Origin: Candidatus Roizmanbacteria bacterium RIFCSPHIGHO2_02_FULL_37_13b
GTDB lineage: Bacteria; Patescibacteriota; Microgenomatia; UBA1406; HO2-37-13b
Assembly (NCBI GenBank): GCA_001789395.1
Contig: MFZK01000010.1
Location: 1 to 36,621 of the forward strand
DNA: 36,621 nucleotides
Reading direction: 5' to 3'
The notes beneath the pieces were generated by a model. It was not told the origin of the DNA and searched no databases. It worked only from the letters and a program-made list of their open reading frames with translations. Positions 1 to 36,621 of this stretch are shown here, piece by piece (the stretch's first letter is position 1; each line of letters begins with the position of its first letter). The position numbers and the translations under genes are program-made.

Positions 1-476
1 AAATCTTCCGGCGGGTCTTCCGGTGCTTTCACTTTAAACTTATATTCATATGATTTATCTATTTTGGTTCCGTCTGCAGCTATTGAAGTATCTAATAATA
101 TGATGCTGTTTTCACCGTCTTGCCAGGCGACATCCGGATATATCGTTAATTTATTTCCTTTTGTTTTGATATAAATATCAGTTTCCGGAGAGATTTTATA
201 ATAGAGAGTTTTCGGATTAACTGTCTTTGAAAAAGTAAATTCTATAAAAGCAATTGGCGCATAGTCAGCCTTGATGTCAAGTGGAGGTCGGGTAGAGAGT
301 AGAGTGAATGGCGGTTCCTCGGCGGGTATGCCTGGTTTTTCTGTCGGCAATGATGCGGTTGGGATGATGATCGAAGTTTCGGGACCGGGCTGTCGATTGC
401 TCAAGTAAATCCAAGTGAATAAGGCAATTGAAGCAAGAAAGATAAGAAGTATGGAAAATAATATTTTTTTATTCAT
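1..476 (-). CDS. Membrane-anchored protein with Ig-like (SbsA/Big_5-like) domain, partial (runs off left edge)
   Basis: Open frame from ATG at 476 to window edge on minus strand: MNKKILFSILLIFLASIALFTWIYLSNRQPGPETS...PPLDIKADYAPIAFIEFTFSKTVNPKTLYYKISPETDIYIKTKGNKLTIYPDVAWQDGENSIILLDTSIAADG; N-terminal TM segment then Ig-like pattern. Not in supplied ORF track because it is truncated. Confidence 0.6.
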   Translation of the reverse strand, partial: MNKKILFSILLIFLASIALFTWIYLSNRQPGPETSIIIPTASLPTEKPGIPAEEPPFTLLSTRPPLDIKADYAPIAFIEFTFSKTVNPKTLYYKISPETDIYIKTKGNKLTIYPDVAWQDGENSIILLDTSIAADGTKIDKSYEYKFKVKAPEDPPED

Positions 477-526
477 ATATTTTACCTTTATTTGTCATTC
501 TGGCTTGCCCAGAATCAAACAAAAAT

Positions 527-1348
527 TTATGGACATTTTATTTTTAATGCTGCATCAAGCCAACCAATGCCTCCATTATTAACATTATAGACTCCAAGTT
601 GAACATGGGTATGAGGAGTGTTGGATCCCCAACAGAAATTGCAGATCTTGCCGGCTTCTTCGCCCGATGATCCGCTTTTACCAGAATATGGCATTGAGTG
701 ATGAAACTGCAACCAATAGGATTGATTATTGAAAGTGGTTGAATATTTTAATATCCAATTATCAGTGTATTTTCTCGGTTCTTGAGGTATCCATTTAACT
801 TTTTTCCCGTCGATAAAAGGAAAAAGTATGGGTTGACTCTTGATGGCGTAAATGTCTAAACCGTTATTAACTCCAAGATCTGCACGGCAAAGATTCACAT
901 AATAATTGTCTCCTTTGTTTTTGTCTTTCGGATAACAACTATTAGCGGTTGGGTCACCACAGTTAAATATACAATGTTGGCATGTTACTCCTGATAGTTT
1001 GGTAAATTTACTGCTGCAGAGGATTCTTCCATTGATTATTGGACAGCTGAATTTAGTACTATTCGGGATAATGTCATTAATCGTGGGAATAGGATTTTGT
1101 GGATGAGATGGTTGATTTTGAATACCTGTTGGAGGTAAATTCTGATCTGATGGAGCTTGTGAAGGTGTTAATCCCGTATCGGTTGAGGGAGTTCTATTAC
1201 TTTGACAATCGGCAAACAAAATACACTTAAGAGTAGTTAAAGGACTTGAGTCGTCAGTTGCTTGTTGAGCATGGGATGAAGTCGGTATAAAAAAAAGTAT
1301 TAAAAAAATAAAAAAAAAATTTACAAGCAAAAGTTTTTTATCCTTCAT
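527..1348 (-). CDS. Secreted Cys-rich LytM/M23-like domain protein (possibly degenerate)
   Basis: Signal peptide MKDKKLLLVNFFFIFLILFFIPTSSHA; C-terminal half has M23-like order NNGLDI...LQFHHS...PHTHVQLG. Start moved to internal ATG 1348, overlapping the rfbA stop by 4 nt. Confidence 0.55.
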   Translation of the reverse strand: MKDKKLLLVNFFFIFLILFFIPTSSHAQQATDDSSPLTTLKCILFADCQSNRTPSTDTGLTPSQAPSDQNLPPTGIQNQPSHPQNPIPTINDIIPNSTKFSCPIINGRILCSSKFTKLSGVTCQHCIFNCGDPTANSCYPKDKNKGDNYYVNLCRADLGVNNGLDIYAIKSQPILFPFIDGKKVKWIPQEPRKYTDNWILKYSTTFNNQSYWLQFHHSMPYSGKSGSSGEEAGKICNFCWGSNTPHTHVQLGVYNVNNGGIGWLDAALKIKCP

Positions 1349-2073
1349 AAGGAAAAGGATTTCCTTGACCAATATTCATTGGCAGCAAATAAGCTTTCAA
1401 ATGTCCCAGCATCATGCCACCAGCCGTCAAGCTCTGCCCATTTGAGAGTTCCTTGTCTAATATAATGATTATTAACGTCGGTGATCTCCATTTCTCCACG
1501 AGTAGAGGGTCGACATGATCGAATGGCATCAAATACTTTGCTATCAAATAGATAAAGCCCGGTGACAGCATAATCTGATTTAGGATTTGTTGGTTTTTCT
1601 ACGATTTCAATGATTTTATTTTTATCATTCGGGTTAAAGTCGGGGACGCCAAATCTTTGTGGATCTTTGACTTTTTTTAAAAAAACCAAGGCACCATCTT
1701 TAAAGGTCGATATTGTTTCTGATATATCAGCATCGGTTGTGTTATCTCCTAAGATAACAGCTATAGACCCGCTATCGGCAAAATCCTCGGCTAGTGACAA
1801 AGCGTCGGCGATTCCACCCTTTGGATTTTCCTGATATGCATATTCCAAGTGTTTAATTCCCAATTCTTTGCCATTTTTTAGGACTGAGATAAAGTGTCCC
1901 GCATGAGGGCCTGAAGTGACAATGAGAATTTCATTAATATTAGCGTTGACCAATGTCTGAATTGGATAATAAATCATAGGTTTATCGAAGATGGGTAGAA
2001 GATGCTTATTGGTAGCAAAAGTTAGAGGATATAGTCTGGTAGCAAGTCCACCGGCTAAAATTACTCCTTTCAT
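1345..2073 (-). CDS. rfbA: Glucose-1-phosphate thymidylyltransferase / sugar nucleotidyltransferase
   Basis: MKGVILAGGLATRLYPLTFATNKHLLPIFDKPMIYYPIQTL...GDNTTDAD...FGVPDF...EKPTNPKSDYAVTGLYLFD: canonical NTP_transferase motifs. Confidence 0.9.
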   Translation of the reverse strand: MKGVILAGGLATRLYPLTFATNKHLLPIFDKPMIYYPIQTLVNANINEILIVTSGPHAGHFISVLKNGKELGIKHLEYAYQENPKGGIADALSLAEDFADSGSIAVILGDNTTDADISETISTFKDGALVFLKKVKDPQRFGVPDFNPNDKNKIIEIVEKPTNPKSDYAVTGLYLFDSKVFDAIRSCRPSTRGEMEITDVNNHYIRQGTLKWAELDGWWHDAGTFESLFAANEYWSRKSFSL

Positions 2074-2354
2074 ATTAATATTATTTGTAATAATAAGAGA
2101 ATCGTGATACCAATTAGAAAATATTCTAGCACAATTTTAGGTCGAAGTGACTTATCTAAAAGGTGATGGGTGATTCCCCAAAAAATATAAAAAATGATAA
2201 AAAGCGCCAGAATCATAAATTGTGCCATTCTTTCGCCCCGAGATAAACTTAACAATACTAAAAAAAATATTCCTAGTGTCAGTAATAACAGATAATCAAA
2301 AAGATGTTTTTTAGCTAATTTCGTGATGTGGTCAAAAAAATTTTGTCGGTTCAT
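2070..2354 (-). CDS. Small multi-TM membrane protein
   Basis: ORF with three hydrophobic segments; overlaps rfbA start by 4 nt; ATG at 2354 preferred over GTG at 2369. Confidence 0.5.
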   Translation of the reverse strand: MNRQNFFDHITKLAKKHLFDYLLLLTLGIFFLVLLSLSRGERMAQFMILALFIIFYIFWGITHHLLDKSLRPKIVLEYFLIGITILLLLQIILI

Positions 2355-2355
2355 A

Positions 2356-3318
2356 TTATAAGATTGCACCTTTCTTTAATATAAATAAAGAAATAAAAAT
2401 AATTCCCAAAAAGATAAAATGTGCTAGATGCCGGCCGGTCAGTCGAACGACGTTTAGCTTATATGCATAATAGAAATCCAGTATTAACGCTATTATTAAT
2501 ATTAATATAAACAAATGACTGGTATTAAATGTGAGTTGACCTAATATTCTTGCGGTTTTATCAGTTGGACGACTGCCGGCAACGATGTCATATTTTGTAG
2601 CTGGGGTAGTACTCGTTGGAGTCACGTCTAAGCCTTCGGTGATCGTTGCGATGGGAGAAGGGACATTAGTTGGTATGTTCGTTGGAATAGTGGTTGGTTT
2701 TAGAAAGGTGACAGTTTTTTCAGCAGCTTCTACCGGTTTGGCCGCAATCGCTTTACCCTTTAGCGGTGTGCCAAACATTTGAACGACAATGGTTGTTTCG
2801 TCTCCATTGAATTTTCCATTGACAATACCAAAACCTACATCGGCATAAGAGGCCTTGAGTATATTATCGCGATGGGACGTAGAGTTCATCCAGGCATTGA
2901 CAGTAGCTTCAGCATCAGAAAAATTCTTAGCCAAATTTTCTCCGGCGAGAGAGTATGAATAGCCGGCTCCCCTGATGAAATCCCAGGGCGATTTATTATT
3001 TTGAGGATTAAAATGTGCCCAATATCCGCTAGCAAACATATCGTTAGCTTTGTTAACTGCAGCGCTACTTAAAGCAGCGTTAAAAGTTAGTGTGGCTAAT
3101 CCATTCTCAATTCTTCTTTGATTTGTTAATTGATAGTATTTGTCGGTTGATTGATCGGCGGATAGTCCTAAAATATTTGGTAATGGTAATAACCGATAAG
3201 CAATTGAAATAAACATAATAACGGCAAGATAAAGAGAAAGAAAATCAAGATGAAGTAATTTAGAGCGATAATTATTATTTTCTGATGGAATGAAAAGATG
3301 GTGGAGTAAATTATTCAT
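2356..3318 (-). CDS. CAP/SCP (YkwD-like) domain membrane protein
   Basis: NQRRIENGLATLTFNAALSSAAVNKANDMFASGYWAHFNPQ...GENLAKNFSDAEATVNAWMNSTSHRDNILKASYADVGFGI, followed by C-terminal TM segments. Confidence 0.85.
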   Translation of the reverse strand: MNNLLHHLFIPSENNNYRSKLLHLDFLSLYLAVIMFISIAYRLLPLPNILGLSADQSTDKYYQLTNQRRIENGLATLTFNAALSSAAVNKANDMFASGYWAHFNPQNNKSPWDFIRGAGYSYSLAGENLAKNFSDAEATVNAWMNSTSHRDNILKASYADVGFGIVNGKFNGDETTIVVQMFGTPLKGKAIAAKPVEAAEKTVTFLKPTTIPTNIPTNVPSPIATITEGLDVTPTSTTPATKYDIVAGSRPTDKTARILGQLTFNTSHLFILILIIALILDFYYAYKLNVVRLTGRHLAHFIFLGIIFISLFILKKGAIL

Positions 3319-3339
3319 AATATTAGTAACTTATTAATT

Positions 3340-3732
3340 CTAGAAATACTTGAAGATTAAATCAAGTTTTCCTTTAATAAAAGCAAAACTTAAGGAGATT
3401 CCAATGGAATCAATAAAAATGTCGCGAATTCTTCCTTCTCTTGAGGGGACAAACGTTTGGTGAAATTCATCAGATACTGCGTAGAAAAAAGCGATTAAAA
3501 AAGAGGCTATGAACTGTTTTTTTACAGAAATATGGCTGGTTTTATGCAGAGCACGAAAAATCAAAAAAAATAATATAGCATATTCAATGACATGAAGTGA
3601 TTTAAAAATAATAAAATCTAGTCCGGTGTTTTGCATGATTCCTATCTTAGGTCGTGATGAAAGAATAAAAATCAGCGCCATCCAAAGACTAGCTGGCAGC
3701 CAAGCAATTATTTTGTTATGAGTCGATGACAT
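3340..3732 (-). CDS. VanZ-like family membrane protein
   Basis: MALIFILSSRP...KSLHVIEYAILFFLIFRAL...FFYAVSDEFHQTFVPSREGRIRDIFIDSIGI: VanZ signature. Confidence 0.85.
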   Translation of the reverse strand: MSSTHNKIIAWLPASLWMALIFILSSRPKIGIMQNTGLDFIIFKSLHVIEYAILFFLIFRALHKTSHISVKKQFIASFLIAFFYAVSDEFHQTFVPSREGRIRDIFIDSIGISLSFAFIKGKLDLIFKYF

Positions 3733-4916
3733 ATATAGGCAATATTTAGTAGAGAAATAAAATAAGAACTAGCCGATAAGGCTTTGATAATATTAGCATG
3801 ATTGCTTATGATATTGTTGCTCACTCCTAAAATATTACCCGTTTTAGCATTGTTAATAATTCTTTCTTGAGATTCAAATTTTATTTTTTTCCCAAAACTC
3901 TTAATTTTTGGGTGAGTTAAATCACCGGCAAATTTAATCAAAGTTTTCGTTGTAATAGGAGTTAATTTTATTGAAGATATGTTTGATAGAAGTATTGAGG
4001 TTGGTAAAGTCGTAATTGTATTTGAGAGCGTTGGTTGACTGGCATTACAGTTTTGTTCGTTTGCGTTACCTTTTGATGGACTGCCAAAACACCACTCCGG
4101 TTTGGTCGGATCTTTTTTGAATATTGAGTTGCCTTGTTTAACACCAGAGTAAGAGATAAAATCTTGTTGGTCACTATTGTAATTTAGAAGTCTAATCTCG
4201 TCGCTATCATTATTAAATATCGAAGATGATAATTCGATCACAGCATATTTTTTTGGCTCAATTGAAAGAGTAAAAGTCTTAAGCTGGGAACCTCCGTTTA
4301 ATATATCATCAAGATGCCAATCATTAAGTTTTACTTGATAATCATTATCATTGTATATCTCAACCCATTCCGACTCGTCATCCTTTGGATAGACATAACT
4401 TTCAGAAATATAGACATTACTAATTGGTGATGGTAGAGGATTGAGAGTAGAGGGTAGAATTGGACTTTCTGTAGGAGAATTATTGATGCAGGGATTATTA
4501 GCGGCCTTTTTTGTCGTCTGACAGTCTGTTTGCCAAATACTATCCCGGTCAGGACACTGGCAGTACGATTGGTTTTTTTCAATAGTTCCGGAATATGTGG
4601 CAATATCAATTAATTCACCGGAGATATTTTTTAAGATCACTGTATCCCCGTCATTATTTAACACATTAGTTGAAGTGGTTAAAATATAGTCTTTTGATGA
4701 AACTAATGAGGATTCAATATTTAATTCTTTGCCAGTTTTATCAGTGACTCTGTAATTTGATAAATCAACATTACTTTCAGATTCGTTATACAACTCTACC
4801 CACTCGACTTCATCATTATTTGGGCTTGGGTAAATTTCATTAATTATCAAGCCATAGCAATCTGGAGGTAGGCAAACAAATATGAATAAGAAAAAGAAAA
4901 GCAGTTTAATTCTCAT
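3708..4916 (-). CDS. Lamin-tail domain (LTD) protein, two LTD repeats, secreted/anchored
   Basis: Two copies of LTD pattern: IINEIYPSPNNDEVEWVELYNESESNVDLSNYRVTD and YISESYVYPKDDESEWVEIYNDNDYQVKLNDWHLDD; signal peptide and C-terminal hydrophobic segment. Confidence 0.8.
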   Translation of the reverse strand: MRIKLLFFFLFIFVCLPPDCYGLIINEIYPSPNNDEVEWVELYNESESNVDLSNYRVTDKTGKELNIESSLVSSKDYILTTSTNVLNNDGDTVILKNISGELIDIATYSGTIEKNQSYCQCPDRDSIWQTDCQTTKKAANNPCINNSPTESPILPSTLNPLPSPISNVYISESYVYPKDDESEWVEIYNDNDYQVKLNDWHLDDILNGGSQLKTFTLSIEPKKYAVIELSSSIFNNDSDEIRLLNYNSDQQDFISYSGVKQGNSIFKKDPTKPEWCFGSPSKGNANEQNCNASQPTLSNTITTLPTSILLSNISSIKLTPITTKTLIKFAGDLTHPKIKSFGKKIKFESQERIINNAKTGNILGVSNNIISNHANIIKALSASSYFISLLNIAYICHRLITK

Positions 4917-4968
4917 TAATTACATAATAAAATATTGGCAATTTTAAGTAAAGAATTCGTTAGTCCTA

Positions 4969-6171
4969 TTATCTCGGATACACATGAAGATAGTATGTTG
5001 AAATATTTGAACCTGAATGCACCAGTTTTACATAAGGTAGTGTGCAACCGCCGCTACCAGAGAATGCCCCTCGATATAAAACGCCATCAGAAACTGCTTT
5101 GACATCTTGGGACGATCCGTTAATATCAATCCCATTATGGAAACTGTAGATTCGACCTACCCATGTATTACGGACTCCCCAAGTAGAACCAAATCCCTGC
5201 TCGAGTTCTATTTTTGGATTTAGTGGCCATTCCCATGATCCTGATGGGTTGAAAGGATCACCATCTCCTGATCCACAACTTGGTCCGGAGCAATTTTGAT
5301 AATCGACGGATTTCAGAAATGAAAAAGGATTCACAACTGAGTCACCATCTTTTACTATAAAATGTAGATGTTGACCGGAAGAATTACAAGAGGCTCCACC
5401 GATGACTGATGCAATTCCTTCGCCCTGCTTAACATCACGCATTTTCGATTCAGAGCCACCTCCCGAGACAATGGCTTGTATAGCCAGATATTCAGCACGT
5501 AATTTATCAAGTAGCGATTGAAATGTCCGCTCATCATTTTTTGTCACTTCAAGTAATTTTTGCTTTGATTGTTTTTGAGAGCCAAGAGCAATTTGCTGAT
5601 CGTTTAATTTGATTTTAAGTGTATCCAGTTCCTGTTTTTTTTGTTCTCTTAGCTTCTTTTGTTCTTCAAAGTTATCTTTGTTTTGTTGCACTTTAAAAGC
5701 CATTCGTCGATCCGTATCCTGAGCGGTTTTTAAATATTTGATTTTATGTGAGAGTGTTGTTGCATTACCAGAACTAAACAAAATGTCAAAAAAATTAGTT
5801 TCTCTATTTTTATAGCTTTCATTAATTTTTGCAATCAGAATTTTGCCTAAATAATCAAGCGATTTGTTAAGCGTGTCAATTCGGGCGCCTAATTTTTCTA
5901 TTTCTTGTTCAGTGGTATTAATCTCATGTTCCGTAGTTGTTATTTTAAGTGTAGTTAGTTGAATTTGAGTATCCATTAACTTTATTTCAGAGGAGAGAGT
6001 ATTTTTTTGTAGACGGGTATCTTTTAATTTTTGTTCATATTCCTGTATTTTTTTTTGGCAGTCTTCTTGATTCTCACATTCTTTAGCAAATGTTGAGTAG
6101 GAGAATATTAATAATAGAGTGAAGATAAAAATAATTGTTAATAGATTTTTTGTTCTCATACCAAGATTCAA
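4969..6171 (-). CDS. EnvC-like coiled-coil M23/LytM peptidase with apparently circularly permuted catalytic domain
   Basis: Signal peptide, long coiled coil, then GQHLHFIV...NPFSFL preceding ...FHNGIDI...VLYRGAF...YYLHVYPR at the C-terminus; located 1 nt from ftsX. Confidence 0.8.
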   Translation of the reverse strand: MNLGMRTKNLLTIIFIFTLLLIFSYSTFAKECENQEDCQKKIQEYEQKLKDTRLQKNTLSSEIKLMDTQIQLTTLKITTTEHEINTTEQEIEKLGARIDTLNKSLDYLGKILIAKINESYKNRETNFFDILFSSGNATTLSHKIKYLKTAQDTDRRMAFKVQQNKDNFEEQKKLREQKKQELDTLKIKLNDQQIALGSQKQSKQKLLEVTKNDERTFQSLLDKLRAEYLAIQAIVSGGGSESKMRDVKQGEGIASVIGGASCNSSGQHLHFIVKDGDSVVNPFSFLKSVDYQNCSGPSCGSGDGDPFNPSGSWEWPLNPKIELEQGFGSTWGVRNTWVGRIYSFHNGIDINGSSQDVKAVSDGVLYRGAFSGSGGCTLPYVKLVHSGSNISTYYLHVYPR

Positions 6172-6172
6172 A

Positions 6173-7072
6173 TTATGACTTAATATATTTTGAAGTAGCG
6201 ATTAAATTACCAAAAAGTCCTATGGCCATACCAAATAAACTTGTTGCAAGAAATGAAATTAAAATATAACTCATTGATGGCGGCCAGACATAAAGACCTA
6301 AATCTCCAAAATTGTAAAATGGCAAAGTAGAGATGCCGTTTAAATATGAATTTAAAAAAGGTTGAAGATAAAAGAATATACCATAAAAAAGAACAAAAGC
6401 GACTGTTGCCGACACAAATCCGAAGGTCAGACCTTCCAGTAGAAATGGTTGTCTGATATAGCCATTAGATGCTCCTAATAGTTGAAGGAGTTCGATTTCG
6501 TCCTTTTTTAAGGCGATTTTAAACGCGGTTGTAGTCATAAGAACGATAAAAGATATTAAAATCAAAAATAAAAAGATGAACATCGTTATGTGACGCATAA
6601 TCGATGTTACGGTAATTAATTTATCAACTATATTTTTTTGAAATTCAACCTCGTCAACTCCGGGTTGTTTTTTTAGATATTCAGCAATTTCTGATAAATA
6701 AACAGGTTTTTTAGCATATATACCAAGCGATGAAGGTAGAATATCTGCGGATACCATCTCCAAGAGTAGAGGATTATCTTTGTTTAATTCGCGATAGATC
6801 TTTAAAGCGTCTTCTTGGGATGTATAGTTAATATCACTTACTTTACCAGATTTTGTCATAGTGTCTCTAATCTTAAGAATATCAGCCTCTTTGGTTTTGG
6901 TGTCAAAATAGACCGTGACCTCGGGTTTTGTCTCTACGTAAGACAAGAAACCATAGGAAAAAGACGTGAGACTAAAAAAGAAAAGACTCAAAAATAGAGT
7001 AAAAAAAAGAATCATGAATGATGCTAGTGATTGATACGGTGTCCGTTTTATTGATTTTAAAATTTCATTCAT
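6173..7072 (-). CDS. ftsX: Cell division protein FtsX
   Basis: MNEILKSIKRTPYQSLASFMILFFTLFLSLFFF...ELLQLLGASNGYIRQPFLLEGLTFG; 4-nt overlap with ftsE. Confidence 0.9.
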   Translation of the reverse strand: MNEILKSIKRTPYQSLASFMILFFTLFLSLFFFSLTSFSYGFLSYVETKPEVTVYFDTKTKEADILKIRDTMTKSGKVSDINYTSQEDALKIYRELNKDNPLLLEMVSADILPSSLGIYAKKPVYLSEIAEYLKKQPGVDEVEFQKNIVDKLITVTSIMRHITMFIFLFLILISFIVLMTTTAFKIALKKDEIELLQLLGASNGYIRQPFLLEGLTFGFVSATVAFVLFYGIFFYLQPFLNSYLNGISTLPFYNFGDLGLYVWPPSMSYILISFLATSLFGMAIGLFGNLIATSKYIKS

Positions 7073-7749
7073 AGTTCATAACCCGCACTGCGTAAATCTT
7101 TTTTAATAATGCCTTCTTTTAAAGCAATGACGCGTTTCTTAAAGCTATTGACAATATCGACATTATGAGTGGCAATAATTATTGTTTTTTCTTCATGATC
7201 AAGTTTTTTAAAAATGCGCATGATTTCCCAAGCTGTCTTTGGGTCTAAGTTACCGGTTGGTTCATCGGCCAAAATGATATCGCGACCTCCAATTATGGCA
7301 CGTGCTATAGCAGCCCGTTGTAATTCTCCTGCTGATAATTGGATCGGAAACATAAATTTTTTTTCCTCCAGTCCGACCATATCCAGCACTTTATTTACTT
7401 CGTCTTGGATAATTTTCTTAGCCGTTTGAGTAATTTTGAGAGATAAGGCAACATTTTCAAATATGTTTTTATCGTTAATGATTTTAAAATCTTGGAATAC
7501 TACTCCAATTTGTTGTCTAAGTTTGTCAATGTTGTTAAACTTCTTATCTGTAATTTCTAAATCATTGACAAAAATCGATCCCGAGGTTGGAATGATAGCT
7601 TTCAAGATCATTTTTAATATTGTAGTCTTACCCGCACCTGATGGACCGACAAAAAAAACGAATTCATTTGTATCAATCTGAAAGGAAATATCTTTTAAAT
7701 GAAAATTTCCATGAGGATAAGCTTTAGAAACGGAGTCAAATTTAATCAT
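7069..7749 (-). CDS. ftsE: Cell division ATP-binding protein FtsE
   Basis: ABC ATPase: Walker A GPSGAGKTT, signature LSAGELQRAAIARAI, Walker B IILADEPTGNLD; start set at ATG 7749 (MIKFDSVSKAYPHG). Confidence 0.92.
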   Translation of the reverse strand: MIKFDSVSKAYPHGNFHLKDISFQIDTNEFVFFVGPSGAGKTTILKMILKAIIPTSGSIFVNDLEITDKKFNNIDKLRQQIGVVFQDFKIINDKNIFENVALSLKITQTAKKIIQDEVNKVLDMVGLEEKKFMFPIQLSAGELQRAAIARAIIGGRDIILADEPTGNLDPKTAWEIMRIFKKLDHEEKTIIIATHNVDIVNSFKKRVIALKEGIIKKDLRSAGYEL

Positions 7750-7753
7750 AAAT

Positions 7754-8242
7754 TTATTCAACCTCAATAAATCCTACTTCCATGAGCCAACCGGCTTTTT
7801 CTGCAGAATAAGTCTCGCCTTTAACCTTGACTTTTTTATCGATGTATTGGCTTAAGTCGACAGTTGTCGAAGTTAGATATACGTTTTGCGAAGGGCCTCC
7901 TGGTCGTTCTAAGTGAAAAAATCCTTCTCCATCAATGCCTCCTTCTTTAAGTATGCCTTCGGCACTATCCTTAAAATTCTTTTTATCAGAGACTCCAGCA
8001 GTTTTTTCTACTGGTTGATTGGATTCATTGGTTGATTCTTCTACATTTTTAGTATTGATTGTTGATTTACTTTTTTTAGTTAGCAAGGAACCGCTAAATC
8101 CAGTTAAACCGCCCAAAATAAAAATAAGAACCAAAAGTAAAAAAGCTTTCGAATAGGTTATTTTATTACTATTGTCTTGTTTTTTTACGTCTTCTGAAAT
8201 TGGATGGAGAGTGGCGACGTCTCTTAAATTATCAGGTTTCAT
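7754..8242 (-). CDS. Single-TM hypothetical protein upstream of ftsE
   Basis: One TM (AFLLLVLIFILGGLTGFSGSLL) and a C-terminal small domain; start set at ATG 8242 (MKPDNLRD). Confidence 0.6.
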   Translation of the reverse strand: MKPDNLRDVATLHPISEDVKKQDNSNKITYSKAFLLLVLIFILGGLTGFSGSLLTKKSKSTINTKNVEESTNESNQPVEKTAGVSDKKNFKDSAEGILKEGGIDGEGFFHLERPGGPSQNVYLTSTTVDLSQYIDKKVKVKGETYSAEKAGWLMEVGFIEVE

Positions 8243-8314
8243 GGTGGATAAAAGCATAGCAAAAAAAGAATTAAACGTCAACAAGTCCTTGCATTTGTTT
8301 TTTTTGCGCCGTAG

Positions 8315-8320
8315 TATAAT
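8315..8320 (+). promoter_or_regulatory. Candidate -10 box TATAAT, 10 nt before ATG 8331
   Basis: TATAAT at 8315-8320; implies near-leaderless transcript. Confidence 0.45.
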
Positions 8321-8330
8321 TAATATTGCT

Positions 8331-9776
8331 ATGATATATCTATTTCTAGATAAGAATACTGTTAAATTGCTTAGTTTGTCTAAGGCGTTGTTAGGTCAAT
8401 TTAACAGTGTTTATTTTCAAAAGAATCATGAGAACGATCTATGGCAGACCGGTAAGGTTATTAATGTTGATTTAATTGCTTCTGCGGTTAAAGAAGCATT
8501 AACGCTATCTCGTCCACAAGCGGTGACCGAAAAAGAGGTGTGTCTTATATTGCCGCAGAGTACCTTTGAGTTTAAAGTATATGACATACCTATTGATATT
8601 TCTGAGTCGGCCATACTTCCCTTTATCCGTGATAAAGCCAGAGCCGATCTTCAAATGAGCTTATCAGATCTAATGTATGATTACTTGTTAATCAAGCAAA
8701 ATGGTCATGCAAAGGTGCTTTTTTTCGCTTTAAGTAAATCCGTATATAACAGTTATCTTCAGGCGCTGCAACTTTTGGGATTGCAGATAGCAAATGTCGT
8801 TCCTGAAACACTTGCCTATTTTAAACTTTTTGAAAAGACATTAAGGGCAGAAAAAAAAGAAAATATCCTTTATGTATTTTATAAAGAGCATGAATCATTC
8901 AGTTACTTATATAATTCTTTTGGTCTGCTTTATTCGACTAAATATCCAGTAAAAAAGGAGGGATTCGAGTTGGCTTTAAAAAACGTAATCGAAAAATTAA
9001 AAAAAGAAAATGTTAGTTTAAATAGAATAATTCTTTCGGGAGCGGGATCAGAGAAATTTCGCCAGGATTTATTTACTAAAGAAATAGGCGTTTGGACTAA
9101 CCCCTTAAAAAAAATTATTCTGAATTTTTATCAGGAATATCTGAAATTAATCATAATAAGTCCTTCTGAACCGTTTCCATTTTTAGATTATGACGTGTGT
9201 CTTGGAGCATTTATTTTTAGCAAAGAGAATACTCAATTTCGTTTAAATCAACCACAAGGAGATAAATCAAGTAGTCCAAAAATGAAATTAAAATTACCAA
9301 ACATTGGTTTAAAACTTCGTGATATTTCAATTTTTGTGTTTTCTTTTATTCTTACTTTTTTAGCAATTTATCTGATCCCAAAATTAAACATAAATTTACC
9401 ATTGCAACAATCAAAACAGATTGTACCCGTAAAGATAATCCCTACTTCTACGATTAAACCGCTTCCAACGCCAATGGTTGACAAAAAAACTTTAAAAATT
9501 AAGATTCTGAATGGATCTGGCGTCAAAGGACTGGCTGCAGTTGCGAAGAAAACATTGCAGGAAAAAGAATATGTCGAAATATTAACGGGAAACGCCGATA
9601 GTTTTGATATGGATAAAACCTCAGTCCAAGTTAAAGAAGATAAAAAAGCAATTCTCAATCTATTTTTAACCGATATCAACAGTTTGTTGAAGCTTGATAA
9701 ATCACAAATTAGTACACTAGAGAGTAGTCAATCTGCTGATATAATTCTGATCTTAGGAAAAGATTTCGAGAAGTAA
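8331..9776 (+). CDS. PilM/FtsA-like (actin-fold) N-terminal region fused through a TM to a LytR_C domain
   Basis: [23 protein letters not shown]...[17 protein letters not shown] (PilM-like pattern), [20 protein letters not shown], then [27 protein letters not shown] (LytR_C). Start placed at 8331. Confidence 0.6.
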
Positions 9777-9786
9777 GAACCTCAAT

Positions 9787-10800
9787 ATGGAAAAAAAAGA
9801 TCAACTGATAAAGCGACTTGATTCTATTTTGAATAAATTCAATCTTATAAAGAAAAAAGAAGAACTAAACTCGCTTGAAAAATTGACATATGAGCAAAAT
9901 TTTTGGGTTGATCATCAGAATTCAGCATCTATTCTGAAACAGATTTCGACAATAAAAAAACAAATCGACGATCTTGAATTTATGCAATTGCTTCTTATGG
10001 ATAGCAAATTTGATGATCTGGAAAAGATGATTGAGGGCTATGAAATTAGTATGTTTTTAAGTGGAAAGTATGATATTGGTCCCGCTATATTAGCAATTCA
10101 TGCGGGACAAGGAGGAACTGAGGCGATGGATTGGACAAGCATGCTTTATCGCATGTACACACGTTATTTTGAAAAAGTTAACTTTAAATATTCGATTGTG
10201 GATAAAGTCTTAGGAGAGGAAGCGGGTATAAAAAGTGTGACGATGAATGTCGAGGGTGATTTTGCCTACGGATATTTGAAATGTGAGTCAGGAGTTCATC
10301 GGCTGGTAAGACAATCTCCTTTTAATGCTAATAATTTAAGACAAACTTCTTTTGCTTTAGTCGAAGTATTGCCCGTTCTTCAAGAGCATGATATAGCTAT
10401 AAAGGAAGATGAGATAGAATGGCAATTTTTTAGATCTGGTGGTAAAGGTGGGCAAAATGTTAATAAAGTATCGACTGCAGTCAGGCTTAAACACAAACCA
10501 ACAGCAATTGTCGTATCTTGTCAGCAGGAAAGACGACAAGAACAGAATCGAGAGACCGCCTTGAAGATTTTACGGGGTAAGCTTTGGGCATTGGAAGAAG
10601 AGAAAAGAAGCAAGCAGATCGACTCTTTGAAAACTGCCAAGATGGCCTCTTGGGGGATGCAGATTCGTTCCTATGTATTACATCCGTATAAATTGGTTAA
10701 AGATCTCCGTACCGGACATGAAGAGACAAATGCTGAAGGAGTTTTGGATGGAGGAATAGCTAAGTTCATCGAAGCATATTTGAAACATAGTAACAAATAG
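9787..10800 (+). CDS. prfB: Peptide chain release factor 2
   Basis: [29 protein letters not shown] (SPF), [20 protein letters not shown] (GGQ), [14 protein letters not shown]; single uninterrupted frame. Confidence 0.95.
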
Positions 10801-10827
10801 GAATATATTCTATGGGTTTTTCTGCTC

Positions 10828-10856
10828 TTGACTAAATGAGTATTTAGTGTTAAATT
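10828..10856 (+). promoter_or_regulatory. Sigma70-type promoter: TTGACT - 17 bp - TAAATT
   Basis: TTGACT 10828-10833, spacer 10834-10850, TAAATT 10851-10856. Confidence 0.55.
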
Positions 10857-10877
10857 ATTGAGAAATTAAATATAAGT

Positions 10878-10939
10878 TGAAAGTGGCCGATATAGTTTCA
10901 CTTTCATCCTGATTCCGACGATACCGTCGGAAGAAGGAT
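10878..10939 (+). promoter_or_regulatory. Structured 5'UTR: two adjacent hairpins just upstream of a LytR_C gene
   Basis: Hairpin A TGAAAGTG(10878-10885)/CACTTTCA(10899-10906); hairpin B ATCCT-GA-TTCCGACG-ATAC-CGTCGGAA-GA-AGGAT (10906-10939). ATG at 10951. Confidence 0.6.
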
Positions 10940-10950
10940 CTTGAATAAAT

Positions 10951-11541
10951 ATGGAAAACAGATCTTTATTATCTTCTAAGCGTAAGCCGATACTATTATT
11001 AATAGTACTTATTTTAATTCTAGGGGGAGGTTTTTTTATTTTTAGAAATTTTACTAATAAATCTAAGATTGAAGAAGCGCAAATCACTCCAACCGAAAGT
11101 TTTTCTATTGACGAAACTGTCGTGGAGGAAGTATCTGAACCAACTCTTGAGCCATCTAGTGAGCCAACTTCTTCATTAACTAAAGTAACGCCAACAAAAG
11201 CAAGCGTGACTAAAGTTCCAAGTCCTACCCAAAAAATCTCTGTCACCAAAGCCCAAGGGGTATTGACGATTTCCGTCTTAAATGGAAGCGGAATAAAAGG
11301 AGAAGCATCAAAAGCAGCTGATCTATTGCGCGGTAAAGGCTTTGACATTGGGTCTGTCGGAAATGCAGATAATTACGATTATGAAGAAACGATTGTTAAA
11401 TTGAAAAAAGACAAGATGGATTCCAAACAATCGATAATTGATGCTTTAAAAGGTACTTATGTTGTAAGTAGTACTGTAGCTGAGCTAGACGCGGGAGCAT
11501 CTTCTGATGGTGAGGTGATTATCGGTAAAAAGACGATATAA
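10951..11541 (+). CDS. Membrane-anchored LytR_C domain protein
   Basis: N-terminal TM KPILLLIVLILILGGGFFIF, S/T/P-rich linker, VLTISVLNGSGIKGEASKAADLLRGKGFDIGSVGNAD (LytR_C). Confidence 0.8.
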   Translation: MENRSLLSSKRKPILLLIVLILILGGGFFIFRNFTNKSKIEEAQITPTESFSIDETVVEEVSEPTLEPSSEPTSSLTKVTPTKASVTKVPSPTQKISVTKAQGVLTISVLNGSGIKGEASKAADLLRGKGFDIGSVGNADNYDYEETIVKLKKDKMDSKQSIIDALKGTYVVSSTVAELDAGASSDGEVIIGKKTI

Positions 11542-11643
11542 ACAGCTCTTACAGCAGTTTGAATCAGTATTCGATTGTCCTTTAAACTCCTTTTTTTTAA
11601 TCCTAAATAAGGTAAAATTAATGATTGATAATTTATTGTCCTT

Positions 11644-12597
11644 ATGTTTGACAGCGAAACTTTTATAAAAGATAGCATTACCCAACTTAAAGACAAAATA
11701 AAAGGCAAGGCGATAATGGGAGTATCCGGTGGAGTTGATTCGACGACGGCTGCCATTCTTGTGAATCAAGCAATCGGTGATAATCTTTTTTGCGTTTTAG
11801 TTGATACAGGTTTTCTTCGTAAAGGCGAGGTAGAGAAGAATCACCAGATGTTTAAAAAAATTGGCCTAAATGTTTTATCAGTTGATGCCAAAGAACGTTT
11901 TTATAAAAAGCTTGAAAAAATTATCGATCCCGAGGAAAAAAGAAAAATCATTGGTGAACTTTTTATAAGGGTATTTGAAGAGATCGCAAAAGAGAAAAAA
12001 GCTAAATATTTTATTCAAGGGACAATTGCTCCGGATTGGATTGAATCAGGTGGAGGGCTTCGTGATACTATAAAATCACATCATAACGTCGGTGGATTGC
12101 CTAAAGATATCAATTTTGAAATTGTTGAACCACTCCGCGATATCTATAAAGATGAAGTTCGGCAAGTCGGTAAGACTTTGGGATTGCCCGAGGAGATTCA
12201 TCAAAAACAGCCTTTTCCGGGACCGGGGCTAGCAGTAAGGATCTTGGGTGAAGCGACGGTAAGGAGGGCAGAAGTCGTTAGAGAGGCCTGTCATATCGTT
12301 GAAACGGAAATTGAAGAAGCGGTCAAAAAAAAGGAACTTGAGAAGCCATGGCAGTATTTTGCAGTATTGCTTCCCTTAAAGGCAGTTGGAGTCCATGGCG
12401 ATCTACGGGCTTATAAGAACATTGTAGTAGTTCGTGCTGTGACAAGTATTGATGGCATGAGTGCATCATATTCCAAAATTCCTGATACCGTTCTGGAACG
12501 AATATCAATTCAAATAACTAATAAATTAAAAAATCATGTTGCCCGGGTTTTGTATGATATAACCAATAAACCGCCGGGCACGATAGAGTATGAATAA
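11644..12597 (+). CDS. guaAB: GMP synthase subunit B (ATP-pyrophosphatase + dimerization domain), archaeal-type split
   Basis: MGVSGGVDSTTAAIL, FIQGTIAPDWIES, SHHNVGGLP, QPFPGPGLAVRILGE, C-term YDITNKPPGTIEYE; no GATase domain in this ORF. Confidence 0.92.
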   Translation: MFDSETFIKDSITQLKDKIKGKAIMGVSGGVDSTTAAILVNQAIGDNLFCVLVDTGFLRKGEVEKNHQMFKKIGLNVLSVDAKERFYKKLEKIIDPEEKRKIIGELFIRVFEEIAKEKKAKYFIQGTIAPDWIESGGGLRDTIKSHHNVGGLPKDINFEIVEPLRDIYKDEVRQVGKTLGLPEEIHQKQPFPGPGLAVRILGEATVRRAEVVREACHIVETEIEEAVKKKELEKPWQYFAVLLPLKAVGVHGDLRAYKNIVVVRAVTSIDGMSASYSKIPDTVLERISIQITNKLKNHVARVLYDITNKPPGTIEYE

Positions 12598-13156
12598 AAA
12601 AAAGGTCTATGTGGTTGACAATGGAGGTCAATGGACTCATCGAATTTGGCGGGTGCTTCGCGAACTTGATTGTGAGACCAAAATAATTCTAAATACAACC
12701 TCACTTTCAGAAATTGATGCCCAGGGTTTGATATTAAGTGGCGGTGCTGCCAGAATCGAATGGGAATCAATAAAATTAGGACAATGTACTGATTACCTTG
12801 ACAATTTCAAAGGTCCGATAATGGGTGTTTGTCTGGGCCACCAGATCATGGCGGTGCATTTTGGTGGGAAGGCCGGACCCGCTTCAGTTGCCGAGTATGG
12901 ATTGGCAACGCTTGAGGTTTTAGAAGAAGATACGTTATTTAAAGGGTTACCAAAAAGTTTTGATGTTTGGCAGTCGCATAACGATGAAGTTAAAGAAGCC
13001 CCGGGTTTTGAAATTTTGGCGCGATCTGAAAAGTGTCCGATCCAAGCAATGCGTCATAAAACCAAACCTCTTTTTGGTGTCCAATTTCATCCCGAAGTCA
13101 CAAATACAGAATACGGAGAACAAATCTATGCTAATTTTCTTTCGACAATATCCTAA
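12590..13156 (+). CDS. guaAA: GMP synthase subunit A (class I glutamine amidotransferase), archaeal-type split
   Basis: VDNGGQWTHRIWRVLREL, GVCLGHQIMAVHFGG (nucleophile Cys), GVQFHPEV; 8-nt overlap with upstream PPase ORF. Confidence 0.92.
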   Translation: MNKKKVYVVDNGGQWTHRIWRVLRELDCETKIILNTTSLSEIDAQGLILSGGAARIEWESIKLGQCTDYLDNFKGPIMGVCLGHQIMAVHFGGKAGPASVAEYGLATLEVLEEDTLFKGLPKSFDVWQSHNDEVKEAPGFEILARSEKCPIQAMRHKTKPLFGVQFHPEVTNTEYGEQIYANFLSTIS

Positions 13157-13161
13157 AAGTT

Positions 13162-13419
13162 TTATTCAAATTCTTTTAAGAATTTAGCAAGTGGTTGATG
13201 AAATTTGCTGTGATAGGTGTATATCAAAGCGATAAAAGACAGGAACGTTAACACTAAGACTATTATTTGTGCCGGATAATTATCTCTCAAAAACATCTCG
13301 TAAATAATATTTGCAGATATATTAATTAGAAGACCGATAACTAGAGCAAGAATGAAAATGACATACCCATGAGTATTATCCTCAGATCTATAATTTTTAT
13401 TTTTTATCTGAATTGCCAT
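13162..13419 (-). CDS. Small two-TM membrane protein
   Basis: Two hydrophobic stretches (YVIFILALVIGLLINISANIIY; IIVLVLTFLSFIALIYTY). Confidence 0.5.
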   Translation of the reverse strand: MAIQIKNKNYRSEDNTHGYVIFILALVIGLLINISANIIYEMFLRDNYPAQIIVLVLTFLSFIALIYTYHSKFHQPLAKFLKEFE

Positions 13420-13456
13420 ATATAAAAATTATAACAAAAAATTATTATCTAACTCT

Positions 13457-13603
13457 TCATACAGCTTTCATCCATTTATGGGTATAGATCTCAGGCTTTT
13501 CTGTCTCAATTGCCTCCAATATTTTTTTAGCAACATGTATGGCGGTATCAGCGGGTGGAAGACTGCTATCACTGTCGGTAGGATATTCTTTTCGTTCCCC
13601 CAT
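13457..13603 (-). CDS. Small ORF, 48 aa
   Basis: ATG 13603 to TGA 13457: MGERKEYPTDSDSSLPPADTAIHVAKKILEAIETEKPEIYTHKWMKAV; not in the ORF track (too short). Confidence 0.3.
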   Translation of the reverse strand: MGERKEYPTDSDSSLPPADTAIHVAKKILEAIETEKPEIYTHKWMKAV

Positions 13604-13785
13604 TATATTTTATTAGAGTAACCTTTTGCATAGCGATTAGAGTTACAATGAGATTTAACTCTATGAGTTGATGAAAGCGGTCGATATTTAATTTTTCAAC
13701 CATTAGACAAAAAAAAATATACACCGGACTTGACAAAAAATCATAAAAAGAATTAAACTTATTTTATAAGATAATCAAGACTCTT

Positions 13786-14538
13786 ATGGGTAAGATTTCG
13801 TTAGGTTTAAGACACATAGAACTTATAATAGCAATAGCTATTATGGGGATCTTATTGGTTATAGGATTTGCTATTTTATTCTTAAATAAATCGACACGGA
13901 CTTATACTTCATATAAAACCCGGGCGAATGAATTTACAAATGATAATCAAAACGGAATTATCATCCAAAGATCTACTATTGCCAGATCAGCAATTGTAAT
14001 AGAAGATGAAGATGGTTCCTTTAGGGTTGCTATGTCCGGTTGGAATGGGGATGAAACATGCTGGATACCAATTCATCCACCAGGTGAAACTAACATCTTT
14101 TTACAAGAACTTGATCGAATGGAAAAATCTAAGACAATCGTTATTGAGGAGAATCTCAATGGTATAATTTCTGCTTTTCCCGCAACTTATTCTCAAGAGA
14201 GTAACGGGTTTATTGCACAAAATAAAACAATTATAGAAAATACCGGTATTCGAATACAAACGCCTGTAAGGACAACGAGTACAGCAGTGATTGCCAGAGA
14301 TAACAATCAACAAACATACCAATCTACTTCTGTCCAATTTGATCAATCTACAGACGGTTGGGTTGAACAATCAGAGAATTCGTTATCTTCATTAGTTGAG
14401 ACGGGACAATTATCTGAACCAATTTTATTTCAGTTTACAGCTGATGGAAAAGCGATGGTCGAGCAGGTAGGTTGGAATAAAGATAGTGCAGTTTGGGTAC
14501 CAACAAATATTATACAAACACCTCTAGAATTTAGATAA
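13786..14538 (+). CDS. Prepilin-like N-terminus with extracellular beta-rich domain
   Basis: KISLG|LRHIELIIAIAIMGILLVIGFAILF: class III prepilin/pseudopilin-like segment with Glu at +5; no homology for the remainder. Confidence 0.5.
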   Translation: MGKISLGLRHIELIIAIAIMGILLVIGFAILFLNKSTRTYTSYKTRANEFTNDNQNGIIIQRSTIARSAIVIEDEDGSFRVAMSGWNGDETCWIPIHPPGETNIFLQELDRMEKSKTIVIEENLNGIISAFPATYSQESNGFIAQNKTIIENTGIRIQTPVRTTSTAVIARDNNQQTYQSTSVQFDQSTDGWVEQSENSLSSLVETGQLSEPILFQFTADGKAMVEQVGWNKDSAVWVPTNIIQTPLEFR

Positions 14539-14556
14539 GACGCGGTTTGTCTAATA

Positions 14557-14721
14557 TTAATCTGAGAAGAGTAATAATTTTTTGTATTCAGATTTTTTGA
14601 TTGTTTTTTTATCCTTAGTCTTTTTACCTAGCTTTTGATTAATGCCGTCGTAGAATTCGAACTTCTTATGTCTATTTGGTTTAATGTGAAAACAAATAGC
14701 TTGGGATAATTTATAGCCCAT
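14557..14721 (-). CDS. Small basic protein, 54 aa
   Basis: ATG 14721 to TAA 14557: MGYKLSQAICFHIKPNRHKKFEFYDGINQKLGKKTKDKKTIKKSEYKKLLLFSD. Confidence 0.35.
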   Translation of the reverse strand: MGYKLSQAICFHIKPNRHKKFEFYDGINQKLGKKTKDKKTIKKSEYKKLLLFSD

Positions 14722-14753
14722 TTTGTTAAGAAAGACTGTAAAATATTGTACAA

Positions 14754-16055
14754 ATGGAATTTATTGTTATTTTAATACTCATAATCTTTAATGGTATTTT
14801 CTCAATGGCTGAAATAGCTATCATATCTTCACGAAAAAGCAAATTAAAGCAAATGATTAAAGAAGGTAATAAAAATGCAGAGGCCGCATATCTCTTATCA
14901 GAACAACCTAGCTACTTTTTTTCAACAGTACAAATAGGAATTACCGCCATAGGAATAATTACCGGCGCTATTGGAAATGGGCAGGTAGTAGCTAAACTCT
15001 CACTCTTATTACAACCGCTTCCCTTTATTGGGGTATTTCATTATGAAATCGCTCTTTTATCAGTAATAGTAGTTATAACCTATTTAATATTGATTATAGG
15101 TGAGTTGGTACCGAAACGAATTGCTGTCAATAATCCGGAAAAAATTGCGTCATTACTTGCTCCGCTTATGAGTACGCTGATGCAAATTTCGCTGCCTCTG
15201 GTGAAATTATTAAGTAAATCTACAGAAATAGTTTTTAAGTTATTACACATTGGGCCCAGGAATGAACCACCGATAACAGAGGACGAGATCCGGGCTCTTA
15301 TTCGACAAGGCACTGATATGGGAATATTTAATAGAACTGAGAAGCAGTTAGTTGAACGAGCTCTTCAGTTGGATGACCTTAAGGTATCGGCTTTGATGAT
15401 ACCGAGAAACAAAATTAAGTTTTTTGACATGACTAATATATCTCATAATCCTCGAAAATATCTTAAGAATTATCGTTATTCGCGAGTTATATTTGCGCGT
15501 GGTGTTATTGATAAAATTGAGGGGATTGTTCAAATTAAAGACCTGCTTCAGTCTTATTTAGATGACAATGATTTTGACATTAAAAAAATATTAACTAAAC
15601 CGTTGGTTGTCCCCGAGCATACCAGAGCCCTCAAACTTTTAGAGCTGTTTCGTCATTCTCCGACACATATTGCAATTGTTTTAGATGAATTTGGAAATGT
15701 GCAAGGATTAATTACTCTTAATGACATTTTTGAGTCACTTGTCGGTGATATTAAGACTCAAAGTTCATATGATGATACAAGCGTTGTTAAGAATAATGAT
15801 GGGTCGCTATATCTAAATGGAATGCTTCCTATTGGGGAAGTAAAAAAACTATTGAGTATTGATATTCTTCCGAAAGAAGGAACGGGTTTATACCATACAT
15901 TAGGAGGATTTGTTATTACTTATCTTGATAAGATACCCCGAAAAGGTACAAAATTTAGTTGGAAACACTTTGATTTTAAGATAATCGATATGGATGACAA
16001 TAGAGTAGATAAAGTACTTGTAAAAGAAAATAAAATAGAAAATTCATCAAAATAG
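14754..16055 (+). CDS. Hemolysin/CorC family (DUF21/CNNM + CBS + CorC_HlyC domain)
   Basis: MAEIAIISSRKSKLKQMIKEGNKNAEAA...PPITEDEIRALIRQGTDMGIF...VSALMIPR...HIAIVLDEFGNVQGLITLNDIFESLVGDI. Confidence 0.93.
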   Translation: MEFIVILILIIFNGIFSMAEIAIISSRKSKLKQMIKEGNKNAEAAYLLSEQPSYFFSTVQIGITAIGIITGAIGNGQVVAKLSLLLQPLPFIGVFHYEIALLSVIVVITYLILIIGELVPKRIAVNNPEKIASLLAPLMSTLMQISLPLVKLLSKSTEIVFKLLHIGPRNEPPITEDEIRALIRQGTDMGIFNRTEKQLVERALQLDDLKVSALMIPRNKIKFFDMTNISHNPRKYLKNYRYSRVIFARGVIDKIEGIVQIKDLLQSYLDDNDFDIKKILTKPLVVPEHTRALKLLELFRHSPTHIAIVLDEFGNVQGLITLNDIFESLVGDIKTQSSYDDTSVVKNNDGSLYLNGMLPIGEVKKLLSIDILPKEGTGLYHTLGGFVITYLDKIPRKGTKFSWKHFDFKIIDMDDNRVDKVLVKENKIENSSK

Positions 16056-16088
16056 TTGAGATGTCGAAAAAAACTTACGTTAAAGGTA

Positions 16089-17207
16089 TCATGCAATTAA
16101 TTGTTTCTCTACATGAGTTAATAATTTTTTAATTCCAAAGTCGGTAGTCACGGAGATGTATTGTGGTGAATAGGGAGCATAGATATCGTTAATTTTTTTT
16201 AATAACGCCTCTCCATCACCTGAAAAGGCATCAATTTTATTGAAAACATAGGTTATCTTTTTGGTATGAACTCTAAGTTCTTTTAAGATTTTGTTGACGA
16301 CATGTATTTTTTGATCCATATCCGGGTCTTTAATATCAATTACGTGTAAAATAAGATCAGCATTGATCGACTCAAGCAGCGTTGATTTAAATGATTCAAT
16401 AAGCGTTGCCGGTAAATCTTTAATAAAGCCAATGGTATCACTGATGGTCACTTCTTTTTTTAACGTTTTAAGATATAGTTTGCCGGTTATACTATCTAAA
16501 GTCACGAATAGGGCATTTTCAACTGTTTTTTTTCGTTTTGTTAAGTAATTAAATAAAGAGGTTTTACCGGCGTTGGTATAGCCTACGATGGAAATACTTT
16601 GAATATTATTAGATTTTCTTCTATCAATTTGCAGCTGATGTTGATTTGATAATTTTATTAATTCGTCTTTTTTAATCTTTATTTGATTTCGCCAATGACG
16701 TTTCATAAGTTCAATATTAGTTTCGCCGAGTCCTTTTGTTCCAATACCACCTGATTGGCGGGAAAAATATGTCAGGCCAAGACCATAAATTCTTGGTCCC
16801 ATATGATACATCCGGGATAGTTCAATCTGCAGTTTAGCTTCTGCCGTGCGGGCATGTTTCTCAAAAATATTTAATATAAGATCTATCCGGTCCCAGACTT
16901 TAATCTTGGGATTATCCTTCCATAAATACTTAGTGAGGTTAAATAAAACAGTCGGATTAACAATAGCGTTAATAACGACAATGTCAATTTTTTGTTTTCC
17001 GACGATGTCTACCAACTCCGCTACTTTACCCGAACCTATAAAAGTAGCCTTATCGGGACGCGTTCGATGTTGGATAATGTCGACAATATCAATTCCATGA
17101 TATGTCGAGACGAGTGATTTTAATTCTTCAAGATTTCCGGCTGCGACATCTCTTTTTTGAAACGGGTTGATTACATCGACGATGACAACTCTATTTATTT
17201 TTGACAT
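16089..17207 (-). CDS. hflX: GTPase HflX
   Basis: LQIELSRMYHMGPRIYGLGLTYFSRQSGGIGTKGLGETNIE and G1 motif GYTNAGKTSLFNYL, SDTIGFIKDLP. Confidence 0.93.
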   Translation of the reverse strand: MSKINRVVIVDVINPFQKRDVAAGNLEELKSLVSTYHGIDIVDIIQHRTRPDKATFIGSGKVAELVDIVGKQKIDIVVINAIVNPTVLFNLTKYLWKDNPKIKVWDRIDLILNIFEKHARTAEAKLQIELSRMYHMGPRIYGLGLTYFSRQSGGIGTKGLGETNIELMKRHWRNQIKIKKDELIKLSNQHQLQIDRRKSNNIQSISIVGYTNAGKTSLFNYLTKRKKTVENALFVTLDSITGKLYLKTLKKEVTISDTIGFIKDLPATLIESFKSTLLESINADLILHVIDIKDPDMDQKIHVVNKILKELRVHTKKITYVFNKIDAFSGDGEALLKKINDIYAPYSPQYISVTTDFGIKKLLTHVEKQLIA

Positions 17208-17217
17208 TGGATAAAAA

Positions 17218-17223
17218 ATTATA
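17218..17223 (-). promoter_or_regulatory. Candidate -10 TATAAT for hflX
   Basis: attata on plus strand; 10 nt before hflX ATG. Confidence 0.4.
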
Positions 17224-17276
17224 CTACTTAAAAACCTTCGTAGTTGGAAAATTATAAACTTTATATAAGGAAATTA

Positions 17277-18337
17277 TTATTCAGCAAGCGTGGCATGTTT
17301 CATACTCAGTTCATCAATAAATGTCAAATTGCTCGACAGATTATTTAAAAGGAAAGCCGCTTCCCGATGATCAAAACGTGGATCGGGATTATGTTCGTCC
17401 ATCCGTGAAGCCGAATGAAGAATTGTCCCAAAAACTACTGCAGCTTTAAGCATTGCAGATCTTTCATTAATATCACTCAAATAATCAGGAATATCGCGTT
17501 CTTGAGTCATTAATTGTCCTAAAAAATCTCTTTGTATAGCCAAATTAGGACAACTTCGATAAAAATCACAGCCTCGTCTGAGTTTTTTGGATGATCTGGG
17601 AAAAACATATTGGTTGGAGCTTGGTCGTTATGGACCAACCACTCATCATCAGAGTTTTCATATCTTGAGATTAAAGGTCTTAATCCCTCTTCTGTTGAAC
17701 CTATAATCAATTGTAAAGTGTCTCGATTTAAACATTGACTAAGAACTTCAGAATATTCGTCAGTCATTACAATAGAACATACTCTTGCCCATTGTTGCCA
17801 AAATGAACCCTCCGATGCGTTCATGGGATTATCTCTTTTTAAGCATGTTGTATCTCTATCTTTCGGTATTCTTGTTCTTAAAACGTTTAAAATTGCTTTT
17901 GCTGCTAAAGCTCCATATCCATTTGGTTCCATTGCAGCAACCATCCCTTTATCAGGAAATAACATTCCTTCTGCTATATCTAGACTTCTAAAACTGGCTA
18001 TTCCCATATCTTGGTCAGGTATTTCTGCATAAGGAGTTACTACCTCTACACAAGGTAATCCTAAGGATCTTACCAATGCAGTCCTTTGAGCTTCCATCTC
18101 TAGTTGTCTTTTTGATCCATTCGATGCTAACTTAAAAAAACTTCTATTAGGATGAGATGGATCCCCCATATAGGTCAAACCATATAAATAACGTGCTAGA
18201 GGAGAAAAACCGGCTATGTTAAAAAGATGAATATCTTCAGCAGATACTCTTAAAGTCGTTGTAATTCTACCCATCAGGTCAGGAGCAAGTAGTTCAGGGT
18301 GTTGTTGACTAGTTGTTTCTTTTACAGGATCAATCAT
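17277..18337 (-). pseudogene. Kinase-like/aminoglycoside-phosphotransferase-like protein, disrupted by frameshift near 17555-17570
   Basis: ORF 17519-18337 carries WLVHNDQAPTNMFF (HxDxxxxN catalytic-loop-like) and ends prematurely; ORF 17277-17543 continues in the -1 frame with DFYRSCPNLAIQRDFLGQLMTQ. Confidence 0.6.
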
Positions 18338-18495
18338 ATCTTTTTTGGTTGTCTATGTGTATAGCCCTTGAGGTATAAATTATATAGTTCTTGTTCTTTC
18401 TTACTTTGAAGTAGAGGTGGGATAACGCCTTTTTTTATACAGTTTTCTTGTAAATATTTCCGGAAATTTTCAATTGAAAAAGGTTGATTATACAT
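18334..18495 (-). CDS. Small ORF, 53 aa, translationally coupled to kinase-like gene
   Basis: MYNQPFSIENFRKYLQENCIKKGVIPPLLQSKKEQELYNLYLKGYTHRQPKKI; stop overlaps the downstream ATG (ATGA). Confidence 0.5.
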   Translation of the reverse strand: MYNQPFSIENFRKYLQENCIKKGVIPPLLQSKKEQELYNLYLKGYTHRQPKKI

Positions 18496-18658
18496 TGATA
18501 GACAGTATATCAAAGATAGTTTTTTGAGTTGTGAATTGATGTGCTAACCCAAAGAATCCCGATGAGGTCTGTTTTTTTTCCGAAAGTCTACGTTGGTTGT
18601 CTGCCTATCAGGAGTTTTAACGTATGAGTTAAGAAGTTGGAGCTCTTTACTAAGTAAA

Positions 18659-19084
18659 CTAGGATAGTTTCATTGCGATTATTTCTTTTTTTATCTCAGA
18701 AAATTTTGAAAATACTCTCTTATATTCTTTTTTTAGAAGAGTAGGAAGTATCTGAGAATCACTTATTATAAATCCAAATTGATTATAAAAATTTTCAAGA
18801 TCCTTAAAACATAGTAAATAGATAGGCCTTTGAGATTTTACTTTAAGTAGTTTTTTCATTAACGCTGAACCTATTCTTTTTCTCCTGTGTTCGGGTAAAA
18901 CTCCAAAACTTATAAGTTGCCTCATTCCTTGTTGTTCTAGGATTCTTATACATCCAACAATTTTTTTATTATCACTGGCGATCAAGAATTGATCAGCTAT
19001 TAAATTTCTTTGATCTCCTTTTACAAGATTTAATAATCCAATAATTTGAGGAAGATCATTTTCTCTTCCCCACCGATATTTCAT
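18659..19084 (-). CDS. GNAT family N-acetyltransferase
   Basis: MKYRWGRENDLPQIIGLLN...IVGCIRILEQQGMRQLISFGVLPEHRRKRIGSALMKKLL...FYNQFGF; start reset to 19084, preceded by TGGTATAAT. Confidence 0.85.
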   Translation of the reverse strand: MKYRWGRENDLPQIIGLLNLVKGDQRNLIADQFLIASDNKKIVGCIRILEQQGMRQLISFGVLPEHRRKRIGSALMKKLLKVKSQRPIYLLCFKDLENFYNQFGFIISDSQILPTLLKKEYKRVFSKFSEIKKEIIAMKLS

Positions 19085-19090
19085 ATATAA

Positions 19091-19099
19091 ATTATACCA
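19091..19099 (-). promoter_or_regulatory. Extended -10 TGGTATAAT, 6 nt before GNAT ATG
   Basis: attata at 19091-19096 on plus strand with TGG upstream. Confidence 0.5.
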
Positions 19100-19150
19100 G
19101 TAAGTCCGAATCCCATCTGTTGTTGATGTAGTTTGAGATATTAGAATGAA

Positions 19151-19300
19151 GCTAAAAAGTTTGTCCAGGTCGAAGTGAGCGTAGCGAACGGAGATATTGA
19201 GCATAGCGAAATGCTGTAAGTACTAAAGCGTCAGCGTAGTGCTGGTCGAAGATACCCAACAGAGTGAGGCGTCGTAGATCCTGAACGAATGTAAAGGGTT
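19151..19300. repeat. Degenerate non-coding repeat-rich element
   Basis: Begins GCTAAAAAGTTTGTC, ends CCTGAACGAATGTAAAGGGTT; shares both edges with element at 19741-19836; internal GAGCGTAGCGAA / GAGCATAGCGAA / CAGCGTAGTG modules. Confidence 0.45.
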
Positions 19301-19326
19301 GAATATGTTAGGATTTATTATCAAGT

Positions 19327-19665
19327 TTATTCTTGATTACACATGTTTATTGTTCTGCACTCGCCACTAAAACATTGATATAAAAAACATCCTTGTCGAG
19401 TCGGACAATCTGAATCAGTCTGGCAGGAGGTTGCGAGTTCAGCTGTAGGATATGCTGTTTGCGTAATAACTGGAGCAATAACAATGGTTGGGGTTACACT
19501 ATTTCTATTGATCTCTTGAAGCGCAACTGATCTTCCGAGATAATAGGCGCATATTGTGGTTAAGGAAGCAAAAAAGACAAGCACACCAATAACAAAAATT
19601 ATACTTTTTTGAGTCAAATGGATTTTGTTAGATTGTGGTTCTTGAACTGGAATATTTCCATCCAT
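19327..19665 (-). CDS. Single-TM Cys-rich protein
   Basis: TM SIIFVIGVLVFFASLTTICAYYLG then C-terminal CQTDSDCPTRQGCFLYQCFSGECRTINMC. Confidence 0.6.
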   Translation of the reverse strand: MDGNIPVQEPQSNKIHLTQKSIIFVIGVLVFFASLTTICAYYLGRSVALQEINRNSVTPTIVIAPVITQTAYPTAELATSCQTDSDCPTRQGCFLYQCFSGECRTINMCNQE

Positions 19666-19741
19666 ACAATTTCAGTATATCAGAAGCCAACAAGTTCGAA
19701 TTTATTCCTCTGTTGGAATGGTTCGAAATATTTGAGCGGAG

Positions 19742-19836
19742 CTAAAAAGTATAGCTTGCTAAAGCCGTAGCTTTAGTTAAGGATGATCCAAGTTTGTCTT
19801 GTCCTGAGCGAAGTTGAAGGGTTTAGAACTTTTTAG
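19742..19836. repeat. MITE/REP-like element with 9-bp terminal inverted repeats
   Basis: CTAAAAAGT (19742-19750) ... ACTTTTTAG (19828-19836), containing TGTCCTGAGCGAAGTTGAAGGG. Confidence 0.5.
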
Positions 19837-20077
19837 ACTGCGTATAGTTTTGAATAAGCGTGCTATACATCAATGCTTCATCAGAGTTTGTTTTTTTATT
19901 TAACTTTTTAAGGAGGGATTTGATATAGGGAGCAACTTGATCAACTTTCACTTCTTCTTTTCTATTTAAAGCCTCGTCTAAAAATCGTTGCACCATGGTA
20001 TTTGAACCGCGATGGAATCCTAACGCAACACGTTTAAGATCGCTGGCTAATGATTCGAGGACAAACTTATTATTCAT
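19823..20077 (-). CDS. Small helical hypothetical protein
   Basis: MNNKFVLESLASDLKRVALGFHRGSNTMVQRFLDEALNRKEEVKVDQVAPYIKSLLKKLNKK...; start likely at 20077 within the ORF-track entry 19823-20113. Confidence 0.5.
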   Translation of the reverse strand: MNNKFVLESLASDLKRVALGFHRGSNTMVQRFLDEALNRKEEVKVDQVAPYIKSLLKKLNKKTNSDEALMYSTLIQNYTQSKKF

Positions 20078-20153
20078 ACAAAGTTTTAAAGAAATATTTT
20101 GTAAGTTTTTCAATCTCTTGTTTGGTAAAAGGTTTATCCGAGGTAATAATCAT
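20070..20153 (-). CDS. 27-aa ORF overlapping the start of the downstream gene
   Basis: MIITSDKPFTKQEIEKLTKYFFKTLYE, stop 20070-20072 overlaps ATG at 20077; preceded by TGATATACT 6 nt upstream. Confidence 0.35.
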   Translation of the reverse strand: MIITSDKPFTKQEIEKLTKYFFKTLYE

Positions 20154-20293
20154 GCAGATAGTATATCAAGAAGATATGATTTGTGTCTACTTTAGTCCAG
20201 AGGAGTGTCTGCCCCGCGAATCCTTCGAGTCGGAGGAGAAGTGGGGGACAACGTTAGAATTTTTTATACAGAAAAATATTATAATCTCTTATA

Positions 20294-21661
20294 GTGGAAC
20301 TGAGTAATGAATTAGGTGTAAATCTAGAAGAATATAAAGGTCGAGAACGTATACCGTGGGTATCATTAAGCAATATTCTTGCGGGTGTTGGCAACAGTGA
20401 GGCAAAAGCGTTGTGTCTTCTAATAATGGAACCAGATTGTATTTATTCCGGTGATGACATAGCTACTAAATTAAGAGAGCTTCAAATCCCTGGCCGTGGA
20501 TGGCCAGATTATGCCGGAAGTAATGTCACACAATATCTTGATAAAACATTTAAGCCCATTGGTTTAGTCGCAGAATCTATAGATGGCCACTGGGACAGTA
20601 GAATTGGATTTCAAAAAACTTTAAGAGGGGCTGGAATTGGTGATGCAGTTGCCGGTCTTATGCTTGAATTTTCGGAGAACCATTCTGAATATGGCTTGCG
20701 ACAGATAATTGGTAAAACCGCTTCATCTGCGTCAACTAAGATCACAGATGTTGCCGGTGAGGAGATAGAGCATAAAAAAAGACCCATAGATACTCTCATT
20801 CAACTTTATTGGGAGCTATTGACAACTTCTCAAGATACATTAACAGTAAATCAACTTGCTAATGTTCTTGGTGAAAGAGGTGGTGATATTTTAGCTCATG
20901 TAAAAAATTTAAGCGATTGTGGAATCATCGATTATGAAACAAGAGGAAGATCTGATCCTTGGCAGACGCATCAATATACAGGAGAATCCAAACTATTAGG
21001 GAAAGAAAGACCCGCCGAGGAAAGTACTGGAAGACTTGGATCTGTATATAATTTTTTTAAGACACATCCGGAAGGTCACTATACCGTCGAAGAAGTTTTT
21101 GAAGCTATGAAATTAGAGTATCCAGACGATGATCCAAAGAAATTACTAATTGATATCTATGAATATGTCGATAGATTACGTACTAGAGGTTATTTACAAA
21201 ATACAAGTAAGTTTACAAAAAAATATGGATCAAAGATAGCACTTAAACCAGAAGCATATGACTCTGTTCATGATTTGGTATCGTTAGTTGATAAAATTCA
21301 AAATGTAGATACAGAAACTTTAGCTCACGGAAAACGAGTTGGCAGAGAAATTCTTGCAGATCGAGAAAGAGTAACGGTATTAATGGAAAAAGCAAGAAGT
21401 ACTTCACCTGATGCTAACAGAAAACCTATCAGTGAGATGACAGAGGTTGTCCTAGATATTTTATCTGCTAATCCAGGAGTCACACGCAATGTAGTACGAC
21501 AACTACTTAGTGAAAGAGGTTACAGATATACTCCGAAAAATGTAGGAAACATTCTAGATAAATTACATTTAAGAGGTGTCATTACAAAAGAAACTACTAG
21601 CTCTAGAATAAACAAATGGTTTGTTTCACCAGGTGGTGAATCCTCTGGAGTAAACACTTGA
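20294..21661 (+). CDS. Multi-winged-helix-like hypothetical protein (putative DNA-binding)
   Basis: Three or more HTH-like segments (DTLTVNQLANVLGERGGDILAHVKNLSDCGIIDYE; HYTVEEVFEAM...; GVTRNVVRQLLSERGYRYTPKNVGNILDKLHLRGVITKE). GTG start with TATAAT at 20280-20285, 8 nt upstream. Confidence 0.6.
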   Translation: MELSNELGVNLEEYKGRERIPWVSLSNILAGVGNSEAKALCLLIMEPDCIYSGDDIATKLRELQIPGRGWPDYAGSNVTQYLDKTFKPIGLVAESIDGHWDSRIGFQKTLRGAGIGDAVAGLMLEFSENHSEYGLRQIIGKTASSASTKITDVAGEEIEHKKRPIDTLIQLYWELLTTSQDTLTVNQLANVLGERGGDILAHVKNLSDCGIIDYETRGRSDPWQTHQYTGESKLLGKERPAEESTGRLGSVYNFFKTHPEGHYTVEEVFEAMKLEYPDDDPKKLLIDIYEYVDRLRTRGYLQNTSKFTKKYGSKIALKPEAYDSVHDLVSLVDKIQNVDTETLAHGKRVGREILADRERVTVLMEKARSTSPDANRKPISEMTEVVLDILSANPGVTRNVVRQLLSERGYRYTPKNVGNILDKLHLRGVITKETTSSRINKWFVSPGGESSGVNT

Positions 21662-21837
21662 ATTTATCATTTAAAGAATTTCTTCTTTTTTTGTAGTTGA
21701 TGTTTATGAATCACTACAAATCGAAATTTTATCAAACCTAGTAAATTTAATTAACGGATATAATTTCCTGCGGTTATTTTTTTATTTTAGTTTATCTTTA
21801 TGCTCTATTATATTTTAATGTGCCTTACAGTTTTTTT

Positions 21838-21925
21838 GCTGAAAACTGAATCTTGCAACCAAAGTTGCTCTTATCCCGTTTTCTGCCGAAAACGGGATCT
21901 CGACGCCAAAGCGTCTCGAGTTCCC
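21838..21925. repeat. Two degenerate ~41-bp direct repeats (period 47) forming three consecutive hairpins
   Basis: GCAAC-CAAA-GTTGC (21855-21868), ATCCCGTTTTC-TGCC-GAAAACGGGAT (21873-21898), GACGC-CAAA-GCGTC (21902-21915). Confidence 0.6.
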
Positions 21926-22048
21926 ATTGGTCAACGCATTTAAGAACCGAGAAATAGTGTTTAACTTTGCTTTACAAAATATCCAAATGGTTTTTGACAA
22001 TTTTGATATTAAACCTGCTGATGTTTAACACGACTCTTTTTTCCCACC

Positions 22049-22858
22049 TCACTTACAATAATCACTACTAGTCCCGCTTTTACCATCTGCTCCCGGTATA
22101 CTTTTAGCTACGCTCTTATCAGCTTGTTCCAGGTAATCAAGCCAGCAGACGGCGTGTGTCCCATACTCATCAATCATCGGAAATCTGGTGCGAAAATTTG
22201 AACCATAAACTACTCCATTTGTTTTTCTAAGATCATATAGTCCAAAATCTATACCAATATTTTTTCGGCCATTAAAATTCCTGGATCCAACTTCAGTGGC
22301 CAATACTTCTCCCTTTTTGATATACACTTTTGATTTTATGTTTGTAGTTCTTGAGTCCCCTTCTTTACCAAGTGGTACATTATCAAGCGCTGTTTTAAGT
22401 TTTGGGGAAAGAGTTAAAATATGATCATGCATCACCATCACCCCACAGTCGTTTACGTAAAACAATAAAACCTGTTCCTCTCCAGCCTCTAAATATTTAC
22501 TGGCTTTTAGTATAATCCCGTCCATAATTGCCCGAACTTCAATATCATTTGTGTCTCGGTTATCAAACCTGAACCCTCCGTGAGGCTTGTAATCTCCTCC
22601 TCGCTCTTGCCCCGGGTACAAAATTCCGCTTGCAAGATTTATATTAACAGGTGAAGGTAGGTACAGAGGTTCCGGACAGGTAGGGGGAATGCCACTTACT
22701 CGCCAAGTCTTCATGTCATAGTCAAACATCCAGTTTATGTCGTTATTGCTTGGAGAAAATGGAAACTCCTCATCTCTATTTTGCAGAAGGAAAAACACAA
22801 CTCCAACAATAATTAGAAAAATGGCCGTGATAAAAAAAATAGTCCTTCTTTTGTGCAT
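22049..22858 (-). CDS. Membrane-anchored degenerate M23-like protein
   Basis: KPHGGFRFDNRDTNDIEVRAIMDGIILKAS...VMVMHDHILTLSP...VYIKKGEVLATEVGS...NIGIDFGLYD follows M23 architecture but with the HxH replaced (GxD). Confidence 0.5.
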   Translation of the reverse strand: MHKRRTIFFITAIFLIIVGVVFFLLQNRDEEFPFSPSNNDINWMFDYDMKTWRVSGIPPTCPEPLYLPSPVNINLASGILYPGQERGGDYKPHGGFRFDNRDTNDIEVRAIMDGIILKASKYLEAGEEQVLLFYVNDCGVMVMHDHILTLSPKLKTALDNVPLGKEGDSRTTNIKSKVYIKKGEVLATEVGSRNFNGRKNIGIDFGLYDLRKTNGVVYGSNFRTRFPMIDEYGTHAVCWLDYLEQADKSVAKSIPGADGKSGTSSDYCK

Positions 22859-23044
22859 CTTTTCAGTATATCAATAACATGAGGTTAAATTAAGAAGCTT
22901 GATGGTACATTATGCTCTCTCTGGCGGAAGATGTGAGAACTTGGTGGAGTCAGATTTAACTTCAAAGTGAGTCTTTATTCATTTACAGGGGATTGAATGA
23001 CGTTAGAACTTTTTACTTTAGTTCAATATGACAGTAATCTACAT

Positions 23045-23073
23045 TTGACAAGTACTACAATTACTTGTATTAT
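23045..23073 (+). promoter_or_regulatory. Sigma70-type promoter TTGACA-17-TATTAT with embedded palindrome ACAAGTA-N7-TACTTGT
   Basis: TTGACA 23045-23050, TATTAT 23068-23073, inverted repeat 23048-23054/23062-23068; ATG at 23081. Confidence 0.75.
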
Positions 23074-23080
23074 ATGAAGT

Positions 23081-23257
23081 ATGACAACTAATGACAAACA
23101 ACGAGTAACTCTTTTTCTTGATCCTTCAATCGTCAAACACGCCAAGGCTCAAGCTATTCTTGAGGAATTGAGTTTAACCGATCTCGTAGAAAAAACTTTA
23201 ATTAAATATTTACCAGAAGTAACAGTAATTAAAAAAGCTGTAATTAAAGTGGATTAA
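23081..23257 (+). CDS. Ribbon-helix-helix (CopG/Arc-like) small DNA-binding protein, 58 aa
   Basis: MTTNDKQRVTLFLDPSIVKHAKAQAILEELSLTDLVEKTLIKYLPEVTVIKKAVIKVD: beta strand plus two helices typical of RHH; absent from the ORF track. Confidence 0.65.
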   Translation: MTTNDKQRVTLFLDPSIVKHAKAQAILEELSLTDLVEKTLIKYLPEVTVIKKAVIKVD

Positions 23258-23260
23258 AAT

Positions 23261-23602
23261 ATGGAAACTCTTCTTCTATTAGTTCTTTTTGCAATTATAG
23301 CAGCGGTATTTGCAACTCAAAATACCATAAGTGTTCCAATGATGTTATTTGGTTACTCTATTAAAGCGATTCCCCTATATTTAGTTGTTTTTGGATCGAT
23401 TTTAATTGGACTTCTTTCATCTTCTATTATTAGTCTCGTAAACTCTATTTCCACATCGTTTAGGTTACATGGCAAAGATGTCAAGATTAAGGAAACAAAA
23501 AAAACAGTTACAGATCTCACTAAAAGAAATCATGAACTTGAACAAGAGATTACTAAATTGAAAGAACAAAATGCGAAAACTACTACAGAAAAGCAAGCTT
23601 AA
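23261..23602 (+). CDS. LapA-domain (DUF1049-like) membrane protein
   Basis: Two TMs with AVFATQNTISVPMMLFGYSIKAIPLYLVVFGSILIGLL then coiled coil. Confidence 0.75.
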   Translation: METLLLLVLFAIIAAVFATQNTISVPMMLFGYSIKAIPLYLVVFGSILIGLLSSSIISLVNSISTSFRLHGKDVKIKETKKTVTDLTKRNHELEQEITKLKEQNAKTTTEKQA

Positions 23603-23633
23603 TAAATTATTATAAATTTAAATTTAATTTACT

Positions 23634-24083
23634 ATGATACAAACTGACACCACTGAAGAGGAAGTTACAACAATTGAGAATCAATCTCCTCAACAGGTTA
23701 TTAAAAAAACTACAAAACAAGTTGAACCTCAAGTTAAAGAAGGAGCTCCTCAAAAAGTGTATGACACAAAGAAATCAATTTTCAGGTTTAATAAAGTTAT
23801 TTGGTATATTCTAGGGCTCGTTGAGACGCTGCTTATCTTCAGAATTGTGCTGAAACTGTTAGGGGCAAATCCATCGGCCGGATTTGCCAGTTTAATTTAC
23901 GCAATAACTGAGCCCTTAGCGGCTCCTTTTAGTGGTATTTTAGGAACATCTACCACGGGAAACTCTTCATTTGAATGGTCAACAATAATCGCAGTAATTG
24001 TATATCTCTGTATTGCCTGGGGCGTAGTTTATCTTTTAGATCTTATTTATCCAATTTCGTCTAAAGATCTTGAAACAAAATAG
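23634..24083 (+). CDS. YggT-like family membrane protein
   Basis: ILGLVETLLIFRIVLKLLGANPSAGFASLIYAITEPLAAPFSGILG. Confidence 0.75.
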   Translation: MIQTDTTEEEVTTIENQSPQQVIKKTTKQVEPQVKEGAPQKVYDTKKSIFRFNKVIWYILGLVETLLIFRIVLKLLGANPSAGFASLIYAITEPLAAPFSGILGTSTTGNSSFEWSTIIAVIVYLCIAWGVVYLLDLIYPISSKDLETK

Positions 24084-24086
24084 CTT

Positions 24087-24395
24087 ATGTTAATCGGAAT
24101 CATTATCATTCTCACTATTCTTTGGTTCTTAGGGTATGCTCCGCTGTCAGGAATTTCTATTCCAAATATAGGTCTATTTCCAATCAATGGTCACATGATT
24201 ACTTTATGGGAAGTACTTATACTTTTTGTTATTATCTGGGCGATAGGTATTTTGCCCCGTTCATTTCAAACAGTTGCCTCAGCATTGCTTCTCTTATGGA
24301 TTCTCTCAGCGCTTGGTATTCTGGCTATTACGGGTTTACCAAATATTATCATTCTCGTAATTATCATAGCTCTAATTGCGTCGTTTTTTAGATAA
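24087..24395 (+). CDS. Small multi-TM membrane protein
   Basis: Almost entirely hydrophobic, in operon-like spacing after the YggT-like gene. Confidence 0.6.
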   Translation: MLIGIIIILTILWFLGYAPLSGISIPNIGLFPINGHMITLWEVLILFVIIWAIGILPRSFQTVASALLLLWILSALGILAITGLPNIIILVIIIALIASFFR

Positions 24396-24498
24396 ATTGA
24401 CTCGATGAATAAAGAAGTATATACTGATCCTATAACCGTTCAATTGATTAATTAGCTTTTGATTATTGGAACCGAATTTCCTTTGCGAAATACGAAGT

Positions 24499-24903
24499 TT
24501 ACGATCTCCAAGGGACGCTTCCAACTCTTTGGTCGTATCGTATTTTTACTGTTTGACCGTTTTCAAAAGCTGTTTTTATTTCATTAATTAATTTTTCCTT
24601 ATCTACCTCATTATTGTCTACCGAAAATTTCCACAAATAAGTCACAGCAAAATTATCCTGTGTCAGAACACCTTCTGCTTCCCATGTTTTCCAAAACACA
24701 CCCGTTTTTGCCACTTTTATAATTTTGACAGTTCTTTCTCCCTCACTATAAGGAATATTAACACCGATAACTCCCCACATAAATCGTCCAGAGAATATCA
24801 AAAGTGGAAGTGCGAGTAAAAAAATAATGAGTTTTTTATCTCTTAGTGCCATTCTTTTACGATATGATTCTCTATTATGTTGTTTTTCTACGTCTGAAAG
24901 CAT
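24499..24903 (-). CDS. Single-TM hypothetical protein
   Basis: TM KKLIIFLLALPLLIFSGRFMWGVIGV, then SEGERTVKIIKVAKTGVFWKTWEAEG...; start uncertain (24903 or 24852). Confidence 0.55.
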   Translation of the reverse strand: MLSDVEKQHNRESYRKRMALRDKKLIIFLLALPLLIFSGRFMWGVIGVNIPYSEGERTVKIIKVAKTGVFWKTWEAEGVLTQDNFAVTYLWKFSVDNNEVDKEKLINEIKTAFENGQTVKIRYDQRVGSVPWRS

Positions 24904-25043
24904 ATATTGTAGAGAAAGGCTTTTACTACTAGTAAAATTTTTTGTTGACCAAGACTGATTCTAACAAATTTTGTCAAGAAGTGCAAATTTAGACCGTGAT
25001 GAAAGCCTAAGTTCAGAGGAATGGATGACGTTAGAATGGTACC

Positions 25044-25129
25044 TGGTCCAGAGGGGAGGATTCGAACCTCCGTAGGCTTGCGCCGCGAGTTTTACAGACT
25101 CGTACAATTGTCCACTCTGTCACCTCTGG
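25044..25129 (-). tRNA. tRNA-Tyr (anticodon GTA, 25093-25095), class II variable arm, CCA encoded
   Basis: CCAGAGG-TG-ACAG-AGTGGACAA-TTGT-A-CGAGT-CTGTAAA-ACTCG-(variable arm GGC-GCAA-GCC)-GGAGG-TTCGAAT-CCTCC-CCTCTGG-A-CCA folds as a complete cloverleaf. Confidence 0.95.
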
Positions 25130-25184
25130 TATTATTTCGTATACGTTACCAATTATAGCAGTTGTGGTAATATAATTTAAGATA

Positions 25185-25769
25185 ATGATTGATACTATTG
25201 GTGACAATACTGCACCAGCTGAATCGGTTGATATAATATCCACCGATGCAATAATGCTTGCTAGATTAATCGAAGGTGATTTTGATCATTTTGACGATCA
25301 AGCAAGACATGAAGTAGTAGATGGTGATCTAAGACGCGATCGTGATGTTAGATGGAATCATTATTTTCCTGAAAATTCTCCAGTTCGAAATCAAGTAGTT
25401 CAAGTCCGAGACATATTTACAAACGGTTGGAATTTATACGCTGAGTCAAGACCTCATGATGGATCTCGTAGTGATCTAACAGATCAACACGTAAGAGTAA
25501 AACAAGGTTTTAGTCCAGATGATATCTCTGATCGGACAACGCGACGTTTCTTGAGACGATTTGTCTTTGGTATTTATGATCTAGATAGAGATCAATTAAC
25601 CACAGATGGAGTACTTCGAAAAACGCGATCGGTCATAAATAAATTTTGCAAAGAATTACGAGTTGAAAAAGGTACATTTAATCTTACAAATGCTTGTGAT
25701 ATGATATTGAAAGGCCAACTTCCTCTCGATCCTACAGTTTATAGATCCGGTAAGGCTCATTCTCATTGA
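25185..25769 (+). CDS. Hypothetical protein, charged
   Basis: ORF with ATG 8 nt after TATAAT (25171-25176); no recognised family. Confidence 0.55.
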   Translation: MIDTIGDNTAPAESVDIISTDAIMLARLIEGDFDHFDDQARHEVVDGDLRRDRDVRWNHYFPENSPVRNQVVQVRDIFTNGWNLYAESRPHDGSRSDLTDQHVRVKQGFSPDDISDRTTRRFLRRFVFGIYDLDRDQLTTDGVLRKTRSVINKFCKELRVEKGTFNLTNACDMILKGQLPLDPTVYRSGKAHSH

Positions 25770-25825
25770 TAAAGCCTCCAGACAGTCATTGATGTTTGAC
25801 TCTCATTTTGCTACAATATTCACCT

Positions 25826-26911
25826 ATGACGGTAATAAAAAGTGAATTTTTTCTGGCATTAAATCAGGTTGCGACAGAGCGTGGCATATCGCCAGACGAT
25901 GTCATTGATTCTATTAAAATGGCAGTACTTGCTGCCTATAAAAAAGATTACGGCGTCGTCACTGAGGCTGAAGATACAAAAGAAGCAGAAGAAGTAGAGC
26001 AAGATGACGGGTTAGAGGTGACGATAAACAAAGATACTGGTGAGACCCACATCTTAGAGGATGGAAAAGACATTACTCCACCGGGATTTGGCCGTATTGC
26101 CGCTCAAACTGCACGTCAAGTAATTTTGCAGAAAATCAGAGAAGCCGAAAAAAGGAATATAGTTAAGCATTATACCTCTCAAGTAGGCACGATTATCAAA
26201 GGAAGAGTGATCAGATTTGATGGTAAGAATGCTTATTTAGATATCGGAAAAGCTGAGGGAGTTTTACCACAGGAGGAGCAGATAAGAAATGAATCTTATC
26301 AATTGAATACAACATTGGCAGTATATATCAAAGAAATAAAAGAGGATCCTTTTGGTAATTCCAAAATAATTGTTTCACGTGCAGATCCAAAATTAGTCGA
26401 AGAACTATTTAAAAAGGAAGTTCCTGAGGTCGAAAATGGTACCGTCAAAGTCTTTAAGGTAGTCCGCGAACCGGGGGAACGGGCAAAAATCGCCGTTTTA
26501 TCTGATCAAACTGGTGTTGATCCGGTTGGAGCATGTGTCGGACAAAAAGGCATTCGTGTAAAAGCAGTCACTGATGAACTTGGTGGCAGTGAAAAGATAG
26601 ATATTATTCAGTGGAATTCAGATGATAATATTTTTCTCCGAGAAGCATTATCTCCGGCAATTGTTGGTAATATTGAGATTGATAAAGAGAAAAAATATGC
26701 AAAAGTATTTGTGAACGTTGATCAAGCACCGCTCGCAATCGGAAAAAGCGGTGTCAATGTCAATTTAGCATCTATGTTGACCAATTTTAATATCGATATA
26801 GTTCAGGAAGATAACGGGGATAAGATCGCACCGGAAGCTGTTCAAACTGTTGCTCTTGCAAAAACCACAGAATTACCTACAGAAAATAAAGATAAGCAGA
26901 TTGAGTCTTAA
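25826..26911 (+). CDS. nusA: Transcription termination/antitermination factor NusA
   Basis: N-terminal domain, S1 (GTIIKGRVIRFDGKNAYLDIGKAEGVLPQEEQ), KH (DPVGACVGQKGIRVKAVTDELGGSEKIDII; APLAIGKSGVNVNLASML). Start at 25826; TACAAT at 25812-25817. Confidence 0.94.
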   Translation: MTVIKSEFFLALNQVATERGISPDDVIDSIKMAVLAAYKKDYGVVTEAEDTKEAEEVEQDDGLEVTINKDTGETHILEDGKDITPPGFGRIAAQTARQVILQKIREAEKRNIVKHYTSQVGTIIKGRVIRFDGKNAYLDIGKAEGVLPQEEQIRNESYQLNTTLAVYIKEIKEDPFGNSKIIVSRADPKLVEELFKKEVPEVENGTVKVFKVVREPGERAKIAVLSDQTGVDPVGACVGQKGIRVKAVTDELGGSEKIDIIQWNSDDNIFLREALSPAIVGNIEIDKEKKYAKVFVNVDQAPLAIGKSGVNVNLASMLTNFNIDIVQEDNGDKIAPEAVQTVALAKTTELPTENKDKQIES

Positions 26912-26954
26912 TAAATCCAAAAAAAACAACGTTTAGACTCGTCGCAAAAAAATT

Positions 26955-28424
26955 ATGGCTAATAAGATGTTGAATCGATCGCCTGTAATTGTCGTTTTAG
27001 GTCATGTAGATCATGGTAAGACTACGCTTTTAGATTATATTAGACATACGAATAAAACCGATAAAGAGATCGGTGGTATAACTCAAAGCATTGGTGCTTT
27101 TGATATTGAACTGCCAATTAAGGGTTATCATACCAATAAGATTACCTTTATTGACACTCCTGGTCATGAAGCTTTTACTCAGCTTCGAGCTCGAGGAGCT
27201 GAAGTAGCAGATATGGCGATTTTAATTGTCGATGCTAACGATTCAGTCATGCCACAGACAAAAGAAAGTCTCTATCATATAAAGCAGGCAAACATTCCCT
27301 ATATTGTTGCGTTAAATAAAATCGATTTGCCTGGCGCTAATGCCGAAAAAACAAAGAAGGATTTGATGAAATCAGGAGTCATGTTTGAAGGTATGGGTGG
27401 TGAGGTGCCAACTGTAGAGATTTCTGCTAAAAAGGGGACCGGAGTAAAAGAACTACTGGAAATGATTTTGTTTATGGCTTCAATGAAAGATCTTAAATAC
27501 TCGCCAGAGAATGATTTGAAAGCCTATATCATAGAATCAAGAATTGAGAAAGCAGGCATATCAATTACTGCTATCGTTAAAGATGGGATTCTAAAAGTCA
27601 GTGATACGATTTATGCCGGTGATTTAATAGCTAAAGTTAAGGCATTGTTCAACGATTTGGGTGAAAATTTATCCATAGTTGTGCCATCATCTCCATGCGT
27701 CATATTAGGATTTAGTAAATTGCCTGAGGTGGGTATTGAGATAACAAATAAGCTTCAAAAAAAGATTGAAAAGCCTGCTGATGAAGGAATTGTTGTTCCA
27801 ACTGAAAAATTTGATTTAGGAGCTTTTTTTAAGGATAAGGAAAAGGACAAACTTAAATTGATCTTGAAGGTAGATTCACAGGGATCTTTGGATGCATTAG
27901 TTGATTCACTTGGAAAAAGTGCAAATTTTGACATTATTCTGTCCAGTGTTGGAGAAGTAAATAAATCAGATATTTTTTTGGCTAAAGTTTCCAAAGCGAT
28001 TGTCATCGGTTTCTCGACTATCGTCCCTAAAGCAGTTACAGATTTAGCGATACAAGAAAAGGTCGTAATAAAGACCTATAGTCTAATTTATCAGCTACTT
28101 GAAGAGTTGGATGAAGTTTCTGATTTGATCAAGGAAAAAGAAATGACAAAAAGGCAATTAAAAGGTGAAGCTAAAGTATTGGCAAATTTTATCATTGACA
28201 AAGAAAAAATAGCCGGAATACACGTTATCAAAGGAAAGCTGAACGTGAATGATAATATTGAGCTGTGGAGAAATGATAAACAAATGGGAAAGGCTAAAAT
28301 TGTTTCTCTCAAAACTAGAGCGCGGACAATTCCGGAAATTAAAAAAGATATGGAAGGAGGCATTGTTTTTTATCCTGAGCTTGACTTTAATATAGGCGAT
28401 ATGGTAAAATCTTATAGTATATGA
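26955..28424 (+). CDS. infB: Translation initiation factor IF-2 (short form without N-terminal region)
   Basis: VIVVLGHVDHGKTTLLDYIR, IDTPGHEAFTQLRARGAEVADMAILIVDANDSVMPQTKE, NKIDLPGA; 489 aa. Confidence 0.95.
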   Translation: MANKMLNRSPVIVVLGHVDHGKTTLLDYIRHTNKTDKEIGGITQSIGAFDIELPIKGYHTNKITFIDTPGHEAFTQLRARGAEVADMAILIVDANDSVMPQTKESLYHIKQANIPYIVALNKIDLPGANAEKTKKDLMKSGVMFEGMGGEVPTVEISAKKGTGVKELLEMILFMASMKDLKYSPENDLKAYIIESRIEKAGISITAIVKDGILKVSDTIYAGDLIAKVKALFNDLGENLSIVVPSSPCVILGFSKLPEVGIEITNKLQKKIEKPADEGIVVPTEKFDLGAFFKDKEKDKLKLILKVDSQGSLDALVDSLGKSANFDIILSSVGEVNKSDIFLAKVSKAIVIGFSTIVPKAVTDLAIQEKVVIKTYSLIYQLLEELDEVSDLIKEKEMTKRQLKGEAKVLANFIIDKEKIAGIHVIKGKLNVNDNIELWRNDKQMGKAKIVSLKTRARTIPEIKKDMEGGIVFYPELDFNIGDMVKSYSI

Positions 28425-29473
28425 ATAATGATGTCAGCTATCAACGATTTGCCGCTCTTGTCGGTAAACATAATCTTTTTAGTATTTGTCTTCCTCAAAA
28501 TCCCACTATAGATTCAATCACTTCGGCTTGTGTACTTTATTTAGCCTTGACAAAAATAGGAAAAACCGTATCTTTAGCCTGTTCTTCAGATATTCCTAAA
28601 TATTCAGTCACGGCAGTCGATAAAATAAAAAAAACTCTAGCTTCGGGTGGGGATAGTTTAGTAATTTCTTTTCCTTACACTGAAGGGTCAATCGACAAAG
28701 TAACTTATAACATTGAAGCGGAGAATTTCAATCTGGTAGTGATTCCACGGGAAGGATACGACAAACTTGATCCTGCTCAGGTCAAATATAACTACAGTGG
28801 TGGAAAAATTGAAGCCATAATCGTAATTGACAGCCCAAATCTTAATAATCTTGGAGAGCTTTATTCCTCCAATCAAGATCAATTTAGAGGTAAAGAAATT
28901 ATCAATATAGATCGACATTTAACCAATGGCAATTTCGGCACCGTAAATATTGTCGAAAAGAAATTATCCTCGACAGCCGAAATTGTTTTAAGAGTATTAT
29001 CTTATCTCGATGCTCAACTTGATCGCGAGATGGCAACCAATCTTTATAACGGTATAGCGGCTGCTACTAATAACTTTACATCCTATTCAGTCAATTCCGA
29101 CACTTTTGAAGCAAGTGCATATTTGCTAAAATCCGGAGCAGTGAAAAAACCGCTTTCAAAACCAGTCAGTTCGTTTCCAACTCAACCTAAAAACGTCTTA
29201 CCAGCTCAACAAGAATCTGTTCTTCAAGATACTAGTTTTAATGAGGGCGATGATAATTTGGAGCTTAATACTGGTACGACTCCAGTGATGAAGTTTCCGT
29301 CCGTTGAGAAATTTCCATCAAGACCTACTTCCCAGAAATTACCAATTGAGAAACAAACGGCCCAATTTAAACAAGTTGAGAACAAAGAAATAAAAAACGA
29401 AGAAGATCAATCAAAACCCGCTCCCAAGGAATGGTTAAAGCCAAAAATCTTTCGAGGTTCAAATTTAATATAA
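28421..29473 (+). CDS. DHH-family phosphoesterase-like protein (NrnA/PAP-phosphatase-like, degenerate motifs)
   Basis: LPQNPTIDSITSACVLYLAL, AIIVIDSPNLNNLG, INIDRHLTNGNFG; P/S/Q-rich C-terminal tail; ATGA overlap with infB. Confidence 0.75.
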   Translation: MNNDVSYQRFAALVGKHNLFSICLPQNPTIDSITSACVLYLALTKIGKTVSLACSSDIPKYSVTAVDKIKKTLASGGDSLVISFPYTEGSIDKVTYNIEAENFNLVVIPREGYDKLDPAQVKYNYSGGKIEAIIVIDSPNLNNLGELYSSNQDQFRGKEIINIDRHLTNGNFGTVNIVEKKLSSTAEIVLRVLSYLDAQLDREMATNLYNGIAAATNNFTSYSVNSDTFEASAYLLKSGAVKKPLSKPVSSFPTQPKNVLPAQQESVLQDTSFNEGDDNLELNTGTTPVMKFPSVEKFPSRPTSQKLPIEKQTAQFKQVENKEIKNEEDQSKPAPKEWLKPKIFRGSNLI

Positions 29474-29510
29474 AATCTTCATTTGCTGCAAATTTTCTCC
29501 AAACGCACGT

Positions 29511-29516
29511 TATAAT
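29511..29516 (+). promoter_or_regulatory. Candidate -10 TATAAT, 8 nt before hypC-like ATG
   Basis: TATAAT 29511-29516, ATG 29525. Confidence 0.45.
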
Positions 29517-29524
29517 ATTTACTA

Positions 29525-29713
29525 ATGTGTTTAGCAAAACTTTTTAAAGTAAAATTAATTAAAGAAAGAACGGCAATTGACGACAAAAACAGAAAAGTTA
29601 AATTAAACTTAATTAAGAATTGTAAGCCCAATGATTATCTTTTAGTACTTTCCGATATAGCAGTAGAAAAAGTATCAAAAAAGCGAGCATTACAGATGAG
29701 AACCGCACTATGA
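29525..29713 (+). CDS. hypC: HypC/HupF-family hydrogenase maturation chaperone
   Basis: 62 aa beginning MCLAKLFKVKLI (invariant Cys2) with NDYLLVLSDIAVEKVSKKRAL, matching HypC pattern (GDYVLVHxGxAIxKI...EA). Confidence 0.75.
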   Translation: MCLAKLFKVKLIKERTAIDDKNRKVKLNLIKNCKPNDYLLVLSDIAVEKVSKKRALQMRTAL

Positions 29714-30621
29714 GTAATCAATTAAAAAAAGGAATCGGTTTAGCATTAATGACGATGGTTATTTCAGGTTTCTCCAATTATGTGAATAAAATTGCCGTCA
29801 TGAAGATCGATCCGGTTTTACATACTACAATAAAAAATAGTCTGGTTTTTATTATGATCGGTGGTTTTTATATGCTTTTTAATCGAAGACATTCAATATC
29901 GAAATTGACCAGAGCTGATAAACTTCGGTTAATTTTAATTGGAATAATTGGTGGAGGCGTGCCTTTTTATCTATTCTTTACTGCTTTAGTTAATGTCTCT
30001 GCAATAAACGCTGCTCTAATTCACAAATCACTGATTTTCTGGGTTATTTTATTAGCAATTCCATACCTGAAAGAACGAATCAATATTTTTCATATAATTG
30101 GGGTGGTTTTGCTTTTTGGTAGCAATTTTTTAATCGGCGGATTTTCTGGATTTAAATTTTCTCTCCCGGAACTAATGATATTATCAGCAACAATACTTTG
30201 GGCAATCGAAAGTATAGTTGCAAAACGTACACTAAAACATGTCGATCCAACCGTTATGGTTGCAGCCAGAATGGGAATCGGAGCATTAATTCTTTTACTT
30301 ATTACCGTATTAACCGGTAAGCTTAGCGTTGCACCATCTCTAAGTCTAAATCAATGGGCGTTAACTATTATGACAAGTTTTTTACTCTTTGGGTATGTCA
30401 TGACTTGGTATAGAGCTCTAAAATACGCTCCAGTTATCACCGTAGCCAGTATTTTGGTCGGTGCGACATTGATTACCAATATATTAACTGCCATAATTGA
30501 TACGAAAAATCTAGCACTTTATAATTGGCAACCATCAATTATTGTCATAAGCGGACTACTTTTTATACTTCTGGGAACTTTTAGAAGCAATATTGCTACA
30601 AATAAAAAATTACAGCAATGA
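29710..30621 (+). CDS. EamA/DMT-superfamily transporter
   Basis: About 10 TMs in two EamA-like halves; 4-nt ATGA overlaps with both neighbours. Confidence 0.85.
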   Translation: MSNQLKKGIGLALMTMVISGFSNYVNKIAVMKIDPVLHTTIKNSLVFIMIGGFYMLFNRRHSISKLTRADKLRLILIGIIGGGVPFYLFFTALVNVSAINAALIHKSLIFWVILLAIPYLKERINIFHIIGVVLLFGSNFLIGGFSGFKFSLPELMILSATILWAIESIVAKRTLKHVDPTVMVAARMGIGALILLLITVLTGKLSVAPSLSLNQWALTIMTSFLLFGYVMTWYRALKYAPVITVASILVGATLITNILTAIIDTKNLALYNWQPSIIVISGLLFILLGTFRSNIATNKKLQQ

Positions 30622-31337
30622 ATGGCAGTTTAATCTGTGCTCGCTATAGTTTTGCTCCGAATTTTTTTGAGTATTGCGGGCCTGATAAAAATAAACAGTT
30701 AAAAAGTCATCTTGATGTAGGCGTATCCGACTTTCAACTTACAAGTATTTTATCTCACTTTACGACTCTATATTCTTATCTTAAATCCATAGCTCACTCA
30801 AATAATATTGTTGATCCATTTGATGAACGGGTAGTTGAAGCATACTGGATAGGCAATTCACTTCTGGAGAATATGAGGGAAAAACAAATTTACAATGAGT
30901 TAAAAGAAGGGCAAAAGTTAAAAAAGAAAATTCCTAAGCGTTATTTAAAATGGCTTTGGCCAAAAATTGATAAAAAGGCGAGATTACATCATAGCTTTCA
31001 TGTTTTTAATGTGTTTGTTCGAACCGGTCATCAACATATACCTCATACCGTAGAGACGATGAATCAATGTCGGATAGGTTGGGGAGAAGTATTGCAGGTT
31101 AAATCAAATTATTTGACTCTCAAATCACAGAGACTGATTTATCATGACGGGGCATTGCAGATCAAAGATAATATCAAATTGTCAATACAAAAAGCTTTTA
31201 AAGGACCAGTTATTAAAAAAAATGATAGGGTCAGTTATCATTGGGGTTTTTTTTGCGATAAAATCTCCAAAAATCAGGCTAGAAATCTGGAATATTACAC
31301 AAAATTTCATTTAAATTTAGCAAATGAAACATTATGA
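30618..31337 (+). CDS. Hydrogenase-island hypothetical protein (DUF6390-like)
   Basis: FHVFNVFVRTG, NQCRIGWGEVLQV, NDRVSYHWGFFCDKISKNQARNLEYYTKFHLNLAN; family name from memory, low certainty; coupled by ATGA overlaps. Confidence 0.5.
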   Translation: MNGSLICARYSFAPNFFEYCGPDKNKQLKSHLDVGVSDFQLTSILSHFTTLYSYLKSIAHSNNIVDPFDERVVEAYWIGNSLLENMREKQIYNELKEGQKLKKKIPKRYLKWLWPKIDKKARLHHSFHVFNVFVRTGHQHIPHTVETMNQCRIGWGEVLQVKSNYLTLKSQRLIYHDGALQIKDNIKLSIQKAFKGPVIKKNDRVSYHWGFFCDKISKNQARNLEYYTKFHLNLANETL

Positions 31338-31699
31338 CTATATCAGTCTTTGGAAACTCGATTTTAAAGTCAGATTCTTTACTCATTAGTTTGTTACCAC
31401 AGCTTAAAACGCAGTTCCCTCAGCATCAGTTCATCCATCAGGATCCGACGGAAAATTTGCTGATCCCTAAAGGAGAATGGTCGATCATAGATGTGGCCGA
31501 AGGTATAAACAAAGTCACCATTTTTGATAATTTAGATCATTTTGTCAGGACGAAAAGTCTTACTGTCCACGATTATGATCTTTATCTTGATTTAAAACTT
31601 AAACAAAAAGTTGGTCAACTGCCAAAAATAAAAATAATCGCCATACCTCAATTTATGAAAAAAAAAGATGTTTTGGAAGCGTTGGGTAAGATCATTTGA
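31334..31699 (+). CDS. HycI/HybD-like hydrogenase maturation endopeptidase
   Basis: VFGNSILKSDSLLISLLPQL (cf. GNxLMxDEGVG), WSIIDVAEGINKVTIFD (conserved Asp), SLTVHDYDLYLDLKL (conserved His), PKIKIIAIP. Confidence 0.65.
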   Translation: MTISVFGNSILKSDSLLISLLPQLKTQFPQHQFIHQDPTENLLIPKGEWSIIDVAEGINKVTIFDNLDHFVRTKSLTVHDYDLYLDLKLKQKVGQLPKIKIIAIPQFMKKKDVLEALGKII

Positions 31700-32987
31700 T
31701 ATTCCATTTCACCTTCAGGAAATGAGATGCGCAGCTTATGCAAGGATCATAAGCACGGATGAGTTTCTCGATTTCGTATTCTATTTCCGCTTGATTCATT
31801 GTTTCCAAATTGTCTTCGACTAATTTACCGATATCTTTTTCGATGTTGATCTGATTTTGACCAGTTGGGACGACGACTTGGCCTTTGACGACCGATCCTT
31901 CCAAGATGCTTACTTTATAGAAAAGTAGTCCTCTGGGTGCTTCTATGACTCCGATCCCGATTCCTTCATTTTGAGTTGATTTAACTCTTTCTTCTTCAAC
32001 AAAATGAGTATTGGATAAGATGTCGATGCTGTCGTCGATACAATGCAGCATTTCAATTGCTTGGGCGACATTATTCATAAAAACATCCGTCGATGGAAAA
32101 AGTGACAAGACGTTTACGAGATCATTTTTTGTCCGGGAATGTAGTTGATCATAATTGATATTTAATCTTGACAATGCACCGACCATATAAGATTGACCTT
32201 GATATGTATATCCGGTAGCTTGTGAATAAGGTATGACTACATTTTCAAAATGTTCACGAAATTTTGATTCTTCAATTGTTTCCTTACGGGAGGTGATAAT
32301 ATTACCATCTAAAAATGACCAATTGTTTAGACCTCTCAAAGCCACATATGTTGTCGGATGATTAAGTTTAACCTGTTTTTCGATTAATAAATTAATTAAT
32401 CTGATAACTGCAGATCTGATCGATTCCAACTTTTTTATCAACGAAGTCGGATCGGTCTTAGGAATTTGGGTAAAGCCGCCAACAGCAATAAACAACGCAT
32501 GGACACTACGTCCAGCTATATATACCTGGAGATCATTGCCGATAGCTTTTACTTCAAGAGCGTCATGAAGAAATTGGTTTTGCAGCGGATCTGTTTCATC
32601 AAAATCTATCAAAGAATCAAGTTCAAATATATCCGGAAGAGAAAAAATATATAGATGAAGAGCATGATCCCGTATCATTAAACCATTAATCATGAGACGT
32701 CTAAGCAACTTAGATTGATCGGTGATATGAATGCCTAAAGCATTCTCTATTGCTTCGGTCGATGCTAAAAGATGAGCGTTCGAGCAGGTCCCGCATATAC
32801 GGGAGACAAATTGAGGTAATATTTCTGCTTTTTTCCCACTCATTCCTTGGGTGTAGAATCGTTTATATTCCTGAATTTTGAATCTAACATCTTTGACTTT
32901 GCCTTGACGGATCTCGACCTCAAGTCCGGCATGACCTTCTATCTTTGAAATCTCCATTAAGTTGATATCAAGATCAATGTCGTGCAT
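31692..32987 (-). CDS. [NiFe]-hydrogenase large (alpha) subunit, group 3-like
   Basis: ISKIEGHAGLEVEI, L1 motif SRICGTCSNAH, L2 motif YDPCISCASHFLKVKWNIK. Confidence 0.92.
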   Translation of the reverse strand: MHDIDLDINLMEISKIEGHAGLEVEIRQGKVKDVRFKIQEYKRFYTQGMSGKKAEILPQFVSRICGTCSNAHLLASTEAIENALGIHITDQSKLLRRLMINGLMIRDHALHLYIFSLPDIFELDSLIDFDETDPLQNQFLHDALEVKAIGNDLQVYIAGRSVHALFIAVGGFTQIPKTDPTSLIKKLESIRSAVIRLINLLIEKQVKLNHPTTYVALRGLNNWSFLDGNIITSRKETIEESKFREHFENVVIPYSQATGYTYQGQSYMVGALSRLNINYDQLHSRTKNDLVNVLSLFPSTDVFMNNVAQAIEMLHCIDDSIDILSNTHFVEEERVKSTQNEGIGIGVIEAPRGLLFYKVSILEGSVVKGQVVVPTGQNQINIEKDIGKLVEDNLETMNQAEIEYEIEKLIRAYDPCISCASHFLKVKWNIK

Positions 32988-32988
32988 A

Positions 32989-33501
32989 TTATTTATTCAA
33001 GTCAACAGGAGTAAGTCCAAACTGTACAAAAATTTCATTTAAAGATTTCAAAAAAACATCAGTATTCATAGGACAACCCGGGATGTATTTATCGACTTTT
33101 ACAATTTCATCAATCTTTCTGACTTTGTCGGCATATTGAAACCGGTCTAAAATAAACTCGATTTCTTGTTTTTGTTTGGATGAAAAATCGTTTCTTATTG
33201 CTGCCGGCATGCCTGTGCAAGCACAAGAACCGATAGCGACAATAAGTTTTGACATTGATCTAATTTTTTTCAACCGCTGAATCTGTTCATCAGCGGTGAT
33301 AGCTCCTTCAACAAACGCGACATCAAATTGTGAAGCAGTCCGATTTCTTCTTAGCATTCTTGCTTCAACAAAATCTATTCTTTTTTTCCATTCAAAAAAA
33401 TATTTGCCCAGAAGTATCGTAAACATGATTGACGAATCTTCACAGCATGAGAAGGTAAACATCCCAACTTTAATTTTGGTATTATATGTAGGCGATTCCA
33501 C
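32989..33501 (-). CDS. [NiFe]-hydrogenase small (delta) subunit, short form
   Basis: KIKVGMFTFSCCEDSSIMF, FDVAFVEGAITADEQ, AIGSCACTGMPAAIRN, VDKYIPGCPM; GTG start at 33501; 1 nt upstream of the large subunit. Confidence 0.9.
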   Translation of the reverse strand: MESPTYNTKIKVGMFTFSCCEDSSIMFTILLGKYFFEWKKRIDFVEARMLRRNRTASQFDVAFVEGAITADEQIQRLKKIRSMSKLIVAIGSCACTGMPAAIRNDFSSKQKQEIEFILDRFQYADKVRKIDEIVKVDKYIPGCPMNTDVFLKSLNEIFVQFGLTPVDLNK

Positions 33502-33509
33502 TTGGATTT

Positions 33510-34526
33510 ATGAACGAACTTTTACTAAATATTATCATTATAGCAATTGCTGCAATTATTATTTTATTTTTTATTAAGAGATGGATAAATGATTTAGCGG
33601 AAAAAAACAAACCGTCAGAAGAAATAATAGAGTGGTTAAAAAGCGTTGGTCAAACAGTTCAGTCGTCCAGTCAGAACGTCGATAGGAGATTGGACGAAAG
33701 CATGAAGCAATTTAATGAGCGACTTGATAATGCAGCTAATGTCATAGCGCAAGTACAAAAAAATATCGGTGAGTTTTCTGAAATCGGGCGAGGAATGAAA
33801 GAACTGCAGGAATTTCTTCAATCTCCAAAAATGCGAGGAAACATCGGTGAGCAAATTCTAAAAGATTTATTGAATCAATTTTTACCAAAACAATCATTTT
33901 CTCTTCAATATGGATTCAAATCAGGGGAAAAGGTTGATGCAGTAATAAAAACCGCCAATGGATTGATTCCAATCGATGCTAAATTTCCACTTGAGAATTA
34001 TCGCAAAATGATAAAGGCACAGCAGTCTAAAGAACGGGAATTGTTCAAAAAAGAATTTAAACAAGATGTGAAGAAACACTTATCAGATATTGCTAAAAAA
34101 TATATTTTAGTTGAAGAAAAGACAATTGATTATGCTTTGATGTATGTCCCTTCGGAAGCAATTTATTATGAAATAATTACTGACTCAGATTTATATGATT
34201 ATTCAACAAATCGACGGGTGCTTATCGTTTCGCCTATGAGTTTTTATGCTTATTTAAAAGCAATTCTGATGTCCTTTGAAGGTCAAAAAATAGAGGAGCG
34301 GGCAAAAGAAATATATTCACTGATCGTTTCGCTTAAAAAAGATTACGAGAAGACTGATGAATCTTTAAATCTGTTAAATCGACATTTGACAAACGCTTAT
34401 AATCAATTGACTAATGTGAGTAAATTTTTTTCCTCTTTTGGCCAAAAATTAGATATGGTTAACATCTTGGATAAACCCGATGTTAAGAAACTGAAGAATC
34501 CAGCTAATGACGATAAAGGTCAGTGA
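33510..34526 (+). CDS. rmuC: RmuC-family protein
   Basis: N-terminal TM and coiled coil, MRGNIGEQILKDLLNQFLP...KVDAVIKTANGLIPIDAKFPLENY...YVPSEAIYYEI...RRVLIVSPMSFYAYLKAI. Confidence 0.92.
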   Translation: MNELLLNIIIIAIAAIIILFFIKRWINDLAEKNKPSEEIIEWLKSVGQTVQSSSQNVDRRLDESMKQFNERLDNAANVIAQVQKNIGEFSEIGRGMKELQEFLQSPKMRGNIGEQILKDLLNQFLPKQSFSLQYGFKSGEKVDAVIKTANGLIPIDAKFPLENYRKMIKAQQSKERELFKKEFKQDVKKHLSDIAKKYILVEEKTIDYALMYVPSEAIYYEIITDSDLYDYSTNRRVLIVSPMSFYAYLKAILMSFEGQKIEERAKEIYSLIVSLKKDYEKTDESLNLLNRHLTNAYNQLTNVSKFFSSFGQKLDMVNILDKPDVKKLKNPANDDKGQ

Positions 34527-34534
34527 AAAAAATA

Positions 34535-35164
34535 TTAGAAATACTTCATAGTTTCTTTATCGGAAATCTGATCAAAATGTTTGTAGTATTGTGATACCGC
34601 ATTAAAGTCCGGGACTTTATGAAGAACAAAAATCTTATCATATAATTTTTTGACTTCGTGACTGGGAAAATCATCCGGAACAACAGGAACAGCAAGATAA
34701 ATTTTATTAACTTTTTTAACCCTCAAGAATTTTGCGGTAACAGTTACCGAAGCTCCTGTGGCAACGCCATCATCAGAGATGATAACGACCCTATTTTTTA
34801 ACCAGTATTTTCTTTTATTGAATTTTTTCCAATATTCTTTTTCCTTCAGTCTTGACTTATTAATTTGTGCTTCAACTTCTTCCGTCGTCAGCGCCAAGCG
34901 TTTTATAAGATTAGAGTCAAGGAAGACTTGCGACCCGCAAATAGCGCCGATCGCCAGCTCCTCTTGACCAGGCGCGCCGATTTTTTTTACAATTAAGGGT
35001 CTATTGAAACAATCCAATTTTTTAGCAAGTTCAAATCCCACCGGAGCGCCACCACGAATTAAACTTAATACTAATACATTATGTCTATGTCTCTTTAGAT
35101 ATTCATCTTTAGAAAGTAATTCTGCCAATTGATGTCCAGCATCAGTTCTATCTTCAAAGATCAT
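34535..35164 (-). CDS. Phosphoribosyltransferase
   Basis: VLSLIRGGAPVGFELAKKLD, KKIGAPGQEELAIGAI, VVIISDDGVATGASVTVTAKFL (PRPP-binding loop). Confidence 0.9.
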   Translation of the reverse strand: MIFEDRTDAGHQLAELLSKDEYLKRHRHNVLVLSLIRGGAPVGFELAKKLDCFNRPLIVKKIGAPGQEELAIGAICGSQVFLDSNLIKRLALTTEEVEAQINKSRLKEKEYWKKFNKRKYWLKNRVVIISDDGVATGASVTVTAKFLRVKKVNKIYLAVPVVPDDFPSHEVKKLYDKIFVLHKVPDFNAVSQYYKHFDQISDKETMKYF

Positions 35165-36369
35165 TATATTTTAAGTTCTGCAATAATTTTTCGAGCAATG
35201 TTAAGTTTACTATCAAGTGAAATTTTTTTAACCGGTTTGTTTTTTCTCACAAGGTAAACTTCGTTTGTATCGATCCTAAATCCTACCCCAGATTTAGCTA
35301 AATCATTAACTAAGATCGCGTCAGCTTGAGTATCTGCCAATAATTGGTTGGCTTTATTAATCATTTCGTCTTTGCTTGATTTATAAGTAGCTTTAAATGC
35401 GACTAAATATATGTTCGGATTAAATTTTTTTATTTGACGAATTATTTTATTTTGAGGAATAAGATTAAGTACATAATTTTTAGACGAATCCATCTTCTGC
35501 AAATATATTTTTTTTGGAGCAAAATCAGAGACCGCTGCTGTATGGAAAATGATATCGTAATTTTGTACCGATTCTTTAATTAATTTTGATAATTGCATCG
35601 AATTTTCAAAGATGACTTCTGGGATAGGATGTCGTGATTTAACTGCAGAACTAGCTCTAAGTAATAAGACTTTATATCCTTTCAAATAACAGATTTCAGC
35701 TAAGGCCAATCCCATTTTTCCTGAACTTTTATTGGTAATTATTCTGACGGGATCGATTTTTTCCTCGGTAGCACCGGCTGTGACGATAATACGTTTTTTT
35801 TCAAGAGAAGATTTTTTTTGAAGAAATATCTCAATTTCAGACTTAATCTTTTTTATATTAGGTAGTCGCCCCATTCCGACAGCATTACATGCAAGTTGAC
35901 CAGAGTCAGGATCAATAACATGATAGCCAATATCAATGAGTTTTTGAAGATTCTTTTGAACCAAAGGGTGATGCCACATATTAGAATTCATTGATGGAAA
36001 AATAACAATGGGTGCATTAGTGGCCAGTAGTGTCGTCGATAATAAATCGTCAGCTAATCCATTGGCGATTTTAGCTAAAAAATTAGCAGTAGCCGGAGCT
36101 ATAATGATAATATCAGCCCAACGGCTAATTTCAATATGGTCTATTTTTTGATTCTTTAGTATTTGACGATAATCAAAACCCGATACAAACATTTCGCTGT
36201 ATACCTCAATACCTAATTTCTTAAATGAAGACGAAGGAATTATTTTTTGCGCTGAATACGTCATGATCACTTTGACATTAAATTTATCTTTTTTAAGCAG
36301 TTTAATAAGGTCAAGAATTTTATAGGCAGCTATACCTCCGGTTATACCTAGACAGATATTTTTTTTCAT
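35164..36369 (-). CDS. coaBC: Bifunctional phosphopantothenoylcysteine decarboxylase / phosphopantothenate-cysteine ligase
   Basis: ICLGITGGIAAYK, FPSMNSNMWHHP, ACNAVGMGRLPNI, IITNKSSGKMGLALAE, AVSDFAPK...NLIPQNKII. Confidence 0.94.
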   Translation of the reverse strand: MKKNICLGITGGIAAYKILDLIKLLKKDKFNVKVIMTYSAQKIIPSSSFKKLGIEVYSEMFVSGFDYRQILKNQKIDHIEISRWADIIIIAPATANFLAKIANGLADDLLSTTLLATNAPIVIFPSMNSNMWHHPLVQKNLQKLIDIGYHVIDPDSGQLACNAVGMGRLPNIKKIKSEIEIFLQKKSSLEKKRIIVTAGATEEKIDPVRIITNKSSGKMGLALAEICYLKGYKVLLLRASSAVKSRHPIPEVIFENSMQLSKLIKESVQNYDIIFHTAAVSDFAPKKIYLQKMDSSKNYVLNLIPQNKIIRQIKKFNPNIYLVAFKATYKSSKDEMINKANQLLADTQADAILVNDLAKSGVGFRIDTNEVYLVRKNKPVKKISLDSKLNIARKIIAELKI

Positions 36370-36621
36370 TTTAAATATTTATTTATATGTGATATTGCTT
36401 CTTTTAAAATAGTCTGGTTATTATACTCGCGAATTATTTTTTCCAGTTTTTCTTTTTTTGTGTTTTTTAGTCGTACGTAAAGTTTAATCATTAAAGGCAA
36501 TGTTCGAACAATGTTGTCAACAATGGTTATGGTAGCTTTTTGGGCTGTTCGGGAGAGGGGATTTAGGTCAACAGCGATGACTTTTTTACCCATTGAAATT
36601 AGATGTTCTGTACGGTCACCA
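36366..36621 (-). CDS. Archaeal-type phosphopantothenate synthetase (4-phosphopantoate--beta-alanine ligase, COG1701/DUF137), C-terminal part, truncated by window edge
   Basis: Reading through the edge: GDRTEHLISMGKKVIAVDLNPLSRTAQKATITIVDNIVRTLPLMIKLYVRLKN...; frame remains open to 36621, so the ORF-track Met at 36593 is internal. Confidence 0.8.
   Translation of the reverse strand, partial: GDRTEHLISMGKKVIAVDLNPLSRTAQKATITIVDNIVRTLPLMIKLYVRLKNTKKEKLEKIIREYNNQTILKEAISHINKYLK

Follow-up and report, generated by a model that had tools for sequence, protein, structure and literature searches.

Maturation of [NiFe]-hydrogenases is held to require the proteins HypA-F. Within this set, carriage of the Fe(CN)2CO group is the known job of HypC (PMC8692609). 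A hydrogenase type called hyd2, related to group 3b and forming a long-branch clade, was described in 2020 in bacteria of the Candidate Phyla Radiation, or Patescibacteria (PMC7304191). Here, a locus of this type was analyzed in a window of 36,621 nucleotides, the whole stretch of DNA under study (contig MFZK01000010.1 of Candidatus Roizmanbacteria bacterium RIFCSPHIGHO2_02_FULL_37_13b). Our preferred reading, to which we assign a probability of roughly 0.6, is that the four-gene operon serves the maturation of a heterodimeric [NiFe]-hydrogenase of group 3b-like type, whose assembly does without the canonical proteins HypD, HypE and HypF.

A two-subunit hydrogenase facing a four-gene operon

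The features of the locus are as follows.

29525..29713, plus strand: HypC-type chaperone, 62 aa (PF01455, 8.6e-9; invariant Cys2; without the usual Pro6)
29710..30621, plus strand: EamA/DMT-type transporter, 303 aa (PF00892, 3.3e-30; hydrogenase-linked subfamily)
30618..31337, plus strand: DUF6390 protein, 239 aa (PF19927, 1.7e-52; two domains)
Residues ~1-150 of the DUF6390 protein, plus strand: helical N-terminal domain (invariant C20, H125)
31068..31325, plus strand: HypC-fold C-terminal domain of the DUF6390 protein, residues ~151-236 (starts at invariant C151; H208 and W209 invariant)
31334..31699, plus strand: HycI/HybD-type endopeptidase, 121 aa (AlphaFold2 pLDDT 88; fold match)
31692..32987, minus strand: [NiFe]-hydrogenase large subunit, 431 aa, group 3b-like, hyd2 (PF00374)
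31695..31721, minus strand: C-terminal tail of nine residues, FLKVKWNIK, which follows the last His and is the presumed substrate of HycI (tail/HycI correlation)
32989..33501, minus strand: truncated small subunit, 170 aa (PF01058, 1.3e-20; group 3b delta subunit match, 1e-12)

A first-pass annotation had proposed the order HypC-EamA-DUF6390-HycI, joined by ATGA overlaps and convergent on a two-subunit [NiFe]-hydrogenase, and every coordinate holds. The overlaps lie at 29710-29713, 30618-30621 and 31334-31337, and TCATTTGA (31692-31699) carries both stop codons of the two convergent operons. The arrangement is not due to chance, because it recurs: in 61 of 78 loci, EamA and DUF6390 share a strand and are no more than 150 nt apart, and in 33 loci HycI converges on the large subunit with a gap of at most 80 nt. 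Nor is the EamA gene confined to one genome, as it is found at the same place in dozens of relatives. The host of this two-subunit hydrogenase and its four-gene assembly operon is a very small bacterium.

The large subunit matched the Pfam family NiFeSe_Hases (1e-32), and its best PDB match was the alpha subunit of the Thermococcus/Pyrococcus group 3b enzyme (5yxy/9nez, 2e-57). Among the NCBIfam models ShyA/HydA scored best, yet under their equivalog cut-offs. The L1 and L2 cysteine motifs (RICGTC...H and DPCxxCxxH) are both present. In an alignment of 108 sequences, the nickel ligands C65, C68, C416 and C419 are conserved together with E17, R352 and T375, the cysteine ligands, R352 and T375 being invariant in at least 107 of them. 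The small subunit, which matched Oxidored_q6 (PF01058), has four conserved cysteines only (C19, C20, C93 and C143), and from its sequence it is predicted to hold one [4Fe-4S] cluster with tandem cysteines, as in NuoB. The pair belongs to the hyd2 type.

The lack of a diaphorase (beta/gamma), pointed out earlier for the immediate neighborhood, extends to the entire genome, where no homologue of the hyd1 beta (Fe-S) or gamma (NAD(P)-binding) subunits was found. An unlinked electron acceptor, suggested at that stage, is supported by an Fd-PORalpha-PORbeta operon elsewhere in the genome (G000:C14:111174-114092). Because this ferredoxin–2-oxoacid oxidoreductase is encoded here and also adjoins hyd2 in relatives, gene content indicates that electrons most likely go to ferredoxin. 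An enzyme with one small-subunit cluster would exchange electrons with ferredoxin reduced by the 2-oxoacid:ferredoxin oxidoreductase, so that fermentation electrons would most likely be released as H2.

Proteins of the probable maturation operon

The assignment of 29525-29713 to HypC was borne out by the Pfam model PF01455 (35.9 bits, above the gathering cut-off of 28.5); with TIGR00074 (NCBIfam) the score was 31.3 bits, under the cut-off of 48. In the PDB, it matched HypC 2z1c (6e-5). C2 is invariant in the alignment (A2), and its position predicts a role as iron ligand.

The DUF6390 protein scored 178.8 bits against PF19927 (gathering cut-off 25). Profile alignment to HypC by hhalign gave an E value of 9e-8, and the best PDB match of its AlphaFold2 model (pLDDT 95) in Foldseek was again HypC 2z1c. 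On the strength of these profiles and this model, DUF6390 is a HypC-type maturation protein, with a predicted new all-helical domain, a HypC-fold domain and two invariant cysteines. A viral structure library searched with DUF6390 returned no significant match, and our literature search found no paper naming DUF6390 and none treating HypC, HypD and Patescibacteria together. Related loci were found with the alignment as query, but not with a single DUF6390 sequence. At three loci (L159, L167 and L170), the place of DUF6390 is taken by a family, c40, with weak profile similarity to it.

In the phylum sample, 31 of the 32 genomes with DUF6390 encode a hydrogenase large subunit (Fisher 5e-28). Furthermore, hypD, hypE, hypF and hypC adjoin DUF6390 on Sulfobacillus and Mycobacterium plasmids (two plasmid records), and a Bacillota MAG shows the consecutive genes HypC, HypA, DUF6390, HypB-like and EamA. 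Together with the HypC-fold domain and one observed EamA-DUF6390 fusion, the hypD/E/F neighbors on plasmids strengthen the earlier suggestion that DUF6390 is part of maturation. Since hypD and DUF6390 stand side by side on these plasmids, DUF6390 is not simply a HypD substitute, and a strict replacement of HypD is ruled out.

EamA had likewise been proposed as a maturation component, and the fusion argues for this. A subfamily HMM gave 371 bits for the protein versus 104 for the best paralogue. In the tree, 80 hydrogenase-linked proteins form one clade apart from the paralogues of the genome (80 versus 9, support 0.988). Thus, the EamA protein belongs to a dedicated subfamily found beside such hydrogenases. 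The tree split, the 61/78 adjacency and the fusion rule out that it is there by chance. Most Chloroflexota DUF6390 loci are without EamA nearby.

For 31334-31699, the HycI assignment stood at the level of predicted fold and failed at that of sequence models. In Foldseek, HybD 1cfz was matched with E 4e-4 and probability 1.00, and HycI 2e85 and 5zby were also top matches; there was no Pfam match, and a sequence search of the PDB gave no HybD match. D14, D53 and H79 are invariant and stand in the order expected for the metal ligands (acidic, Asp, His), which makes them candidate ligands. HycI occurs only where the large subunit bears a C-terminal tail: it is near 70 of the 72 tailed hyd2 large subunits and near none of 36 others. 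In 31 of these 36, the last His is also the final residue.

From these features, the following assembly may be proposed. HypC and DUF6390 would act as cysteine carriers, which hold the iron group and hand it to the apo-large subunit. EamA may work physically with DUF6390 and supply the ligand source, the iron group or metal. HycI would then cut off the nine-residue tail, after which the small subunit would dock.

Absence of HypD, HypE and HypF

Further hyp genes had been reported as not adjacent to the hydrogenase; hypD, hypE and hypF are in fact missing genome-wide. Neither curated models nor a local search of all 1,162,019 bases detected them in this genome (93.5% complete), HypD being the partner of HypC. 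HydE and HydG were not found either, which sets aside their use by this genome, and a radical-SAM motif scan returned only two ORFs, MiaB/RimO-like by eye. Because of these absences, delivery of Fe(CN)2CO is here an assumption.

A hydrogenase large subunit is encoded by 59 of 380 genomes of the phylum; DUF6390 is present in 31 of these 59, and HypD in one of the 31. Counted over all DUF6390 genomes, HypD occurs in 1 of 32 in the phylum sample and in 0 of 18 further ones, HypE exceeds its cut-off in 0 of 26 and 0 of 45, and HypF in 0 of 32. HypE-like matches below threshold exist (best 127 bits, cut-off 252). Other hydrogenase-bearing genomes of the phylum, which have neither HypD nor DUF6390, carry HypC fused to HydE, in two cases next to HydG. 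Thermomicrobium roseum was rejected as proof of activity without HypD, its cluster having HypDE and HypF (PMC2615216).

We tentatively extend the preferred reading as follows: Patescibacteria and some relatives might possess a HypDEF-independent NiFe(CN)2CO route in which the Fe-CN-CO group is acquired or put together by DUF6390 and EamA; sister lineages would meet the same need with HypC-HydE fusions and HydG, recruited from [FeFe]-hydrogenase maturation.

It is unlikely, in our opinion, that the enzyme falls outside the classical hydrogenases and that its large subunit binds nickel and/or plain iron without CN/CO for another redox job, HypC, DUF6390 and HycI inserting this simpler metal site. 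Such a site would agree with the lack of a CO/CN pathway in the genome and with the long branch of hyd2 (PMC7304191); however, cyanide-pocket Arg352 and Thr375, proton-path Glu17 and all nickel ligands are invariant across the 108 sequences, and HypC is kept, the protein known for Fe(CN)2CO carriage (PMC8692609). Import of Fe(CN)2CO, or of a cyanide/CO precursor, from a partner organism through EamA, which would pass it to DUF6390, seems quite unlikely as well. The hydrogenase-only EamA clade, the fusion and the lack of an internal source are consistent with it, whereas no EamA protein is known with such cargo and EamA is not near most Chloroflexota DUF6390 loci. It is improbable that EamA is a passenger in the operon, transporting amino acids or metabolites unrelated to the hydrogenase: transporters of the DMT type abound, and this genome has at least seven paralogues, but the perfect tree split, the conserved adjacency and the fusion speak against it. 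Least probable is a loss of HypD/E/F from the assembly or their divergence beyond detection, with DUF6390 as a minor accessory, for despite the incomplete genome, the sub-threshold HypE-like matches in some genomes and hypDEF beside DUF6390 on plasmids, HypD is absent from 31 of 32 DUF6390 genomes, HypDEF absence includes the single-contig, 99%-complete G146, G167 and G189, and HypD elsewhere in the phylum scores >400 bits.

In about 30 of the sampled genomes, the hydrogenase is retained with its active site invariant and HypD is missing, with HypE/HypF never above cut-offs where tested. Either the iron-cyanide-carbonyl group is made or acquired by a second route, or these enzymes have another metal site, and each of the two would be new. 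The DUF6390 family, so far without an assigned function, can now be given a fold and placed in a pathway, and the gene set is small enough to test.

Comparison with known systems

DUF6390 shares with the HypC/HybG chaperones the fold, an invariant cysteine and occurrence in hydrogenase operons; it differs in that a new helical domain of 150 residues precedes its HypC fold, the cysteine being internal. The 31334-31699 protein has the predicted fold of the HybD/HycI endopeptidases, with D/D/H residues in the order expected for their metal ligands, but at 121 aa it does not reach their length, and it has diverged beyond the reach of Pfam. The [FeFe]-hydrogenase maturases HydE/HydG are represented in other genomes of the phylum by the HypC-HydE fusions, and not in this one. 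The closest solved large and small subunits are those of Pyrococcus/Thermococcus soluble hydrogenase I, a group 3b tetramer, whereas here the small subunit has one cluster and beta/gamma and HypDEF are lacking. As in the accessible part of the hyd2 account (Jaffe et al. 2020, PMC7304191), the small subunit is truncated (mean 164 aa there, 170 here) and a HypC-like gene is nearby, without adjacent beta/gamma subunits. Beyond that part of the account, the present locus adds the missing HypDEF, DUF6390, EamA, HycI, the tail rule and tandem-cysteine ligation.

Organization of the locus and its hydrogenase

The arrangement reported in the first-pass annotation was borne out, including the three ATGA overlaps and the sequence TCATTTGA common to both operons:

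29525-31699, plus strand: HypC, EamA, DUF6390 (PF19927) and HycI genes
31692-33501, minus strand: [NiFe]-hydrogenase large and small subunit genes

Five genes were assigned by Pfam, namely HypC, as previously proposed, EamA, DUF6390 and the large and small subunits. The fourth gene of the operon gave zero Pfam match; its AlphaFold2 model (pLDDT 88) resembles HybD/HycI structures, in line with the HycI fold predicted earlier, and the best solved matches include HybD, HycI and archaeal HycI. Independent evidence for this assignment is the correlation between protease and large-subunit tail. Large subunits of the hyd2 type (group 3b-related, with a truncated small subunit) extend 7-12 residues beyond the final His/Asn in the L2 motif. 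HycI was present in 70 of the 72 loci with such a tail and, within the fetched stretch, in 0 of 36 other large-subunit loci, where 31 of the 36 subunits terminate exactly at the L2 motif; some loci were fetched twice by different routes, and these numbers are not all independent. The order HypC-EamA-DUF6390-HycI is common to Roizman- and Gottesmanbacteria, which makes a bacterium of the Microgenomates type the likely source. Elsewhere in the window (11644-13156), GMP synthase is seemingly split into an ATP-pyrophosphatase gene and a following glutamine amidotransferase gene, with an 8-nt overlap.

The large subunit aligned over its full length with the group 3b alpha subunits of Thermococcus/Pyrococcus. 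Conservation across 108 related large subunits was complete or nearly so for the four Cys that ligate Ni and for E17, R352 and T375 (window numbering); according to established structural work, residues of the cyanide pocket and proton path are among these. In its type, the truncated small subunit keeps just four Cys, with C19-C20 adjacent and NuoB-like, whereas small subunits of the hyd1 type, accompanied by beta/gamma subunits, are mostly of the CxxC form and about 90 residues longer.

Maturation genes in the absence of HypD, HypE and HypF

The first-pass annotation had seen no HypA/B/D/E/F gene adjacent to the hydrogenase. This was extended to the whole genome (1,162,019 bases, 23 contigs, completeness 93.5%), in which local search found no HypA, HypD, HypE, HypF, HydE or HydG and a motif scan no HypB-type GTPase. 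The two sole radical-SAM-like ORFs in the motif scan (G000:C21:30267-31559 and G000:C22:59224-60537) are MiaB/RimO-like by eye.

In a sample of 380 genomes of the phylum, the Patescibacteria, the large-subunit family was present in 59, DUF6390 in 32 (31 of them among the 59) and HypD in 13 (12 among the 59). DUF6390 and HypD occurred together in a single genome, and within hydrogenase genomes they avoid each other (Fisher p 7e-4, optimistic as the genomes are kin). HypE above the cut-off was confined to HypD genomes. HypF exceeded its cut-off in 0 of the 32 DUF6390 genomes, the partial matches falling on its acylphosphatase-, TsaC- and TsaD-like parts. Furthermore, HypD was found in 0 of 18 additional DUF6390 genomes (11 being Chloroflexota, Rubrobacter or Bacillota MAGs, completeness not stated), and HypE exceeded the cut-off in 0 of 45 DUF6390 genomes (MAG completeness not stated), with weaker matches up to 127 bits. 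Thermomicrobium roseum, for which H2 oxidation is proven (PMC6776052), was ruled out as an exception to the Hyp rule, since it has HypDE and HypF (PMC2615216).

The C-terminal third of DUF6390 was aligned with HypC by hhalign (probability 94%, E 9e-8), and 10 of 26 members matched Pfam HypC on their own. The best solved match of the DUF6390 model (pLDDT 95) was HypC 2z1c (TM-score 0.65 on HypC, E 0.06). C151, the counterpart of the HypC Cys in the alignment, is invariant, as are C20, H125, H208 and W209; the helical N-terminal domain gave no convincing PDB match. Plasmid-borne operons of Sulfobacillus acidophilus and Mycobacterium intracellulare combine DUF6390 with hypD, hypE and hypF, and DUF6390 therefore can work with HypDEF; its unusual feature is persistence without them. 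Next to the hydrogenase, the M. intracellulare plasmid has genes for RuBisCO and the Calvin cycle as well.

In a tree, all 80 hydrogenase-linked EamA proteins were split from nine others (support 0.988). EamA and DUF6390 share one ORF of 563 residues in a Kerfeldbacteria contig (L258:9038-10729), a single case which may be an assembly error joining two frames. In a Bacillota MAG (L293:about 9000-12400), beta-gamma-small-large hydrogenase genes are followed by HypC, HypA, DUF6390, a HypB-like GTPase and EamA; HypD was not found in this genome.

Eleven hydrogenase-family genomes of the sample lack DUF6390, HypD and the HypC-HydE fusion alike, and some hold a different protein at the DUF6390 position. 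Unannotated proteins occupy this position in several loci, some with a HypC-like C-terminal motif, and their profile similarity to DUF6390 is weak:

L159:10398-11174
L167:7923-8684, order HypC-EamA-X-HycI
L170:680-1594
L161:4915-5676
L172:14469-14951

HypC-HydE radical-SAM fusions were found in six [NiFe]-hydrogenase-bearing genomes of the phylum with neither HypD nor DUF6390:

L165:6779-9634
L329:1162-3904
L163:1836-3146
L330, L332 and L334

They look like [FeFe]-type maturases recruited to [NiFe] maturation. Two of the six adjoin a full-length HydG (560 and 586 bits vs a cut-off of 312), and the L165 fusion/HydG set lies directly beside beta-gamma-small-large hydrogenase genes. HydG converts tyrosine to CO and cyanide, which hints, short of proof, that [NiFe] maturation could be supplied by radical-SAM chemistry.

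Electron partners and relation to known hydrogenases

An unlinked electron acceptor had been envisaged in the first-pass annotation, and a ferredoxin and 2-oxoacid:ferredoxin oxidoreductase operon is indeed found elsewhere in the genome (G000:C14:111174-114092). In many relatives, hyd2 itself adjoins ferredoxin, 2-oxoacid:ferredoxin oxidoreductase and an acyl-CoA synthetase/flavin-reductase fusion; in others the neighbours are ferredoxin and a pyridine-nucleotide reductase. We infer ferredoxin-linked fermentative H2 release as the most economical reading. At L032:3838-9579 and similar loci, hyd2 lies next to ferredoxin, the oxidoreductase alpha/beta genes and a fusion of ADP-forming acyl-CoA synthetase with a ferredoxin-NADP-reductase-like domain, possibly a complete pyruvate-to-acetate-plus-H2 module.

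Thus the initial observation was confirmed, and its interpretation supported and extended. The hydrogenase fits the type that Jaffe et al. 2020 (PMC7304191) named 'hyd2'; they described the truncated small subunit, a HypC-like gene nearby and the lack of beta/gamma genes, and left its function uncertain. The enzyme type was already known, and the novelty lies in a presumed maturation set that includes DUF6390 and EamA and lacks HypDEF.
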